From positions 434,001-498,000 of the forward strand of contig NZ_JACHMN010000002.1 in assembly GCF_014204945.1 (NCBI RefSeq): a DNA stretch of 64,000 nt. The letters are read 5' to 3'. The notes under the pieces were generated by a model that was not told the DNA's origin, ran no database searches, and was given only the letters and a program-made list of their open reading frames with translations. Numbering within the stretch: the first letter of the stretch is position 1; each line of letters begins with the position of its first letter. Both the position numbers and the translations under genes were made by a program. This document shows positions 1-64,000 of the stretch, one piece after another. The DNA is from Allocatelliglobosispora scoriae. Lineage in GTDB: Bacteria > Actinomycetota > Actinomycetes > Mycobacteriales > Micromonosporaceae.

Positions 1-473
1 CGCAGGAGGTCGGCGTGGCCGTTGTGCCGGGCGTACTCCTCGATCATGTGCAGGTAGACCCAGCGCAGGTCGATGGTGACGCCGCGGGTGCTGGTGAACG
101 TCTCGTCCAGCGACCGGCCCGCCGTGGTCTCGCGGGCGGCCCGCACCTCCGCGGCGTAGGCGGCGAAATCCGCGTCCGGGTCGGCGGTGTCGACCCCGAG
201 GAAGTCGCCGTCGTCGGTCCAGTAGAGGGAGCCGAGGGGGGCCGCGGCGAACTGGCGGCGGAACCAGTAGCGCTCCGTGTCGGCCATGTGCCGGACCAGG
301 CCCAGCAGGCTGAGGGTGGACGGCTCGACCGAACGCGTCCGCAGCTGCGCCGCGGTGAGACCGGCGCACTTCATCAGCAGGGTGTCGCGGTGGAAATCGA
401 GCCACGCGTCGAGCTGGAGTCGTTCTGCGCCATGGAAGGGCAGGTCGGCACGGGTCACCTCGGGAGCGGCCAT
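1..473 (-). CDS. DinB superfamily protein (DUF664 / mini-circle type), partial
   Basis: Reads leftward off the window, so only about the first 157 codons are visible. The protein starts MAAPEVTRADLPFHG and shows the pattern of the DUF664 branch of the DinB four-helix-bundle superfamily: LVRHMADTERYWFRR in the first half and YLHMIEEYARHNGHADLLR near the visible end. The His residues in these two stretches are the usual metal-ligand positions of the fold. Relatives are putative metal-dependent, thiol-linked (mycothiol) enzymes, mostly of unknown substrate. It is divergent from the lipoprotein gene at 540. The start at 473 is the first ATG in frame; the C-terminus is outside the window. The family call is firm, the substrate unknown. 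Confidence 0.85.
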   Translation of the reverse strand, partial: MAAPEVTRADLPFHGAERLQLDAWLDFHRDTLLMKCAGLTAAQLRTRSVEPSTLSLLGLVRHMADTERYWFRRQFAAAPLGSLYWTDDGDFLGVDTADPDADFAAYAAEVRAARETTAGRSLDETFTSTRGVTIDLRWVYLHMIEEYARHNGHADLL

Positions 474-539
474 GCCGCCACCGTACCGGAGACGGCTACC
501 CGACTGCGGTCCCTCCCGCAGCCGCCTACCATCACGCGC

Positions 540-1235
540 ATGCGGCGTATGACGATCCTCGCCCCGCTGGCCGCGGTGTTCGTCATCGCCGCCGGTGCGG
601 GCTGTGCCAACAAGCAGCAGAATTCGGCCACCTCGCCGCCGACGGTCTCCACCGACCTCGGCAGCTCCTCGGCGGCCCCGGCGACCTCGGCACCGGCCAA
701 GCCCTCACCGGCGAAGTCGGCCTCGCCCGCCGCGGCCTCCTGGCCCGCGCCCGAGGACTGCGTCTCCTACAACCCGGGCAACCTGAGCGTGCACTACGAG
801 GCCGGGATCTACCAGGTCAACGACGGGTCCAAGGTGGTCCTGCGGCTGCACGGCGGCCCCGGCGAGCAGGTCGGCGAGCAGGGCCTGGCGCTGGCGAAGC
901 GCTACCGCAAGCACTGCTTCCTCGGACGCGACAACTCGCGCGAGGAGAAGTACTCCTACATCTTCGACTACTGGCGCAACGAGACCGGTTCGAAGCCGAC
1001 CATCCCCGGCCTCGACGACCTGTGCTCCGACTACGACCGGCGCAACCTGACGGTCGAGGACATGGGCGACGGCAACGGCTGGCGGGTCAAGGACCACGAC
1101 CACGTGCTGCACCTGTTCGACAATGGCGACGACGCCCGCGACGGCAAGCTGGTCCTGGCGAAATACAGCAGGATCTGCTTCGTCGGTGGATCGGGCGACG
1201 AGTCGCAGGGCCAGGACCAGGTCTCCTTCTCCTAG
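540..1235 (+). CDS. Secreted lipoprotein of unknown function
   Basis: A 231-residue protein. It begins MRRMTILAPLAAVFVIAAGAG followed by Cys, a signal peptide ending in a lipobox (AGAGC), so it should be anchored to the outer face of the membrane after lipidation. A Ser/Thr/Pro/Ala-rich linker (about residues 25-65) precedes a globular part. That part contains two apparent repeats, each starting with a short CVSYNPGNLSVHYE / LCSDYDRRNLTVED type motif and ending with a Cys-containing segment (HCFLGRD, RICFVGG). The duplicated pattern suggests two copies of one small beta-rich domain. An open frame continues upstream to position 15, but there is no signal sequence there and it overlaps the oppositely oriented DinB gene, so the start at 540 is chosen. 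No enzymatic motif recognised. Confidence 0.8.
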   Translation: MRRMTILAPLAAVFVIAAGAGCANKQQNSATSPPTVSTDLGSSSAAPATSAPAKPSPAKSASPAAASWPAPEDCVSYNPGNLSVHYEAGIYQVNDGSKVVLRLHGGPGEQVGEQGLALAKRYRKHCFLGRDNSREEKYSYIFDYWRNETGSKPTIPGLDDLCSDYDRRNLTVEDMGDGNGWRVKDHDHVLHLFDNGDDARDGKLVLAKYSRICFVGGSGDESQGQDQVSFS

Positions 1236-1262
1236 GTCCGTGCCACCCGCGTTATCGGGCGT

Positions 1263-1826
1263 TCATCGGACCACTCGGTAGCGGAGGTAGACCACCTTCG
1301 AAGCCAGGGTGCGGGACTCGACGAGGTCGAGGTCCACCCGGTGCTCATCGCGGGCGAAGAACGGCGTGCCGCCCCCGACCAGCACCGGGACGACCCTGAT
1401 CCGGTACTCGTCGATCAGGCCCAGCGCGGCCGCCTCGGCGGCGAGGGTCGCCCCGCCGATCGCGATATCGCTCTGCGCCGGGTCGGCTCGCAGCCGCTCG
1501 ATCTCCTCCGCCAGACCGCCGGAGGCGAGGCGGGCGTTGCCCTGCACCGCCGACAGCGTGGTGGAGAACACCACCTTCGGCAGCGCCTTCCAGATGGCGG
1601 CGAAGTCGAGGGTCGAGAAGTCGAGCGACGGGCTCTGGTCGACTGTCTCCCAGTACAGCATGGACTCGTAGAGCCGCCGGCCCAGCAGATGGACGCCCGC
1701 CCCGCGCACCTCGTCGGTGGCGAGGTCGAAGATCTCCTGGTCGGGCGCCATCCAGTTGAAGGTGCCGTCCGGCCCGACGATGTAGCCGTCCAGCGACATG
1801 GTCATCGAGTAGGTCACACTGCGCAT
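1263..1826 (-). CDS. Dihydrofolate reductase family protein (RibD C-terminal domain)
   Basis: 187 residues, matching the usual length of the stand-alone RibD-C/DHFR-like proteins that are abundant in actinobacteria. The N-terminus MRSVTYSMTMSLDGYIVGPDG is the family signature (SxSLDGYIA-like), followed by a typical LLGRRLYESM segment and a C-terminal block around LIDEYRIRVVPVLVGGGTPFF, the usual substrate/NADPH-fold strand. Such proteins probably reduce a pterin- or flavin-like substrate with NAD(P)H in the cytosol; the substrate cannot be read from sequence. It lies 15 bases from the GH128-like gene on the same strand (stop of that gene at 1842) and might be co-transcribed with it, but no functional link is evident. 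Confidence 0.88.
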   Translation of the reverse strand: MRSVTYSMTMSLDGYIVGPDGTFNWMAPDQEIFDLATDEVRGAGVHLLGRRLYESMLYWETVDQSPSLDFSTLDFAAIWKALPKVVFSTTLSAVQGNARLASGGLAEEIERLRADPAQSDIAIGGATLAAEAAALGLIDEYRIRVVPVLVGGGTPFFARDEHRVDLDLVESRTLASKVVYLRYRVVR

Positions 1827-1841
1827 GCGCCGATTATGTCG

Positions 1842-2903
1842 CTAACCGGCTGCGCGGTAGGCCCTCCCCGCCGCCGTCGGCGTGGTGCCGTTGCGGTAGA
1901 GCCCCGTCCCCTGGCCGCCCTCGGTCGGCGTGGGCAGGGCGAACCACGCGTACCGCTCCACATACGACAGGCTCTCCATCATCGCCGTGGACTTCGTCGC
2001 GAAGGACGCCTGCTGCGCGTCGCTGGGGAACGCCGCCCCGCCGCCGCCCCACCTGATCAGGGCGTACTCGGTGACCCAGATCGGCAGGCGGTACCGGTTG
2101 TAGACGGCCTGGAGGTAGCCCTTGAGCTGCCCGGCTGCGGCGTCGCTGAAGTCCGACCCGTACCAGTGCAGGGTGATGAAGTCGACGCGCAGCCCCTTGC
2201 TGCGGGCGCCGCTGATGAAGCGGTCCAGCCAGCCGCCCGCCCGGTCCCCGCCGACGGCGACCGCCGGGCTGCCCAGGCGCATGCCGGTCGCCTGCAGCCG
2301 GGGCCACAGCTCCAGCGCCTTCTCCACGGTCATGTTGGACTGGCTGGCGAAGTCGGGCTCGTTGAAGCCGAGCAGCACCGACCCGTTCGCCTTCGCCCGG
2401 GCGAGCTCGCTGTCGGTGACCGACTTCGGGCCCCAGATCATCGGCACGAACTTCGCCGAGCTGCCGGCGTTGCGCGACGGACCCGACGACCAGTTGTAAT
2501 ACCACGACGCGCGGACGTCGGCGAGGGCCTGGCCGATGCCCGGGAAGTCCCAGACGCTTACGCCCTTCTTCGGCGTGGCCCTGCCCGGCGGCCGCGGCGC
2601 GGGCGGGCTCGCCTTGGCCGACGCCGACGCCGACGCCGACGACCGGGGGACGGCGCTGGCGCTCGGTGCCTGCGTCGCCGAGCCCGCGGCGGTGGGCGGC
2701 GGACCGGACGGGGTGCCGTCGGCGGTGGGCGCGTCGACCGGCGCCGGCAGCGCGGTCGGCGACGGCCGGTCGGTGAGCAGCCGCGTCGTGAGGACCGTCG
2801 CTCCGGCCAGGACCGCGATGACCAGCAGCGCTACGAGCCACCAGGCCCGACGGCCGCGGGGCCGCTCGTGCTTGCCGGGTCCGTGCCACGTCGTGTCGTC
2901 CAC
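1842..2903 (-). CDS. Membrane-anchored glycoside hydrolase, GH128-like (Asl1 family)
   Basis: 353 residues. A short cytoplasmic head rich in Arg is followed by one membrane segment (about residues 21-44). A long low-complexity Pro/Ser/Ala linker (45-110) holds the catalytic domain (about 115-350) away from the membrane. The catalytic domain has the Glyco_hydro_cc/GH128 pattern: LLGFNEPDF with the candidate acid/base E182, and IWVTEYAL with the candidate nucleophile E279, plus FITLHWYG between them. GH128 enzymes act on beta-1,3-glucans, so a fungal cell wall or callose substrate is likely, though this is inferred from family. The promoter side faces the perfect 30-bp inverted repeat at 2953-3026. 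Confidence 0.87.
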   Translation of the reverse strand: MDDTTWHGPGKHERPRGRRAWWLVALLVIAVLAGATVLTTRLLTDRPSPTALPAPVDAPTADGTPSGPPPTAAGSATQAPSASAVPRSSASASASAKASPPAPRPPGRATPKKGVSVWDFPGIGQALADVRASWYYNWSSGPSRNAGSSAKFVPMIWGPKSVTDSELARAKANGSVLLGFNEPDFASQSNMTVEKALELWPRLQATGMRLGSPAVAVGGDRAGGWLDRFISGARSKGLRVDFITLHWYGSDFSDAAAGQLKGYLQAVYNRYRLPIWVTEYALIRWGGGGAAFPSDAQQASFATKSTAMMESLSYVERYAWFALPTPTEGGQGTGLYRNGTTPTAAGRAYRAAG

Positions 2904-2952
2904 AGCGGGAAACCCTAACCCGCCCCGCTCGTGGAGCGCTCTCCCGTCCCAC

Positions 2953-3026
2953 CCCTGTCACGTTTTGCTGCAAAGCGTGGCCTCGCGGAGCGAGATGGCC
3001 ACGCTTTGCAGCAAAACGTGACAGGG
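2953..3026. repeat. Perfect 30-bp inverted repeat (palindrome family C)
   Basis: Arms at 2953-2982 and 2997-3026 are perfectly complementary over 30 bases, with a 14-base loop. Each arm itself contains the odd-centred palindrome TTTGCTGCAAA (or its complement). It lies between the divergent GH128-like and sulfatase genes, so it is not a terminator of either. No adjacent transposase. It has the same nested architecture as the TTCCCGGAA and AACTCTTCAAGAGTT elements elsewhere in the window. Confidence 0.9.
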
Positions 3027-3112
3027 CGCGCGGGGTTGTTCACAAGGTGGTCACGACTGTTAATCGGTGTGGCTGAGCCGCAGACAGACGGGCTAATGGG
3101 ATATTTCGGCGC

Positions 3113-4462
3113 ATGCAGCGTGCTCTTCGACGTGCCCGACGGGTCCTGGCGGTGCTGGCCGTGACGGCGGCCGGCTTCGTCGCGTCGCCCTCCGCCACCG
3201 CGGCCCGGCCGCAGCCGCCCAACGTACTCATGATCGTGCTCGACGACGCCCGCATCGACACGATGCCGGTGCTCGCCAAGACCCGCGACTGGGTGGCGAA
3301 GGACGGCACCTGCTTCCCCGAGGCCGTCGCCACGACACCGAGCTGCGGGCCGAGCCGGGCGACGCTGCTCAGCGGGCGGTACCCGCACAACCACGGGGTG
3401 CTGCGGCAGGACGCGATCGGCGCCTACGACCACGGGCGCACGCTCCAGCACGAGCTGAGCGCCGCCGGCTACCAGACCGCCGCCGTGGGCAAGCTCTTCA
3501 ACACCTGGCCGATCAGCAAGCGCCCGCCCGGCTTCGACCATTGGGCGCTGCAGACCGGCGGGTACGCCGACGCGCTGTTCAACGTCGACGGCCACGGCAC
3601 CCGCGCGCCCTACGCGACCCGTTTCGTCGCCGACCAGGTCAGCCGCTACATCGACGGGTTCGCCAAGGACAGCTCCCGCCCCTGGTTCATCTGGGCTGGG
3701 TTCACCGCGCCGCACTCCCCCTACACACCGGAACCCCGCTACGCCCACCGCGACTTCCCCTGGGGCGGCAACCCGGCCGTCGCCGAGACCGATCGCGGCG
3801 ACAAGCCCGACTACGTGCACAAATACAGCGTCTCGGCGAAGGAGGGCAAGGCGACCCGCACCGCGCAGCTGCGCACGCTGCTCTCCGCCGACGACGCGAT
3901 CGACGAACTCCACGACCACCTCGCCGACCGCGGGCTGCTCGACGACACCCTCGTCGTCTTCCTCTCCGACAACGGCAAGGTCTGGGGCGAGCACGGCCTG
4001 GGCTCCAAGTTCACGCCCTACCAGCCGTCCTACCGGGTACCGCTGTGCCTGTCCTGGCCGGGACACGTCGCCGCCCGCACCGACAACCGGCTCGCCGCCA
4101 CCCTCGACGTCACACCGACGGTCCTCGACGCCACCGGGATCCGCCCCGGCTACACCGTCGACGGGCACAGCCTGCTCGGCTCGCGGCGGCGCGCGGAGAT
4201 CCTGCTCGAATACTGGAAGGACTCCGCCAACGGGTCCTACCCGACCTGGTCGTCGACCTACCGACCCGGCCAGGATCAGTACACGGAGTACGTCGACGGG
4301 CGCGGTCGGCGTACCGGCCGCGAATTCTATGACCTCGCCCGCGACCCCTGGCAGCTCACCAACCTGCTCGGGGACCGCGACGCCGGCAACGACCCGGCGA
4401 CCGGGACGCGCGCCGACGAGCTCGCGGCCGCGCGGCGCTGCGCCGGGGAGCAGTGCGCGTAG
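3113..4462 (+). CDS. Secreted sulfatase (formylglycine-dependent, arylsulfatase family)
   Basis: 449 residues with a signal peptide (about 1-31, ending PSATAA). The mature enzyme starts with PNVLMIVLDDARIDTMP, which supplies the two metal-binding aspartates D44 and D45 of type I sulfatases. The catalytic motif is SCGPSRATLLSGRYP: C78 in the C-x-P-S-R context is the cysteine that the formylglycine-generating enzyme converts. VFLSDNGKVWGEHGLGSK later in the chain is the standard second metal-binding block (DN) of the family. It removes sulfate esters from an extracellular substrate, perhaps a sulfated polysaccharide or glycosaminoglycan, given the polysaccharidases nearby. No formylglycine-generating enzyme gene is in the window. 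Confidence 0.93.
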   Translation: MQRALRRARRVLAVLAVTAAGFVASPSATAARPQPPNVLMIVLDDARIDTMPVLAKTRDWVAKDGTCFPEAVATTPSCGPSRATLLSGRYPHNHGVLRQDAIGAYDHGRTLQHELSAAGYQTAAVGKLFNTWPISKRPPGFDHWALQTGGYADALFNVDGHGTRAPYATRFVADQVSRYIDGFAKDSSRPWFIWAGFTAPHSPYTPEPRYAHRDFPWGGNPAVAETDRGDKPDYVHKYSVSAKEGKATRTAQLRTLLSADDAIDELHDHLADRGLLDDTLVVFLSDNGKVWGEHGLGSKFTPYQPSYRVPLCLSWPGHVAARTDNRLAATLDVTPTVLDATGIRPGYTVDGHSLLGSRRRAEILLEYWKDSANGSYPTWSSTYRPGQDQYTEYVDGRGRRTGREFYDLARDPWQLTNLLGDRDAGNDPATGTRADELAAARRCAGEQCA

Positions 4463-4537
4463 CAAGGGTTTCCCCGCTATCGGCAGCTCACAGCCATTCA
4501 TAGCCTCGGACACATCAATTCCGTTCGAGGAGTGTCA

Positions 4538-6628
4538 ATGAGAATGTCCAGCCCCCGGCATGTCGCGGTCACCGCCGCGATCGTCCTCGGTGTCGCGGGT
4601 GCTCTGACCGGAGCACCCGCACACGCGTTACGCCCCGTCCCCGACGCCGTCTCCACCCCGCTGCTCACCGCCGTGCAGCGCGACCTCGGGCTCTCCGCCC
4701 CGGCCGCGAAAGCCCGGCTCGCACAGGAGGTCCGGGCCCAGCAGGTCCTGGACCGGCTGCGCGTCGACCCCGCGCAGACCTGGTTCGACGCCGCGACCGG
4801 CACGCTCGCCATCGCGGTCACCGACGACGCCGGAGCCGACCGGGCCCGCGCCGCCGGCGCCCAGCCGGTCCGGGTGAACCGCGGCCTGGGCGCGCTCACC
4901 GCCATCGCCGAGCAGGTCCGCACGCTGCGTGCGCCGAGCGGCGTCACCGGCTGGGGTCCGGACGCGCGGAGCGACACCGTCGTCATCAGCGTCAACCGGC
5001 ACGACGCCGCCACCGACGCGTTCCTCGCCAGGGCTCGCGCGATCAGCCCCGCCGTCACCGTCGTCGACGGCGCGCAGACACCCGTGCAGCACGGCGGCGA
5101 CGTGCGCGGCGGCGACTCCTGGAAGCCCGGCACCGAGAGCCAGTGCACCATCGGCTTCCCCGTGACCAGCAACAACGGCGCCAACCGCCACTTCCTGTCC
5201 GCCGGACACTGCACCAACGACGTCAACCAGGCCGCCTACGGCAAGGACGGCACCCGCATCGGCACCTCCAACGTCGGCGGCAACCGCTCGATCAACGCCC
5301 TCGAGGGCGACTTCGGACTCATCGACGTCACCGAGTCCGCGTGGACCCTCACCCCGGTCGTCACGGCCTGGGGCTCGCAAGCCGACGTGCGGCTCACCGG
5401 TTCCAAGGACGCAGTCGTGGGTACGGCGGTGTGCCACTCCGGTGCCACCAGCCACTGGCGGTGCGGCTCCGTGACGAAGGTCAACCAGACCGTCAACTAC
5501 GGCAGCTTCAGCGTCGGCGGCCTCACCTACGCCAGCGCCTGCGGCCAGGGCGGCGACTCCGGCGGCTCCTGGGTCTCCCCCAGCGACAGCAAGGCGGTCG
5601 GCCTGCACGAGGGCGGCTACGGCGACTCGTGCGGCCAGCAGGAGGCCTGGTTCCAGCCGGTCAACGAGGCGCTCGCCAAGTGGAGCCTGACGCTGGTCAC
5701 CGACGCACCGCCGACCGGCGACACGCAGGCGCCGACCGTGCCTGCCAACCTCCGCTCGACCGGCACGACGGCGAGCAGCGTCTCGCTCGCCTGGGACGCG
5801 TCGACGGACAACGTCGGCGTCACCGCGTACGACATCTACCAGGGCTCCTCCGTCGTCGCCTCCGGCGCCTCGACCTCGGCGACCGTGAGCGGGCTCGCCG
5901 CGAGCACGTCCTACACGTTCACGGTGAAGGCACGCGACGCCGCCGGGAACACCTCGGCCGCATCCGGTGCCGTCACCGCGACGACCCAGCCGGGCGGGGG
6001 CGGCGACACGCAAGCGCCGACCGTGCCGGGGAACCTCCGGTCCACCGGCACGACGGCGAGCAGCGTCTCGCTCGCCTGGAACGCCTCCACGGACAACGTC
6101 GGCGTCACCGCGTACGACATCTACCAGGGCTCCTCCGTCGTCGCCTCCGGCGCCTCGACCTCGGCGACCGTGAGCGGGCTCGCCGCGAGCACGTCCTACA
6201 CGTTCACGGTGAAGGCACGCGACGCGGCTGGCAACGTCTCCGCCGCATCGGGTGCCGTGACCGCGACGACGCTGCCCGGTGGTGGCGGGCGGGTCTTCAG
6301 CACGTCGGCGGTCGTCTTCATCCCGGACCCGGGGACAGTCGACTCTCCCCTGACCTCCACCGCCACCGGTTCCGCTGCTTCGACGGTGAGCCTGACCGTC
6401 TCCGCTTCGCACTGGTGCGGGCAGGAGGTGGGGCTGGTCCTGGTCGCGCCGAACGGGTCGACCTACCCGGTGAAGGCGTCCGGCGGGAGCGGGTGCACCA
6501 ACTACACCGGCGGGACCTACACGGTGACCGGGGTGTCGTCTCCCGCCGCCGGGGTATGGAAGCTGCGGGCCACGGATGTGCGCTCGTGGAACTTCGGCAG
6601 CCTGAGCGGCTGGTCCATCACGCTGTAG
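4538..6628 (+). CDS. Secreted trypsin-fold serine protease with two FN3 domains and a P domain
   Basis: 696 residues. The start at 4538 is preferred over GTG 4532 because GAGGAG (4527-4532) lies five bases before it. A signal peptide (to about residue 30, PAHA) is followed by a pro-region of about 150 residues. The S1 catalytic domain is of the streptogrisin/alpha-lytic type, with H224 in LSAGHC, D258 in EGDFGLIDV and S341 in GQGGDSGGSW. Two FN3 modules (about 397-491 and 492-586) are almost identical. A C-terminal P/homoB beta-jelly-roll (about 590-696) is typically needed for folding or substrate docking. The gene ends in a strong hairpin. Expected role is extracellular proteolysis. Confidence 0.93.
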   Translation: MRMSSPRHVAVTAAIVLGVAGALTGAPAHALRPVPDAVSTPLLTAVQRDLGLSAPAAKARLAQEVRAQQVLDRLRVDPAQTWFDAATGTLAIAVTDDAGADRARAAGAQPVRVNRGLGALTAIAEQVRTLRAPSGVTGWGPDARSDTVVISVNRHDAATDAFLARARAISPAVTVVDGAQTPVQHGGDVRGGDSWKPGTESQCTIGFPVTSNNGANRHFLSAGHCTNDVNQAAYGKDGTRIGTSNVGGNRSINALEGDFGLIDVTESAWTLTPVVTAWGSQADVRLTGSKDAVVGTAVCHSGATSHWRCGSVTKVNQTVNYGSFSVGGLTYASACGQGGDSGGSWVSPSDSKAVGLHEGGYGDSCGQQEAWFQPVNEALAKWSLTLVTDAPPTGDTQAPTVPANLRSTGTTASSVSLAWDASTDNVGVTAYDIYQGSSVVASGASTSATVSGLAASTSYTFTVKARDAAGNTSAASGAVTATTQPGGGGDTQAPTVPGNLRSTGTTASSVSLAWNASTDNVGVTAYDIYQGSSVVASGASTSATVSGLAASTSYTFTVKARDAAGNVSAASGAVTATTLPGGGGRVFSTSAVVFIPDPGTVDSPLTSTATGSAASTVSLTVSASHWCGQEVGLVLVAPNGSTYPVKASGGSGCTNYTGGTYTVTGVSSPAAGVWKLRATDVRSWNFGSLSGWSITL
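5725..6294 (+). repeat. Tandem 285-bp direct repeat encoding two FN3 modules
   Basis: The second FN3-coding unit lies exactly 285 bases (95 codons) after the first. From about 5808 to 5940 and 6093 to 6225 I see no difference at all, including third-codon positions, which implies a recent duplication or ongoing gene conversion. Confidence 0.88.
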
Positions 6629-6635
6629 GGAGGTT

Positions 6636-6672
6636 CTGTGGGCGCCCGCCGGGTTCGCGCGGGCGCCCACAG
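6636..6672 (+). terminator. Hairpin terminator after the protease gene
   Basis: A perfect 14-bp GC-rich stem (6636-6649 with 6659-6672) and a 9-base loop start eight bases after the stop codon. There is no U-tract, as is common for actinobacterial terminators. Confidence 0.75.
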
Positions 6673-6770
6673 CTTAGTGCTGTCCGGGATGTCCGGGCTG
6701 TCCGGTCTGTCCGGGTGCGCTCTGCGTGGTGATCGCGCTCGTTGCGGGAAGTTGCGCTTACCTCGCTGCA

Positions 6771-6845
6771 TGATCGCGCTGTTTCCCGGAAGCTGGCCCT
6801 TCCCGCTGGGTTGGTAGGGGCTACTTCCGGGAAACAGCACGATCA
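6771..6845. repeat. Family A palindrome, copy 1
   Basis: Arms 6771-6792 and 6824-6845 match at 21 of 22 positions. The core of each arm is TTTCCCGGAA / TTCCGGGAAA, flanked outward by GATCGCGCTG / CAGCACGATC. The arms are followed by AGGGCTCG, which reappears inverted beside copy 4. Confidence 0.9.
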
Positions 6846-6913
6846 AGGGCTCGCCGAAGAGGTGGCGGGGAGGGCGGTTAAGCTCGCACCTCGCGCTGCC
6901 CCGGCCCATGCCC

Positions 6914-6978
6914 GGCAGCGGCAGCGGCAGCGGCAGCGGCAGCGGCAGCGGCAGCGGCAGCGGCAGCGGCAGCGGCAG
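6914..6978 (+). repeat. GGCAGC hexanucleotide microsatellite
   Basis: Ten uninterrupted GGCAGC units plus five bases of an eleventh. The unit length is a multiple of three, but no supported gene crosses it. Such tracts are prone to slippage, so copy number may differ between isolates. Confidence 0.95.
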
Positions 6979-7020
6979 ATGATCGCGCTCGTTGCGGGAA
7001 ATTGCCCCTACCTCACTGCA

Positions 7021-7095
7021 TGATCGCGCTGTTTCCCGGAAACTGGCCCCTCGCGCCGGTCGGGAAGGGCCAGCTTCCGGGAAACAGCGCGATCA
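7021..7095. repeat. Family A palindrome, copy 2
   Basis: Arms 7021-7049 and 7067-7095 match at 28 of 29 positions around a 17-base loop. The left arm and the 40 bases before it are a direct repeat of 6731-6799. Confidence 0.9.
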
Positions 7096-7153
7096 TGCAG
7101 GTGCGGAGGTGCGTGCCGCCAGCGCGGCGGGACCTGGCCAGCATTCCGTGCGG

Positions 7154-7240
7154 GGCTCAAGGTCGCGCTGTTTCCCGGAAGCCGGCCCTTCCGACACCTC
7201 CTGAGGGCCCTGTTTCCGGGAAACAGCGCGACCTTGAGCC
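7154..7240. repeat. Family A palindrome, copy 3
   Basis: Arms 7154-7180 and 7214-7240 are perfectly complementary over 27 bases. The outer flank is GGCTCAAGGTCGCG instead of TGATCGCG, so the core is conserved while the outer arm sequence changed in both arms together. Confidence 0.9.
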
Positions 7241-7430
7241 CAGTCGGGCCCGCCATGCGCGGCAGCGCGATAGGCGCCGTAGGCACAGCAACGCGGCAGG
7301 CAAGACTGCACGGCAGGCACGGCAGCGCGGCAGGCACGGCATCGCGGCACAGCTTGAGCTGGTGCGAAGGGGGCGCGAGATGCGGGCTAACCGGTGCCAC
7401 CCGCCCTCCCCGGCACCTCTTCGCCGAGCC

Positions 7431-7509
7431 CTTGATCGTGCTCGTTCGCGGAAGCCGGCCCCTCCCGAACAGCACGAGGGGCCGGCTTCCGCGAACGAGC
7501 ACGATCAAG
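7431..7509. repeat. Family A palindrome, copy 4 (variant core)
   Basis: Arms 7431-7463 and 7477-7509 are perfectly complementary over 33 bases, the longest perfect stem in the window. The core is GTTCGCGGAAGC in place of GTTTCCCGGAAGC, again changed symmetrically in both arms. Confidence 0.9.
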
Positions 7510-7539
7510 CAGCGCGGCAGGGGCAGACGACCAGGCGCG

Positions 7540-8262
7540 TTAGAAATCAGGGCTCACGCGCAACGGCTCCAGCGCAGCAGGCATACTCTCCGGCGCCAGC
7601 GACCAGCCGGCGCAACCCGCCCACGCCACCGACAGGCGCAGGTACTCGACGAGGCTCACGTCGCGACCGCGGAGCTGACGAACCCCCTCCAGGACCGGGT
7701 CCCCGACGGGCTGCGGGAGCGCAATGAGCTGCGTCGAACCACTGATGTTGGCCTTGTGGTGCTCATCGGGCGCGAACGCGAACCAGAACGCCTCATCCGG
7801 ATCGCGTTCGTCGTCGTCGCAGAACTCGGTCCACTCGTAGCGCAGCCACCGCGCATCGGGAAGCACCAGCGGATCCGGGTGGACCGGTGCGGCAGGCTGC
7901 GGCTCGCGCTCGTCGTAGAACAGGCCTAATTTCGCGCAGTCTCCCGCCAACCAGACTCCGCCGACCTCGGTCATGCAGGCGCGCAACGCTGCCGGCAGCG
8001 GTCCTATCTCGGATTCCAGCCGCGCCAACTCCTGGCGGTCCTCGTCGGTGGCCGGAGTCCGGATCGGGATGGTGCTCACCAGCCCTGCCTCGGCGTACGC
8101 GTCCGCGAGCCGGTCGACATGGCGGCCGAACCTGCGCATCGTCTCGGTCGCCACCGAGCGGACATCGTGGGCGTGGTGAATCCGGACCTCGCCCATGAGC
8201 CGGATCTCGGTCCAGACCTCTTCTCGGTCACCGGCGAGATAGCGGCTGCTCAGCGATGTCAT
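7540..8262 (-). CDS. Uncharacterised protein with SMI1/KNR4-like features
   Basis: 240 residues from ATG 8262 (MTSLSSRYLAGDREEVW). The C-terminal half, from about residue 75, has the SMI1/KNR4 (SUKH) look: LARLESEIGPLPAALRACMTE then VGGVWLAGD, a run of acidic and aromatic residues (FCDDDERDPDEAFWFAF), and a C-terminal LVEYLRLSVAWAG helix. SUKH-type proteins often serve as immunity proteins to polymorphic toxins or as scaffold proteins, but no toxin gene is next to this one. The N-terminal 70 residues form an alpha-helical segment I do not recognise. The frame stays open upstream to 8832, but that part overlaps the glutaminase gene in another frame and is not coding. Confidence 0.7.
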   Translation of the reverse strand: MTSLSSRYLAGDREEVWTEIRLMGEVRIHHAHDVRSVATETMRRFGRHVDRLADAYAEAGLVSTIPIRTPATDEDRQELARLESEIGPLPAALRACMTEVGGVWLAGDCAKLGLFYDEREPQPAAPVHPDPLVLPDARWLRYEWTEFCDDDERDPDEAFWFAFAPDEHHKANISGSTQLIALPQPVGDPVLEGVRQLRGRDVSLVEYLRLSVAWAGCAGWSLAPESMPAALEPLRVSPDF

Positions 8263-8309
8263 GACGGCATGGTAATCACCTCGGTGGCGAAGCATCCCCC
8301 ACGCCGGGC

Positions 8310-9218
8310 TCAGAAGATGGACCAGCCCGTGATCGACGTGAACTGCTCCAGCGCCGCCACCGCAGCGATCGAGTTGCCCGCCGCGTCCAGCCCCGGCGAC
8401 CACGCGCACAGCACCCCGCGCCCGGGTACCACCGCCAGCACTCCCCCGCCCACCCCGCTCTTCGCCGGCAGGCCGATCCGGTGGGCGATCTCCGCGCTGG
8501 CGCCGTACATCCCGCAGGTGAGCAGCGTCGCGTGCAGCCGCCGCACGTCGGTCCCCGCGAGCAGCCGGCTGCCGTCGGCGCGCAGGCCACCCCGGGCCAG
8601 GAAGAGCCCGGCGAGCGCCAGGTCCCGGCAGCTGGCCGCGATCCCGCACTGGCTCACGTAGTGCTCCATCACCACCGAGATCGGGTGCCGCAGCGTGCCG
8701 AACGCGGCCATCAGGTGCGCGATCGCCACATTGCGGTCGCTGTGGATCAGCTCGTCCGCGACGACCCGCTCGTCGACGCCGATCGTGGCGTTCCCGGCCT
8801 CGGTACGCAGCAGCGACAGCACGCTCGCGCACGCGTCACCGCCGGTGATCTCCAGCAGCCGGTCGACGACGGCGAGGGCGCCTGCGTTGAGGAACGGGTT
8901 GCGCGGGATCCCGAACTCGGCCTCCAGTTCGGACAGCGCGTTGTATCGGTGGCTCGACGGCCGGTGCCCGACCCGCCCCCACGCCGCGGTGCCGTCCTGC
9001 GACAGGACCAGGGCCAGCGAGAACGCCTTCGTGATGCTCTGCGCGCTGAACGGTACGCACCAGTCGCCGGCACCGAGCACCGCGCCGTCGACGGTGGCGA
9101 GCGCCACCCCGAACGACGCGCCGTCGACCCGGGCCAGTGCCGGGATGCCCGGTGCGGGTGCGCCCGCGCCGATCCACGGTCGCGCAGCCGCATGGACGGC
9201 TTCGAGGATCTCCTGCAC
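8310..9218 (-). CDS. glsA: Glutaminase (serine-dependent beta-lactamase fold)
   Basis: 302 residues from GTG 9218, the usual length for bacterial glutaminase; AAAGGGG sits four bases upstream of this start. The enzyme hydrolyses L-glutamine to glutamate and ammonia in the cytosol. Family hallmarks are VPFSAQSITKAFSLAL with the catalytic S-x-x-K (SITK), the NPFLNAGALAVVDRL segment, the central SDRNVAIAHLM, and a C-terminal LPAKSGVGGGVLAVVPGRG block containing the K-S-G triad. Every element is present, so it should be active. It stands upstream of the SMI1-like gene on the same strand with a 47-base gap. Confidence 0.95.
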   Translation of the reverse strand: MQEILEAVHAAARPWIGAGAPAPGIPALARVDGASFGVALATVDGAVLGAGDWCVPFSAQSITKAFSLALVLSQDGTAAWGRVGHRPSSHRYNALSELEAEFGIPRNPFLNAGALAVVDRLLEITGGDACASVLSLLRTEAGNATIGVDERVVADELIHSDRNVAIAHLMAAFGTLRHPISVVMEHYVSQCGIAASCRDLALAGLFLARGGLRADGSRLLAGTDVRRLHATLLTCGMYGASAEIAHRIGLPAKSGVGGGVLAVVPGRGVLCAWSPGLDAAGNSIAAVAALEQFTSITGWSIF

Positions 9219-9391
9219 CCGACCCCTTTCCCAGGGACGGCGTCGGAGGGCACCACACCGCACCCTCCGACGCCCCTCCTCCGACCGTCATCGCGACCGA
9301 CGACGGCGGGCCACCGCACAGCGGATGCGTGGCACCGGTGCGTCCAATGTCGCCGATCGGGGGGCGCGACGAAACAGGGAAACCCCTTGCG

Positions 9392-11968
9392 TCAGCCGGC
9401 GCCGCGCAGCAGCGTCACGAGCTGGGTCCGCGACCGCACGCCGAGCCGCCGGTAGATCCTGGTCAGCATCGCCTCGACGGTCTTGACGCTGAGGAACAGC
9501 GCCGCGGCGATCTCCCGGTTACTGGCGCCCCGCCCGACCAGCTCCACCACCCGCGACTCGGCGTCGGTGAGGCCCAGCTCGCCGACGGCGGGCCCCGCCT
9601 CCCCGTCGAACGTCGCCCGCGCCAGCTCCGCCCAGTTGGCGGCGCCGATCTCGGTGAAGACCGCGACGGCCTGCTGCTGTGCCTCCCGGGCGGCGCTGCG
9701 GTGCCGCCGCCGCCGCTGCGCCACGCTGAGCGCGAGCAGGGCCCGCCCCCGCTCCAGGGGCATCCCGAGCAGGGCGAAGTGTTCATCCGCGCGGTGCAGC
9801 AGAGCGACCGCGTGCGCCCCGTCGCCCGCCGCCGACCGGTAGAGCCCCTCCGCGCGGTCCAGCGCCGCGAGCACACCCCGCCGTCCCAGCCGGGCCGCGA
9901 CCTGTCGCGCTTCCACCATCGTCCGGTACGCCTCCGGCAGCTCCCCGATCGCCACCAGCGCCTCGGCCAGGTCGCCGTGCCAGCGCAGCTGCGACGGGTC
10001 CACGACGTGCTGGGCGATCTCCAGTGTCCGGACCCTCCGCAGCACCTCCACGGCACCGACGGCATCCCGCCCGACGAGCCGGATCAGCCCCGTGACGTGC
10101 AGCGCCCGGGCGAGGTAGACCTGGTCGCGCTCCTCGGCGGAGGCACGCACGGCGCGGTGGGCGTACCCGTCGGCTTTGGAGAGCGACCCGCCGGCGAGCT
10201 CGACGACCGCCGCGGTGAACCAGCCGGGACCGGGCGACATGCCCGCGCCCTCGCAGATGCCCAGGGCCCGCGCGGCGTGGACCATCGCGGCGCCGCAGCG
10301 CCCGGTGCGGACCTCGACCTCGGCGAGGCTGCGCAGCATGTCCACCATGTCCTCGGCGAGACCGCAGACCTCGGCGACCGGCAGCAGCTCCAGCAGCGCC
10401 GACCGGGCGTCGTCGAGCCGGTCGTCGAAGACGGCGTGCCGGACGGCGAGGTAGTGCGGCGAGTCGCGCAGGTCCACCACGGGCGGCTCCGGGCTCAGCG
10501 CGAGCGCCTCGGCGAGGGTGGACTCGGCCGACGGGTCGCCGAGGATCCGCTGCATCCGGGCGAGCATCGTCAACGCCTGCGCCTGCGCCGTGCTGTCCCC
10601 GGCGCGTCTGGCCTGCTGCGCGGCGTGGCGGGCGTGGGCGCTGGCCCGGTCCGGCGAGCCCTCGGCGAGGTTGGCGCGCAGCGCGAGCCGCAGGTGCACG
10701 GCGGCGAGCAGCTCCGGCAACCCGGTCGCCTCGACCAGGGCCCGCGCCAGCAGCTCGTCGAGCCCGTCGAGGGCCTGCCCGGCCGCGTCGACGGCGGCGA
10801 TGCGGGCCCGCACGATGTCGGCGCGGGCGGCGCCGGAGGACTCCAGCAGACTCAGCGCCCGGTTGCACAGGTCGGCCCGTCCACCGGCGGCGGCATCGAC
10901 CGCGGCACCGGCGAGCCAGCCGCTCACCGTGCCGTCCGGCGACGTCACCGGGGCCAGGTCCACGGCACGTAGCGCCAGCTCAGCGGCCCGGACCGGCAGG
11001 CCGCGATCGCGGCTCCCGGCCGCTGCCGCGGCGAGCCGGCCGGCAAGCTCGGCGTCGGGGGTGTGGCGCATCGACGCGAAGTGCCACAGCCGGGCAGTCG
11101 GGTCCTCGGTCGCCGCCGCGAGTGCCCCGTGGCACCGGGCGCGCTCGCCGGCCGTGGCGCTGGCGACCAGGGCGGATGCCACCGCACCGGCCCGGATCAC
11201 CACCTGGTCGTCGTCGGTGATCGAGACGAGCCCAGCCGCGACCGCCGCCGCGATGTGCTCGTCGGCGCCGCCGCGCCCGGCCCGCCGCAGCAGCCTCAGC
11301 GTCGGCCGCTGGGCGAGCGCCGCGAGCAGCAGCGTCACGTGGGCGTCATGGTCCAGCGGTGCCAGCAGCTCCAGGGCGGCCTGCGGAACCGCGACGGCCT
11401 GGCCGAGCTCCAGCGCCAGCCTCGGGATGCCGCCGCTGGCCGCGTGCACCCGACCCGCCAGCCGGTACGCCAACCCGTGCGCCTCCAGCAGCACCGCCAC
11501 CTGGTCGGTGTCGAACGGCGGCACCGCGAACGGCCGCGCGCCGGTGATGCGCTCGGCGGCCGGGCTGCGCACGGTCGTGATCACCCGCACCCCGGTGTGG
11601 TGCACGGCGGCGGCGAGCACATCGGCGCTGAGCTCGTCGAGCAGATGCGCGTCGTCGATCGCGAGCACCTCCGCTTCCCGCACCAGGTCCCGCACCGACA
11701 GCCGTAGCCGCAGTGAGTCTTCTGCGTTGCCCGTCGCTGCGACGGGCAACGCACAGGATTCACTGAGCGCCGCCAGCGCGGCACCGGGAACGGCGCAGTC
11801 GGTGGGGGCGGGGCGGAGATGCCGGACCCGCCCGGGAAGCGCAGCGACCACGTCCGCGAGGAGCGTCGACCGGCCGATGCCGGCGGGACCGGCCAGGGTG
11901 ACGCGGCCGGACGCGGCCAGCTCCCGCTGGACCTGCTCGACGAGGGCCAATCTGCTGATCCGGACCAT
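9392..11968 (-). CDS. LAL-type transcriptional regulator: ATPase domain plus LuxR HTH
   Basis: 858 residues, the typical size of large ATP-binding LuxR regulators. An AAA/STAND ATPase domain occupies about residues 1-300, with Walker A-like GPAGIGRST (27-35) and Walker B VLAIDDAH. A long helical, TPR-like middle follows, then a C-terminal LuxR HTH (about 795-858) with LTDAESRVVELVGRGASNRE and SVKTVEAMLTRIYRRLGV. Two oddities: the Walker A lysine is Arg (R33), and residues about 69-86 (around CALPVAATGNAED) are encoded by a nearly perfect palindrome. GGAGG four bases before ATG 11968 supports the start. It probably activates neighbouring genes in response to an unknown ligand. Confidence 0.93.
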   Translation of the reverse strand: MVRISRLALVEQVQRELAASGRVTLAGPAGIGRSTLLADVVAALPGRVRHLRPAPTDCAVPGAALAALSESCALPVAATGNAEDSLRLRLSVRDLVREAEVLAIDDAHLLDELSADVLAAAVHHTGVRVITTVRSPAAERITGARPFAVPPFDTDQVAVLLEAHGLAYRLAGRVHAASGGIPRLALELGQAVAVPQAALELLAPLDHDAHVTLLLAALAQRPTLRLLRRAGRGGADEHIAAAVAAGLVSITDDDQVVIRAGAVASALVASATAGERARCHGALAAATEDPTARLWHFASMRHTPDAELAGRLAAAAAGSRDRGLPVRAAELALRAVDLAPVTSPDGTVSGWLAGAAVDAAAGGRADLCNRALSLLESSGAARADIVRARIAAVDAAGQALDGLDELLARALVEATGLPELLAAVHLRLALRANLAEGSPDRASAHARHAAQQARRAGDSTAQAQALTMLARMQRILGDPSAESTLAEALALSPEPPVVDLRDSPHYLAVRHAVFDDRLDDARSALLELLPVAEVCGLAEDMVDMLRSLAEVEVRTGRCGAAMVHAARALGICEGAGMSPGPGWFTAAVVELAGGSLSKADGYAHRAVRASAEERDQVYLARALHVTGLIRLVGRDAVGAVEVLRRVRTLEIAQHVVDPSQLRWHGDLAEALVAIGELPEAYRTMVEARQVAARLGRRGVLAALDRAEGLYRSAAGDGAHAVALLHRADEHFALLGMPLERGRALLALSVAQRRRRHRSAAREAQQQAVAVFTEIGAANWAELARATFDGEAGPAVGELGLTDAESRVVELVGRGASNREIAAALFLSVKTVEAMLTRIYRRLGVRSRTQLVTLLRGAG
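11711..11766. repeat. Long palindrome inside the LAL regulator coding sequence
   Basis: The 14-base arms 11723-11736 and 11740-11753 are perfectly complementary around CTG, and complementarity continues imperfectly outward for about 12 more bases (CAGTGA pairs with TCACTG). The element encodes roughly residues 69-86 of the regulator without breaking the frame. Confidence 0.85.
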
Positions 11969-12090
11969 CGCACCTCCGTGCTGGGCGAACGCCCGTCACG
12001 CTAAGCCCTCACCCCACCCGGGACAACCCTTGCGTACACCCTTGCTCGGCAAACCCCGTCGCCATCACCCCTCGCCCACCGCCCAAGATC

Positions 12091-12152
12091 GGCGCAACTC
12101 TTCAAGAGTTGGTCTAACGGGCTTTTAGGACCAACTCTTGAAGAGTTGCGCC
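12091..12152. repeat. Family B palindrome, paired copies (AACTCTTCAAGAGTT)
   Basis: Arms 12091-12114 and 12129-12152 are perfectly complementary over 24 bases with a 14-base loop. Each arm contains the self-complementary 15-mer AACTCTTCAAGAGTT (or its complement). It sits in the 274-base spacer between the divergent LAL regulator and epimerase genes, so it is not a conventional terminator. Confidence 0.92.
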
Positions 12153-12169
12153 CAGTCGCGGGCGCCGTA

Positions 12170-12194
12170 GCACCAACTCTTGAAGAGTTGGTGC
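12170..12194. repeat. Family B palindrome, solo copy
   Basis: A 25-base perfect odd-centred palindrome: 12-base arms around one G, containing AACTCTTGAAGAGTT. It is 17 bases past the paired element and about 50 bases before the epimerase start, close to where a promoter should be. Confidence 0.9.
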
Positions 12195-12242
12195 TGATTA
12201 ATTCCGGCGAACCGGCGGCGAGCTGCGGGATAGGGTCGCCGG

Positions 12243-13256
12243 ATGCCTCGTGCTCTGATCCTCGGCGGTACCGGACTCGTCGGCCGCGCCGCCGCCCGCC
12301 GCCTGCTCGCCTCCGGCTGGCAGGTCGACGTCACCGGCCGCGACCCGGCCCGCCTGCCCGCCGACATCGCCGCCGCCGGTGGCCGCTTCCTCGACGCCGA
12401 CCGCCACGACCCCGCCGCGCTGCGCGGGGCCCTCGGCGCCGGTGCCGACCTGCTCGTCGACTGCATCTGCTACACCGGTGCCGACGCCAAGGCCCTGCTG
12501 CCGCTCGCCGCCGACTCCGGCTCGACGGTGATGATCTCCAGCAAGGCCGTCTACGTCGACGCGGACGGCAACCACTCCAACACCGACACGCCGCCGCGCT
12601 TCGACGGACCGATCACCGAGGCGCAGCCCACGATGGCGCCGGGTGACGGCGACTTCAACTCCCGCGAGGGCTACGGCGCCAACAAGATAGCTGCCGAGCA
12701 GCTCCTGCTCGGCAGCGGCCACCCGGTGACGGTGCTGCGCCCGTCGAAGATCCACGGCGAGGGCGCCGTCCGCGCCCGCGAATGGGTCTTCGTCAAGCGG
12801 GTCCTCGACGGGCGCAAACACCTCCTGCTGGCGCACCGCGGCGCGGGTGTCGACCACACCACCGCCGCCGCCAACCTCGCCGCGCTGATCGAGATCGTCG
12901 CCGCGAAACCCGGCGCGCGCATCCTCAACAGCGCCGACCCCGACGCGCCCAGCGGGCTCGACATCTCCCGCGCGGTCGCCACGCACCTCGGCCACGAGTG
13001 GGAGGAGGTCCTGCTCGACGACGACCGGCTCGGCCGGCATCCATGGGACCGGGCCTACCCGATCGTGCTCGACATGACCGCCGCCGCCGAACTCGGATAC
13101 GTGCCGGTCGGCGACTACGCCGCCACCGTCGCCGAGGAGATCGACTGGCTCGTGGGCGGCGGTGTCGCCGGCCCCGGCTTCGACGAGGAGTTCTTCGCTG
13201 GCTCCTTCGACTACGCGGCCGAGGACGCCTACCTGGCGGGCCGCCACCATGGCTGA
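12243..13256 (+). CDS. NAD-dependent epimerase/dehydratase family protein
   Basis: 337 residues. The extended short-chain dehydrogenase fold is indicated by the N-terminal dinucleotide motif LILGGTGLVGRAAARRLL and by the catalytic YGANK (Y-x-x-x-K) about residue 145. MISSKAVYVDADG precedes it where the catalytic Ser/Thr lies. It probably oxidises or isomerises a nucleotide-sugar or related substrate with NAD(P); the substrate is not readable. The stop overlaps the start of the methyltransferase gene by eight bases (13249-13256), so the two are translationally coupled and likely work on related substrates. Confidence 0.9.
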   Translation: MPRALILGGTGLVGRAAARRLLASGWQVDVTGRDPARLPADIAAAGGRFLDADRHDPAALRGALGAGADLLVDCICYTGADAKALLPLAADSGSTVMISSKAVYVDADGNHSNTDTPPRFDGPITEAQPTMAPGDGDFNSREGYGANKIAAEQLLLGSGHPVTVLRPSKIHGEGAVRAREWVFVKRVLDGRKHLLLAHRGAGVDHTTAAANLAALIEIVAAKPGARILNSADPDAPSGLDISRAVATHLGHEWEEVLLDDDRLGRHPWDRAYPIVLDMTAAAELGYVPVGDYAATVAEEIDWLVGGGVAGPGFDEEFFAGSFDYAAEDAYLAGRHHG

Positions 13257-13983
13257 CGCACCCCGCCCCGGTACGGGCAGGCACCTGGCCTTCATGTCGC
13301 CGCTGAGCGGGGAACGCGCCGACCGGCTCGCCGCCGACCTCGCCCGGCGGCGGCCCGGCACCGTACTCGACCTGGGCTGCGGATGGGGCGAACTGCTGCT
13401 GCGGATCCTGGCCCTGGCACCGGGTGCGCGCGGCACCGGTGTCGACGAGCACGAGCACGACGTGACGCGCGGACGGGCCAACGCCGCCGAGCGCGGGCTC
13501 GCCGAGCGGGCCACCTTCGTCCACGGACCGGCGAAGGAGCACCTGAGCAGCGCGGATGTCGTGATCAGCGTGGGGGCGTACCACGCGCTGGGCAGCATCA
13601 CCGAGGCGCTGCGCGAGCTGCGCGCGCTCCTGCACCCCGGCGGACGCCTGCTCTTCGCGGCGGAGTTCTGGGAGCAGCCGCCGACCGCTGCGCGGCTCGC
13701 GCTGATGTGGCCGGGGATGACCGCCGACGACTGCACCGACCTGGCCGGACTCGTCGACGCGGCGATCGCCGCCGGGTTCCGGCCGCTGCGGATCGAGACC
13801 GCGACCCGGGGCGAGTGGGAGGAGTTCGAGTCCGGCCTCGCCGCCGACCGCGAGGAGTGGCTCATCGGCAACCCCGACCACCCCGAGGCCGCCGAGATCC
13901 GCGCCGCGCTCGACAGCCAGCGGAGCATCTGGCTGCGCGGCCACCGGGACCTGATGGGCTTCGCCTACCTCACGCTCGGTTGA
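13249..13983 (+). CDS. SAM-dependent methyltransferase (class I)
   Basis: 244 residues from ATG 13249 (MADAPRPGTGRHLAFMSPLSG). Motif I for S-adenosylmethionine binding is VLDLGCGWGELLLRIL, and the acidic end of the second strand is GTGVDEHEH. ADVVISVGAYHALGS corresponds to motif II, and LLHPGGRLLFAAEFWEQ to motif III, a layout common to small-molecule methyltransferases. The upstream ATG-less extension to 13162 overlaps the epimerase in another frame and is not credible. Start-stop overlap with the epimerase implies one operon. Confidence 0.92.
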   Translation: MADAPRPGTGRHLAFMSPLSGERADRLAADLARRRPGTVLDLGCGWGELLLRILALAPGARGTGVDEHEHDVTRGRANAAERGLAERATFVHGPAKEHLSSADVVISVGAYHALGSITEALRELRALLHPGGRLLFAAEFWEQPPTAARLALMWPGMTADDCTDLAGLVDAAIAAGFRPLRIETATRGEWEEFESGLAADREEWLIGNPDHPEAAEIRAALDSQRSIWLRGHRDLMGFAYLTLG

Positions 13984-13987
13984 GTGC

Positions 13988-14024
13988 AAGATCGCCACAA
14001 CTCTTGAAGAGTTGCGGCGATCTT
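13988..14024. repeat. Family B palindrome between convergent genes
   Basis: A 37-base palindrome with one mismatched pair, centred on G14006. AACTCTTGAAGAGTT is embedded in AAGATCGCC / GGCGATCTT flanks. It lies between two stop codons and could act as a two-way terminator here. Confidence 0.9.
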
Positions 14025-14028
14025 ACGA

Positions 14029-14931
14029 CTATCGGGCGGTCTGGCGGTCGGGGTCGAAGGCCACGTCCAGCACGTTGGCGCTGCGGACCGCCGGGTTGTC
14101 CAGCAGCCCCTTCAATAGTGGCGCGGGCAGTCGGGGCAGCACGAACGCGTAGATGTGGCCGTCCCTCGCCGCCTCCTGGATCACCGCGAGCGGCGGCAGG
14201 CCGACGCTGCGCAGGTGCTCCTCGTCGATGCCGCCCAGCTTGTCCGCCCACTCGCGCAGCTCCCGAAGCTCCGGGGTGGGCCAGCCGATCGGGTTGTCGG
14301 AGCCCTCCCGGTAGGGCGGGACCACGATCACCGGCGCACTGCGGTCGGAGACCACATAGGGCACCGCGGCGGCGAAGAACTCGCGGAAACCCTCCGGGGT
14401 GAGCGGTTCGGTGAACTCGATCAGCGTGGAGACCACGGTCGCGGTCGGCAGGCCGCTCACGAACGCGGCGGTCGCGTCCTTCGTCGGCCGGCCGCGGCGT
14501 ACGCCGTCGAGGAACGGGCTGTGCCCCGCGTCGAAGGTGGTGCCGATCTCCCCCACCACGTTCTGCGAGACGGTGATCAGGGTGCTTCCGGTGTAGTTCA
14601 GCGCGCCCCGCGGCTGCAGCCTGAGCGTGATCTCGCTGGCGAGCCCCAGGTTGGAGAAGCCGAAGAACGGGCCGGTGGCGCAGCAGCTCCCGTCCTGCTT
14701 GATCTCGTACTCGGGGTGCGCCACGACGAAACCCTCGTAGGCGACGAGGAAGAACTTGTCACCGCGTACCGCGCTCACGGCGAAGGAGGCCGCGCCCACG
14801 AGCACCAGCAGCAGCATCAGCGACAGCGCGGCGAACAGGCCGGTGCGCACCACACCGCGCACCATCGCCCGCCGCACGACCCGCTCGTCGAAGGCCGGGA
14901 CGTGGAAGGCCGGGATCGGTTCATCGGTCAT
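14029..14931 (-). CDS. Membrane protein coupled to an ECF sigma factor (possible anti-sigma factor)
   Basis: 300 residues from ATG 14931, with AGGAG upstream inside the sigma gene. A roughly 30-residue cytoplasmic N-terminus leads into a single membrane segment (around LFAALSLMLLLVLVGAASFAV), leaving about 240 residues outside. The exterior holds a CC pair (GSCCATGPFF) and repeated FVSGLPTATVV / VVPPYREG segments; I recognise no known domain and no zinc-binding anti-sigma (HxxxCxxC) motif. The start overlaps the sigma factor stop by 11 bases, so the proteins are made in fixed ratio. By position it is the natural candidate for the partner or anti-sigma of that factor, but this is inference. 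Confidence 0.8.
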   Translation of the reverse strand: MTDEPIPAFHVPAFDERVVRRAMVRGVVRTGLFAALSLMLLLVLVGAASFAVSAVRGDKFFLVAYEGFVVAHPEYEIKQDGSCCATGPFFGFSNLGLASEITLRLQPRGALNYTGSTLITVSQNVVGEIGTTFDAGHSPFLDGVRRGRPTKDATAAFVSGLPTATVVSTLIEFTEPLTPEGFREFFAAAVPYVVSDRSAPVIVVPPYREGSDNPIGWPTPELRELREWADKLGGIDEEHLRSVGLPPLAVIQEAARDGHIYAFVLPRLPAPLLKGLLDNPAVRSANVLDVAFDPDRQTAR

Positions 14932-15382
14932 CGTTCTTCTCCTCCAGGGCAAGGGCACGCAGGGTGTCCCGGGCTCGCCAGACGGCGGTGCGCACGGCCG
15001 CCGGGGACCGTCCCGTCATGGCCGCGACCTCGGCGTGGGTGAATCCGTCCAGGTAGACGAGCTCCAGCAGCCGCCGGCTCTGCTCCGGCAGGCGGGAGAG
15101 CAGGTCGCGGGTCTCCACCTCGACGTCCGGGAACGCGTCGGGTGGCAGCAGCGACTCCTCCAGCTCGACCATCGGCCGACCGCGCCGGTGATGGTCGGTG
15201 ACGACGTTGCGGGCGATCGCGAAGAGCCACGCCAGCGGCGAGCCGCCACGCCAGCCCAGGAACGAGGCGGTGGCCCGCGCGAAGGTCTCCTGCGCGAGCT
15301 CCTCCGCGAGCACCCGGTCCCCGGTGCGGCGCAGCACATAGCCGAAGACCGCCGACCAGTGCGCCCGGAACAGGTCCGTCAT
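14921..15382 (-). CDS. ECF-type RNA polymerase sigma factor
   Basis: 153 residues from ATG 15382 (MTDLFRAHWSAVFGYVLRRTG). Region 2 is recognisable by LAEELAQETFARATASF and LAWLFAIARNVVTDHHRR. Region 4 is LLELVYLDGFTHAEVAAMTG followed by the helix-turn-helix RSPAAVRTAVWRARDTL. It would direct RNA polymerase to a small stress or surface regulon. The choice of start is uncertain: the best ribosome site (AGGGAG) lies about 18 bases upstream of ATG, too far, and the frame is open to 15472, so a non-standard start closer to it is possible. Its 3' end overlaps the downstream membrane-protein gene. Confidence 0.9.
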   Translation of the reverse strand: MTDLFRAHWSAVFGYVLRRTGDRVLAEELAQETFARATASFLGWRGGSPLAWLFAIARNVVTDHHRRGRPMVELEESLLPPDAFPDVEVETRDLLSRLPEQSRRLLELVYLDGFTHAEVAAMTGRSPAAVRTAVWRARDTLRALALEEKNDDR

Positions 15383-15474
15383 GGTGGTGGCGATCGTGAT
15401 CTCCCTTGCCCGGCAGGCCCCGTTGACGATTTTCCATACCAGGCAAGACGGTCCGGAGCCCCGGAATGTCACAC

Positions 15475-15506
15475 CTCTTCGCTACGCATGCTCTTCGCTA
15501 CGCATG
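15475..15506 (+). repeat. 16-bp perfect tandem duplication upstream of the sigma gene
   Basis: CTCTTCGCTACGCATG occurs twice in a row in the spacer between the divergent ECF sigma and HEAT-like genes. Function unknown; possibly a duplicated binding site or a slippage product. Confidence 0.9.
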
Positions 15507-15604
15507 GGGTAACGGCTGTTCGGCTCCGCTCAGCTCACGCTCGCTATAGCTTCCTAGGGTGCTAGGTCTTAGATGCCGAGCCGTAGGCGCTCTAAGGTGG
15601 TGCG

Positions 15605-16222
15605 GTGCCTTCCGTGGATGAGTGGACCGCCTGGCGGCGGCGGGTCTTCGGTGATCCCTACCTGGTGTGGCACGAGGGTGCGGAGTTCCAGGTGCTGCTG
15701 CAGACCTGCGCCGCCGAGCCCGCGGAGACGGCCGCGATGCTCGCCGCCGGGCTGGGCTACGCCGATCACGTGGCGGCCGAGTCGATCGCCGTCCTCGCCG
15801 AGACGGGACGCGCGCCGGAGGGTTCCCTGGAACTACTGAAGGCCGCGAGCGCCACCGCGTCGGGCGCCTTCGCGATCCGCGTCGCGCAGGCGCTGCGGGT
15901 GATGACCGGTGACGAGGGCTGGACCCGGCTCATCGTGCGCGTCCTGCACACCGACGACCACTGGGGCGGTCGGCTCGACGCGGCGATGGCGCTGGCGCGG
16001 TTCACACCGACTGACGAGCTCATCGGCGAACTGGGGCGGGCGGTGCGGGATCCGGAGTACCTGGTGCGCATCCACGCCGCCGATACGCTGCTGCGGTATG
16101 CGGGGCGCAAGCGCGACGCGGAGGCGTACCCCCGGATATTCAGCGCGATCACCGCGGACCGGGAGCCGGCATGGGCCGCGATCGCCGATGAGCTCACCGC
16201 TCTTGCCCGCGCCAAGCTGTAA
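15605..16222 (+). CDS. HEAT-repeat-like protein of unknown function
   Basis: 205 residues from GTG 15605. The chain is almost wholly alpha-helical, with HEAT-like spacing: several helices pair around DDHWGGRLDAAMALARF, LGRAVRDPEYLVRIHAADTL and neighbouring segments, ending in AAIADELTALARAKL. No signal peptide or membrane segment, so cytosolic. HEAT-like small proteins act as adaptors. Its 3' end faces the family A palindrome copy 5 and the convergent P-loop gene. Confidence 0.75.
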   Translation: MPSVDEWTAWRRRVFGDPYLVWHEGAEFQVLLQTCAAEPAETAAMLAAGLGYADHVAAESIAVLAETGRAPEGSLELLKAASATASGAFAIRVAQALRVMTGDEGWTRLIVRVLHTDDHWGGRLDAAMALARFTPTDELIGELGRAVRDPEYLVRIHAADTLLRYAGRKRDAEAYPRIFSAITADREPAWAAIADELTALARAKL

Positions 16223-16239
16223 GCCGGCCGCCGAGGCCT

Positions 16240-16314
16240 TGATCGCGCTCTTTCCGGGAAACAGCCCCCTCGGGACACACCTGGATGGGCCACCTTCCGC
16301 GAAACAGCACGATC
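16240..16314. repeat. Family A palindrome, copy 5 (diverged)
   Basis: Arms 16240-16260 and 16294-16314 pair with three mismatches. The left core is CTTTCCGGGAAACAG and the right core CCGCGAAACAGCACGATCA. It lies between convergent genes, with the right arm running into the P-loop gene stop (16313), and may terminate both. Confidence 0.8.
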
Positions 16315-16900
16315 ATGCCTCGCCGCCCGCACCGGCACCGACCACCGCGCGGAGCTGAGCCAGCACCCCGCCGATCCCATCGCGGCGGTTGTCGAGCACC
16401 ACGTGCGGGACCACCGGCGGCAGATCGGGTTGGACGGTCGCGACGAACTCCGCGTAACCGGCGAGCTTCTGCCCGTCGCGCACCGAGCCCCGCCCCTCCA
16501 ACCGCGCCAGCAGCGTCACCGGATCGCAGTGCAGCCAGAGCAACGACACCGACGGCCCGCCCACCGCATCCACAAGGGATGACCACGCCGTGGTCGACCG
16601 GATCTGCCTGGTGAACGGTGCGCACAGCACCACCGGGCACCCCGAGCCCCGGATCTCCCGCGCCGTCGCCGCCATCCCGTCATACTCGTGGGGCTTCACA
16701 TGCACGTCGTACCAGGGGCCTTCGCGCTCACCCGGCGGGCGTCCGGCCGAGACAAGCGCCGCCGCGACGAAGCCGCCGTAGATCGTGTCCTTGTCCAGCA
16801 GCGCCCCCGGCGGCATGAGCAGCCCCGCCAGCGCCCGCGCCGCGGTGGTCTTCCCAGCCCCCGGCGGCCCCGCCACCACCCATACCCGCCCCGCTTCCAT
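16313..16900 (-). CDS. P-loop kinase-like ATPase (zeta-toxin/AAA_33 type)
   Basis: 195 residues from ATG 16900 (MEAGRVWVVAGPPGAGKTTAA). The Walker A motif GPPGAGKTT is at the extreme N-terminus, as in small-molecule kinases of the AAA_33 group. LLDKDTIYGGF follows in the place of the substrate-binding aspartate, and SLLWLHCDPVTLLARLEGRG is the usual lid-arginine region. Likely phosphorylates a small molecule; substrate unknown. A 14-residue upstream extension exists but has no ribosome site and crosses the hairpin at 16910-16945. Confidence 0.85.
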   Translation of the reverse strand: MEAGRVWVVAGPPGAGKTTAARALAGLLMPPGALLDKDTIYGGFVAAALVSAGRPPGEREGPWYDVHVKPHEYDGMAATAREIRGSGCPVVLCAPFTRQIRSTTAWSSLVDAVGGPSVSLLWLHCDPVTLLARLEGRGSVRDGQKLAGYAEFVATVQPDLPPVVPHVVLDNRRDGIGGVLAQLRAVVGAGAGGEA

Positions 16901-16909
16901 GATCCAAGC

Positions 16910-16945
16910 GTAGTGCCGCGCGGGCGGGTGCCCGCGCGGCACTAC
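16910..16945 (-). terminator. Hairpin terminator after the PL11 gene
   Basis: A perfect 16-bp GC-rich stem (16910-16925 with 16930-16945) with a GGGT tetraloop begins eight bases beyond the lyase stop codon on the minus strand. Confidence 0.8.
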
Positions 16946-16952
16946 GGTGGCG

Positions 16953-19196
16953 TCAGGGCTGGTAGATGACCGGCCGAGGCGGGGTGGCCATGCCGTCGCC
17001 GAGGAAGAACCCGGTGTGCGGCGGCTGGTTGTAAGCCGTGTTCTGCCACGCCAGCGCGACCCGGTAGGTCGGGTCCTGCAGCAGCGTGGTGATCCGCCGG
17101 TCGGTGACGGTCGGCGTCGAGTAGATCCGCAGCGCGGTGTTGTCGGTCGTCGGCCAGATCACCTCCTCCCGCCAGTCGCCGAGGATGTCCCCGGAGAGCG
17201 ACGGCGTGGACTTGGTGCTGTTGTTGGAGTGCACGCTCGCTGCCGTGAGCAGCCGGGTGTCGCCGGACGTGCCGTACTTGTCGATGTGGGTGCCGTCGAG
17301 CAGCTCCCGCACCGGGTCGCCGTCCCACCAGGCGAGGAAGTTCGCCGAGCCGGGCTTGCGGCCCAGCGTCGAGCCGCTGCCGTTGCGCAGCGAGCTTTCG
17401 GCGGAGGACCACATCTCGGCTCCGGCGTTGCCGGACCAGATGTCGTCGGCGACGCCGCGGCCGTTGTCGCCGTTGGCGGGAGTGGTCCAGAGCACCTGAC
17501 CGGTACGCGCGTCCGCCAGCCACGACGAGGGCTTGCTGCCGTCCTCGTCGACCTTGAAGACCTCCAGCCCCGCCCGCGACGGGACCAGGTCGCCGACGTG
17601 CAGGGCGTCGCCGTGCCCGTTGCCGGTGTTCCAGAGCGGCTGGCCGTTGTCGTTGATGCACATCGAGCCGAAGATGATCTCGTCCTTGCCGTCGGCGTCC
17701 ACATCGGCGATGGCGAGCTGGTGGTTGCCCTGCCCGGCGTAGGAGCTGCCGGCGCTGTTGGAGTCGAAGGTCCAGCGCTTGGTCAGGGTGCCGTTGCGGA
17801 AGTCCCAGGCGGCGATGACGGTCCGGGTGTAGTAGCCGCGCGACATGATCAGGCTGGGCCGGACACCGTCGAGGTACGCCGTCCCGGCGAGGAACCGGTC
17901 GACCCGGTTGCCGTAGCTGTCGCCCCACGACGAGACGGTGCCGCGCGGCGGGTCGTAGTTGACCGTCGACATCGCCGCACCGGTCTGCCCGTTGAACATC
18001 GTCAGGTACTCAGGCCCGGTCAGCACGTAGCCGCTGGAGTTGCGGTAGTCGGCACTGGAGCTGCCGATGACCTGCCCGGTGCCGGAGACCGTGGCGTCGG
18101 CGGTCTTCATCGCCACCTCGGCCTTGCCGTCGCCGTCGTAGTCGTAGACCTGGAACTGGGTGTAGTGCGCGCCGGCCCGGATGTTGCGGCCGAGGTTGAT
18201 GCGCCACAGCCGGGTGCCGTTGAGCTTGTAGGCGTCGACGTAGACCACGTCGGTGACGCCGGACTGCGAGTTGTCCTTGGAGTTCAACGGGTCCCACTTG
18301 AGCACGATCTCCAGCTGCCCGTCGCCGTCGAGGTCGCCGACGCTCGCGTCGTTGGCGGCGTAGAGGGAGGCGTTGGGGTTCTGGATCGGCACGTCGAGGT
18401 AGCCGTTGGCGAACTGCAGCGCGGCCTCGGAGGCGGACTGCTCGGCCCCGTTGACGACAGCCCGCACCGTGTAGGCGGACCCGGCGGCGGCCCCCGCGTC
18501 GAGGTAGTTCGTCGAACCGGTGATCGGCGAGGAGTTCACCTTCGTGCTGCCGCGGTAGACGTTGAAGCCGACGCCGGACGGGTCACCGGCGAGCCAGCGC
18601 CAGCTGACGAGGTTGCCGCTGCCACTGCGTACGCTGATCAGCCCCCGGTTGAGCCGCTCCATCTGCTTCGCGCCGGACGGAGGCGGGGTCGAGGTCGACG
18701 GCGACGGGGACGGCTGGCTGGACGGCGACGCCGGGGGTGAGACCGAGGGGGACGCCGGTGCCGACGGTGACGGCGAGGAGACGCCGCCGGTGCAGGTCAC
18801 GCCGTTGAGGGTGAAGACGGTCGGCACCGGGTTGCTCGAGTTGTTCCACGAGCCGTTGAAGCCGAAGGCGGTGTTGCCGCCGGTGGGGATGGCGGCGTTG
18901 TATCCGGCGTCGGTGACGGTGACCTGCTGCCCGGACTGGCTGGCGACGCCGTTCCAGGCCGAGGTGACGGTCTGCCCGGCGGTGAAGGACCAGCGCAGCG
19001 TCCAGCCGTTGACCGGGTCGCCGAGGTTGGTGATCGTGACCGCGGCGCCGAAGCCGCCGCCCCACGAGCTGGTGACCGAGTAGGCGACCTGGCACCCGGC
19101 GGCCGCCTGGGCGCTGGTGGCGGTGAGGATGCCGGCACCGGTGACACCGGCGGCGGTCGCTGCGGCGAGGGCCACGGCGATTCTTCGAGAGAGCAT
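16953..19196 (-). CDS. Secreted rhamnogalacturonan lyase, PL11, with N-terminal CBM2
   Basis: 747 residues from ATG 19196 (MLSRRIAVALAAATAAG), a clear signal peptide. Residues about 32-135 form a CBM2 cellulose-binding module (CQVAYSVTSSWGGGFGAAV through VFTLNGVTC, with the flanking Cys pair and aromatic residues). A Ser/Pro linker follows. The PL11 beta-propeller (about 150-747) starts MERLNRGLISVRSGSGNLVSWRW and has the family repeats LDGDGQLEIVLKWD, DYDGDGKAEVAMKTAD and DVDADGKDEIIFGSM, which bind calcium. PL11 enzymes cleave the rhamnogalacturonan I backbone of pectin by beta-elimination. Upstream lies a CebR-like operator (19395-19406) and a 16-bp palindrome. Confidence 0.95.
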   Translation of the reverse strand: MLSRRIAVALAAATAAGVTGAGILTATSAQAAAGCQVAYSVTSSWGGGFGAAVTITNLGDPVNGWTLRWSFTAGQTVTSAWNGVASQSGQQVTVTDAGYNAAIPTGGNTAFGFNGSWNNSSNPVPTVFTLNGVTCTGGVSSPSPSAPASPSVSPPASPSSQPSPSPSTSTPPPSGAKQMERLNRGLISVRSGSGNLVSWRWLAGDPSGVGFNVYRGSTKVNSSPITGSTNYLDAGAAAGSAYTVRAVVNGAEQSASEAALQFANGYLDVPIQNPNASLYAANDASVGDLDGDGQLEIVLKWDPLNSKDNSQSGVTDVVYVDAYKLNGTRLWRINLGRNIRAGAHYTQFQVYDYDGDGKAEVAMKTADATVSGTGQVIGSSSADYRNSSGYVLTGPEYLTMFNGQTGAAMSTVNYDPPRGTVSSWGDSYGNRVDRFLAGTAYLDGVRPSLIMSRGYYTRTVIAAWDFRNGTLTKRWTFDSNSAGSSYAGQGNHQLAIADVDADGKDEIIFGSMCINDNGQPLWNTGNGHGDALHVGDLVPSRAGLEVFKVDEDGSKPSSWLADARTGQVLWTTPANGDNGRGVADDIWSGNAGAEMWSSAESSLRNGSGSTLGRKPGSANFLAWWDGDPVRELLDGTHIDKYGTSGDTRLLTAASVHSNNSTKSTPSLSGDILGDWREEVIWPTTDNTALRIYSTPTVTDRRITTLLQDPTYRVALAWQNTAYNQPPHTGFFLGDGMATPPRPVIYQP

Positions 19197-19278
19197 TCTG
19201 GGACTCCTGATCGAAGGGCTACCGGTGCACAGCGGTGCCACCGGCGTCGGACCGAGGTGATAGCGCCGCCTACGCGGC

Positions 19279-19294
19279 ATTGCGACGTCGCAAT
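19279..19294. promoter_or_regulatory. 16-bp perfect palindrome upstream of the lyase gene
   Basis: ATTGCGACGTCGCAAT lies about 80 bases before the lyase start codon. It is an ideal dimer-binding site for an unknown regulator; the deduced lyase leader or promoter region runs through it. Confidence 0.6.
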
Positions 19295-19394
19295 TTCACG
19301 ACGAGGTACGCGACGATCGAGCTCGGTCGCAGCGCCCGCCCTATGGCGCCCCGATAGTCGCGTATTGATGCTTTACTCCCGGGCCGATGTTATC

Positions 19395-19406
19395 GGGAGC
19401 GCTCCC
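19395..19406. promoter_or_regulatory. CebR-like LacI-family operator
   Basis: GGGAGCGCTCCC with a flanking A matches the core of the CebR operator TGGGAGCGCTCCCA known from Streptomyces cellulose-utilisation genes. It stands between the lyase (minus) and the DUF4383-like gene (plus), 200 bases before the lyase start. The same core precedes the GH9 cellulase at 35071. Confidence 0.8.
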
Positions 19407-19485
19407 AATGCACAATGCCAGATATTGGAGCGGTTTTTGCGTCGAAACGGCCACCTCGGGGCCGAACGAGGCGCACGCTGAGGAC

Positions 19486-20016
19486 ATGAGCACGCACCTG
19501 CCCGTCAACCACCGGCTCCGCCCGCTCTTCCGGACGCTCGCCGGGGCAACCGGGGTTTACCTGATCGGATTCGGCGTCGTCGGCCTCGCGCACAGTCGCG
19601 GGCACCCGTTCTTCGGCGACGGGGACATCACGGCCCTGGGTCTGCGTACCAACACGGCATTTGCCCTGCTCTCGCTCGTCGCGGGCATCATCATCCTCGT
19701 CGGGGTGATCGTGGGGCGCAACGTGGACCGCGCCATCAACTTCGTCGCGTCCGGCGTCTTCATCGTCTTCGGCCTGGGGATGATGGCGATCTCGCGGACA
19801 CCGGCCAACTTCCTCAACTACGACGTGGGTGCGGCGGCGGTCTCCTTCGTCATCGGTAGCGTCCTGCTCATCGCCGCGCTCTACGGCCGGGTCGGGCCGC
19901 CCGGACAGGAACTGCAGGAGGAGGGCTTCCGCCGCAGCTACAACGGCGACCCCGTCCACCACGCGTGGGGGCACCTGCCGCCGAAGAAGCCCAAGGCCAA
20001 CAGTCGTTTCGCTTGA
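19486..20016 (+). CDS. DUF4383-like four-helix membrane protein
   Basis: 176 residues from ATG 19486 with GAGG just before it. Four membrane segments are visible (around residues 16-33, 55-77, 82-105 and 118-140), with a conserved-looking GGT-less actinobacterial pattern: RNVDRAINFVASGVFIVFGL, then NFLNYDVGAAAVSFVIG. The C-terminal tail is polar and basic (HHAWGHLPPKKPKANSRFA). Proteins of this kind are widespread in actinobacteria and have no known activity. Its end overlaps the degraded LacI gene on the other strand. The open frame upstream to 19387 crosses the CebR-like operator and is not used. Confidence 0.82.
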   Translation: MSTHLPVNHRLRPLFRTLAGATGVYLIGFGVVGLAHSRGHPFFGDGDITALGLRTNTAFALLSLVAGIIILVGVIVGRNVDRAINFVASGVFIVFGLGMMAISRTPANFLNYDVGAAAVSFVIGSVLLIAALYGRVGPPGQELQEEGFRRSYNGDPVHHAWGHLPPKKPKANSRFA

Positions 20017-20484
20017 CGAAGTGCTGGTGGTGCCGTTGACCTCCGCACCACCAGCTCCGGACGGAAGAGCAGCTCGGCGTGACGGTGGCCGGGCTGCACT
20101 TCCGCGAGCAGCAACTCCGCCGCGGTCCGGCCCAGCTGGTATGTCGGCTGCCGCACCGTCGTCAGCGCCGGCGACAGCTCCGAGGCGAAGAAGGCGTCGT
20201 CGTAGCCGACCACCGACATGGCCCCGGGCCACCTCGGCGAAGAAGACGTTGGCGGCATCGAGCACGACGCTGCCGACGACGGTGCTCGTGGCACCGCGGA
20301 GCTGCCCGGCGGCACGGTTGCGCACGAAGCCGATCTCGGCCATGACCCGCTCCACCCGCAGCCGGGTCTCGGGTGCCACCACCTGCGGATTGTTCAGCAC
20401 ATTGCTGACCGTCGACTCCGACACCCCGGCGGCAGCCGCGACCTGCCGGATCCCAGCCGGCCGCACCCGACCCGCCTGCGTCAC
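20010..20484 (-). pseudogene. LacI-family transcriptional regulator, internally deleted and frameshifted
   Basis: The 5' part from GTG 20484 encodes a normal LacI start: VRPAGIRQVAAAAGVSESTV is the helix-turn-helix, NNPQVVAPETRLRVERVM the hinge region, and TSTVVGSVVLDAANVFFAEV the first strand of the sensor domain. At about 20220-20225 the match stops. The C-terminal end of a LacI sensor domain follows in another frame: MSVVGYDDAFFASELSPALT, then VRQPTYQLGRTAAELLLAEV and RPELVVRRS. About 170-180 residues of the ligand-binding core are missing. The product cannot be a functional repressor. The 3' limit is approximate because the original stop is unclear. Confidence 0.88.
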
Positions 20485-20594
20485 CGCAGCAGGATACCCG
20501 TCACGCCGTGCCGCCCAGAGTGACGGGCGCAAGCGGAATGAGCAGCAGGTATGGTGCGTCGAATCCGTAGGAACCGTGCCGTCGGGCCGTCGTT

Positions 20595-21839
20595 TCAACC
20601 CAGGTATCGGTCGAGGAACTCGTTGCGGAATTTCCCGGCCGGGTCGAGATCGCGGACGAGCGCATCGAAGTCTGTGATCCGACGGTACCGCTCCCGCACC
20701 ACCTCGGGCGCCATCGTGAAGACCTTCCCCCAGTGCGGCCGGGCCGCCAGCGGCGCGAGCACCTCCTCCAGCACCGGCAGGACCGCCTCGACGGCGGCGG
20801 CGTCGCGTACCCAGGTGAAGTGGATCGCGACGCTGTCACGCCCCTCGCACGGGCTGAGCCACAGGTCGTCGGCGGCGATGGTGCGGATCTCCGAGACCTG
20901 CAGGATCGGTGCGATCAGCTCGCGGCACCCGTCCAGTGCCCGCAGCGCCGTGGCGGCGTCGGCCCGGTCCACGAAATACTCCGTCTGCAGCTCGTCGCCC
21001 GCGCTCGGGGTGAATTCCAGCCGGAAGTGCGGCAACCGCTCGTGCCACGGGCCGGGCACCCCGAACTGCTCGGTGCAGGCGTCGGCCGCCACCGTCGCGA
21101 TCGGATGCCGGGCCTCGGCCGCCGGATGCCCGCCCCACCAGGACTCCTCGATCTCCGGCACGTCGACGTGCTTACGCCAGACCTGGTCGATCACCGGTCC
21201 CGACCAGCTCGTGAAGGCGCTCACGCTGTATGCAGCCGACATCACCTCGTCGAAGTTCTCCACGAAGGCCGCCTGCGGCAGGTCCTCGTAGACGAGCTGC
21301 CGGACCTGATAGGTCGGCACGATCTCCAGCGTCAGCGCGGTCACCACGCCCAGCGCACCGAGCGACACCACCGCACCGGCGAACCCGTCGTCGCCCCGCC
21401 GCAGCGTCGCGAGCTCCCCGTCGGCCCGGACCAGCTCGATGCCGGTGACGGCGGTGGCGAGGTTGCCGTTGCCGACCCCGGACCCGTGCGTGCCGGTCGC
21501 GACCGCTCCGGCGACGGAGATGTGCGGCAGCGACGCCAGGTTGCGCAGGGCGAATCCGGCCGCGTCCAGCCAGGTCGCGAGCTCCCCATACCGAACCCCG
21601 GCCGGTACGCGGACCGCACCGCCCGCAGTGTCGAGCTCGATCCCGCCCGGCAACCCGGCGACGCTCACCATCTCTGCGTCGGAGTCGGCGAGCCGGTTGA
21701 ACGAGTGCCCGGTGCCGAAGGCCCGGAGCCGCTCGGCGCCCGCCACGACGCGTCGCAGCTCGTCGAGGCTCGTCGGGCGGTGCACCCGCGCCGCCCGGTA
21801 GGTGACGTTGCCGGCCCAGTTGATCAGCGGTTCCCTCAT
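20595..21839 (-). CDS. xyoA: FAD-dependent alditol oxidase
   Basis: 414 residues from ATG 21839, close to the 418 of Streptomyces AldO. The N-terminus INWAGNVTYRAARVHRPTSL and FGTGHSFNRL (H45 in the place of the covalently FAD-binding His) are diagnostic, followed by SLPHISVAGAVATGTHGSG. Catalytic residues of AldO are conserved: E and R in SEIRTIAADD and K in PHWGKVFTM. It oxidises polyols such as xylitol or sorbitol at C1 with O2, making H2O2, presumably in the cytosol. The open frame runs on to 22493 but that extension is shadow over the divergent phosphatase gene. GTG 21842 or 21845 are alternative starts. Confidence 0.92.
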   Translation of the reverse strand: MREPLINWAGNVTYRAARVHRPTSLDELRRVVAGAERLRAFGTGHSFNRLADSDAEMVSVAGLPGGIELDTAGGAVRVPAGVRYGELATWLDAAGFALRNLASLPHISVAGAVATGTHGSGVGNGNLATAVTGIELVRADGELATLRRGDDGFAGAVVSLGALGVVTALTLEIVPTYQVRQLVYEDLPQAAFVENFDEVMSAAYSVSAFTSWSGPVIDQVWRKHVDVPEIEESWWGGHPAAEARHPIATVAADACTEQFGVPGPWHERLPHFRLEFTPSAGDELQTEYFVDRADAATALRALDGCRELIAPILQVSEIRTIAADDLWLSPCEGRDSVAIHFTWVRDAAAVEAVLPVLEEVLAPLAARPHWGKVFTMAPEVVRERYRRITDFDALVRDLDPAGKFRNEFLDRYLG

Positions 21840-21892
21840 CACCACCGCGATGATACGGACGCTCCTACCTGATCGGACGCTACGCTCGGGGC

Positions 21893-22321
21893 GTGAACGC
21901 GACCTGGGATCCCGCGGCGCCGGGCGTGCTGCGCCTGCCGTCGGGCCGGCTCGTCCGGGGCCGAGGGCTGAGCAAGCCGCTGCCGTCCGGCCCCGTGCCC
22001 GAGTTCGCGCTCTACCTGCTTGGTTACGAACCGCCCGCCGTCGCCTGGGAGTCCCGCTGGCTGCGCTGGCCGGACTTCCGGCTGCCGTCGGACCGGGAGG
22101 CGACCGCCGAGGCGCTGCGCGAGGCGCTGGCCAGATCCGCGTCCGAGCGTGTGGAGGTCGCCTGTGCCGGCGGGCGCGGGCGGACCGGCACGGCGCTCGC
22201 CTGCCTCGCCGTGCTCGACGGGGTGCCCGGGCCGGAGGCGGTCGCCTACGTGCGGGCGGGCTACGCCTCCAGCGCGGTCGAGACACCCTGGCAGCGCCGG
22301 TTCGTCCAGCGGTTCCAGTAG
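21893..22321 (+). CDS. Protein-tyrosine phosphatase family protein
   Basis: 142 residues from GTG 21893. The P-loop CAGGRGRTG fits the C-x5-R signature of cysteine-dependent phosphatases, preceded by ERVEVA as the usual buried strand. WPDFRLPSDREAT upstream holds the place of the WPD loop, with an Asp that could be the general acid. It is shorter than most members but complete in its motif set. Substrate could be phosphotyrosine or a small phosphate ester. It is divergent from the alditol oxidase gene with 53 bases between starts, and its stop abuts that of the following convergent gene. Confidence 0.85.
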   Translation: MNATWDPAAPGVLRLPSGRLVRGRGLSKPLPSGPVPEFALYLLGYEPPAVAWESRWLRWPDFRLPSDREATAEALREALARSASERVEVACAGGRGRTGTALACLAVLDGVPGPEAVAYVRAGYASSAVETPWQRRFVQRFQ

Positions 22322-22702
22322 TCAGGCCTCGTCGCTGCCGCCCGCGAGGTCGCGCGCCGCCGCCTCCTGCTCGGCGTCGAAGCCTTCCAGGCCGGTACGC
22401 CGGTGCTGCTCCGCCTGCTCGGAGATCCACCTGGCGTGCGACTCCCACGCCGACTGCTTGCTCATCCCCAGCGCGGCACCGATCTGCGCCCACGAGGCAC
22501 CGGCGGCCCGGGCACTGCGGACCGAGAGCTGGCGGCCGTATCCCGCCTTGCGCGCGATCACCTCGCCGAGCGCGAGCATCTGAAGCGCGTCGTCGGCCGA
22601 GAGCGGCTGCAGCGCCAGGGCGTCGCGCATCCGCAGCTCGTCATAGCGGGTGACCGCCGTCTGCAGGGTGAATTCCTTCTCAACGCTGTCCACGAGGCTC
22701 AT
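22322..22702 (-). CDS. Small helix-turn-helix protein
   Basis: 126 residues from ATG 22702 (MSLVDSVEKEFTLQTAV). Mostly helical. The central part SVRSARAAGASWAQIGAALG followed by MSKQSAWESHARWI is a helix-turn-helix typical of small actinobacterial DNA-binding proteins. A charged, acidic C-terminal tail (EQEAAARDLAGGSDEA) follows. No sensor domain. Likely binds DNA; target unknown. The 126-residue version is chosen over the longer frame because the extra N-terminus (SQTLRQSQRF) lies across the likely promoter of the divergent membrane-protein gene. Confidence 0.75.
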   Translation of the reverse strand: MSLVDSVEKEFTLQTAVTRYDELRMRDALALQPLSADDALQMLALGEVIARKAGYGRQLSVRSARAAGASWAQIGAALGMSKQSAWESHARWISEQAEQHRRTGLEGFDAEQEAAARDLAGGSDEA

Positions 22703-22769
22703 GCCGTCAAGCCTGCCTGACGGACCGTCTCGGCGCCCACCCATTCCGCTACCGGCGAAGCGTTGACTT

Positions 22770-22813
22770 TGTCGCAATGTTTGACTCACTATATTGAGAC
22801 AAACATTGCGACA
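22770..22813. promoter_or_regulatory. Operator and promoter of the YtrA-type module
   Basis: A 14-base inverted repeat, TGTCGCAATGTTTG (22770-22783) against CAAACATTGCGACA (22800-22813), is perfect, and CTCA / TGAG continues the symmetry inward. A probable -35 TTGACT (22763-22768) and -10 CACTAT (22787-22792), 18 bases apart, place the operator over the core promoter. YtrA-group GntR repressors are known to bind such extended inverted repeats ahead of their own operon, and the gene at 23634 encodes one. Confidence 0.85.
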
Positions 22814-22827
22814 TTGGGGAGGGCATC

Positions 22828-23637
22828 ATGTCGACCGGCATATCGCCATCAGAGCTTCAGCAGGCGGGCGCCTGGCTGACCGAGCGAGGCCTCACCGACG
22901 CCCAGCCCACACCGATGCTGGCGATGCGCCTGGCGGTCCGCAGACGCGCCCGCATCGCCGACAGCCTCATCCTCGCCGCGCTGATCATCGTCGCCGCACT
23001 CGCGCTGACCTACGAAAGGCTCCCCACCTCGGCGTTGGGTGGTTTCCAGCCGCACCGGGCTGCGCCGCTGCTGTTCCTGGCGGCGGGCATGGTGATCCTG
23101 CTGCTCGGCCGGTCGATGGTGGACCGGTGGGTGCGCCGCGTCGACCGGCGGGCCGCGGCGACGCTGTCCCGCCGAGCGGCCCACCCGCTCAAACCGGGCT
23201 GGCGCGCGCTGCTCGGCCTCCCCTACGCCGTATTCGCCGCCGCCACCTTCGCCGCTGCCGCGTTGCTGGCCGTGGGTGCCCTGATCGTCGGTGATTCCAC
23301 CGTGCGTTACGCCGCCCTCATCCTGCTGGTCGGCCTCATCAGCGTGACCGTCGGCAACGTGGTGCAGCTTCGCGCCCTGCTCGCACGCCCCGTCGTGGCC
23401 GAGGACGAGCTGTCGCTGACGGCCGACGTGGTGATGCGGGTCGAGGACGCGCGGGAGCTCACCGCACCGCACCTGGCGTGGACGCTGCCGATGGTGCTGA
23501 TCTTCGGTACCGCCCCCGGCTGGTGGAACGTCGCCGCGATCGCCTCGATCGCGCTGGGCCTGATCGGCCTCATCCTGCTCCAGAAGAGGAGTCCGACCAG
23601 CGTCGCCATGGCTCGGCAGGCGATGATCTCGCAATGA
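22828..23637 (+). CDS. Multi-pass membrane protein of a YtrA-type operon
   Basis: 269 residues. A cytosolic N-terminus of about 45 residues is followed by six or so membrane segments in pairs (about 44-62, 75-95, 128-150, 154-180, 212-230, 235-253). It resembles the DUF1648-like membrane proteins often placed next to GntR/YtrA regulators; the family assignment is only by layout and hydropathy. GGGGAGGG eight bases upstream of ATG 22828 is a strong ribosome site. It overlaps the regulator gene by four bases (ATGA), so the pair is translationally coupled and controlled from the operator at 22770. Confidence 0.85.
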   Translation: MSTGISPSELQQAGAWLTERGLTDAQPTPMLAMRLAVRRRARIADSLILAALIIVAALALTYERLPTSALGGFQPHRAAPLLFLAAGMVILLLGRSMVDRWVRRVDRRAAATLSRRAAHPLKPGWRALLGLPYAVFAAATFAAAALLAVGALIVGDSTVRYAALILLVGLISVTVGNVVQLRALLARPVVAEDELSLTADVVMRVEDARELTAPHLAWTLPMVLIFGTAPGWWNVAAIASIALGLIGLILLQKRSPTSVAMARQAMISQ

Positions 23638-24002
23638 TCGTCATCGACACGGCCTCGCCCGTGCCGCCGTTCGAGCAGCTCCGTGCCCAGCTCGCCCAGC
23701 AGATCCAGAGCCGCGCGCTCGCCGTGGGCGCGCGGCTGCCGACGATCCGCAGCCTCGCCGCCGACCTCGGCCTCGCCGTCAACACGGTCGGCCGGGCCTA
23801 CCGGGAGCTGGAGGAGGCCGGGCTGATCGAGACCCGCGGCCGGTCCGGATCGTTCGTCTCGGCCTCCGGCGAGGCAGGTCGGGAACGGGCACGCCAGGCC
23901 GCCGCCGACTACGCGGCGGTCATCGCCAGCGTCGGCATCGACGTGGAGGAGGCGATCCGCATCGTCCAGGCGGCGCTGGCGCTCGGCCGGGCCGACGCCT
24001 AG
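23634..24002 (+). CDS. GntR-family transcriptional regulator, YtrA subfamily
   Basis: 122 residues, the short form without a ligand domain that defines the YtrA group. PPFEQLRAQLAQQIQSRAL leads into the winged helix (LPTIRSLAADLGLAVNTVGR, then AYRELEEAGLIETRGRSGSF). The C-terminal tail of about 45 residues is a dimerisation helix pair. It most likely represses its own operon by binding the inverted repeat at 22770-22813. The start ATG overlaps the stop of the membrane gene; its own stop overlaps the stop of the convergent VOC gene by four bases. Confidence 0.93.
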   Translation: MIVIDTASPVPPFEQLRAQLAQQIQSRALAVGARLPTIRSLAADLGLAVNTVGRAYRELEEAGLIETRGRSGSFVSASGEAGRERARQAAADYAAVIASVGIDVEEAIRIVQAALALGRADA

Positions 24003-24373
24003 GCCTGGCCCCAGATGAGGCAGAAGGGATGGCCCGCCGGGTCGGCGTAGACCCGGAAGCCGGTCTTGCCACCGCCACCGCCGCGCAGCAGCGTCGCCCC
24101 GAGCGCCAGCACCCGCGGCTCCGCGACGCCGATGTCGTCCACATCGATGTCGAGGTGGGACTGCTGCGGATGCGCCGGGTCCGGCCACCGCGGCGGGCGG
24201 AAGTCGTCGATCGTCTGGAAGCACAGGCGCGGTAACCCGCCCGCGTCCTCCAATGTGGCCCAGGCGGCGCCGGAATCGCGGACCGTGAACCCGGTCAGCT
24301 CGGCGTAGAACGAGGCCAGGGCGGGTGCGTCCGGGCAGTCGACGATGATGGAGTGCAGTCGGCCGATCATCAC
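23999..24373 (-). CDS. VOC (glyoxalase/bleomycin-resistance fold) family protein
   Basis: 124 residues. MIGRLHSIIVDCPDAPALAS and FYAELTGFTVRDSG form the first beta-alpha-beta-beta-beta unit with a His metal ligand position, and SHLDIDVDDI and GFRVYADPAGHPFCLIWG make the second. This PxGHPFCL C-terminal form is the common actinobacterial VOC type, often annotated as a glyoxalase-like protein. Substrate unknown. The ATG at 24370 is an equally good start; it would drop one residue. Confidence 0.9.
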   Translation of the reverse strand: MMIGRLHSIIVDCPDAPALASFYAELTGFTVRDSGAAWATLEDAGGLPRLCFQTIDDFRPPRWPDPAHPQQSHLDIDVDDIGVAEPRVLALGATLLRGGGGGKTGFRVYADPAGHPFCLIWGQA

Positions 24374-24379
24374 CGAACA

Positions 24380-25567
24380 CTATCGGTCGAGTGTGACAAC
24401 CATCCCGCGCAACTCGTAACCGGAGATCTCCTCGTTGATGGAGACCCGGGGCGGGGTCTGCATCCGCAGGTTGCCGATGGAGAAGAGGCGGTGCAGGAAG
24501 ATGTCCGACTCCTGGATCGCGACGTGGGCGCCGGGGCACTTGTGCGGGCCGTCGCCGAAGGAGAGGCCGGCTGTGCTCGTACCCTCCGCGAGAGGACGAG
24601 CCGGGCAGACCGCGAGGGGCGCGTCCCCGACCGCGTGGGGATCGACATTGGCCGCCGTGACCGCGACGTCGATCAGCGCGCCGGCCGGGATGACGACGGG
24701 ACCGTCGGCACCGGGCAGCTCGACCGGCGCGGTGGTCCGCCGCTTGAGGTTGCCGATGACCGGTTCGAGCCGGAGCAGCTCGTGGAGGATCGCGAAGCGG
24801 GCCGGCTCCTCGGCGGCGAGATAGCGCTCCCGCAGCCCCTCGTCGCTGAAGAGGTGCCAGGCGGCGACGTTGATGAACTCCCTGGTGGTGACCATGCCCG
24901 CTGCGGCGAAGGTGAGGCACTCGCCGAGGATCTCGCTGTTGGAGCAGCCTTCCTCGATCAGGTGGGAGATGAGGTCGTCACGGCTCTCACGGCGGCGGAC
25001 CCGCACGGCTGGGCGCACGTCGCCGAAGTAGACGGCGAGCCAGGAGAAGTTCTGCCGGAAGAACCAGTAGACGCCGCTGAAGCTGGTGAAGCCGGGCTTG
25101 CCGAACTTCTCCGGGAAGAAGCGCTCCAGCCGCCGGGCGGTGCCGGGCCTGCTGTCGGTGAGCCCGATGACCGCCTTGGTGACGTCGATCGCCAGGGCGA
25201 AGCTGAGCTCGGAGAGGTGCGCGGTGCCGTCCCGGCGGAGCCGGTCGAGCTGCTCCTCGGCGATGCGCACCATCAGGTCGCGGTAGTGCTCGTCGACCCG
25301 GCGCGCGGTGAAGTAGCGGGCGGTCCGCCGCCGGTGCCCGCGGTGCTCGGGCCCGTCACGGTAGAGCACGGGGCGGCGGATCTTCGCCGGGAGCTTCTCG
25401 ATCGTCTCGATCCCGAGCCCTGCCTGCCGGGTATCGGTGCTGCGCAACGCCGCCCGACCCGCCTCGTAGCCGCGGACCCGCCAGACGCCGTCCGGACCCT
25501 GCTCGACCGGGCAGGCCGTCTCGGGGTCGCCCCGATCGACTTTGCGCGCGCTCACTGTCTGCTGCAC
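24380..25567 (-). CDS. Cytochrome P450
   Basis: 395 residues, normal for a bacterial P450. The haem-ligand loop is LSFGDGPHKCPGAHVA with C344. HELLRLEP is the ExxR of the K helix, and FAAAGMVTTREFI holds the I-helix AGxxTT oxygen-activation motif. DGPEHRGHRRRTARYFTARR matches the C-helix region (HxxxR). No ferredoxin or ferredoxin reductase gene lies next to it, so the electron donor is elsewhere. It is divergent from the GH3 gene, with 254 bases between the starts. The substrate cannot be inferred. Confidence 0.95.
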   Translation of the reverse strand: MQQTVSARKVDRGDPETACPVEQGPDGVWRVRGYEAGRAALRSTDTRQAGLGIETIEKLPAKIRRPVLYRDGPEHRGHRRRTARYFTARRVDEHYRDLMVRIAEEQLDRLRRDGTAHLSELSFALAIDVTKAVIGLTDSRPGTARRLERFFPEKFGKPGFTSFSGVYWFFRQNFSWLAVYFGDVRPAVRVRRRESRDDLISHLIEEGCSNSEILGECLTFAAAGMVTTREFINVAAWHLFSDEGLRERYLAAEEPARFAILHELLRLEPVIGNLKRRTTAPVELPGADGPVVIPAGALIDVAVTAANVDPHAVGDAPLAVCPARPLAEGTSTAGLSFGDGPHKCPGAHVAIQESDIFLHRLFSIGNLRMQTPPRVSINEEISGYELRGMVVTLDR

Positions 25568-25689
25568 AGCAATTCCCTCCGGCCGCCCGTGTGTTGATCA
25601 CGTTCCGGGCCAGCATACGGACCCTCGAAGGACCGCACATCCTCCGATTTCGAATCCACAGTGGAGCAATATGTCCTCCGCGAGTGTCC

Positions 25690-25700
25690 CGAAAGTTTCG
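25690..25700. promoter_or_regulatory. CGAAAGTTTCG operator-like element upstream of GH3
   Basis: A perfect odd-centred palindrome 122 bases before the GH3 start. CGAAA-N-TTTCG elements are described upstream of Streptomyces xylanase and xylosidase genes as negative control sites, which fits a xylan- or glucan-related GH3 enzyme. The assignment is by sequence resemblance only. Confidence 0.6.
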
Positions 25701-25821
25701 GTCCGGTAATCGTTCCGACACAGGCGCTTAACGGACATCGAAAGTGCTATTCTTCGGCACCACGTGCTGGAAAACTTCCACCCGACTTCCGGAACTTGTT
25801 CCCTACAGGACGGATGCGCCG

Positions 25822-28092
25822 ATGCTGACCGATGACACCGGGCTTGACGCCGCCGTCTGGCGCGACCCGTCCCGCGACCCCGTGGACCGGGTCGAGGACC
25901 TGCTCGCCCGGATGACCCTGGCGGAGAAGGTCGCGCAGCTCTACGGTGTCTGGATCGGCGCGGACCCGACCGACTCGGGCGAGGTCGCGCCCTTCCAGCA
26001 CGAGCTGATCGACCCGCTCGACTGGGACCGGCTGCTCCCCCTCGGCCTGGGCCAGATCACCAGGCCCTTCGGCACCGCCCCCATCGACGCGGCGGTCGGT
26101 GCTCGGCAGCTCGCCGTCATCCAGGCCGAGGTCGTCGCGGCAGGCCGCTTCGGCATCCCGGCCGTCGCCCATGAGGAGTGCCTCAACGGCTTCACCTCGC
26201 TCGGGGCCACCATCTTCCCGTCGCCGCTCGCCTGGGGCGCCGCCTTCGACCCCGCCCTCGTCGAGCGGATGGCGACGATGATCGGCGAGACAATGCGCGG
26301 GCTCGGCATCCACCAGGGCCTGGCGCCGGTGCTCGACGTGACCCGGGATCCGCGCTGGGGCCGCACGGAGGAGACGATCGGCGAGGACCCGTACCTGGTC
26401 GCGACCGTCGGCACCGCCTATGTCCGGGGCCTGGAGACGGCCGGGATCATCGCCACCCTCAAGCACTTCGCCGGCTACTCCGGCTCCCGGGCGGGGCGCA
26501 ACTTCGGCCCCGTCGGCGTGGGGCCGCGCGAGTTCGCCGACGTGTTCCTGCCCCCGTTCGAGCTCGCGGTCCGTGACGGCGGCGCCCGCAGCGTGATGCA
26601 CTCCTACGCCGAGCTCGACGGCGTCCCCGCCGCCGCGCACGAGGGCCTGCTGACCGGCATTCTGCGCGACACCTGGGGCTTCACCGGCACGGTCGTCGCC
26701 GACTACTTCGGCGTCACCTTCCTGCACAACTCGCACCACGTCGCCGCCGATCGCGGTGACGCCGCCCGCCTCGCCCTGCGCGCCGGAGTCGACGTGGAGC
26801 TGCCGACCGTCCAGTGCTTCGGCGCTCCCCTGCTCGCGGCGCTCGACGCAGGCGCCGTCGACGAGGCGCTGATCGACCGGGCCGCCCGCCGTGTCCTGCG
26901 GCAGAAGTGCGAGCTGGGCCTGCTCGATCCGCAGTGGACACCGACGGCGACGACCGCGGAGCGGATCGATCTCGACCCGCCCGCCGGCCGGGCGCTGGCC
27001 CGTCAGCTCGCCGAGGCGTCGGTCGTGCTGCTCGCCAACGACGGCACCCTGCCGCTGCGTCCCGATGCCACGGTCGCGGTGACCGGCCCCTTCGCCGACG
27101 ACCCGCACGCCATGCTCGGCTGCTACACCTTCCCCCGGCACGTCGGCATCCACCACGAGGGCACCCCGATCGGCGTCGAGATCCCCACGCTGCTCGACGC
27201 GCTGCGGGCCGAGCTGCCCCAGGTCACCACGACGGCCTGGAGCGCCGACGTACGCGTGGTCGTGCTCGGCGACCACTCCGGACTCTTCGGCGCGGGCACC
27301 TCCGGCGAGGGCTCCGACGCCGCCGACCTGCGCCTGCCGGGCGACCAGGAGCGGGTACTTCTCGACGCGCTCGCCGACGGCACCCCCACCGTGCTGGTGC
27401 TGCTCTCCGGCCGCCCCTACGCGCTGGGTGCCTACGCCGACCGGCTCGCCGCGATCGTCCAGGCCTATTTCCCCGGCGAGGAGGGCGGTCCGGCCGTGGC
27501 CGGTGTCCTCAGCGGCCGGGTCAACCCGTCGGGCCGCAGCCCGGTCAGCGTCCCGCGCACCCCCGGCGGCCAGCCCTACACCTACCTCGCACCGGCTCTC
27601 GCCCACGCGAGCCCGGTGAGCACAGTGGACCCGACGCCGCTGTTCCCCTTCGGCCACGGCCTGTCCTACACGAGCTTCGCCTGGGACGACGTCGAGCTGA
27701 GCAGCCCGACCTGCCCCACCGACGGCGAGGTGACGCTCTCGGTGCGGGTGCGCAACACCGGCGCGCGGGCTGGAAGCGAGGTGGTCCAGCTCTATCTCCA
27801 CGACCCGGTGGCCCAGGTCACCCGCCCCGTCACCCGCCTCATCGGGTACGCCAAGGTGGCGCTCGCCCCGCAGGAGGCGGTGACCGTGGCCTTCACGGTG
27901 CACGCCGACCTCTCGTCGTTCACCGGTCTGGCGGGGCACCGCGTCGTCGAGCCCGGCGAGCTGGAGCTGCGCCTGTGCGCGTCGAGCTCCGAGGTGCGCC
28001 ACACGGTCCGCCTGGACCTGACCGGCGAGGAGCGGACGGTGGACCATACCCGCCGCATGACGACGCCGGTCGCGTACTCCGCCGCGGCATGA
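25822..28092 (+). CDS. Glycoside hydrolase family 3 (beta-glucosidase / beta-xylosidase)
   Basis: 756 residues from ATG 25822, with AGGACGG upstream; an in-frame GTG at 25744 has no ribosome site. No signal peptide, so cytosolic, acting on imported oligosaccharides. The GH3 TIM barrel contains GLAPVLDVTRDPRWGRTEET, LKHFAGYSG and VVADYFGVTF with the nucleophile D294. The second domain holds SGEGSDAADLRLPGDQ, the expected position of the acid/base Glu, and the C-terminus is a fibronectin-like domain. Cleaves terminal beta-linked glucose, xylose or arabinose from oligosaccharides; VADYF is compatible with xylosidases as well as glucosidases. Confidence 0.94.
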   Translation: MLTDDTGLDAAVWRDPSRDPVDRVEDLLARMTLAEKVAQLYGVWIGADPTDSGEVAPFQHELIDPLDWDRLLPLGLGQITRPFGTAPIDAAVGARQLAVIQAEVVAAGRFGIPAVAHEECLNGFTSLGATIFPSPLAWGAAFDPALVERMATMIGETMRGLGIHQGLAPVLDVTRDPRWGRTEETIGEDPYLVATVGTAYVRGLETAGIIATLKHFAGYSGSRAGRNFGPVGVGPREFADVFLPPFELAVRDGGARSVMHSYAELDGVPAAAHEGLLTGILRDTWGFTGTVVADYFGVTFLHNSHHVAADRGDAARLALRAGVDVELPTVQCFGAPLLAALDAGAVDEALIDRAARRVLRQKCELGLLDPQWTPTATTAERIDLDPPAGRALARQLAEASVVLLANDGTLPLRPDATVAVTGPFADDPHAMLGCYTFPRHVGIHHEGTPIGVEIPTLLDALRAELPQVTTTAWSADVRVVVLGDHSGLFGAGTSGEGSDAADLRLPGDQERVLLDALADGTPTVLVLLSGRPYALGAYADRLAAIVQAYFPGEEGGPAVAGVLSGRVNPSGRSPVSVPRTPGGQPYTYLAPALAHASPVSTVDPTPLFPFGHGLSYTSFAWDDVELSSPTCPTDGEVTLSVRVRNTGARAGSEVVQLYLHDPVAQVTRPVTRLIGYAKVALAPQEAVTVAFTVHADLSSFTGLAGHRVVEPGELELRLCASSSEVRHTVRLDLTGEERTVDHTRRMTTPVAYSAAA

Positions 28093-28111
28093 CCGCGCCA
28101 TTTCCCGGAAG
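28091..28111. repeat. Family A half-element, copy 6
   Basis: One arm only (TGACCGCGCCATTTCCCGGAA) directly on the GH3 stop codon, followed by GCAAAGCGATCATGCC instead of a matching second arm. It looks like a decayed or collapsed copy. Confidence 0.7.
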
Positions 28112-28161
28112 CAAAGCGATCATGCCGACGTTCGATGCGCCGGGGGTGGGATCATGGGCGA

Positions 28162-28686
28162 GTGGGTATCAGCACTCGACTCGTCGCGCTCGGTGACATC
28201 CCGGCCCTGACCGCGCTCCGGCTCGCGAACCGGGACTTCCTCGCGCCGTGGGAACCGGCCAGGACCGACGACTACTTCACCGTCGAGGCGCAGCACGCGG
28301 AGATCGCGACCGCGCTCGACCGGCATGAGCAGGGCATGACCGTGCCGCATGTCATCGTCGACGGCGAGCGCGTCGTCGGGCGGATCACGCTCAACGACAT
28401 CGTGCGGGGGCCGTTCCAGTCGTGCCACCTCGGCTATTGGGTCGGCCACGCCGACAACGGGCGCGGGGTGGCCTCGGCCGCGGTGCGGGAGATCGTCCGG
28501 GTCGCGTTCGGCGAGCTGGGGCTGCACCGCATTCAGGCGGGCACGCTGCTGCACAACACGGGCTCGCAGCGAGTGCTGGAGCGCAACGGTTTCGTGCGCT
28601 TCGGCATGGCGCCGAAGTACCTCAGCATCGCCGGCGCCTGGCAGGACCACTTCCTCTACCAGCTCATCGCCGACACCTCGGAGTGA
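28162..28686 (+). CDS. GNAT N-acetyltransferase (RimJ/RimL-like)
   Basis: 174 residues from GTG 28162 (VGISTRLVALGD). ATG 28135 would add nine residues that do not align with the fold. LRLANRDFLAPWEPAR at the N-terminus, the acetyl-CoA binding stretch VGHADNGRGVASAAVREIV and the C-terminal SQRVLERNGFVRFGMAP are the RimJ/RimL pattern, common to ribosomal-protein and antibiotic acetyltransferases. Transfers acetyl to an amino group; target unknown. Confidence 0.9.
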   Translation: MGISTRLVALGDIPALTALRLANRDFLAPWEPARTDDYFTVEAQHAEIATALDRHEQGMTVPHVIVDGERVVGRITLNDIVRGPFQSCHLGYWVGHADNGRGVASAAVREIVRVAFGELGLHRIQAGTLLHNTGSQRVLERNGFVRFGMAPKYLSIAGAWQDHFLYQLIADTSE

Positions 28687-28727
28687 GGATCGGCTACAGC
28701 CTGGTACGCGATGAGTAGCCTGGCGGC

Positions 28728-30560
28728 ATGCCGAACGCCGTGCCCGGACCCGTCCCGGCAGATCTGGTCGGGGAGCTCTTCGACGCATCGCCGGCCGACG
28801 TCCTCTTCTGGTCCGGTGCCGGGATCTCGATGGTGGGGCCCAGCAGCCTGCCGACCGGGTGGGAGCTGACCAACCGCGCCTTCGAGTCCTTCTTCGACCC
28901 CGGCGCGCTAGATGTCGTCCTCGGCCATCATCGCCGGGCCGGCTGGCTCTCCCCGGAGATCTGCGATCGGGCGGGACCGGACGGAGTCCGGCCGCCGCGG
29001 CTGGAGACGGTGCTCGGGGTCGCGCTGCGGCGGTTGGGCACGCGGGCGCACGACGTGCTCGCCGATGTGCGCGAGGCGGTCCCCAACTGGAACCACGCTT
29101 TCTTCGCGGAGCACATCGCCGCAGGCGGGAAGCACGTCACCGCCAACTTCGACTCCTGTGTGGAGGATGCGTTCCAGGCCAGGTACGCGACCGAGCCGCC
29201 GGCTTCGGTCGAGCACTTCCACGGCCGGCTGACCGCCGGGACGAGCGTGGCGGAGCTCGGCGCGACACTCGACCGCATCCAGGCAGGCTTCGGCCCCGCC
29301 TACGCCGATGAACTGGTCGGCCTCGTCGCCGCCCGACCGCTCACGGTCATGGTCGGTTACAGCGGCGGCGACTTCTTCGACGTCGATGTCGCCTTCGACG
29401 GGCTCGCCGGTGATCGGCTGGCCGGGCGGGAGGTGGTGTGGCTCGCCCACCACCACGAGCACGCCTGGCACCTGGCACAGCCCGGGCCTGCGGCCGAGCC
29501 GCGGCTCGGCCGCAGGCTGGCCGCCGCCGGGGCCCGGGTGCGCTACCTCTGCGGACCGACACAGGTCCTGCTCTCGCACCTCGCCACGGCCTGGGGACTG
29601 CCGGTCGAGGCACCCGAGGCCACCGTGCGCAGCCCTCGGCGGATCGTGTCCGACACCACCTCGGCGCAACGCCGCACGGCCACCTTCGCGCTCTTCCGGG
29701 AGCTGGGAATTCCGGTCGAGGTGGACCGGATGCTGCACGAGGGCGACCTCGACGGGATCGGCGACGCCGACAGGTGGCTGTCCACCTCCGAGGTCCTGTG
29801 GGAGCAGGGCCGCTGGAGCACGCTGCGGCGGATGTGGCAACGCGCCGATCTGCCGGTCGGCATCAGCCCCGCACTCCGAGCGGAACGGATCGGCGCCTGC
29901 CTGTGGGCGCAGGGCCGCCTCCTCCCGGCCTACCTGTGGTTGGAGCGGCACCGGGCCGTGGCGGCCCGGCGGGGACGCCCCGACGACGCATGGCTGCTCG
30001 CCGAGACGCAGGCCCGGGTCGTGGAGCATATGGCCCGCACCCCGGATCTGCGATGGCTCGGCGGGCGGCTGGCGGCGCGGGCGGCGGCGCGGCTGGGCCG
30101 CCCTGAGCAGGCGGCCGGTGTGCACCTGTTCCGACGTCACACCGACCTCACGACGAGCCTCGCCGCCGTGGCGAGCGGCACGGCCAGATCCGGTGGGGTG
30201 GCACAGGAATCGCAGCGCTGGTTCACCGAGGCGGGCAGCCTGACGGCGGCGATCGCCTATGCCCACCGGGCGCTGCGCGACGGATACGACTCCGAGGCCG
30301 ACATCGACGAGACGTCCGCGAGGTACCGCGATCACCAGCGATGGGCGCTGTCCGTGGGCTCGCCGGCCGCCGCCTGGCGGATGATCCTGTTACCCGGCGC
30401 GGACAGGGTGTTCACCTTCCGCGAGACGGTCGCGGCGACGCTCGAGCTCGAGTACGGGCACTGGCACCGCGTCCGCATCCTGGGCAGATACGCCGTACTA
30501 CGGCTGCGCCGACGACGCAGCAGCCGACCGGTCCTGACGGCGGGCCGTCCGCGCAGATGA
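28728..30560 (+). CDS. SIR2-like domain protein with helical C-terminal half
   Basis: 610 residues. The SIR2-like NAD-binding domain covers about residues 20-290: FWSGAGISMVGPSSLPTGW (GAGIS at 30-34), TANFDSCVEDAF (N140, D142), EHFHGRL (H163) and MVGYSGGDFFDVD. This is the arrangement of the SIR2 proteins that degrade NAD+ in anti-phage systems such as ThsA and the DSR group, with the Asn and His of the active site apparently present. The C-terminal half (about 330-590) is helical and TPR-like, plausibly a sensing region. No signal or membrane segment. No partner gene abuts it on this strand. A defence role is inference. Confidence 0.85.
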   Translation: MPNAVPGPVPADLVGELFDASPADVLFWSGAGISMVGPSSLPTGWELTNRAFESFFDPGALDVVLGHHRRAGWLSPEICDRAGPDGVRPPRLETVLGVALRRLGTRAHDVLADVREAVPNWNHAFFAEHIAAGGKHVTANFDSCVEDAFQARYATEPPASVEHFHGRLTAGTSVAELGATLDRIQAGFGPAYADELVGLVAARPLTVMVGYSGGDFFDVDVAFDGLAGDRLAGREVVWLAHHHEHAWHLAQPGPAAEPRLGRRLAAAGARVRYLCGPTQVLLSHLATAWGLPVEAPEATVRSPRRIVSDTTSAQRRTATFALFRELGIPVEVDRMLHEGDLDGIGDADRWLSTSEVLWEQGRWSTLRRMWQRADLPVGISPALRAERIGACLWAQGRLLPAYLWLERHRAVAARRGRPDDAWLLAETQARVVEHMARTPDLRWLGGRLAARAAARLGRPEQAAGVHLFRRHTDLTTSLAAVASGTARSGGVAQESQRWFTEAGSLTAAIAYAHRALRDGYDSEADIDETSARYRDHQRWALSVGSPAAAWRMILLPGADRVFTFRETVAATLELEYGHWHRVRILGRYAVLRLRRRRSSRPVLTAGRPRR

Positions 30561-30575
30561 TGGCCTGTCGCCTGA

Positions 30576-30605
30576 TTGCCGGGCTCGACGGTGACCGAAT
30601 AGGGT
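30576..30605 (+). promoter_or_regulatory. Candidate promoter of the VLDTR-repeat protein
   Basis: TTGCCG (30576-30581) and TAGGGT (30600-30605) are separated by 18 bases, 38 bases before the TTG start codon; this fits a housekeeping-type promoter. Confidence 0.5.
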
Positions 30606-30642
30606 CCCCAACACCTGTCACACTCGACGAACGGGGATTTCG

Positions 30643-32031
30643 TTGCGCATCCTTCGTGGCCTGGTGGTGGGAGCCCTCGTGCTCGCGGCCACCCCACTCG
30701 CATCAGTGTCGGCGGCGTACGCCGCCGCACCCGGCTCCTCGCCGCTCCAGACGGCCGACATGCTCGACGCCAAAGGCACCTACTACTCGCTCTTCCCCCG
30801 CCGTGTGCTCGACACGCGGACCGGCACAGGCGCGCCGAAGGCGGTGGTGAAGCCCGGCGCCACGGTCCGCCTGCAGGTGGGAGGAGCCGGCGGTGTCCCC
30901 ACGACCGGCGTCGCGGCGGTGGCGGTCAACCTGACGGTGGTCGGGCCGACCAGCGCCGGTTACCTGACCGTCTTCCCCACCGGCGCGGCCAGGCCCAACG
31001 CCTCCTCGATCAATTTCGCCAAGGGCGAGACGCGCGCCAACTCCGTCATCGTCGCACTCGGCACCGACGGCAAGATCGACATCTTCAACGCGGTCGGGTC
31101 GACCCACATCCTGATCGATGTCGCTGGCTATTACGCCGACGCCACCCCGCTGCCGGACGGCGCGGCCGTCGGCGGCCAGCTCCACCCCGTCACACCGCAG
31201 CGCCTGATCGACACGCGCACGTCGTGGCACTCGATGCTGCCCGCCGGAGCGGCGGCGCGGGTGCTGATCGACTACGGTCCGGAGATCACTCCGCACATCC
31301 GCGGGGTCGTCGTCAACGTCACCGCCGTCACGCCGACGGCCGACGGATACCTGCAGGCGTGGAGCGGCGACTGGGGCGAGCAACCCACCCACTCGACCCT
31401 CAACTTCCGCAAGGGCTCCGTCGTGCCCAACCAGGCCATCGTGGGCACGGTCCCCTGCCTCGTCCTGATCTGCGGTGAGCCCGTCCGCCAGCAAATCATG
31501 GTCTGGACCAGCGCCGACACCCACGTGCTGGTCGACATCGTCGCGATCATCGACGATGGCACCCTCCCGGACGGGCTGCGTTTCGAGCCGCGTACGCCGA
31601 CGAGGATCGTCGACACCCGTACCGGGACCGGGCTGACCAAGGCACTCGGGCCGAACACCGCCGCGACGGTCAGCGTCCCGAACGCGTCGATCCCGGCGCA
31701 GACCAGGGCCATCGCGGTCAACGCGGCAGCCGTCGCACCCACCGCCGACACCTTCGTCACGCTCTGGCCGTGGTCGCCGGACGAAACCGGACGACCCGAC
31801 GTCAGCAGCCTCAACGCAGCCCGCGGGACGACGGTCGCCAACGCGGCGATCACGCCGATCGGGCCGGGCACCGGCTCCCCGAGCAACGCGTTCAACGTCT
31901 ACAACGCCACGGGGAACACCCACGTCCTGGTCGACCTCGTCGGCACGTTCTACCCCGGCACCGCGGCACCGGCCGCAACGGGTGCGGCGTACACCCTGAT
32001 TCCGCATCCAGCGGTGCTGCAGCAGCGCTGA
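30643..32031 (+). CDS. Secreted protein with three VLDTR-type repeats
   Basis: 462 residues from TTG 30643 with ACGGGGA upstream. A signal peptide ends near SAAYA. The mature protein contains three copies of a roughly 140-residue beta-rich domain, each opening with a RVLDTR / RLIDTR / RIVDTR motif (FPRRVLDTRTGTG, TPQRLIDTRT, TPTRIVDTRTGTG) and closing with HVLVDLVGTFYPG-like strands. This domain is widespread in secreted actinobacterial proteins, frequently attached to cell-wall hydrolases, and its function is unknown; adhesion or surface binding is the usual guess. Here it occurs alone. A hairpin terminator follows at 32041. Confidence 0.85.
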   Translation: MRILRGLVVGALVLAATPLASVSAAYAAAPGSSPLQTADMLDAKGTYYSLFPRRVLDTRTGTGAPKAVVKPGATVRLQVGGAGGVPTTGVAAVAVNLTVVGPTSAGYLTVFPTGAARPNASSINFAKGETRANSVIVALGTDGKIDIFNAVGSTHILIDVAGYYADATPLPDGAAVGGQLHPVTPQRLIDTRTSWHSMLPAGAAARVLIDYGPEITPHIRGVVVNVTAVTPTADGYLQAWSGDWGEQPTHSTLNFRKGSVVPNQAIVGTVPCLVLICGEPVRQQIMVWTSADTHVLVDIVAIIDDGTLPDGLRFEPRTPTRIVDTRTGTGLTKALGPNTAATVSVPNASIPAQTRAIAVNAAAVAPTADTFVTLWPWSPDETGRPDVSSLNAARGTTVANAAITPIGPGTGSPSNAFNVYNATGNTHVLVDLVGTFYPGTAAPAATGAAYTLIPHPAVLQQR

Positions 32032-32040
32032 GATCGGGTG

Positions 32041-32073
32041 GTCGCGCCGGCAGGCGGCACCTGCCGGCACGAC
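32041..32073. terminator. Hairpin between convergent genes
   Basis: A 14-bp stem with one mismatch (32041-32054 with 32060-32073) lies ten bases past the stop of the VLDTR protein gene and before the stop of the coiled-coil protein gene; it could serve both. Confidence 0.65.
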
Positions 32074-32109
32074 CGCCCGCGCTGGGGATGCGGCGTAGCC
32101 CGCCGCCCG

Positions 32110-32838
32110 CTACGCCTTCTGCCACACGATGACGTCGGCCATGAATCCGTCGTCGGTCAGCTTCACTATTTTGAGGAAGGAAGACCTGTTTCCTCTCGTG
32201 AAGAAGCAGAATGTCATTCCGGCCCTGGGCTCCTCGGCGACCGTAGAACCGCCCAATGCCTGAGTCGACGTCAGCAGAGCGCATTGGTCACGAGTGGGAA
32301 CGGCATCGGATTCCCACAGTGCCGCCTCTGTCCCGGGGTTCGTGATCAGGGCTGTGCCGTAGAAGGACTGCCGAATGTCTCCGCCAGAGCTCCCGCTGCG
32401 GGGAGGCACCGAGTCCAGATCCATACCCGAACCGGTGATCCTCAGCGTTCCCTGCCACCGGACCGATGCGGCGGACCTGATCGGGGAAGGGCTGGCCGAG
32501 GCTGCCGGAGAATCCGGTGCGGAGCTTGTCGGAGAGTCCGGTGCCGGAACCGTGAGGCGCTCGTTCTCCCGACGCAGAGCGGCGTTGTCCTCCTCCAATC
32601 GGCTGACCCGTTCATTCAGGGCGTCCGCAGCCTCACCCTGTTTCGCGCTCTCGTCGGATCCGAAGAGGCCGAGTGCGGCTGACAGCAGGATGAAGACCGC
32701 GGCGATCACCGCGAGGACCGCCACGAACTTGCCGGCATGCCGCTCAAGCAGTGGTCTCGGGACCGGCACAGGCTGCCTCAACCCATGGAACGGCTCAGCC
32801 GGAACCGGCTGCCTCGACTCCTGGAATGACTCCGACAT
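32110..32838 (-). CDS. Single-pass membrane protein with coiled coil
   Basis: 242 residues from ATG 32838. A cytoplasmic N-terminus with duplicated ESRQPVPAEPF / GLRQPVPVPRPL stretches is followed by one membrane segment (about residues 41-62). A short leucine-zipper-like coiled coil (ALNERVSRLEEDNAALRREN) comes next, then a Pro/Ser linker. The exterior domain (about 130-242) has two Cys residues (DQCALLT, MTFCFF) and beta-strand character. No family recognised. It lies 246 bases downstream of the TIR gene on the same strand, so a shared transcript is possible but there is ample room for its own promoter. Confidence 0.75.
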   Translation of the reverse strand: MSESFQESRQPVPAEPFHGLRQPVPVPRPLLERHAGKFVAVLAVIAAVFILLSAALGLFGSDESAKQGEAADALNERVSRLEEDNAALRRENERLTVPAPDSPTSSAPDSPAASASPSPIRSAASVRWQGTLRITGSGMDLDSVPPRSGSSGGDIRQSFYGTALITNPGTEAALWESDAVPTRDQCALLTSTQALGGSTVAEEPRAGMTFCFFTRGNRSSFLKIVKLTDDGFMADVIVWQKA

Positions 32839-33083
32839 GGGGGTGACCTTTCCCGAGAAACGACGGAAACGGCGAGCCGCGCTCATCCCCAATAGGCGAT
32901 GCGGATGCGCGCGACCCGCCAATCACGCTATTGCGCCCGCCATTCATCGCCGTCGCCCGCGCGGCCACTTCGTCGCCCTCAAGCGGTATGGCCGCCCAAC
33001 AAAGGTGCACAAACGCCCGACGATCAATGGGGTTTTGCGATGACGCCCGGCCGGTACCCGGGTTCGGGAACGGAATTCGTCCG

Positions 33084-34994
33084 TCAGAGTATCGTTCCGC
33101 TGATGTAGAGGGCCGTCAGAGCGCCGAACGCCAGCGGGACGCTAAACCGCAGAAGTGTCGGCGCGACCGCGGGCAGCTGTCCCGCTCGCCGCCTCGGCCA
33201 CTGGTCCGGCAGCCAGGCGGCGAGCCGCGGCGCGCTCCCGATGCCGTAGACGAACACCCCGGCGGCGAGCAGGCTCTCGAAGAGCAGCAGCCCCGATCCG
33301 GGCTCCTCGCTGCGCCACCCCAGCAACAGCCACGTTCCGGTGACGATCGCGCTGAAGAGGACGAGGGTACTCAGTCCGGTCAGGGTGATCCGCCGCGCAC
33401 CGAGCCGCCGGGCACCCCACAGGAGCAGCGGGCAGAGGACGGCGGCGAGCCCGGCCCGGATCCGCAGCAGCTGGTCGGCGTCCGCGGCGGTCTCGTGGAC
33501 GTAGTTGGGGTTGGCCACGTTGTAGCGGCGATCGGCCGGGTTGGGGACGGTCGGCATCACGCCGTGCTGGATGTTGCGCCACATCGACTCCGGCGCGACG
33601 ACGCTGACCGAGAGGATCGCCGAGCTGCCCAGTACGGCGCCCATCGCGATCATGAAGGCGACGAGGAAGCGCACCGGGGTCGGCGCGGCGAACCGGTCGA
33701 TCGCCCGGGGCGGCGACGACTGGACGGGCGCCGCCGAGCTCCGGAGCACGGCGGCCCGGCTGCGCAGCCGCTCGGTGTCGCCGTCGCGGAAGTCCAGCCA
33801 CTGCACGAGCTGGAGCTCGTCGGCGTCGGCCGGTGGGCGTACGCTGCCGACGAGCACGGCCACCGACGGCCCGGACCGCAGCAGGCCGCGCGCCCACTCC
33901 CAGGAGGTCGCGCCGCTGATGACGACGACTCGCAGGTCAGGCTCGCCCTTGGCGTGGACCGACCAGACGGGGGCGAAGGCCTTCGTCACCTCTTCCGCGA
34001 CGGGAGTGTCGCCGATGGCGTGGTAGACCGCGATCCGCTGGGACCGCCGGACCCGGGTGGTGGGCGGACGGGGGTTCCCGGCCGGTCGCAGGGCGCGGCG
34101 GCGCAGCCAGCCGGGAGCCTCGCCCGCGGGTATCCACCGGAAGACGGAGCGGGAGAAGCAGAGGCAGCCGACGGCGGCGAGGTTCATCAGGATGAGCAGC
34201 AGCGAGGCGAGGGCGAAGTAGACGTCGCCGCGCGAGGTCGCGTCGGTGAGCCGCAGGTTGCGGTCGAGGCTGCCGTGGTCGGCGGCCTCGACGACGGCGT
34301 TGATCAGGCCGCCCGCGAGCTGGTAGACGCTCAGCCCGGTGAGCAGCGCCGCGAGCAGCAGTCCGAACCGCACCCGCCGTCGCCGGAAGCGGTGCCGGAT
34401 GACCCCGGCATAGGCGGCCAGTGCGATCGCGACGGCCGGTGCGGCGACCCCTCGCGCGGCCTCCCACCACTGCATGTGGTCCCAGCTCACCTCCTCGATG
34501 GCGAGGTCGATCGGGTAGAGCACGAGGTTGCCGACGATCGCGAGCAGGTTGACGGTGAGCGCGGCGAGGATGACCAGGATGGGTACGGGGTAGCGGATCC
34601 CCCGGCTGGAGGCGCGCGGGATCGGCTTCCCCCCGAGGAGGTTTCGACCGAAGGTCGCGGCGCGCTTCTCGAAGCGGCGGCGCAGGTCGACGACGCCGGC
34701 GAGACCACCGGGGAGATCGCACGCCTCGACCACCGCCGCGTGGACCGGCACCTGCGCCTCGATCGCACCGAGGAGCTCCTGGTGGACGTGGGGCGAGTTC
34801 AGCGAGTCGGACGAGGCGAGCAGGACCATGGCGTCGGCGGAGGTGATCGCCTCCTCGATGAGGTGCGCCCAGTCCATTCCGGGGACGAGCCGTTCGGCAT
34901 CGAACCACACATCGATGCCCTGCGCTGTCAGGATCGCCGCGAGCTGCTCGGCTGCGGAGAACTGCTGGCGGGAGTAGGCCAGGAATACGCGCAT
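33084..34994 (-). CDS. TIR-domain multi-pass membrane protein
   Basis: 636 residues. The N-terminal 95 residues are a TIR domain: MRVFLAYSRQQFSAAEQLAA, GIDVWFDAERLVPGMDW, ADAMVLLASSDSLNSPHVH and QEL with E73 in the place of the catalytic Glu of TIR NADases. Four membrane segments follow (about 140-285). A second cytosolic alpha/beta domain (about 310-430; IAVYHAIGDTPVAEEV, RVVVISGATSWEWARGLL) looks like a degenerate TIR or flavodoxin-like fold. About five more membrane segments finish the chain. TIR plus many membrane spans is unusual; a signalling or defence role is inference. Confidence 0.85.
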   Translation of the reverse strand: MRVFLAYSRQQFSAAEQLAAILTAQGIDVWFDAERLVPGMDWAHLIEEAITSADAMVLLASSDSLNSPHVHQELLGAIEAQVPVHAAVVEACDLPGGLAGVVDLRRRFEKRAATFGRNLLGGKPIPRASSRGIRYPVPILVILAALTVNLLAIVGNLVLYPIDLAIEEVSWDHMQWWEAARGVAAPAVAIALAAYAGVIRHRFRRRRVRFGLLLAALLTGLSVYQLAGGLINAVVEAADHGSLDRNLRLTDATSRGDVYFALASLLLILMNLAAVGCLCFSRSVFRWIPAGEAPGWLRRRALRPAGNPRPPTTRVRRSQRIAVYHAIGDTPVAEEVTKAFAPVWSVHAKGEPDLRVVVISGATSWEWARGLLRSGPSVAVLVGSVRPPADADELQLVQWLDFRDGDTERLRSRAAVLRSSAAPVQSSPPRAIDRFAAPTPVRFLVAFMIAMGAVLGSSAILSVSVVAPESMWRNIQHGVMPTVPNPADRRYNVANPNYVHETAADADQLLRIRAGLAAVLCPLLLWGARRLGARRITLTGLSTLVLFSAIVTGTWLLLGWRSEEPGSGLLLFESLLAAGVFVYGIGSAPRLAAWLPDQWPRRRAGQLPAVAPTLLRFSVPLAFGALTALYISGTIL

Positions 34995-35039
34995 CGTGCC
35001 ATCGTAGTATCGATGGACAAGAGATCATGTAACACGCTC

Positions 35040-35083
35040 TTTACGAACGTGAAGCATGGCTTCTATGGTATGGGAGCGCTCCC
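35040..35083 (+). promoter_or_regulatory. Cellulase promoter with CebR-like operator
   Basis: TTTACG (35040-35045) and TATGGT (35064-35069), 18 bases apart, form a plausible promoter. TGGGAGCGCTCCC (35071-35083), the CebR-type operator core, covers the expected transcription start. A bound LacI-family repressor would block initiation until cello-oligosaccharide releases it. Confidence 0.8.
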
Positions 35084-35152
35084 GCGCTTCGCCGAGGCGC
35101 GGTGACGGACGCTCCCACCGTCACGCACCCCCGCCGCCCACTGAGGAATCCG

Positions 35153-38143
35153 ATGTCACACCGTCCCCGACGGCTGATCACAGCCGTCTGCGCCGCCACG
35201 CTCGCGGCTGCCGGCCTGTTCGCCGGCCCACCCGCGCTCGCCGCCCCCGATCCCGGTTCCCCCGTCAAGGTCAATCAGGTCGCCTACGTGCCGGGGCTGG
35301 CGAAGGTCGCCACGCTCGTCAGCTCGTCGGGCAGCCCGGTCGCCTGGACCCTGAAGAACAGCTCCGGCACGACCGTCGCTTCCGGACAGACGACGGTGAG
35401 GGGCGCCGACACCCTCTCCGGCGACAACGTCCACCTCATCGACTTCACGTCCTACGACACCGCCGGGACCGGATACGTCCTCTCGGCCGGTGGCAGCAAC
35501 TCCTACCCGTTCGACATCTCCGCCGACCCGGTCAAGCGCCTGCGCTACGACGCACTCGCGTTCTTCTACCACCAGCGCAGCGGCATCGCGATCGACGCGC
35601 AGTACGTCACCTCGACCTACGCACGGCCCGCCGGGCACCTCAACGTCTCCCCCAACCAGGGCGACAACAACGTGCCGTGCCGCACCTCCTGCGGTTACAC
35701 CCTCGACGTGCGGGGCGGCTGGTACGACGCCGGCGACCAGGGCAAGTACGTCGTCAACGGCGGCATCGCCGCCTGGCAGCTGCTCAACATCTACGAGCGG
35801 GCGATCTCCGTCGCCGGTGCCGACGCGAGCGCGCTCGGCGACGGCAAGATGGCGATCCCGGAGCGCGCCAACGGCATCCCGGACGTGCTCGACGAGGCCC
35901 GCTGGGAGGTGGAGTTCCTGCTGAAGATGCAGGTCCCGGACGGCCGCACCAACGCCGGCCTCGTCCACCACAAGATCCACGACCAGAACTGGACCGGCCT
36001 GCCGACCCGGCCCAACCAGGACTCGCAGCCCCGCCTGCTCTCCCCCGTCAGCACCGCGGCGACCCTCAACCTCGCCGCCGTCGCAGCCCAGGCCGCACGC
36101 ATCTTCCGCACGATCGACCCGACCTTCTCCGCCCGCGCGCTCGCCGCGGCCGAGAAGGCCTACGCCGCGGCCAAGGCCAACCCCAACCGGATCGCCGACC
36201 CCAACGACGGCACCGGCGGCGGCTCCTACAGCGACAGCACCCTCACCGACGAGTTCTACTGGGCGGCGGCGGAGCTCTACGTCACGACGGGCTCCGCGAC
36301 CTACCGCACCGACGTCACCGGATCGTCCCTCTACAAGGGAGCCGGGTTCACCAAGGGCTACGACTGGGGCTGGACCGCCGGCCTCGGTGACACCACGATC
36401 GCGCTGGTCAGCAACGGGCTGCCCGCCGCCGACATCGCCGCGACCCGCACCGCGATGACCGGCTTCGCCGACCGGCTGCTCACCCAGGTCGCCACCCAGG
36501 GCTACCCGGCGCCGTTCGCGACGACCAACGCCGCCTACTACTGGGGCTCCAACGGGCAGGTCGCCAACAACGCCGACGTGCTGGCGCTCGCCTACGACTT
36601 CACCGGCCAGGAGAAGTACCGCACCGGGGTCTTCCAGACGCTGGACTACCTGCTCGGCCGCAACCCGCTCAACCAGTCCTACATCGCGGGCTACGGCGAG
36701 AAGGCCGTCCGCAACGTGCACCACCGCTTCTGGGCCAACCAGAACGACGGCTCGCTGCCGATCGCTCCGCCGGGCTCCTTCTCCGGCGGCCCCAACGCCG
36801 GACTCGACGACCCGATCGCCCAGGCCCAGCTCGCCGGCTGCAAGTCGCAGAAGTGCTTCATCGACGACATCGGCGCCTACTCGGTCAACGAGGTGGCGAT
36901 CAACTGGAACTCCGGGCTCGCCTGGCTCGCGAGCTGGGCGGCGGAGAAGTCCGGCACGACCACTCCGCCCGACACGACCGCTCCCACCACGCCCGGCACG
37001 CCGACCGCGTCCGGCATCACCGCCACGTCGGCCACGCTGACCTGGGCGGCGTCGACCGACAACGTCGGCGTCGCCGGCTACGAGGTCGTCAACGCGAGCA
37101 ACATCGTGGTCGGGACGAGCGCCACGACCTCGATCACGCTGACCGGCCTCAGCCCGTCGACGGCGTACGCGCTGCGCGTCCGCGCCAAGGACGCCGCCAG
37201 CAACACCTCCAGCGCGTCGGCTGCCGTCACCTTCACCACGGCAGCGAGCAGCGACACGTCACCGCCGACGACGCCCGGCACGCCGACGGCGTCCGGCATC
37301 ACCGCCACCTCCGCGACACTGGCGTGGGCGGCGTCGACCGACAACGTCGCCGTGACCGGCTACGAGGTCATCAACGCGAGCAACGCCGTGGTCGCGACGA
37401 GCACCGCGACCTCGGTCGCACTCACCGGCCTCACCCCTTCGACGGGGTACGCGCTGCGCGTCCGCGCCAAGGACGCCGCCGGCAACACCTCCACCGCGTC
37501 GGCAGCCGTCACCTTCACCACGCCCGCCAACGGCGACACGTCGCCGCCGACCGCGCCCGGCACCCCGACCGCTTCGGGTGTCACGTCGACCGGGGTGACC
37601 CTGAGCTGGTCGGCGTCGACCGACAACGTCGGAGTCACCGGCTATGACGTGGTCCGGGTCAACGGTTCCACGGAGACGGTTCTCGCCGGCCCGACCGGCA
37701 CGTCGACCGCTCTCACCGGGCTGACCGCGGCGACCGCCTATGTCTTCGCGGTCTACGCCAAGGACGCGGCGGGCAACCGGTCGACGCGGTCCGGGACGGT
37801 CAGCGTGACCACGTCGGGTACGAGCACCGGCACCTGCAAGGTGGTGAACACGGGCAACGACTGGGGCTCGGGGTTCACGGCCAACCTCACCATCACCAAC
37901 ACCGGCACCACGACGATCAACGGCTGGACGCTGAAGATCACCTACTCGGGCAACCAGACGCTGAGCAGCGGGTGGAGTGCCACGTGGAGCCAGTCCGGCC
38001 AGGTGGTCACCGGGACGAACCTGTCCTACAACGGAACGCTCGCACCTGGTGGCAGCACCAACGTCGGGTTCAACGCCAACTACTCGGGGACGAACGCGGC
38101 CCCCGCGTACACCCTGAACGGCGCGGCCTGCACGACGAGCTAG
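35153..38143 (+). CDS. Secreted GH9 cellulase with three FN3 domains and C-terminal CBM2
   Basis: 996 residues from ATG 35153 with GAGGA seven bases upstream. The signal peptide ends at PALAA. An N-terminal Ig-like domain (about 30-115, VKVNQVAYVPGLAKVATL) precedes the GH9 barrel (about 120-600): GGWYDAGDQGKYVVNGG carries the catalytic base Asp pair, RNVHHRFWA the active-site His, and SVNEVAINWNSGLAWLAS the acid Glu. Three FN3 modules (about 605-885) lead to a CBM2 (CKVVNTGNDWGSGFTANL to the final Cys near the C-terminus). It hydrolyses beta-1,4-glucan, probably as a processive endoglucanase. Controlled through the operator at 35071. Confidence 0.96.
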   Translation: MSHRPRRLITAVCAATLAAAGLFAGPPALAAPDPGSPVKVNQVAYVPGLAKVATLVSSSGSPVAWTLKNSSGTTVASGQTTVRGADTLSGDNVHLIDFTSYDTAGTGYVLSAGGSNSYPFDISADPVKRLRYDALAFFYHQRSGIAIDAQYVTSTYARPAGHLNVSPNQGDNNVPCRTSCGYTLDVRGGWYDAGDQGKYVVNGGIAAWQLLNIYERAISVAGADASALGDGKMAIPERANGIPDVLDEARWEVEFLLKMQVPDGRTNAGLVHHKIHDQNWTGLPTRPNQDSQPRLLSPVSTAATLNLAAVAAQAARIFRTIDPTFSARALAAAEKAYAAAKANPNRIADPNDGTGGGSYSDSTLTDEFYWAAAELYVTTGSATYRTDVTGSSLYKGAGFTKGYDWGWTAGLGDTTIALVSNGLPAADIAATRTAMTGFADRLLTQVATQGYPAPFATTNAAYYWGSNGQVANNADVLALAYDFTGQEKYRTGVFQTLDYLLGRNPLNQSYIAGYGEKAVRNVHHRFWANQNDGSLPIAPPGSFSGGPNAGLDDPIAQAQLAGCKSQKCFIDDIGAYSVNEVAINWNSGLAWLASWAAEKSGTTTPPDTTAPTTPGTPTASGITATSATLTWAASTDNVGVAGYEVVNASNIVVGTSATTSITLTGLSPSTAYALRVRAKDAASNTSSASAAVTFTTAASSDTSPPTTPGTPTASGITATSATLAWAASTDNVAVTGYEVINASNAVVATSTATSVALTGLTPSTGYALRVRAKDAAGNTSTASAAVTFTTPANGDTSPPTAPGTPTASGVTSTGVTLSWSASTDNVGVTGYDVVRVNGSTETVLAGPTGTSTALTGLTAATAYVFAVYAKDAAGNRSTRSGTVSVTTSGTSTGTCKVVNTGNDWGSGFTANLTITNTGTTTINGWTLKITYSGNQTLSSGWSATWSQSGQVVTGTNLSYNGTLAPGGSTNVGFNANYSGTNAAPAYTLNGAACTTS

Positions 38144-38160
38144 AGCCACACCCCTGACGG

Positions 38161-38228
38161 TCGCGCTGCTTCCCGGAAACCGGTCCTCCCCCGCACGCTG
38201 AAGGGGGCGTTTCCGGGAAGCAGCGCGA
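38161..38228. repeat. Family A palindrome, copy 7
   Basis: Arms 38161-38180 and 38209-38228 are perfectly complementary over 20 bases, core CTTCCCGGAAAC, with further CCCCC / GGGGG pairing in the loop. It lies directly after the cellulase stop and before the next gene on the same strand. Confidence 0.9.
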
Positions 38229-38273
38229 TCATGGCATGCGGTGAGCACTCCGCACCCTCGTAGGATGGCTGCG

Positions 38274-38693
38274 ATGGACCACGATGAACTCGTCGGATGC
38301 TGGTCGAGCGATCATGGGTACCACTCGGCCATGGAGGACGAGTGGCTGGTGTTCCGCGCCGACGGCACCGGCTGGTCGGCCTACCTGCGACCGTGGTTCA
38401 CCCACGCGGTCCGGTTCCGCTGGTCACGCACCGGCCCGGCGGCGATCCGGGTCGAAGCCTTCCGGGAGACCGAGCTCGACGAGTCCGACGGCGACGTGGT
38501 CGAGCACACCGAACTGGACCTGACGGTCGCCATGCACTACGTCCTGGCACTCGGGTCCCGACCGCTGCTGGCGGAGCCGATCCCGCTGCTCGCCATCGCA
38601 CTGCCTTTCCTGCAGCTCCGTGGCGAGCGCGCGCTGGAGAGCCGAGACGAGCCCGAGCGGGACTTCCTCCGGAGGGTCGGCCTGCAGCAGTAA
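38274..38693 (+). CDS. Uncharacterised cytosolic protein
   Basis: 139 residues from ATG 38274 (MDHDELVGCWSSDHGYHSAM), chosen because AGGA lies eight bases upstream; GTG 38241 and ATG 38265 are in-frame alternatives. The order of elements (LVGCWSSDHG, EDEWLVFRADGTGWSAY, VRFRWSRTGPAAIRVEA, HTELDLTVAMHYVLALG) suggests a small beta-barrel of the lipocalin-like kind, in which a G-x-W motif begins the barrel. This fold guess is weak. No signal peptide. Convergent with the next gene, with seven bases between them. Confidence 0.7.
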   Translation: MDHDELVGCWSSDHGYHSAMEDEWLVFRADGTGWSAYLRPWFTHAVRFRWSRTGPAAIRVEAFRETELDESDGDVVEHTELDLTVAMHYVLALGSRPLLAEPIPLLAIALPFLQLRGERALESRDEPERDFLRRVGLQQ

Positions 38694-38700
38694 CCGACCC

Positions 38701-39213
38701 CTACAGCTGGTGGACCGCGAACAGCTGCTCGTCCTGGTGGCCGAACCCGGTCACCGCCTCGATGACCGACCACACGAAATCCTCGTCCGGCCCCCACGAC
38801 GGCAGCGTGATCGTCGACTCGACAGGCAGCGGCTCGCCTGACTCGACCACCGGCTCACCGTCCGCGTAGACGACGGCCCGCGTCAGCGCTCCATCGTCGA
38901 AGACCTCGAATCCGTAGGTGGAGGAGACGCTGGCGAAGATCACGGTGAGTATCCGCGTACCGGCCGCGATACCGATGCGATCACCGGCTGCGGCTTGACC
39001 GATGCCCATCGCGTACCGCATCGACGGGTCCCAGACCTGGCTCCAGCCGCCGGTCTGGGCGGCGTAGAGCACATCGCCGCGCAGGCCCGAGGTGGCGGCG
39101 TCGGCAGTGACCAGTTCGCCGACCTGATCGGCGTGCTCATCGCCGACCAGCAGTGTCAGCGCCTGCTGCGGTGTGCGGTCGGCGACGAAGACGGCCGAGG
39201 TGTTCCAACCCAT
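38701..39213 (-). CDS. Uncharacterised protein
   Basis: 170 residues. MGWNTSAVFVADRTPQQALTL at the N-terminus, then alternating beta strands and loops with TGGWSQVWDPSMRYAMG, GIAAGTRILTVIFASVSSTY and GFEVFDDGALTRAVVYADGE. The C-terminus IEAVTGFGHQDEQLFAVHQL is helical. I do not recognise the family; the start motif is common to cytosolic proteins of unknown function in actinomycetes. No signal peptide or membrane segment. The 189 bases upstream (39214-39402) separate it from the ROK kinase gene on the same strand and contain no supported gene. Confidence 0.75.
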   Translation of the reverse strand: MGWNTSAVFVADRTPQQALTLLVGDEHADQVGELVTADAATSGLRGDVLYAAQTGGWSQVWDPSMRYAMGIGQAAAGDRIGIAAGTRILTVIFASVSSTYGFEVFDDGALTRAVVYADGEPVVESGEPLPVESTITLPSWGPDEDFVWSVIEAVTGFGHQDEQLFAVHQL

Positions 39214-39402
39214 GGGGGCACTCCCTGTGTCTCAAGAATCTGCACGGCCGGACGTGGATCCGCTCGCAGCCCACCATGCCAGGAGGCGGTCGGCGAGCGC
39301 GTTCAGGTCGTGGAATGACGGATGATGAAGGCTGTCGCGCACTGGGGCTTCGACCACGAGCGCAGCGTGCCAGATCGCGGCGCCACTCGCGATTCGTTTC
39401 GC

Positions 39403-40143
39403 TCAGCCCCGCTCCCAGACGCGGTGCCCGCCGCGCATCCCGTCCAGGTTCGTCACCACGGTGACGTCCGAACCGAACCGGCTGACGTCGTCGGCCCCGA
39501 ACAGGCGGGCGTTTCCGCCGCCCAGGAAGAGCCGGTCCCAGACGACCACCGGGCGCAACGCGTCGAGGACCCGTCCTACCCGCCGCACCCACCGCCTCGG
39601 GCCGATGCGGGACAGCGCACGGTCGCTGATGTAGTAGTCGTAGGTGGTGAAGCGGAACGGGGCTTGCGACATCTCCAGGTGGGGCATCAGCTCCCCGTTG
39701 TGGTAGATGGCGAATCCCAGACCGGTGCCGAGCGTGATCGTCAGTTCGAGGCCGTCGCCACGGGCGAACGCGGCGCCGTGCATGTCCGCGTCGTTCAGGG
39801 CCATCGTGGGCAGCTCCACGGCACGGCCGACCGCGGCCGCGACGTCGAACCGTCGCCAGGCCTGGACGAGCTGCGGGTCGGCGGCGGTCCCCGGCCCCTT
39901 GGGGTTGATGTAGTGCGGGGTGTTCAGCACGATCCCGTCCCGGACCATGCCGGGAAAGCCCACCGTGACCCGGTCCGCCGAGGGCAGCGTCCGCGCCACC
40001 TCCAGCAGCGTGCCGACCAGGCGTTCGGGCGGCAGCGGGTACGGCGTCGGGATCCGAACGGTCTGGAGGCTCGGCTCTGCGCGATCGCCGATGACTGCTG
40101 CCTTCAGGGCGGTCCCTCCACAGTCGAAGACCATGGTGCGCAT
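39403..40143 (-). CDS. ROK-family sugar kinase (polyphosphate-glucokinase-like)
   Basis: 246 residues from ATG 40143. MVFDCGGTALKAAVIG is the phosphate-1 motif (D-x-G-G-T-x-x-K) at the N-terminus. VTVGFPGMVRDG, ALNDADMHGAA with the catalytic Asp region, and ITLGTGLGFAIYHNGEL (phosphate-2) follow in the order of ROK kinases. The C-terminal LFLGGGNARLF and DGMRGGHRVW resemble the end of polyphosphate/ATP glucokinases, and the length (about 250) also matches that group, rather than the longer ROK repressors. The zinc-binding Cys motif of other ROK kinases is absent. It probably phosphorylates glucose released by the secreted glycosidases. Confidence 0.85.
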   Translation of the reverse strand: MRTMVFDCGGTALKAAVIGDRAEPSLQTVRIPTPYPLPPERLVGTLLEVARTLPSADRVTVGFPGMVRDGIVLNTPHYINPKGPGTAADPQLVQAWRRFDVAAAVGRAVELPTMALNDADMHGAAFARGDGLELTITLGTGLGFAIYHNGELMPHLEMSQAPFRFTTYDYYISDRALSRIGPRRWVRRVGRVLDALRPVVVWDRLFLGGGNARLFGADDVSRFGSDVTVVTNLDGMRGGHRVWERG

Positions 40144-40525
40144 GCCCCGATTCTCGGTGCGTGCCAACGGCGGGTCAAGGCGACACTCACGCTGCGCGGC
40201 AGCTCATCGACGGTGCGCGGCGTATTCGGTGAAGATCTCGTCGAGGGCGTGCCGTGCGGCGACGTCTTCCGCGTCGAATTCTCCCAGCGAGTAGGAGCAG
40301 GTCACGAGGGTCTTCCACAGTGACCAGCCGCGCCCGCGCCGCCAGGTGACCGGTCCACCCGGAAGCCTCCCGCCCGTCGGGGGTGAGCAGGGTCGATGCG
40401 ATCGCGACATCTCATGTACGAGATGGCTCCTGACGGTGGTCGCGACTCACCTGAACCTTTCGGGACAGTCAGAGCGGGGCTGCGATTGCTACCGTATGCG
40501 CGGCCGACGCCACAGTGGGGGATCA
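40144..40525. other. Intergenic spacer between ROK kinase and SARP regulator
   Basis: 382 bases between divergent genes. A minus-strand frame ending at 40204 gives a protein-like tail (TLVTCSYSLGEFDAEDVAAR, then HALDEIFTEYAAHRR), but its N-terminal part is Pro/Arg-rich and unconvincing, so I treat it as a possible gene remnant, not a gene. The 80 bases before 40526 should hold the promoter of the SARP gene. Confidence 0.5.
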
Positions 40526-43500
40526 ATGGACTCGGACGTGTTCTTCGGTGTGTTAGGGCCGGTCGAGGTGACCATCGGCGGGCATGACGTCGCCATCGGC
40601 GGGCCCCGGGCCCGGGCCGTTCTGGCAGCGCTGCTCCTGGAGGCCAACCGGGTGGTCCCCGTGGACGCGGTGGTGACCGCGGCGTGGGGCAACGACCCGC
40701 CGGATGGAGCCCGCTTCCAGTCCCAGAACCGGGTATCCGCGCTACGCCGAGCCTTGCGCGACGCCGGTGGCGGCGATGTGATCGCCACCGCCGGTACGGG
40801 CTACATCCTGCGTATCGCGCCCGGTCAGCTCGACGCGGAGAGTTTCGCCGACGACATACGCCAGGCGCAACGCCTGATAGACACCGCTGATCCGGACGGT
40901 GCGGCGCACGCGTTGACCGGTGCCCTGCGCCGCTGGCGGGGGCCGGCCCTGCACGGCTTGACGACACCACGGCTGCTCGCCGCCGCGCAGCGGCTGGACG
41001 AGGCCCGGCTTACCGCACGGGAGCTGCTGATCGATGTCGAGCTTCAGCGCAGCCGCCATCATGAGATCGTCGGAGAGCTGCTCGACCTCGCCAACGCCCA
41101 TCCGTGGCGGGAGAAGCTGATCGCCCGGCTTGTCCTCGCCCTCTACCGCTCCGGACGTCGGCGGGAGGCCTTGGAGGCGTACGAGCGGACCCAGCGGCTG
41201 CTCGTCGAGGAGCTCGGCGTCGACCCGGGCCAGGAGCTGGTGCGGCTGCGCGACCAGGTGCTTCGCGATGATCCCTCGCTCCTCGTCGTACGGCCCGCCG
41301 CGCCGAGCGGCGCCGGCCCGGTGGCCGGGGGCGCCGCCGTCACCGGTGGCGGTGACCCTGCCCCAGCACCCGGCGGCGTGCACCTCATCCCCCGCTCGGT
41401 GCCGCACTTCATCGGCCGCGGGTACGCGCTGAACACACTCGACGCCCTCACGAGCAGTCCCGACACCGTCGCGGTGTGCACAATCATCGGACCGCCGGGG
41501 GTCGGCAAGACGGCGCTGGCCGTGCACTGGGCGCATCAGTCGGCTGCGTTCCCCGACGGGCGCCTGTTCGTCAACCTGCGCGGCTACGGCCCGACGGCGC
41601 CGCTGCGCCCGGCTGAAGGGCTGGCGGTCCTTCTCGCCGGGCTCGGCACGCCGCCCGACCGCATTCCGCGCGACGAGGCGGCGGCCGTCGCCCGGTACCG
41701 TTCGCTGCTGGCCGACCGCCGCGTCCTCGTGGTGCTCGACGACGCGTCCGACGCCGACCAGGTACGGCCGCTGCTGCCGCCAAGCCCGGGGTCAGCCGTA
41801 ATCGTGACCAGCCGCGGCCGCTTGACGGGGCTGACCGCGATGGAGGGTGCACGGCCGATGACGCTGCCGGTCCTGGCCGAGGACGACGCCGTCGAGCTGC
41901 TGGTCAGGCTCATCGGCGTCGACCGGGCCGGAGCCGAGCGGTCCGCTGTGGTCGAGCTGGCCCGCGTCTGCGGCCGACTGCCGATCGCGCTGCGCATCGC
42001 CGCGGCCCAGATCGGCGAGCAGCCCGATACGGAGATCGCCGTGTTCGTCGCCGACCTCCGCGCGGCCGGACCGCTGCAGAGCCTGACCATCGTCGGCGAC
42101 CAGTCCGCAGCACTGCGGCCCGCCCTCGCCCGCTCCTACGCCCGCCTCGATCCACCGTCCGCCCGGCTGTTCCAACTGCTCGCCACTGTGCCGATCGCAG
42201 ACTTCGCCACCGCGTCGGCGGCGGCCCTGCTCGGCGAGACACCTGGGCGGACCGCTCAGCTGCTGGAACGGCTCGCCGCCGCGTGCCTCGTCGAGCGGCG
42301 CGAGCCCGACCGGTTCGGGCTGCACGACCTGGTGCGGCACTACGCCATCGAGGTCGCCGACGGTGCCGCGCCCGGAGCTGAGCCGGCCGAGGACACCGAG
42401 CGGGCGGACGCCGTCCGCCGTCTATTCGAGTATCTGGTCGACCGGGCCGAATCGGCGATTCACGCCGCGTTCCCCAACACGACCCGGCTGGTGGCGCGCA
42501 ACGGTTCCGGTGGCTTCCACGACGGCGCCGCCGCGTTGGCATGGCTCGACGTCGAGCTGCCCGGCCTGCTCGCCGTCGCGGCCGAGGCCGAGTCGGTGGA
42601 GGCGCCGGAGCTGGTGTGGCGGCTCGCCGACGCGGTGCGGTTCTACCTGTGGGCTCGTCATGACTACGAGCACTGGCGCGAGATCGCCGCCACCGCGCTG
42701 CGGGTCGCCACGGACGCCGGAGACCCGCGAGGTGAGGGCGCGTCGGCGATGTCGCTGGGGATGGCCGAGCTGAACGCCAGCCACTATCAGCAGGCCGTGG
42801 ATTACCTGCGCCAGGCCCACCAGGTGGGCCAGTCGATCGGCTGGCGGGAGGTGCAGGCGGCGGCGCTGGGCAACCTCGGTGTGGCATACAGCGAGTTGGG
42901 CCGGATGGCTCTCGCGGTCGAGTCCTACCGGCGGGCGCTGGTGGTCAACGACGAGCTCGGCCGGACCACGGGCCGGGTCAACAACCTCGGCAACCTGGGC
43001 CTGCTGCAGCTGCGGACGGGCCAGTTCCGGTCGGCCGCCGAACACCTCGCCGAGGCGGTGGCGATCCTGCGCGGCCTCGGTCCCACCCCGGCATACGCGG
43101 TGTTCAAGCACGGGCTCGGCCAGGCCGCCCGGTTCCTGGGCGAGTGGGACGAGGCCGGCACGCACCTCGGCGAGGCGCTCGATGACGCGCGGGCGGTCGA
43201 CGACATCGAGACCGAGACCCTCATTCTCGGCGAGGTCGCCCTGCTCCACCGGGACCTGGGCCGCTTGGAGCTCGCACACGAGGCCGCCCAGGCCGCGCAG
43301 CGTTTGTCGGCGAATGTGGATGATCCTGACTTCCGGGCCATGGCGTTGCTGGCCTCCGCCGCCGTCGCCGCCGCCGCGAGCGACTACGAACGAGCCGAAC
43401 CGCAGGTAGCCGAGGCACAGCGGATCGCGGTCGCCTCCGACAACACCTATGTGTGGACGATCGCCGGAGTGCTGGGGGCCGATATCAGCCTCCATCGCGG

Positions 43501-43741
43501 TGCGGCCGCAGCGGCCCGGCGGCAGGCGCAGGCCGCTCGTGAGCGAGCCGGCCAGGTCGGGCTGCGGGACTTGGAAGGACTCGCGTTGGCTGTGCTCGCC
43601 GCCGCGGCGCTGGCCGCCGAGGACCACGACGCGGCGCGGACACTGGCCGAGCAGGCAGTCGACATCCACCGGGAGACCGGTCATGTGCTGGCGGAACAAC
43701 GGGCCACCGCGGTCGCCGAACGCGCGGTGACGGCCCGCTAG
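40526..43741 (+). CDS. AfsR/SARP-type STAND regulator (HTH-BTAD-NB-ARC-TPR)
   Basis: 1071 residues from ATG 40526, preceded by GTGGGGGA. An OmpR-like winged helix (about 1-95, VFFGVLGPVEVTIGGHDVAI) and BTAD (about 100-250; ALEAYERTQRLLVEELGVDP) form the SARP DNA-binding half. The NB-ARC ATPase (about 290-530) has Walker A IIGPPGVGKTALAVHWAH and Walker B RVLVVLDDASDADQV. TPR units (about 680-1071) include AALGNLGVAYSELGRMALAV and LGNLGLLQLRTGQFRSAAEH. Such proteins activate gene clusters when the TPR part senses a signal. Only 42 bases separate it from the LamG-RHS-immunity genes, so they may be its targets or co-transcribed. Confidence 0.94.
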   Translation: MDSDVFFGVLGPVEVTIGGHDVAIGGPRARAVLAALLLEANRVVPVDAVVTAAWGNDPPDGARFQSQNRVSALRRALRDAGGGDVIATAGTGYILRIAPGQLDAESFADDIRQAQRLIDTADPDGAAHALTGALRRWRGPALHGLTTPRLLAAAQRLDEARLTARELLIDVELQRSRHHEIVGELLDLANAHPWREKLIARLVLALYRSGRRREALEAYERTQRLLVEELGVDPGQELVRLRDQVLRDDPSLLVVRPAAPSGAGPVAGGAAVTGGGDPAPAPGGVHLIPRSVPHFIGRGYALNTLDALTSSPDTVAVCTIIGPPGVGKTALAVHWAHQSAAFPDGRLFVNLRGYGPTAPLRPAEGLAVLLAGLGTPPDRIPRDEAAAVARYRSLLADRRVLVVLDDASDADQVRPLLPPSPGSAVIVTSRGRLTGLTAMEGARPMTLPVLAEDDAVELLVRLIGVDRAGAERSAVVELARVCGRLPIALRIAAAQIGEQPDTEIAVFVADLRAAGPLQSLTIVGDQSAALRPALARSYARLDPPSARLFQLLATVPIADFATASAAALLGETPGRTAQLLERLAAACLVERREPDRFGLHDLVRHYAIEVADGAAPGAEPAEDTERADAVRRLFEYLVDRAESAIHAAFPNTTRLVARNGSGGFHDGAAALAWLDVELPGLLAVAAEAESVEAPELVWRLADAVRFYLWARHDYEHWREIAATALRVATDAGDPRGEGASAMSLGMAELNASHYQQAVDYLRQAHQVGQSIGWREVQAAALGNLGVAYSELGRMALAVESYRRALVVNDELGRTTGRVNNLGNLGLLQLRTGQFRSAAEHLAEAVAILRGLGPTPAYAVFKHGLGQAARFLGEWDEAGTHLGEALDDARAVDDIETETLILGEVALLHRDLGRLELAHEAAQAAQRLSANVDDPDFRAMALLASAAVAAAASDYERAEPQVAEAQRIAVASDNTYVWTIAGVLGADISLHRGAAAAARRQAQAARERAGQVGLRDLEGLALAVLAAAALAAEDHDAARTLAEQAVDIHRETGHVLAEQRATAVAERAVTAR

Positions 43742-43783
43742 CCGCGAAGTTCCCGGCGACGCCGGGCTACGCCGTTCCAACCT

Positions 43784-46700
43784 ATGATCAACAGATGGGC
43801 CGCTGGTAACAGCGTTCCCCACCATGTGCACATGTTGACGGGGTCCTCTCTGCTTCGCTCTGTGCTGCCGCTTGCCCTTGTGCTGGCGGCCGGACCGCTC
43901 CAGGTCCTTCCCTCCCCCATCGCGCCGGCTGCGCCGCAGGTCCGCGCCGTAAGCCAGTCCGGGACGAACTGCTCGACCACGGCCGAGACGGAGCTGGTCG
44001 CCAAGCGAGTCGCGGCGGCTTGCGACCATCGGGTGGAGGTGACTGCCCAGCGGACCGAGACGACCCTCGTCTACGCCAACCCCAACGGCACCATGACCGC
44101 CGAGGCAGCGCTCAAACCGCAGCGGGTACGCCGACCAGACGGATCGTGGGTGCCGACCGATGCCACGCTGACGCGGGCGTCCGACGGCGCGGTCATACCC
44201 GTCGCTTCCTTCCTGCCGATCAGGTTCTCCGGCGGCGGGACCGGCCCGCTGGCCCGGATCAGCAAGGGCGACAAGGAACTCAGCATCACGTGGTCGGGTG
44301 GACCGCTGCCCGCGCCCCGGTTGGACGGCGCCAGCGCGATCTACCCGAACGTGTTCCCCGATGTGGACCTGCGGGTGACCGCCGACGTGGACGCCTTCTC
44401 CGAGATCCTGGTGGTGAAGACCCGCAAGGCTGCGGCGAATCCGGCCGTCCGCCGGGTACGGTTTGCCACCGCCACGAAGGGGATCACCCTGGCGACCGAC
44501 CCGCGTACCGGTGCCCTGGTCGCCAAGGCCGGATCGAACGTCGTGTTCAGCGGCGCGACCCCGATGATGTGGGACTCCACCGCCGCCGTCGCCACCGTGG
44601 CGGAATCGCGGACCGCGAATCGGCCGCCGGAACAGGTCACCTCGTCCGCCGAGGGCGGTGCCGCAGCGGATCGGCACGGGCTGCCCGACCGGCGCAGCGC
44701 GATGCGTACCGAGCTGGCCGCGGGCCGCCTCACCGTGCTCGCGGACACGGCTCTGCTGGACGACCCGGCGACCGTGTACCCGGTCATGATCGACCCTTCC
44801 GTCGCCGGTGGAGCGTTCCACTGGGCCATGCTGTGGAAGGAGTACGGCAACACCAGCTACTACGACGTCGGCTGCGTCAACTGCAACAGCCAGGAGGAGC
44901 AGTCCGGGCTGATCCGCGTCGGCTACCAGAACTTCTCCGGAGTGTCGACGATCCGGTCGTTCTTCGAAATGGACACCCGCTCGATCGTCGGCAAGCAGGT
45001 GCTGGCCGCACGGTTCTCGATGACCCAGTCCTGGTCGGGCAGCTACTGCGGCGGCCCCAGCTACCCGACGCTGCTCTACGCGACCGACCCCCTCTATTCG
45101 GGCATCACCTGGAACAGCGCCTGGAACATGAACTACTACGGCGCGATGGGTGCCAACTCCGAGACGCGCTTCTACAACAGCGGAAGCTGCCCGCAGGGCC
45201 GCGTCGAGTGGAACGCCTGGGACTCCGCCGCCTATGCCGCCTCGACCGGACTGGGCTCGATGACCATGGCACTCGTCGCCGAGCAGGAGTGGGACCGCAA
45301 CTCGTGGCGCCGCTACCAGCTCGACCCCTTCCTGTCGGTCGACTACAACAGCTACCCCGGTACCCCCGACGACCTGCGCACCGCATCGACCGCACAGGAG
45401 ACCGGCGCGGCGTGCGTGACCGGCTCCGGCCGGCCCTACGTGCGCAGCCTGACGCCCGTGCTGAAGGCCCACGTCACCGACCCCGACAGCGACGTGCTGC
45501 GGGCGACCGCGACCCTGCGGGTGTGGAATCCCGCGACCGGTGCCTTCGTCGCCGACAGCACCATCGAGGCGAGCAACGCCCCCGCCAACAGCGTCGCGCA
45601 GTTCACCACGCGGACGCTGACCAACGGCAGCACCTACTCCTGGCACGTGCAGACCAACGACACCCACGCTGACAGCCCCGCCACGGCGGAGTGCGAGTTC
45701 ACCGTCGACACCACCCGGCCGGCCGCACCGCAGACGATCAGCTCCACCGCCTACCCGGCGGACGGCTCGTTCCACGGCGGTGTCGGGCGGACCGGCTCGT
45801 TCACGATCACCCCCGGAACCGGGGACTCGGCGGACCTGGCGGCCTACGTATGGGCGCTGACCCCGCTGACGACTCCGCCCACCGACGGCACCCGCACGAT
45901 CTCGCCGCTGGCCGCCGACCATTCGGCGACGCTGCTGCTCACCCCGACAATCGGCGGCCTCAACACGCTGCGCGTGTGGTCGGTGGACAAGGCCGGCAAC
46001 ATCACCACCACCGCCGCCCCGAAGGAATACCAGTTCCTCGTCGGCGACCCGACCGAACCCGACGGCTCCTGGACCGGCGGTGACGCGGCCGGTGCCGCCC
46101 AGCTCGCCGACGATGCCGGGTCGCATCCGGCCGCCGCGACCGGGGTCGTCTTCGGCGTACCCGGACGGTTGTTGGAAGGGCCGACCGCGGCCCGCTTCAA
46201 CGGGACGAGCAGCCAGGCCGTCACGACGGGACCGGTGATCGACACCAGCGGCAGCTTCAGCATCGCGGCCTGGGTACGCCCGACCGCAGCCGGCGGAAAC
46301 AGGGGCGTGGTGAGCATCGACGGGCTGCACACCTCCGTGATCAGGCTCGGCAGCACAGGCACCACGTGGTGGGTCAAGGGCGCCAACGCCGACGTCGCCT
46401 CGCCACTGCTGTCCGGCCCCACGAACGGCACGGTCCGGCTCAACACCTGGACCCACCTGGCCGCGACCTACGACGCCTCGACGGCCATGCTCACCCTCTA
46501 CGTCAATGGCGAAGCAGGCGGGTCGACCAGCTGGTACCCGCCCGCGGCCGCCACCGGATCGCTCGCCGTCGGGCGGGCCAAGACCGCCGACGCAGCCGCC
46601 GAATACTTCGCCGGTGACCTCGCCGAGGTACGCGTCTGGGACCGGAAGCTGCAGGCGGCCGAGGTCGGCGCCTCCGTGGCCACGCTGGTGGGCTCGTGGA

Positions 46701-47293
46701 GCCTCGACGGCAACGGATCCGACGACCTCGGCCTGCACGACACGAGCGCGGGACCCGGCGTCACGTGGGGACCGGACCGGTTCGGCACGCCCGGCTCGGC
46801 GGTGGTCCTCTCCAACGCCGCCGGGTCCTATCTCACCGCCTCGGGTCCGGTGATCCGCACCGATCAGTCGTTCACCGTGTCCTTCTGGGCCTACCTGCCA
46901 TCGCCGCAGAACGCCCCGGCGGCGTTCTCCGTCGCCGGCAACCGCTTCTCGGCGTTCGAGCTCTTCACCACCAGCAGCGGCCGCTGGTACTTCACGAGGT
47001 ACGCCGCCGACCAGGACAATCCGACGAGCTCGTCGATGTGGGCGACCGGGCCGATCGGGCAGTGGACCCATGTCGTGGCCGTCTACAACGCCACAGCCGC
47101 CAAATCCTCCCTGTACATCAACGGCGTCCGCACCTCCGCGACATCCACGCTCGCCGGCTGGGCCTCGTCGCTGCCACTCATGATCGGCACCTCCACCGTC
47201 AACGGATCGCGGCTCGGCAACTTCCCCGGATCGATCGACGACGTCCAGGTCTACCAGGGCGCCATGCCCCCCAGCCAGGCCGCCGCTCTCTGA
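43784..47293 (+). CDS. Large secreted LamG-domain surface protein
   Basis: 1169 residues. The start is uncertain: ATG 43784, or ATG 43832 (MLTGSSLLRSVLPLALV), which would give a better signal peptide. The N-terminal 550 residues are the secreted region usually found in proteins encoded just before actinobacterial RHS proteins, with TTLVYANPNGTMTAEAAL, VYPVMIDPSVAGGAF and DNRLRE-like IRSFFEMDTRSIVGKQVL. A Fn3-like part precedes two LamG/concanavalin jelly rolls (about 760-960 and 965-1165; SFSIAAWVRPTAAGGNRGVV, SFTVSFWAYLPSPQN). Such domains bind carbohydrates or partner proteins. Gap to the RHS gene is 44 bases with its own GGAGG site. Confidence 0.88.
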   Translation: MINRWAAGNSVPHHVHMLTGSSLLRSVLPLALVLAAGPLQVLPSPIAPAAPQVRAVSQSGTNCSTTAETELVAKRVAAACDHRVEVTAQRTETTLVYANPNGTMTAEAALKPQRVRRPDGSWVPTDATLTRASDGAVIPVASFLPIRFSGGGTGPLARISKGDKELSITWSGGPLPAPRLDGASAIYPNVFPDVDLRVTADVDAFSEILVVKTRKAAANPAVRRVRFATATKGITLATDPRTGALVAKAGSNVVFSGATPMMWDSTAAVATVAESRTANRPPEQVTSSAEGGAAADRHGLPDRRSAMRTELAAGRLTVLADTALLDDPATVYPVMIDPSVAGGAFHWAMLWKEYGNTSYYDVGCVNCNSQEEQSGLIRVGYQNFSGVSTIRSFFEMDTRSIVGKQVLAARFSMTQSWSGSYCGGPSYPTLLYATDPLYSGITWNSAWNMNYYGAMGANSETRFYNSGSCPQGRVEWNAWDSAAYAASTGLGSMTMALVAEQEWDRNSWRRYQLDPFLSVDYNSYPGTPDDLRTASTAQETGAACVTGSGRPYVRSLTPVLKAHVTDPDSDVLRATATLRVWNPATGAFVADSTIEASNAPANSVAQFTTRTLTNGSTYSWHVQTNDTHADSPATAECEFTVDTTRPAAPQTISSTAYPADGSFHGGVGRTGSFTITPGTGDSADLAAYVWALTPLTTPPTDGTRTISPLAADHSATLLLTPTIGGLNTLRVWSVDKAGNITTTAAPKEYQFLVGDPTEPDGSWTGGDAAGAAQLADDAGSHPAAATGVVFGVPGRLLEGPTAARFNGTSSQAVTTGPVIDTSGSFSIAAWVRPTAAGGNRGVVSIDGLHTSVIRLGSTGTTWWVKGANADVASPLLSGPTNGTVRLNTWTHLAATYDASTAMLTLYVNGEAGGSTSWYPPAAATGSLAVGRAKTADAAAEYFAGDLAEVRVWDRKLQAAEVGASVATLVGSWSLDGNGSDDLGLHDTSAGPGVTWGPDRFGTPGSAVVLSNAAGSYLTASGPVIRTDQSFTVSFWAYLPSPQNAPAAFSVAGNRFSAFELFTTSSGRWYFTRYAADQDNPTSSSMWATGPIGQWTHVVAVYNATAAKSSLYINGVRTSATSTLAGWASSLPLMIGTSTVNGSRLGNFPGSIDDVQVYQGAMPPSQAAAL

Positions 47294-47337
47294 GCCGAGC
47301 CTCCTTCCCGCTTCCATCGATCCACCGGAGGTCTGTC

Positions 47338-50300
47338 ATGTCCGAGAACGCTGGCCGCAGGTCGCTGTGGCGACCGGCCGTCATGGTGAGGCTCAGCCGA
47401 TTCCGTTCCGTGGCCGCCGTGACGGCGGTGACGGTCCTGGCGTCGGTCCTCGTCGCCCCGCCGTTCGCCAAGGCGACGGCCGCATTCGACCCCAAGCCGC
47501 TGCAGAAGGTCCCGTCCGTACCCGTCACGAAGGTCCTGGCCCGCGCCAGGACCGCCGACCCCGCCACGGCCGCCGCGGCGGTTCCCCGCGTCGCGCCCCG
47601 CTGGCCGGCGCCCGGCACCGCGACCGTGGACCTGGTCCCCCCGACCGGTGTCACGACGACCGGCCGGTCCACCGCCGGTCCGGCCGTGCGGGCCGGTGCC
47701 CTGCCGGTCACCGTCCGCGCGCTCGACGACGGCACCACCGAGACCCGCACCGCGGCCGGTGCCGCACCGACGACCCGGGTCCGGGTCGAACTGCTCGACC
47801 GTGCCCGCACCGCCCGCACCTGGAAAGACAGCCTGCTGATACGCGTCAGCGCCGCCGCGGCCGGAACGAAGGCACTGGTACGCCTGAGCGTCCGCTACAC
47901 CGACTTCCGCACGGCCTACGGGGCCGACTGGGCATCTCGGCTGCGCCTTCACACCCTGCCCGAATGCGCGCTGACCAGGCCCGGCGACGCCGACTGCCAA
48001 CCGGTGCCGCTGGCGTCCACCAACAACGTCGGCACCGGCGAGGTGACCGCCGACGTCCTGGTCCCCGGCGCCACCGCGGCCACCCTGGCCGCCGACACCG
48101 GTGCCCTGCTCGGCCTCACCGCCGGGCCGAGCGGACCTTCAGGCGACTACGCCGCCACCTCCCTGCAGGCGTCGGCGACCTGGCAGGCGGGCGGTTCCTC
48201 GGGCGATTTCAACTGGTCCTACCCGCTGCGAGTCCCCCCGTCGGCCGGTGGACCAGCGCCCAGCCTGGGCCTGGCCTACTCCTCGCAGAGCGTCGACGGA
48301 CGCACCGACGCCAGCAACAACCAGCCGTCGGTGGTGGGAGAGGGATTCGACCTGTCCGTCGGCGGCTTCATCGAGCGCCGCTACAAGACCTGCGCCGACG
48401 ACATGGGCGGCACCGCCAACAACACCGTCAAGACCGGCGACCGATGCTGGGGCACCGACAACGCCTCCCTCTCCATGGCCGGCCACGCCGGTGAGCTGAT
48501 CTACAACGCGAGCGAAGGGGTGTGGCACCTGCGCCGTGACGACGGGACTCGGGTGGAGCACCTGCTCGGCGCTGCGAACTGGGCCGACCGGGGCGAGTAC
48601 TGGAAGGTCACCACGGTCGACGGCACGCAGTACTTCTTCGGCCGCAACCAGCTGCCGGGATGGACCCAGGGCCGGCCCGATCAGGAGTCCACGCAGTACA
48701 CGCCGGTGTTCGGCAACAACACCGGCGAGCCGTGCCACCTCGCCACCTTCAACACCTCCTGGTGCCGCCAGGTGTACCGGTGGAACCTCGACTACGTCGT
48801 CGACGTGCACGGCAACAGCATGTCGCTGTGGTACACGAAGGAGTTCAACAGCTACGCCCGCAACGCCAACCAGCACGACCCGCAGCCCTACGTACGTGCG
48901 GCGACGCTGTCCCGCATCGACTACGGCACCCGGGCCGACGCCGAATTCGGGGTCGCGCCGATGCGGGTGGAGTTCGGCTACGCCGACCGGTGCGACGCCG
49001 ACTGCGCGACGCATGACGGAACACATTGGACAGATACTCCGTGGGACAGCGAGTGCGCCGGCGACCCGTGCACCAACGGCTCGCCGACGTTCTGGACCAC
49101 CCGGCGGCTCGCCACGATCACCACCCGGGTCTGGGGCGGCAGCGCCTACCGCGACGTCGACCGCTGGTCGCTGCGGCACACGTACCCTGATCCCGGCGAC
49201 GCCACCCGAGCCGGGCTGTGGCTCGCCGGGCTGACCCGCACGGGCCTGGTCGGCGGGTCGGCGTCGCTGCCGGAGATCACCTTCGGCGGCGTGCAGCTGC
49301 GCAACCGGGTCGACACCGAGGACGACCAGCTGCCGCAGATGAACTGGTGGCGCGTCCGATCGATCATGAACGAGACCGGCGGTGAGGTCACCGTCGACTA
49401 CTCCGCCCCCGAATGCGTCGCCGGATCGCACATGCCGGTGTCGCCGGAGTCGAACACCATGCGCTGCGGCCCGGTCCTGGGCATGTTCCCCGGCGACCCG
49501 AACAAGATCGACTGGTTCCACAAGTACCTCGTCACCGCGGTGATGCAGACCGACCACACCGGCGGCGGCGTACGCACCGTCGCGGCCTACGAATACGTCG
49601 GCACACCCGCCTGGCACCACGACGACATCGACGGTCTGACACCGCCCGACCGGGTGTCGTGGGGGCAGTGGCGCGGCTACGACCGCGTCCGGGTCCGTCA
49701 AGGCGACCCGGGTGAGCAGACGCTCGCCGAAACACTGTTCTACCGGGGCATGGACGGCGACGCCCTGCCCGGCGGCGGCGTCCGGAACGCCCAGGTCTCC
49801 GCCTCCGAAGGGGCACCGGTGGCCGACTCGGACGCGTTCGCGGGGATGCCCCGCGAGACCATCGCCTACGAACTGCCGTCGATGACGGTCGTCGGTGCCT
49901 CGATCAGCGACGCCTGGCAGTCCGCGCCGACCGCGAGCCGCACCGTCGGCGACGAGACAGTCCACTCCCGCCTCGTCCGCGTCTCCGGCACCCGCAAGCG
50001 CCTGCTCCTCGACGGCGGGCGCGGTTTCCAACGGAGCTCGACCAGCACCACCTTCGGTGCCCTCGGCCTGCCGACGGCCCTGGAGGACCGCGGCGACGAC
50101 GCGGTCGCCGGCGATGAGCGGTGCACCCGCTACACCTACCTCACCAACCCCGACGCATGGCTCATGGTCGGCGTATCCCGGATCCAGACGCTCGCCCTGC
50201 GCTGCGACCAGTCGCCGACCTCGGCCGCCGACGTGATCAGCGATGTCCGGTCCTCCTTCGACGGCCGACCATGGGGCATCGCACCGACCCTGGGCGACAT

Positions 50301-53300
50301 CACCACCAGCGAGTCCATCTCCGCCTGGTCCACCGGCACCGCGACCTACCTCACCACCCGCCGCTGGGCCTACGACGCCTACGGCCGGGTCACCGACACC
50401 TGGGACGCGCTGGGCAATCGGTCCACGACCGCCTACACCCCCGCCTCCGGAGCCCCGATCACCGCCATCACCACGACGAACGCGCTGATGCACCGCGAAA
50501 CAGCCACCAACGAACCCGCCTGGGGCCAGCCGCTGTCGACCACGGACGCCAACGGCAAACGCACCGACCTCGTCTACGATCCGCTCGGCCACCTCACCAA
50601 GGTGTGGCAGCCCGGGCGGACCAAGGACGTCGACCAGCCCAACTACCAGTTCGGCTACACCATCCGCAATGACGGCGCGACGGTCGTGACGACGAAGACC
50701 CTCAACCCCGCCGGGGCCTACGTGACCTCGTACAAGCTCTACGACGCACTGATGCGCGAACGGCAGACCCAGTCCCCCTCGCCGGTGGCGGGCGGCCGGA
50801 TCGTGGCCGACCGGTTCTACGACTCGCAGGGCCGGGTGTCGCTCACCTACAACCCCTACTACAACTCCTCGCCCCCCGGCCCCGACCTGGTCCGGCCGAT
50901 CAATGCCGGCCTCGTCCCGAGCCAGACGCGCACCGTCTTCGACGGCGTGGGCCGGGAGACTGCGACGATCTTCCAACCCGGCGGCACTGAAAAGTGGCGG
51001 GTCAGCACGACCTACGGCGGCGACCACATCGACCAGGTGCCGCCACTGGGCTCGTCGGCTACCTCGGTGCGCAAGGACATCCGGGGCAACGCGATCTCGC
51101 TGCGCCAGTACCACGGCAACACCGTCAGCGGCACCCCCGACGTGACCACCTACACCTACGGCCGTCAGGGGCTCCTGGAGAAGGTCGTCGACCCCGCCGG
51201 CAACACCTGGCGATCCACCTACGACCTGCGCGGCCGCGTGATCAGCACGAGCGATCCCGACACCGGCGTCAGCCAGCTGGCATACAACAACGCCGACCAG
51301 GTGACGCTGAGCACCGACGCCCGCCAAGTCAAGATCGCCTACAAGTACGACGCCCTCGGGCGGATCACCGCCACCCACGACAACTCCCTCACCGGCACCC
51401 AGCGCACCGGCTGGACCTACGACACCCTCGCCAAGGGCTACCCGACCGCCTCCACGCGGTACGACAGCGCCGGCAACGCCTACACCATCACCGCCACCGG
51501 GTACACCGACCGCTACCAGCCCACCGGGCAGACGGTCAGCATCCCCGCCGTCGAGGGCACGGCCCTCGCCCGCGACTACACCTTCGGACTCACCTACAAC
51601 ACCAACGGCAGCCTCAAGGAGACGTCGCTGCCCGCCGTCGGTGGCCTCGCCGCCGAGAAGCTGAAATACGGCTACGACGCGCTCGGGCTGCCCAGCACCC
51701 TGACCGCCACCTACGCGGGCGCCACCACCAGTTACGTCGCCTCCACCTCCTTCTCCGAGCTCGGCGACCTGCTGCAGATCAAGCGCAGCACGGGCACGGG
51801 CGGCTCGGTCTACCAGGACTTCACCTACGAGACCGACACCCGGCGACTGCACCAGAACACCGTGTCGCGGACCGCGGTCGCCCCGAACGTGGTCCGGGAC
51901 GTCACCTACACCTACGACAACAGCGGCAACCTCATCAAGGCCGTCGACGCACCACCGTCGACCGCCCCCGACACCCAGTGCTACAAGCAGGATTACCTGA
52001 GTCGGCTTGTCGAGGCGTGGACACCGGCGTCCGGCACCTGCGGCACACCGACCGCGGCGGGCCTCGGCGGCCCCGCACCCTACTGGCACAGCTTCACCTA
52101 TGACGTCACCGGCAACCGACGGACCCAGGTGGAGCACGCAATCACCGGCGACACCACCACCAGCTACACCCAACCCGCGGCCGGCGCCGGCCAACCGCAC
52201 ACGCTGACGTCGAGCACCACGGTCGGCCCCGGCGGCACCAGCAACCGGAACTACAGCTACGACCCCACCGGCAACACCCTCACCCGGCCCGGCACCACCA
52301 CCGGAACCCAGCAGAACCTGACCTGGGACGCCGAGGGCAAGCTCTCCTCCCTCACCGAAAGCGGCGCCAGCACCACCTACCTCTACGCCGCCAACGGCGA
52401 CCGACTCCTACGCCGCGACCCCACCACCGTGACCCTCTACCTGGGCTCGACGGAGCTGCGGCTCACCCGGACCACCGGCGCGCTCAGTGCTACCCGGTAC
52501 TACCAGCACGCCGGCCAGCCCACCGCCGTGCGTACCCCGGGGGCCGGCGTCTGCTGGCTGCTCGCCGACCCGCAGGGCACGGCGTCCATCGCGATCACCG
52601 CCTCGAACCAGCAGGCGCAGATCCGCCGCCAGGCACCCTTCGGCACGCCACGGGGCAGCCAGCCGCCCAGCTGGCCGGGCGAACGCGGGTTCGTCGGCGG
52701 CGACCAGGACCCCACGGGCCTGACCCACCTCGGCGCCCGCGAATACGACCCGGCGACCGGACGATTCATCAGCGCCGACCCGCTGCTGAACATCGGCGAC
52801 CCCCAGCAGATGCACGGCTACGCCTACGCCAACAACGATCCCGTCAACCGCAGCGACCCGTCCGGGCTGATGCTCAGCGGCGTCGACTGGGGCGACCTGT
52901 GGAACTCCACCAGCGACACCATCGTCGAATACGGCACGCTCGCGATCTGCGCAGGCGTGATCACCGGGACCCCGATCCTCGCGGTCTTCGTGGCCTCCAT
53001 TCCCATGATCTGTGGCGGCCTCGCGGGGGCCGCGGTCTACATGAACGAGGTCCTCCGCGGCGACCACGACTTCGACCTTCTGGAGCTGCTGCATGCCGTA
53101 CTCGTCGGCGCCGCGCTCGAGATGGGCGGCGAGCTGCTGGCCGACGCCCTGCATCTGCTCGCGAGTGCGATCAAGGCCATCGGTGGCGAGACCTTCGGCC
53201 GGGCTCTCGACAAAATCGTCAGTTTGCTCGAAGGCAAAGCCAGCGCGGCCGACCCGCCGAAGACACCGTCCGACCCTGCTCTCACCACCCCGGACCGGCC

Positions 53301-54159
53301 GACCGCACGCGGTCGCGGCGAGAACCCGATGCCCAAGGACCCGCCGAACACGGCGCCGGATAACGCCACGTCAACGGCGGGCGACAAGCCGTCGACGAAC
53401 GACACCCCCAGCACGGAGACCGATGCCGGCGGCTCTTCCAATCCGAGCTGCCTCAACAGTTTCGATCCGGCCACCCCGGTGCTGCTCGCCGACGGCAGCG
53501 TCAAGCCGATCGACGACATCGCGGTCGGCGACCAGGTGCTCGCCACCAACCCCGAGACCGGCGAGTCCCGGCCCCAGCCGGTGAGGCTGCTGCACGACAA
53601 CCTCGACACCGACCTGTCCGACGTCACGGTGGTCACTGCAACCGGGGTCGTCACGCTCCACACCACTCAGGCTCACCCGTTCTGGGACGACACCGACAGA
53701 TCCTGGGTGTACGCGGGCAGCCTGCGGCCGGGCCACCGGCTACGCACCCCGGACGGCGTCGTGACGGTGCACGAGGTGCTCAACCGTGCGGGTGCGGCAC
53801 GCATGCTCAACCTCACCGTCGCGAACCTGCACACATACTATGTGCTCGCGGGCAACACGCCGGTGCTGGTTCACAACTCTAACTGTTGGTCGACAACCAC
53901 GGAGAATGCTGGTGACCTCGCTGGCAAGTACACGCCGGGGCAGTCGACTCGGGATCCTGCTTCGCAGTGGTACCACGAGGAACTGAGCAACGAAGATCTC
54001 CTGAACTCGATTAACAATGCCGCGGAGGGAGACGGGATTGTTGTTTCGCGTAACGGGACAATTCTCGGCGGCCATCATCGCTGGGACGAGCTTATGGCAA
54101 GAATTGCGGACGGGCGCATTGACCCGAATGCACCAATTAACATCCAGATCTATGGCTGA
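47338..54159 (+). CDS. RHS/YD-repeat polymorphic toxin with pretoxin-HINT and C-terminal toxin tip
   Basis: 2273 residues from ATG 47338 with GGAGG seven bases upstream. Signal segment about 20-45. The RHS shell opens with WSYPLRVPPSAGGPAPSLGL and has many YD repeats such as YDLRGRVISTSDPDTG. The conserved RHS core, LTHLGAREYDPATGRFISAD, is near residue 1795. A hydrophobic segment (about 1860-1890) and a low-complexity linker follow, then a HINT domain from C2038 (CLNSFDPATPVLLADGSVKP) to VLVHN (N2180). The last 93 residues are the variable toxin tip, with VVSRNGTILGGHHRWDELMA, reminiscent of ParB-like nuclease folds. HINT probably releases the tip. The tip DNA is clearly less GC-biased than the body. 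Confidence 0.93.
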   Translation: MSENAGRRSLWRPAVMVRLSRFRSVAAVTAVTVLASVLVAPPFAKATAAFDPKPLQKVPSVPVTKVLARARTADPATAAAAVPRVAPRWPAPGTATVDLVPPTGVTTTGRSTAGPAVRAGALPVTVRALDDGTTETRTAAGAAPTTRVRVELLDRARTARTWKDSLLIRVSAAAAGTKALVRLSVRYTDFRTAYGADWASRLRLHTLPECALTRPGDADCQPVPLASTNNVGTGEVTADVLVPGATAATLAADTGALLGLTAGPSGPSGDYAATSLQASATWQAGGSSGDFNWSYPLRVPPSAGGPAPSLGLAYSSQSVDGRTDASNNQPSVVGEGFDLSVGGFIERRYKTCADDMGGTANNTVKTGDRCWGTDNASLSMAGHAGELIYNASEGVWHLRRDDGTRVEHLLGAANWADRGEYWKVTTVDGTQYFFGRNQLPGWTQGRPDQESTQYTPVFGNNTGEPCHLATFNTSWCRQVYRWNLDYVVDVHGNSMSLWYTKEFNSYARNANQHDPQPYVRAATLSRIDYGTRADAEFGVAPMRVEFGYADRCDADCATHDGTHWTDTPWDSECAGDPCTNGSPTFWTTRRLATITTRVWGGSAYRDVDRWSLRHTYPDPGDATRAGLWLAGLTRTGLVGGSASLPEITFGGVQLRNRVDTEDDQLPQMNWWRVRSIMNETGGEVTVDYSAPECVAGSHMPVSPESNTMRCGPVLGMFPGDPNKIDWFHKYLVTAVMQTDHTGGGVRTVAAYEYVGTPAWHHDDIDGLTPPDRVSWGQWRGYDRVRVRQGDPGEQTLAETLFYRGMDGDALPGGGVRNAQVSASEGAPVADSDAFAGMPRETIAYELPSMTVVGASISDAWQSAPTASRTVGDETVHSRLVRVSGTRKRLLLDGGRGFQRSSTSTTFGALGLPTALEDRGDDAVAGDERCTRYTYLTNPDAWLMVGVSRIQTLALRCDQSPTSAADVISDVRSSFDGRPWGIAPTLGDITTSESISAWSTGTATYLTTRRWAYDAYGRVTDTWDALGNRSTTAYTPASGAPITAITTTNALMHRETATNEPAWGQPLSTTDANGKRTDLVYDPLGHLTKVWQPGRTKDVDQPNYQFGYTIRNDGATVVTTKTLNPAGAYVTSYKLYDALMRERQTQSPSPVAGGRIVADRFYDSQGRVSLTYNPYYNSSPPGPDLVRPINAGLVPSQTRTVFDGVGRETATIFQPGGTEKWRVSTTYGGDHIDQVPPLGSSATSVRKDIRGNAISLRQYHGNTVSGTPDVTTYTYGRQGLLEKVVDPAGNTWRSTYDLRGRVISTSDPDTGVSQLAYNNADQVTLSTDARQVKIAYKYDALGRITATHDNSLTGTQRTGWTYDTLAKGYPTASTRYDSAGNAYTITATGYTDRYQPTGQTVSIPAVEGTALARDYTFGLTYNTNGSLKETSLPAVGGLAAEKLKYGYDALGLPSTLTATYAGATTSYVASTSFSELGDLLQIKRSTGTGGSVYQDFTYETDTRRLHQNTVSRTAVAPNVVRDVTYTYDNSGNLIKAVDAPPSTAPDTQCYKQDYLSRLVEAWTPASGTCGTPTAAGLGGPAPYWHSFTYDVTGNRRTQVEHAITGDTTTSYTQPAAGAGQPHTLTSSTTVGPGGTSNRNYSYDPTGNTLTRPGTTTGTQQNLTWDAEGKLSSLTESGASTTYLYAANGDRLLRRDPTTVTLYLGSTELRLTRTTGALSATRYYQHAGQPTAVRTPGAGVCWLLADPQGTASIAITASNQQAQIRRQAPFGTPRGSQPPSWPGERGFVGGDQDPTGLTHLGAREYDPATGRFISADPLLNIGDPQQMHGYAYANNDPVNRSDPSGLMLSGVDWGDLWNSTSDTIVEYGTLAICAGVITGTPILAVFVASIPMICGGLAGAAVYMNEVLRGDHDFDLLELLHAVLVGAALEMGGELLADALHLLASAIKAIGGETFGRALDKIVSLLEGKASAADPPKTPSDPALTTPDRPTARGRGENPMPKDPPNTAPDNATSTAGDKPSTNDTPSTETDAGGSSNPSCLNSFDPATPVLLADGSVKPIDDIAVGDQVLATNPETGESRPQPVRLLHDNLDTDLSDVTVVTATGVVTLHTTQAHPFWDDTDRSWVYAGSLRPGHRLRTPDGVVTVHEVLNRAGAARMLNLTVANLHTYYVLAGNTPVLVHNSNCWSTTTENAGDLAGKYTPGQSTRDPASQWYHEELSNEDLLNSINNAAEGDGIVVSRNGTILGGHHRWDELMARIADGRIDPNAPINIQIYG

Positions 54160-54171
54160 GAGTTAGGTCCA

Positions 54172-54561
54172 ATGCCTACAATTCACTCGGATGATCCGGA
54201 CTACCGTGTCAGTCAGATCAGTTTCGACACACTGCTTGAGATTCAGTCGGAGGCTGAGGAGCGAGGTCTGGCGACCCGGTGGACTTCGGTCGATGCACTC
54301 CGCAGCCAGGTCAAGGATGAAGTCGCCTTCATCCAGTCGCTGATGCGCGAAGAACGGGCAGGGTCCGTGCGGGCCTATCGATGCCTTCTGTTGTTCTCGA
54401 CCATCAACGACACTGGCGCTGGCGGAATCACTACAATCGATCTTGATACGGCGAGATTCGAATCGCTCGAACGGCTCGATAGAGATCCGGATGTCCGGAA
54501 CGCGCTTACTCGGATGTTCTCCCTAGCACTTGGTGGAGTCTCCCCTATCTCGAAGAGTTAA
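54172..54561 (+). CDS. Probable immunity protein to the RHS toxin
   Basis: 129 residues, starting 12 bases after the toxin stop, the usual position of the cognate immunity gene. It is acidic and soluble: FDTLLEIQSEAEERGLATRW, SQVKDEVAFIQSLMREERAG, YRCLLLFSTINDTGAGGITT, and a C-terminal helix ALTRMFSLALGG. No signal peptide or known domain. Codon choice matches the toxin tip and not the flanking genome (frequent A/T in third position), which suggests that tip and immunity gene arrived together. The immunity function is inferred from position and composition. Confidence 0.8.
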   Translation: MPTIHSDDPDYRVSQISFDTLLEIQSEAEERGLATRWTSVDALRSQVKDEVAFIQSLMREERAGSVRAYRCLLLFSTINDTGAGGITTIDLDTARFESLERLDRDPDVRNALTRMFSLALGGVSPISKS

Positions 54562-54599
54562 GGAAACCGAGTGAAGATCCCGCGCGATCCCGGCATTGG

Positions 54600-54935
54600 C
54601 CCGGATGGATCTTGCTCAAGAGCTATATCAAGGGAACTGTCGCAGAAGAGTGTTGACGTCATTCCTGGATAGTGCAGCGCCACCACGCCGAGCCCCAGCA
54701 CGAGCAGGACGACATAAGCCGCCGATCCGGCCACGACCGCGGTACGGCTGCGCCGCTGCGAGGTGATGATCACCTCGCAGCGGCGCGCTCGGCGGCAGTG
54801 CGCCGACCAGCGCGGGGAGAACTTCGCGGCCCATGCCGAGCAGCTCGGCCGCCTCCTCGATGGATATGTCCAGGTAGAAGCGCAGCACCAGCACTGCGTG
54901 TAGTCGCTCAATGCACTCCCGTGAGTGAAGGATTT
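54600..54935 (-). pseudogene. Remnant of an ECF sigma factor and a membrane (anti-sigma-like) protein
   Basis: In one minus-strand frame, LHAVLVLRFYLDISIEEAAE followed by LLGMG is the end of a sigma-70 region 4. After a frame change, EVIITSQRRSRTAVVAGSAA followed by YVVLLVLGLGVVAL is the start and membrane segment of another protein. Neither has a start or a complete domain. The switch occurs at a perfect 18-bp inverted repeat (54750-54786), so a small inversion or duplication may have destroyed a sigma/anti-sigma pair. Confidence 0.65.
54750..54786. repeat. Perfect 18-bp inverted repeat at the sigma-remnant junction
   Basis: Arms 54750-54767 and 54769-54786 are fully complementary with a single central base. 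It lies exactly where the reading frame of the sigma-factor fragment changes. It does not share a core with families A, B or C. Confidence 0.9.
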
Positions 54936-55045
54936 CTTCCTTGACCCGACTAGCGTTCGGTTGATATTTTCATACGCGCATTGATCGATGCTTGTTAATA
55001 GCGGGTTACATCCGAGGCTGCCACCGCAGCTCCCCGAGGAGAACC

Positions 55046-56491
55046 ATGCGACGACTCCTGCCATCCCTCTGCGCTGCCACGCTGCTCGCCACCTGCGTGA
55101 TCGCCCTCACCGCCGCCCCCGCGAGCGCCGCCTGCACCAGCATCCCGTCCACTCACGACCCCGCCGTCATCGTCATGGTCCAGCGGGTCGCCCGCAATCT
55201 CAATGCCAACGACAAGGTGCTGCTCGCCGGGTTCGAGGCCGGGTGGGTCGAGTCCCACATGAACAACCTGCCCTGCGGCGACAAGTCGTCCCTCGGCGTC
55301 TTCCAGCAGCGCTGGGACTACGGCTGGGGCACCCCCGAGCAGATCATGGACCCCGTCTACGCCTCGACGCAGTTCTACTCCCGCGCGATCGTCTGCGACC
55401 GCAACAATCCCGGCTACTCCGCCGGCCAGGTCGCGCAGTGCGTGCAGCGCTCCGGCTTCCCCGACCGCTACGACCAGGTCGCCGCGAAGGCGCGCAGCCT
55501 GATGGCGGAGGCGAAGCGGGTCACCGAGATCACCGCAGGCACCCCCACCGATGTCAACGGCGACCACCGCGACGACGCGATCACCTTCACCCAGGGGACG
55601 CTCGCCGACGTCTACGTCGCGCCCTCCACTGGCAGCGGATTCGCCGGGACCTCGGTGAAGTGGCAGGAGTTCTTCTCCATCGGCGGCGAGACGGCCCTCA
55701 CCGGCGATGTCAACGGCGACGGCCGCGACGACGCGATCACCTTCACCCACGGCTCGGCCAACAGCCCCGGCAGCGCCGATGTCTACGTCGCCCTCTCCAC
55801 CGGTACCGGCTTCACCGGCAGCGCCAAGTGGCACGACTGGTTCGCCCCCGGCGCGGAGATCGCCGCGGTCGGCGACGTCAACGGCGATGGCCGCGACGAC
55901 ATCATCACCTTCACCCATGACGGCCGCGGTGATGTCTACGTGGCGCTCTCCACCGGCTCCTCCTTCGGCGCGGGCGTGAAGTGGCACGAGTATTTCGCCA
56001 TCGCGGGCGAGTACCCGGCCGTGGTCGATGTCAACGGCGACGGCAGGGCCGACCTGGTCACCTTCACCCAGGGACCGGCGAGCGCGGCGGACGTGATCGT
56101 CGCCCTCTCGACCGGGTCGTCGTTCGGCGCGAGCCAGAAATGGCACGACCTCTTCGCGGTCGGCGCCGAACTGCCCCGGGTCGGCGACGTCAACGGCGAC
56201 GGCAGGGCCGACATCGTGACCTTCACCTGCAACGCCGACGCCGATGTCTACGTCGCGCTTTCCACCGGTTCCGGGTTCGCGGGCACCACCGTGAAGTGGA
56301 ACGACTTCTTCTGCCTCGCCGGGGAGTTCCCCTACCTCGGCGACGCCGACGGCGACGGCAAGGACGACCTCCTCGTCTTCACCAAGGGCGCCACGAACGA
56401 CGTCTTCGTGGGCCTCTCCACCGGCACCGGGTTCCTCGGCGGCGCCAAGTGGCACGACTTCTTCGGCCTGACCGGCGAGACCACGCTGTGA
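55046..56491 (+). CDS. Secreted lysozyme-like protein with VCBS repeats (PG hydrolase 1)
   Basis: 481 residues from ATG 55046, with CGAGGAG upstream. Signal peptide to PASAA. A lysozyme-like domain (about 25-150): [20 protein letters not shown] with the candidate catalytic Glu, [20 protein letters not shown], and [20 protein letters not shown]. This domain is found in many actinobacterial secreted proteins and should cut or bind the glycan strands of peptidoglycan. The rest (about 165-481) is seven VCBS/FG-GAP-like repeats with DVNGDGRDD calcium loops. First of three neighbouring genes that end in the same repeat module. Confidence 0.88.
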
Positions 56492-56523
56492 CCCCCAGCC
56501 CGCGACCCCGCAGGAGCACCCCC

Positions 56524-58611
56524 ATGAGATCCCGCGCCCCGATCGCCGCCGCGCTGCTCACCGCAGCGCTCACGCTCGCGTCCGCGCCCGCCGCCGCGCA
56601 CGCTCCGACGAACACCCTCGGCCGCGCCTTCGCCGAAGCATCAGCCGGGTACGCCGTCCCGCAGCCCCTGCTGATCGCCCTCGCCTACGCCGAGACGCAC
56701 CTCGACCAGCACCCCGGACAGCCGAGCCAGGACAACGGCTTCGGTGTGATGCACCTGGTCAGCAACCCGACGAGCCACACGCTCGAGCAGGCGGCGAAGC
56801 TGACCGGCCAATCCCCTGCCGCGCTGAAGGCCAGCGCAGCGGAGAACGTGCGCGGCGGGGCGGCGGTGCTCTCGGCGTACGCGGACGAGGTGTTGACACG
56901 CGCGGACCGCACGCGCCTCTCGGCCTGGTATCCGGTGGTGGCGCGCTACAGCGGCGCGAGCGACGACGCGACCGCGCGCCTCTACGCCGACCACGTCTAC
57001 GAGCTGCTCGGGCAGGGTGTCCGGGCGACCGCGAGCACCGGCGACCTGATCACCGTGGCGCCGCAGCGGGTCCGCCCGGAGCTGGGCCGCTACGCGACGG
57101 TCGCCCCGGCCGGCGCGCCCTCCACCGGCATCGCGCCCGCCCCCGGGGCGGCGCTGGCGGCGGTCCCCGAGTACGGCCCGACCCGATGGGTCGCGGCGAG
57201 CACCGCCAACTACGGCGCGGGCCGCTCGTCGGGGATCACCACCGTCGTCATCCACGTGACCCAGGGGTCCTACGCGGGCACGGTGAGCTGGTTCCAGAAC
57301 CCGTCGGCGGGCGTGAGCGCGCACTATGTGGTGAAGTCGAGCAACGGTGAGATCACGCAGATGGTGCGGGAGGGTGACACCGCCTACCACGCTCGGTCGG
57401 CGAACGCCTACGGCGTCGGGATCGAGCACGAGGGCTTCGTCGCCGACCCGTCCTGGTTCACCGACGCGATGTACCGCTCCTCGGCGGCACTGACCCGCTA
57501 CCTGTGCGACAAGTACGGCATCCCGAAGAGCCGCACCGGCATCAAGGGGCACAACGAGATTCCCGGCAACGACCACACCGACCCGGGCCCCAACTGGAAC
57601 TGGAACTACTACATCTCGCTGGTCAACGCCGGTGGCGGCGGCGGTACGAAGTACTACGGCGGGTCGCCGACCGACTTCACCGGTGACGGCAGGGACGACA
57701 TCGTGTCGTTCACCCACGGCACCCTCGCCGACGTGTACGTCGCAGCCTCGACCGGCGCCGGGTTCGCGGGCACCTCGGTGAAGTGGAACGACTTCTTCGC
57801 CCTCACCGGCGAGACGCCGCTCACCGGCGACTTCAACGGCGACGGCAAGGACGACATCGTCGCCTTCACCCACGGCACCACCGGCACCGCCGCCGGTGAC
57901 GTCTACGTCGGGTTGTCGACGGGCACCGGATTCCTCGGCGGTGCGAAGTGGCACGACTGGTTCGCGCCCGGCAACGAGATCCCGGTCGTCGGCGACTTCA
58001 ACGGCGACGGCAAGGACGACATCGCCACCTTCACCCACGACACCGCCGGAGATGTCTACGTCGCGCTCTCCACCGGGTCGTCGTTCGGTGCCGGGATCAA
58101 GTGGCACGAGTTCTTCGCCCCGGCCGGAGAGTTCCCGGCCGCCGGGGATGTCAACGGCGACGGCAAGGACGACATCATCACCTTCACCCAGGGCCCGGCG
58201 ACGGCGTCCGACGTGATCGTGGGCCTGTCCAACGGGTCGTCGTTCGGGCCCGGCCTCAAGTGGCACGACCTCTTCGCCGTCGGCGCCGAGCAGCCCCGCG
58301 TCGGCGATGTCAACGGCGACGGCAAGGACGACATCGTCACCTTCACCTGCAACGCCGACGCCGACGTCTACGCCGCGGTCTCCAACGGCAACGGCTTCGT
58401 CGGGACGACGGTGAAGTGGAACGACTTCTTCTGCACCGCGGGCGAGTTCCCCTACCTCGCCGATGTCAACGGCGATGGCAAGGACGACATCGTCGTCTTC
58501 ACCAAGGCCGCCACGAACGACGTCTACGTCGGTCTCTCCACCGGCACCGGGTTCCTCGGCGGCGCCAAGTGGCACGACTTCTTCGGCCTCAACGGCGAGA
58601 CGACTCTGTAA
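56524..58611 (+). CDS. Secreted N-acetylmuramoyl-L-alanine amidase with lysozyme-like and VCBS domains (PG hydrolase 2)
   Basis: 695 residues from ATG 56524, CAGGAG eight bases upstream. Signal peptide to APAAAHA. An SLT/lysozyme-like domain occupies about 35-165 (QPLLIALAYAETHLDQHPGQ with a candidate Glu). The amidase_2/PGRP domain is about 225-375: TTVVIHVTQGSYAGTVSW with the first Zn His, AHYVVKSSNGEITQMVREGD, GVGIEHEGF, and GHNEIPGNDHTDPGPNW with the remaining Zn-binding His and the acidic catalytic region. The C-terminal third is the VCBS array. It should cleave the MurNAc to L-Ala bond, and possibly glycan strands too. Confidence 0.93.
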   Translation: MRSRAPIAAALLTAALTLASAPAAAHAPTNTLGRAFAEASAGYAVPQPLLIALAYAETHLDQHPGQPSQDNGFGVMHLVSNPTSHTLEQAAKLTGQSPAALKASAAENVRGGAAVLSAYADEVLTRADRTRLSAWYPVVARYSGASDDATARLYADHVYELLGQGVRATASTGDLITVAPQRVRPELGRYATVAPAGAPSTGIAPAPGAALAAVPEYGPTRWVAASTANYGAGRSSGITTVVIHVTQGSYAGTVSWFQNPSAGVSAHYVVKSSNGEITQMVREGDTAYHARSANAYGVGIEHEGFVADPSWFTDAMYRSSAALTRYLCDKYGIPKSRTGIKGHNEIPGNDHTDPGPNWNWNYYISLVNAGGGGGTKYYGGSPTDFTGDGRDDIVSFTHGTLADVYVAASTGAGFAGTSVKWNDFFALTGETPLTGDFNGDGKDDIVAFTHGTTGTAAGDVYVGLSTGTGFLGGAKWHDWFAPGNEIPVVGDFNGDGKDDIATFTHDTAGDVYVALSTGSSFGAGIKWHEFFAPAGEFPAAGDVNGDGKDDIITFTQGPATASDVIVGLSNGSSFGPGLKWHDLFAVGAEQPRVGDVNGDGKDDIVTFTCNADADVYAAVSNGNGFVGTTVKWNDFFCTAGEFPYLADVNGDGKDDIVVFTKAATNDVYVGLSTGTGFLGGAKWHDFFGLNGETTL

Positions 58612-58629
58612 GGCGCCAGCGCCGAAGCC

Positions 58630-58664
58630 CCGGGCCGCGAGGTTGCCCCTGCCTCGCGGCCCGG
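58630..58664 (+). terminator. Hairpin between PG hydrolase genes 2 and 3
   Basis: A perfect 13-bp GC stem (58630-58642 with 58652-58664) starts 19 bases after the stop of the amidase gene and 30 bases ahead of the next start codon; it may terminate or attenuate readthrough. Confidence 0.7.
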
Positions 58665-58694
58665 CTCCCATTCCTCCCCGCAAAGGACTCCTCA

Positions 58695-60200
58695 GTGCAT
58701 AGACGACTTCTGCGACACCTGGCGGGCCTCGCGCTCGCCGGGCTCGTCGCCGCCGCGACGGTCGTCGTGGCGCCCGCGGCGGCCTGGGCCGCACCCAATT
58801 TCAAGGCGCCCTTCCCGTGCGGGCAGCGGTGGACCTTCAGCCATCACAGCGCCGAGGTCCGCCAGGCCCTCGACTTCGTCCGCGCCGACGGCGGCGTCAC
58901 CGCGGGCACGCCCGTGGTGGCGTCGGCGGCCGGGACGGCGTACCGGTTCTCGCAGCCCAGCGGTGCCGGGAACTACATCGCCATCGAGCACGGCGGCGGG
59001 TGGAAGACCTACTACTTCCACCTGTCCGCCTACTCCGTCGCCGACGGGGCCTACGTCTCGCAGGGGCAGCAGATCGGCGTCACCGGCAGCACCGGCAACT
59101 CGTCCGGGGCGCACATCCACTACGAGCAGCTGCTCAACGGCGTCGGCCAGGTGATCGCGATCAACGGTGTGTCGCTCGCGCCATACCCCGGCTCCTACAA
59201 CCAGCGCTACCTGACCAGCGACAACTGCGGCACCACCCCGCCGGGACCGAAGCTGCTCGGCGGGTCGCCGACCGACTTCACGGGGGACGGCAAGGACGAC
59301 ATCGTGGCGTTCACCCATGGGGCGCTCGCCGATGTCTACGTCTCCGCCTCCACCGGCAGCGGTTTCGCCGGCACCTCGGTGAAGTGGAACGACTTCTTCG
59401 GCCTGTCTGGCGAGTCGGTCCTGTCCGGCGACTTCAACGGCGACGGTAGGGACGACGTGGTCGCCTTCACCCACGGCACGCTGGGCGATGTCTATGTGGG
59501 CCTCTCCACGGGCTCGGGTTTCCTGGGCGGGGCGAAGTGGCACGACTGGTTCGCGCCGGGCGGCGAGATCCCGGTCGTCGGCGACTTCAACGGCGACGGC
59601 AAGGACGACATCGCCACCTTCACCCACGACACCGCCGGGGATGTCTATGTCGCGCTCTCCAACGGGTCGTCGTTCGGTGCCGGGATCAAGTGGCACGAGT
59701 TCTTCGCCCCGGCCGGAGAGTTCCCGGCGGTCGGCGATGTCAACGGCGACGGGCTCGACGACATCATCACCTTCACGCAGGGGCCGGTCGCGGCGTCCGA
59801 CGTGATCGTGGGCCTGTCCAACGGGTCGTCGTTCGGGCCCGGCCTCAAGTGGCACGACCTCTTCGCCGTCGGCGCCGAGCAGCCCCGCGTCGGCGACATC
59901 AACGGCGACGGCAAGGACGACATCGTCACCTTCACCTGCAACGCCGACGGCGACGTCTTCGCGGCCCTCTCCACCGGGACGGGCTTCGCCGGAACGACGG
60001 TGAAGTGGAACGACTTCTTCTGCCTCACCGGCGAGTTCCCCTACCTCGGCGATTACAACGGCGACGGCAAGGACGACATCATCGCCTTCACCAAGGGCAC
60101 CACCAACGACGTCTACGTCGGGCTGTCGACGGGGACCGGGTTCCTCGGCGGCGCCAAGTGGCACGACTTCTTCGGCCTGACCGGGGAGACGACGCTGTAG
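58695..60200 (+). CDS. Secreted M23 metallopeptidase with VCBS repeats (PG hydrolase 3)
   Basis: 501 residues from GTG 58695 with AAAGGA upstream. Signal peptide to AAWA. The M23/LytM domain is about 35-165: FKAPFPCGQRWTFSHHSAEV, QALDFVRADG with the metal-ligand Asp, YIAIEHGGGWKTYYFHL and GAHIHYEQL with the H-x-H motif. M23 enzymes cut peptide cross-bridges of murein. The C-terminal part (about 190-501) is the VCBS array shared with the two preceding genes. Together the three would attack different bonds of the same substrate. Confidence 0.93.
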   Translation: MHRRLLRHLAGLALAGLVAAATVVVAPAAAWAAPNFKAPFPCGQRWTFSHHSAEVRQALDFVRADGGVTAGTPVVASAAGTAYRFSQPSGAGNYIAIEHGGGWKTYYFHLSAYSVADGAYVSQGQQIGVTGSTGNSSGAHIHYEQLLNGVGQVIAINGVSLAPYPGSYNQRYLTSDNCGTTPPGPKLLGGSPTDFTGDGKDDIVAFTHGALADVYVSASTGSGFAGTSVKWNDFFGLSGESVLSGDFNGDGRDDVVAFTHGTLGDVYVGLSTGSGFLGGAKWHDWFAPGGEIPVVGDFNGDGKDDIATFTHDTAGDVYVALSNGSSFGAGIKWHEFFAPAGEFPAVGDVNGDGLDDIITFTQGPVAASDVIVGLSNGSSFGPGLKWHDLFAVGAEQPRVGDINGDGKDDIVTFTCNADGDVFAALSTGTGFAGTTVKWNDFFCLTGEFPYLGDYNGDGKDDIIAFTKGTTNDVYVGLSTGTGFLGGAKWHDFFGLTGETTL

Positions 60201-60208
60201 GCCCCACA

Positions 60209-60289
60209 GCAAGATCGTGCTTTTTCCCGGAAGTATTCCCCTCGGAGCATGTCGGTAGGGCTTACTTCCGGGAAGAAGCACGATCTTGC
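60209..60289. repeat. Family A palindrome, copy 8
   Basis: Arms 60209-60235 and 60263-60289 match at 26 of 27 positions, core TTTCCCGGAAGTA. It follows the stop of the M23 gene and precedes the stop of the convergent response regulator, so two-way termination is possible. A stray half copy (GGTTTCTCGGAAGTGCGCGA) follows at about 60303-60325. Confidence 0.9.
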
Positions 60290-60346
60290 GCCCGGGTAGG
60301 GGCGGTTTCTCGGAAGTGCGCGATCACCACCGAGCCGCGGCGCGGG

Positions 60347-61012
60347 CTATCCGACGGGGGGCGGGGAGGCACCCGACCCGGGCAGCCGCTCCCGGCCGAG
60401 CGCGTCCTCCCGGATCCGCTCGGTGTACTGGCCCCGGTGCCGGATCGGCCGCCCGACATCGGCGTACTTCTGCTTCGCCCGCTCCAGATAGGTCCGCACC
60501 GTCCCGGCGGCGATGCCCAGCTGCCGGCCCACCGCGTCCACGGTCATGCCGCGCCCGTAGGCGACCAGCACCTCGTGCTCGCGCGGGGTGAGCTCCGGCC
60601 GGTCCGGCCGGTCATCGCGGCCCAGCCAGAACGCGTGCTCCGTGGTGAGCGGCGAGTCGCCGCGCGCCACGGCGCGGATGGCGTCGGACAGCACGGTGAG
60701 ATTGGCGGTCTTCGCCACGTACGCCGCAGCACCGGCCTCAGTCGTCGCCAGGATGTAGGACAGGTCCGGCACCACGGTGATGACGATGACGGTGAACCCG
60801 GCGGCGACGAGGCTCGCGACGTTGTCCACCGGATCGGAGAAGTCCTCCAGGTTGAGGTCGAGCAGGACGATCCGGGCCGAGACGGCCTGGCTGAGGAAGT
60901 CGGCCACCGACGAAGCGGTCGCCGTCAGCCGGATGTCGGGCACTTTCGCGATCCACGCCGCCATGCCCTCCAGCAGCATCCGGTCGTTGTCGATCGCGGC
61001 AATCTCGATCAC
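60347..61012 (-). CDS. NarL/LuxR-type response regulator
   Basis: 221 residues from GTG 61012. Receiver domain: VIEIAAIDNDRMLLEGMAAW, with the acidic pocket and the phosphorylatable Asp in IVLLDLNLEDFSDP, and a Lys in AAAYVAKTANL. DNA-binding LuxR HTH: LTPREHEVLVAYGRGMTVDA, then GIAAGTVRTYLERAKQKY. An extended C-terminal tail of about 35 residues (RPIRHRGQYTERIREDALGR) is present. The start overlaps the kinase stop (GTGA, 61009-61012), so they are translated together. Confidence 0.93.
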   Translation of the reverse strand: MIEIAAIDNDRMLLEGMAAWIAKVPDIRLTATASSVADFLSQAVSARIVLLDLNLEDFSDPVDNVASLVAAGFTVIVITVVPDLSYILATTEAGAAAYVAKTANLTVLSDAIRAVARGDSPLTTEHAFWLGRDDRPDRPELTPREHEVLVAYGRGMTVDAVGRQLGIAAGTVRTYLERAKQKYADVGRPIRHRGQYTERIREDALGRERLPGSGASPPPVG

Positions 61013-62196
61013 GGCTTCCACAGCACCTCCACCACCGTGCCGTGCCCCGGACCCGACGTGACGTCCACGGTCCCGCCCGTCTCGATCACGCTGTGCCGCA
61101 GCTCGCGGATCAGCCCGCGCCCGCCCGGTTTCGCCGCCGGGTCGAAGCCGACACCGCGATCGACGACGGCCAGCCGCACACCGCCCTGCTCGCCGACGGC
61201 GGTCAGCCACGCCTCGCCGACACCGGCATGCTTGGCGACGTTGGTCAGCGCCTCGCGGGCCGCCCCGAGCAGCATCGACGCAGCCGGCGGTGGCAGCGTC
61301 GACGGCAGGGCGTGGAACTGCGAGTGCACCCGCAGCCCGAGCGCCTGCTTGTCGCGGACCACCCCGGCCAGCGCGCCGACGAAGTCACCCGGCCCGATGT
61401 CGTCGGCACCGGTCATCAGACCGCGCAGGAAGTCCGAGTCCCGTGCGCACAGCGCGCGGACCTCATCGGCACGGTGGTCCAGCCCGCCTCGGGCGATCTT
61501 GTTCAGGGTGGTGAGCACCGTCTGATGCAGCACGTCGTACTGCCGGGTCCGCTCGTCGTAGCGGGCGCGCGCGGTCGCTTCCCGGGCTCGTGCCTCGATC
61601 GCGTCCGCGGTGGCGAGATCGACCTTCCACGCCGAGGCCCGCTGCAGCCGGGCCAGAACCCAGCCCAGCACCCCGAACCCCAGCATGAAGAACACGTTCA
61701 CCGCCATCATGCCGACCGTGTCGGCGGACATGCCGACGGTCCGGGCCGCGTTGGCCCAGATCCCCGCGGTGTACGCCACGGCGACGGTCACGGTGCCGAC
61801 CGCCGCGATACCGACCTGGATGAAGATCGCCGCCAGGGTGACCGATCCGACCGCCGGCGGAACCACCCACAGCTGCCAGCCGCTCGCGCACGAAGCCACA
61901 CACATCTGCGGCACGGTGAACAGCCAGATCGCGGCGAGCGCCAGGTCGGCCAGGACCCACGACAGCGCGACCCGGCGGCGGCGCAGCGCCATCGTGAACA
62001 TCACCGCCGACCAGGCCACCCCCGACAGGTAGCTGCCGACGATCACCGTCGTCGACCGGAAGTCGTCGAATCCGCCGAACAGCAGCACCGGCAGGCCGAC
62101 CGAGAGCTGGATCGCCCGCAGGGTGGCAGACCCCTTGATGAGCACCAGCTCCGCATGCGTCCGCGCACCGTTGACAGTCGCCGCCGCTGGATGCAT
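61009..62196 (-). CDS. Sensor histidine kinase (NarX/DesK-like)
   Basis: 395 residues from ATG 62196, with GAGG eight bases upstream. Five or six membrane segments (about 30-190). The dimerisation domain has LHQTVLTTLNKIARGG with the candidate phosphorylated His, placed as in the HisKA_3/DesK family. The ATPase domain has AAREALTNVAKHAG (N box), VVDRGVGFDP (G1) and GRGLIRELRHSV (G2). The ligand is not known. The cognate regulator follows with a four-base overlap. The divergent neighbour at 62330, a secreted protein, is a likely target gene. Confidence 0.93.
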   Translation of the reverse strand: MHPAAATVNGARTHAELVLIKGSATLRAIQLSVGLPVLLFGGFDDFRSTTVIVGSYLSGVAWSAVMFTMALRRRRVALSWVLADLALAAIWLFTVPQMCVASCASGWQLWVVPPAVGSVTLAAIFIQVGIAAVGTVTVAVAYTAGIWANAARTVGMSADTVGMMAVNVFFMLGFGVLGWVLARLQRASAWKVDLATADAIEARAREATARARYDERTRQYDVLHQTVLTTLNKIARGGLDHRADEVRALCARDSDFLRGLMTGADDIGPGDFVGALAGVVRDKQALGLRVHSQFHALPSTLPPPAASMLLGAAREALTNVAKHAGVGEAWLTAVGEQGGVRLAVVDRGVGFDPAAKPGGRGLIRELRHSVIETGGTVDVTSGPGHGTVVEVLWKP

Positions 62197-62329
62197 CAGG
62201 TCAACCTCGCACGTGGATATGGACTGCGGTAGTAGGCAGAAACGCCGACTGGACAGATCATGACGCACGCCTCGAAGATCGGCTTCCGCCACCTCGGCGA
62301 TCTTCAATCTACGGAAGGTGCACCCTCCT

Positions 62330-62917
62330 ATGCGTACACAGCGCTGGCTGGCTGCCATCGCCCTCGGGTTTGCCGCCACCGTCGCGCCGCTCGCGGTGTC
62401 GAGCCCCGCACAGGCCGCGCCGACGGTCTGCGACCCGAACTACATGTGGAACACCTGGTCAGGTGCCACCCAGCCGTGGGCCGTCACCCACGCCTCGCGG
62501 TACGAGAACTACTCCGGCGCCACGGTCACCTGGACCAGGGCGGCATCGTTCCGCGCGAAACTGACGGCGGGCTCGACCATCACCACCGGGGTCTCCGCCG
62601 GCGCATCCGTGGAGATCCTCCAGTTGGGAGCCACCCTCGGCTCCTCGCTGGCGGTGAACGGGTCGGCCACGAGCACGGTGAGCCAGAGCGTCACCGGCAC
62701 CCTCGCCAACAACCACATCGCCATCTTCTTCCAGGGCAACCGCTCCGCCAGGGGCTCGTGGAAGCGCTACAAGTGCAACGCCGCCGGCACGGCGTCCAGC
62801 CAGGTCGGCAGCGGCACCACCCGGAGCTTCGGCGTGAACACGCAGGGCGTCGTGGACTGCGCGTCGAGCCCGTCCCCGTCGTCGCTCGCCTACGTCGTCA
62901 GGGCCCAGTACTGCTAG
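62330..62917 (+). CDS. Small secreted protein of unknown function
   Basis: 195 residues from ATG 62330, GAAGG upstream. Signal peptide to PAQAA. The mature protein has four Cys (VCDPNYMWNTWSG, KRYKCNAAG, VVDCASSPS, and the final Cys in YVVRAQYC), which could form two disulfide bonds. The centre is a Thr/Ser-rich beta segment (TAGSTITTGVSAGASVEI, GSSLAVNGSATSTVSQS) with no recognised domain. It is divergent from the two-component system with 133 bases between the starts and is likely controlled by it. Confidence 0.8.
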   Translation: MRTQRWLAAIALGFAATVAPLAVSSPAQAAPTVCDPNYMWNTWSGATQPWAVTHASRYENYSGATVTWTRAASFRAKLTAGSTITTGVSAGASVEILQLGATLGSSLAVNGSATSTVSQSVTGTLANNHIAIFFQGNRSARGSWKRYKCNAAGTASSQVGSGTTRSFGVNTQGVVDCASSPSPSSLAYVVRAQYC

Positions 62918-62939
62918 CTCCAGTCTGAGGAGCGATGGT

Positions 62940-62972
62940 CGTGGGGGGAACTGCTCGCTGGCTCCCCCCACG
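62940..62972. terminator. Hairpin between convergent genes
   Basis: A 10-bp stem, CGTGGGGGGA against TCCCCCCACG, with a 13-base loop, between the stop codons of two convergent secreted-protein genes; a two-way terminator is likely. Confidence 0.75.
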
Positions 62973-62977
62973 AACCG

Positions 62978-63481
62978 TCATTTGCTGGCGGTGCGGCCGC
63001 TCACCGTGCCGTAACCCGGCCGGGAGCAGTAACCCCAGGCGTACGAGGTGACACCGGCGTCGTAGAGGATGTTGGTGTACTGGTACTCGTCGGAGTCGCC
63101 GGGGTAGCGCTCCGATGTGTACAGCGTCTTGTTGTCGGAGTCCCGCGCGATCTTGACATAGCAGTTCGATCCGGGCGGAACCGGCCCGTAGATCGTCATG
63201 CGCGCCCGCGCCGACCGGCAGCCGCCGTTGCCCCAGACGTAGTCCAGGTAGACGATGACGTTCAGGCCGATGTTGACCGACAGTCCCCAGTCCTTGGGGC
63301 CCTCGAGCTCACAGGCACTGGCGTAGAAGAAGTTCTGGTTGTCGCAGTTCGAGTTCCTGCCCCACTGACCGCTGTACCAGTAGCAGTTGGCTTCGACGGC
63401 GGCGTGGGCGGACGCCGGGCTGACCGCGAGGCCGGCAAAGACGATGACGACCGCAGCGAGCATTGCCTTGATGCGTAGCAA
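62978..63481 (-). CDS. Small secreted cysteine-containing protein
   Basis: 167 residues if started at TTG 63481, supported by the strong site GGGGAGG six bases upstream; ATG 63463 has none. The start gives a proper signal peptide (LLRIKAMLAAVVIVFAGLAV, cleavage after AHA). The mature part has paired Cys (ANCYWYSGQWGRNSNCDNQN, SACELEG, GGCRSAR, SNCYVKIA, WGYCSRPG), so several disulfides are probable. Aromatic residues are frequent (YTNILYDAGVTSYAWGYC). No known domain; a small extracellular beta protein such as an inhibitor or lectin would fit but is a guess. Confidence 0.82.
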   Translation of the reverse strand: MLRIKAMLAAVVIVFAGLAVSPASAHAAVEANCYWYSGQWGRNSNCDNQNFFYASACELEGPKDWGLSVNIGLNVIVYLDYVWGNGGCRSARARMTIYGPVPPGSNCYVKIARDSDNKTLYTSERYPGDSDEYQYTNILYDAGVTSYAWGYCSRPGYGTVSGRTASK

Positions 63482-63544
63482 GATTTGCCTCCCCGATGGA
63501 CGGATAGTCGATGCGATGAGTGTCGATGCGCACCCTCGCTGCGG

Positions 63545-63576
63545 CCAGGTGTTTCGGCTGGAGCCGAAACACCTGG
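63545..63576. repeat. Perfect 15-bp palindrome upstream of divergent secreted-protein genes
   Basis: CCAGGTGTTTCGGCT (63545-63559) pairs exactly with 63562-63576 around two central bases. It is 64 bases before one start (63481) and 72 bases before the other (63648), so a shared operator is as likely as a structural repeat. Confidence 0.85.
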
Positions 63577-63647
63577 GACCAACGCAAGGCATCGACGACC
63601 CTTAGTTCAATGCCGCGGCATCCCGCCGCGGAACGGAGGGGAGACTG

Positions 63648-64000
63648 ATGATGCTTCGCAGAGTGCTCGGGGTCGCGATGGCTGTGGCGCTGGCAGGCTC
63701 GATCGCAGTCGGCACGGGCACGCCCGCCGCCGCCGGTGTGACGCCGCAGTGCACGATTCGGTGGAATGTCCTGCCTGCCGGCGCGAGCGGCGGCATCTGG
63801 ATGCCGTACGCGGAAGCAGCGGAGACGACCGTCTGCTTCATGCACCGCGGCAGCTACAGCTGGGGTGTCTGGGCGCTCCAGAAGGCCCTACGCGTGTGCT
63901 ACAACAAGTCCATCGGCACCGACCTGAGCTTCGGGCCGCAGACCGAGCAGGCGCTGCGCGAGGTGCAGTCGCTCATCCACGCGAATCCGGACGGCGGCTA
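63648..64000 (+). CDS. Secreted peptidoglycan-binding-like protein, partial
   Basis: Only the first 117 codons are in the window; the gene runs off the right edge. GGAGGGGAG lies upstream of two adjacent ATGs (63648, 63651). Signal peptide MMLRRVLGVAMAVALAGSIA, cleavage near TPAAAG. The mature part has VCFMHRGSYSWGVWALQKAL followed by RVCYNKSIGTDLSFGPQTEQ and ALREVQSLIH, which has the W-x-x-Q-x-x-L and F-G-P-x-T pattern of peptidoglycan-binding domain 1. It probably targets the cell wall; any catalytic domain would be beyond the window. Confidence 0.82.
   Translation, partial: MMLRRVLGVAMAVALAGSIAVGTGTPAAAGVTPQCTIRWNVLPAGASGGIWMPYAEAAETTVCFMHRGSYSWGVWALQKALRVCYNKSIGTDLSFGPQTEQALREVQSLIHANPDGG

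What the first reader, a model, noticed from the sequence alone, without database searches (positions are those of the whole stretch)
28728..34994. SIR2-like and TIR proteins within 6 kb: a possible NAD-depleting defence region
Both domains are used as NAD+ hydrolases in anti-phage systems, and both here keep their likely catalytic residues (N140/H163; E73). The SIR2 protein has a long helical C-terminal half. The TIR protein is embedded by about nine membrane spans, a layout I do not match to Thoeris, CBASS or Gabija. Between them lie a surface repeat protein and a coiled-coil membrane protein. They are on opposite strands, so one system is not proven, but each deserves testing.
Basis: inference. 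Interest (0 to 1): 0.65.

Follow-up and report, generated by a model that had tools for sequence, protein, structure and literature searches.

The report
Orphan SIR2 NADase beside unrelated TIR
An actinomycete-type bacterium carries a rare, uncharacterised sirtuin-like protein that probably destroys the cell metabolite NAD when triggered, perhaps to stop viruses; the TIR protein found nearby is most likely a separate gene and not its partner.

Summary
Both proteins are really there. The TIR gene (33084-34994, -) has a clear Pfam TIR_2 domain with E73 intact and about 8-9 membrane spans. The SIR2 gene (28728-30560, +) is missed by Pfam, NCBIfam and PADLOC. But 20 relatives keep GAGxS, N140, D142, the second His of HFHG (H165 rather than H163) and GYSG-D, and an AlphaFold model (pLDDT 87) places residues 5-290 with defence SIR2 NADases (SPARSA, ThsA, DSR2, Kom, Avs5; Z 15-18), followed by a TPR-like helical half. 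One SIR2-TIR system is not supported: convergent genes 2.5 kb apart, the TIR's membrane half has no relative in 398 other genomes, and this genome has 26 TIR domains (about 3% chance of one within 6 kb). TIR genes lie near 2 of about 21 SIR2 relatives, with other architectures. The better lead is the SIR2 family itself: in close relatives the gene is usually coupled to or grouped with a membrane protein bearing an exchangeable soluble domain: PLD-like (7 loci), VWA module (4), or macro plus ADPR-pyrophosphatase NUDIX (1). The window copy has no such partner. Best reading: a stand-alone, DSR-like SIR2-TPR NADase, probably abortive-infection defence (function inferred).

The parts
28728..30560 (+). 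SIR2-TPR-like protein, 610 aa
   Evidence: ORF; 20 homologues aligned; AlphaFold2 pLDDT 86.8, pTM 0.87
28728..29597 (+). SIR2 NADase domain, residues 1-290 (GAGIS at 30-34, N140, D142, H163/H165, GYSGGD 210-215)
   Evidence: VIA-align Z 15-18 with SPARSA, ThsA, DSR2, Kom, Avs5 over residues 5-290; invariant motifs
29661..30524 (+). all-helical TPR-like repeat half, residues 312-599 (presumed sensor)
   Evidence: DSSP on model; Foldseek and VIA matches to TPR superhelices, MalT domain III, APC5, DSR2 C-terminus
28162..28686 (+). GNAT acetyltransferase 41 nt upstream of the SIR2 gene; sits where relatives carry the membrane partner; not shown to belong
   Evidence: Pfam Acetyltransf_3 E 1.4e-20; gene calls; no PLD-like partner homologue in this genome
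30643..32031 (+). secreted repeat protein, probably unrelated
   Evidence: signal-like N-terminus and three repeats of a VLDTR..DVAGYY type; no Pfam match
32110..32844 (-). TM + coiled-coil + extracytoplasmic domain protein, probably unrelated
   Evidence: weak homologues of parts of it in 6 of 60 relatives
33084..34994 (-). TIR multi-span membrane protein, 636 aa
   Evidence: ORF; spans
34668..34988 (-). TIR_2 domain, residues 3-109, catalytic Glu E73
   Evidence: Pfam TIR_2 73 bits

Best explanation
The SIR2 gene encodes a stand-alone NAD+ glycohydrolase of the defence type: an N-terminal SIR2 domain (shown by conserved residues and a confident model) held inactive until its C-terminal TPR-like half recognises a trigger (inferred, by analogy with DSR2), after which it consumes NAD+ and stops the cell, most likely as abortive anti-phage defence (inferred). 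It belongs to a rare, so far unnamed family whose actinobacterial members are usually encoded with a membrane partner; the copy in the window has none and is likely a derived solo form. The TIR membrane protein is a separate gene: probably an NAD+-cleaving or TIR-scaffold membrane protein, one of about 26 TIR proteins in this genome, next to the SIR2 gene largely by chance.
For: SIR2 motifs invariant in 21 homologues; model residues 5-290 match SPARSA SIR2 Z 17.9, BcThsA 17.4, DSR2 17.3, SeThsA 16.2, KomBC 15.5, Avs5 14.9, and by Foldseek all 25 hits below E 1e-3 are DSR2 chains; helical half present. NAD/ADPR theme in relatives: G003 has an ADPR-pyrophosphatase-type NUDIX (TIGR00052, 108.9 bits, cut-off 79.6) - TM-macro (Pfam Macro E 1.8e-7) - SIR2 with 4-nt overlaps; NrtR-type NUDIX regulators lie near others. 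Some relatives sit beside defence genes: Wadjet JetA/JetC and a ThsA-like SIR2 in G374, another ThsA-like SIR2 in G273, a candidate defence FRG gene (PDC-S15) in Leifsonia. Rarity and patchy spread: 5 of 399 genomes of the order. The SIR2 and TIR genes are convergent, the TIR membrane half has no relative in the other 398 genomes searched, and the genome has 26 TIR_2 domains.
Against: No activity, phage phenotype or expression was measured. The window locus is not a defence island. PADLOC has no model that matches it. Relatives L043-L049 and G254 also lack a recognised partner, so 'partner lost' depends on the tree, in which the sister relation to G003 is only moderately supported (85/95). The SIR2 could instead be a metabolic or regulatory NAD enzyme.
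Confidence: 0.6

Rival explanations
1. The two genes form one Thoeris-like system: the membrane TIR makes an ADPR-type signal that switches on the SIR2 NADase.
For: Both domains within 6 kb, active-site residues kept; in G003, the nearest relative, a TIR + PNP_UDP protein lies divergent from the NUDIX-TM-macro-SIR2 operon.
Against: Opposite strands, two unrelated genes between; the second half of the SIR2 protein is TPR-like, not SLOG or another nucleotide sensor; TIR near only 2 of about 21 SIR2 relatives and of different architecture; 26 TIRs in the genome make the proximity about a 3% chance event.
Confidence: 0.1
2. The SIR2 protein is the enzyme of a membrane-coupled system (SIR2 + membrane partner) and the window copy is a non-functional orphan that lost its partner.
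For: Close relatives are coupled by 4-nt overlap to a 2TM-PLD-like protein (L034, L036-L039, G273; L041 3 nt apart), or sit with a VWA module (G374, L033, L035, L040) or TM-macro (G003); no PLD-like partner anywhere in the window genome; window groups with the macro-coupled G003.
Against: The gene is intact with conserved residues and no stops, so no sign of decay; solo members exist.
Confidence: 0.15
3. The SIR2 protein is not defence but a regulated NAD or protein-modification enzyme (deacylase or ADP-ribosyltransferase) of cell physiology.
For: NrtR and NUDIX neighbours also fit NAD homeostasis; the GNAT upstream could acylate what a sirtuin deacylates.
Against: Fold matches favour defence NADases over canonical sirtuins (best canonical row, 1ici, Z 13.7 against 15-18); rare, patchy distribution; the GNAT is not seen next to the gene in the relatives.
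Confidence: 0.15

Closest known systems
DSR2 (defence-associated sirtuin 2)
   Same: N-terminal SIR2 NADase followed by a long helical half; best Foldseek family (E 1.3e-5)
   Different: 610 aa instead of about 1000; about 10-13% identity; no PADLOC DSR match; trigger unknown; relatives carry a membrane partner
Thoeris type I (ThsA SIR2-SLOG + ThsB TIR)
   Same: SIR2 domain fold Z 17.4 with BcThsA; a TIR gene nearby
   Different: no SLOG-like half, TIR is a convergent multi-span membrane protein, no conserved pairing
Thoeris type II (TM-macro ThsA + TIR ThsB; PMC11204291)
   Same: relative G003 couples a TM-macro protein to this SIR2, as type II couples TM-macro to a TIR
   Different: the co-encoded enzyme is SIR2 instead of TIR; the window itself has no TM-macro beside it
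SPARSA (SIR2-APAZ + short pAgo)
   Same: SIR2 domain, best Z 17.9
   Different: no pAgo seen beside the window gene; C-terminal half is TPR-like
Macro-sirtuin pairs and NUDIX-TF/vWA ADPr conflict operons (reviewed in PMC9503650)
   Same: macro, NUDIX, NrtR and VWA genes around SIR2 relatives
   Different: the operons described there centre on ARG domains; this SIR2-TPR family and its PLD-like 2TM partner were not found in the passages read

Membership tests
SIR2 (defence-type NADase domain) | SIR2 Rossmann fold with GAGxS, catalytic Asn and His | tested here: met
   invariant residues; fold
Pfam SIR2_2 (PF13289) | score over curated cut-off 24.5 bits | tested here: not met
   no match for the window protein; relatives 15-16 bits only
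DSR2 | SIR2 domain followed by a long helical half | tested here: met
DSR2 | match to curated DSR models | tested here: not met
   PADLOC, 21 family members scanned
DSR2 | activation by phage tail tube protein | not testable with these tools
   needs experiment
Thoeris type I | ThsA C-terminal SLOG domain | tested here: not met
   C-terminal half is all-helical, TPR-like
Thoeris type I | ThsB TIR gene in the same operon | tested here: not met
   TIR gene convergent, 2.5 kb away, with two genes between
Thoeris (ThsB-type TIR) | TIR protein over curated ThsB-type cut-off | tested here: not met
   ThcB4 30.6 bits against 220; PADLOC ThsB 25 bits over the TIR domain only
TIR_2 domain proteins | TIR domain over cut-off with catalytic Glu | tested here: met
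   73 bits against 28; E73
SPARSA | APAZ domain and adjacent pAgo | tested here: not met
   no pAgo among the gene calls next to the SIR2 gene; the C-terminal half is a helical repeat
anti-phage defence in general | protects from phage | not testable with these tools
   needs experiment

The most novel reading that the evidence does not exclude
An unnamed SIR2-TPR family works with a swappable membrane partner (2TM-PLD-like, TM-VWA or TM-macro): the SIR2 enzyme is triggered through its TPR half and its ADP-ribose-type product, or the enzyme itself, opens or recruits the membrane partner, that is, a type II Thoeris logic with SIR2 in place of TIR; the window holds a solo branch of it.
Probability: 0.3. 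Interest if true: 0.65.

Novelty: new variant of a known kind. Interest (0 to 1): 0.4.

Why it matters
SIR2 NADases are among the main executioners of bacterial abortive infection. A family that current defence databases do not recognise, with a helical presumed sensor and exchangeable membrane partners surrounded by ADP-ribose-handling genes, would extend the list of such systems and would link the Thoeris TM-macro idea to SIR2 enzymes. The window copy itself, without partner, is a simple single-gene test case.

Tried and rejected
A second, degenerate TIR in the soluble middle of the TIR protein (residues 296-435) was suspected from its sequence; profile comparison with the genome's other TIRs gave no support (hhalign probability 0.4), nor did comparison with the PLD-like partner or the macro domain. 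Searches of plasmids and phages found no relative of the SIR2 protein; a plasmid search with the TIR protein found one TIR-domain match only. The PLD-like partner is absent from the window genome; the macro homologue in this genome is a TIR-macro fusion elsewhere, not next to the SIR2 gene. Eight relatives with the flanking GH3 gene show no GNAT-SIR2-TIR block beside it, so no clean empty site could be read. The coiled-coil protein showed no sign of a link to TIR or SIR2. Catalytic HKD residues were looked for in the PLD-like partner and not found in five of six; the sixth match is not conserved. A rough gene caller was used, so starts are approximate.

Full report
What was claimed. A SIR2-like protein and a TIR membrane protein lie within 6 kb and might form an NAD-depleting defence region.

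Observation. Both reading frames exist and look like real genes. The TIR protein has a clear TIR_2 domain at residues 3-109 (73 bits, cut-off 28). E73 sits where the conserved glutamate of the other TIRs in this genome sits. Hydrophobicity gives four membrane spans, a soluble stretch of about 160 residues, then four or more spans. The SIR2 protein matches nothing in Pfam, NCBIfam or PADLOC, so its identity had to be shown otherwise. Whole-genome and contig searches gave 20 usable relatives. In all 21 sequences G30-A31-G32-x-S34, N140, D142, H165 and G210-Y-S-G plus D215 are invariant. By analogy with the HG motif of sirtuins (own knowledge) H165 is the more likely catalytic residue. An AlphaFold2 model from 16 sequences is confident (pLDDT 86.8, pTM 0.87). 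Residues 5-290 match defence SIR2 domains (SPARSA Z 17.9, BcThsA 17.4, DSR2 17.3, SeThsA 16.2, Kom 15.5, Avs5 14.9), ahead of a canonical sirtuin (13.7). By Foldseek all hits under E 1e-3 are DSR2. Residues 312-599 form a TPR-like helical repeat.

Are the two genes one system? The evidence says probably not. They are convergent with two unrelated genes between. The genome has 26 TIR_2 domains; about 0.034 would fall within 6 kb of any one place, so the closeness is mildly unusual but it was picked out after the fact. The membrane half of the TIR protein has no relative in the other 398 genomes of the order searched. In the SIR2 relatives, a TIR domain lies nearby in only two: in G003, where a 708-aa TIR + PNP_UDP protein is divergent from the operon, and about 5 kb away in Hungatella. 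The G003 protein is not a membrane TIR of this kind; the Hungatella one was not studied further. Of ten other window genes tested none is a convincing defence gene (only a TPR match and a short, weak CARF-model match).

What the SIR2 family shows. Gene calls around the relatives reveal a repeated layout. In Streptomyces (L034, L036-L039) and in G273 the SIR2 start codon overlaps by 4 nt the stop of an upstream gene for a membrane protein with one or two predicted spans; in a Streptosporangiaceae MAG (L041) the two are 3 nt apart. These seven partners align and match no Pfam family above its cut-off. A moderate AlphaFold model (pLDDT 70 overall, most of the soluble part 80-95) places the soluble domain in the phospholipase D-like fold, nearest TrmB-type domains, NucT and FAM83B (Z 11-12), without a conserved HKD motif. 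So it is more likely a binding domain than an enzyme (inference). In G374, Nocardia and Amycolatopsis the SIR2 gene sits with a VWA protein and, in most, a further membrane protein and an NrtR-type NUDIX gene (in Amycolatopsis this module is on the opposite strand, in N. amamiensis only a VWA fragment is left). In G003 an ADPR-pyrophosphatase-type NUDIX (TIGR00052, above cut-off), a TM-macro protein (Pfam Macro) and the SIR2 gene overlap by 4 nt each. NUDIX, macro and NrtR are ADP-ribose-handling modules (PMC9503650), which fits an NAD+-consuming SIR2. Wadjet genes and ThsA-like SIR2 genes lie near members. More distant members and G254 appear without a recognised partner.

The window copy. 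Upstream of it lies a GNAT gene, 41 nt away, not seen beside the relatives. No PLD-like partner exists anywhere in this genome. In the tree the window protein joins G003 (85/95, not decisive), inside the mostly partner-carrying actinobacterial set. So the window most likely holds a solo form that lost, or never needed, a partner. Its reading frame and active site are intact.

Mechanism, with what is shown and what is inferred. Shown: SIR2 fold (predicted with confidence) and conserved active site; helical C-terminal half; coupling to membrane proteins in relatives; ADPR-related neighbours. Inferred: NAD+ glycohydrolase activity; activation through the helical half as in DSR2; abortive infection; any link between product and membrane partner. 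The TIR protein is inferred to be a membrane TIR of unknown trigger, separate from the SIR2.

Comparison with known systems. It works most like DSR2 (SIR2 plus helical sensor) but is shorter, about 10-13% identical, and not caught by DSR models. It fails the tested Thoeris features (no SLOG half, no operon with a TIR). The G003 operon resembles type II Thoeris (TM-macro effector plus TIR; PMC11204291) with SIR2 in the place of TIR. My literature searches did not find this family described, but the library is partial and I read only passages.

Verdict. Observation confirmed with one residue corrected; joint-system idea not supported; the SIR2 gene is a member of a rare, unnamed SIR2-TPR family that deserves testing in its partner-carrying relatives more than in the window.

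Noticed in passing
L061:6925-18139 (G000:C1 about 72.9-84.1 kb): Same genome: a SIR2_2-TPR protein of about 1120-1147 aa flanked within about 6 kb on each side by TIR proteins (one with repeats, one with a membrane span), among transposase-like genes; a better candidate SIR2/TIR cluster than the window.
   Followed up: partly
G000 genome (loci L076-L101): 26 TIR_2 domains in one 9.15 Mb genome, several with membrane spans, others with TPR or WD40-like repeats.
   Followed up: partly
L136:4670-5803 (G000:C3 about 1.6847-1.6858 Mb): A TIR-macro fusion of about 377 aa with multi-span membrane genes nearby; looks like a fused Thoeris-type signalling pair.
   Followed up: partly
L138-L143: Macro domains fused to different N-terminal parts, in several relatives beside a multi-span membrane protein and a nucleosidase-like gene; a recurring uncharacterised actinobacterial module.
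   Followed up: no
L063:3839-6247, L064:4809-7250, L065:5830-7347: Distant PLD-like 2TM homologues beside NrtR-type NUDIX genes, two of them also beside a PNP_UDP gene, without a SIR2 gene of this family.
   Followed up: partly
L040:7986-17716 (Amycolatopsis eburnea): Three SIR2-type genes in a row followed by VWA, membrane and NrtR-type genes on the opposite strand.
   Followed up: no
L062:3027-6308 (G084): SIR2_2 gene, a P-loop (STAND-like) gene and a PLD-like 2TM partner in one row, so the partner also occurs with a different SIR2.
   Followed up: partly
window 30643-32031: Secreted protein of three tandem VLDTR...DVAGYY-type repeats without a Pfam match.
   Followed up: no
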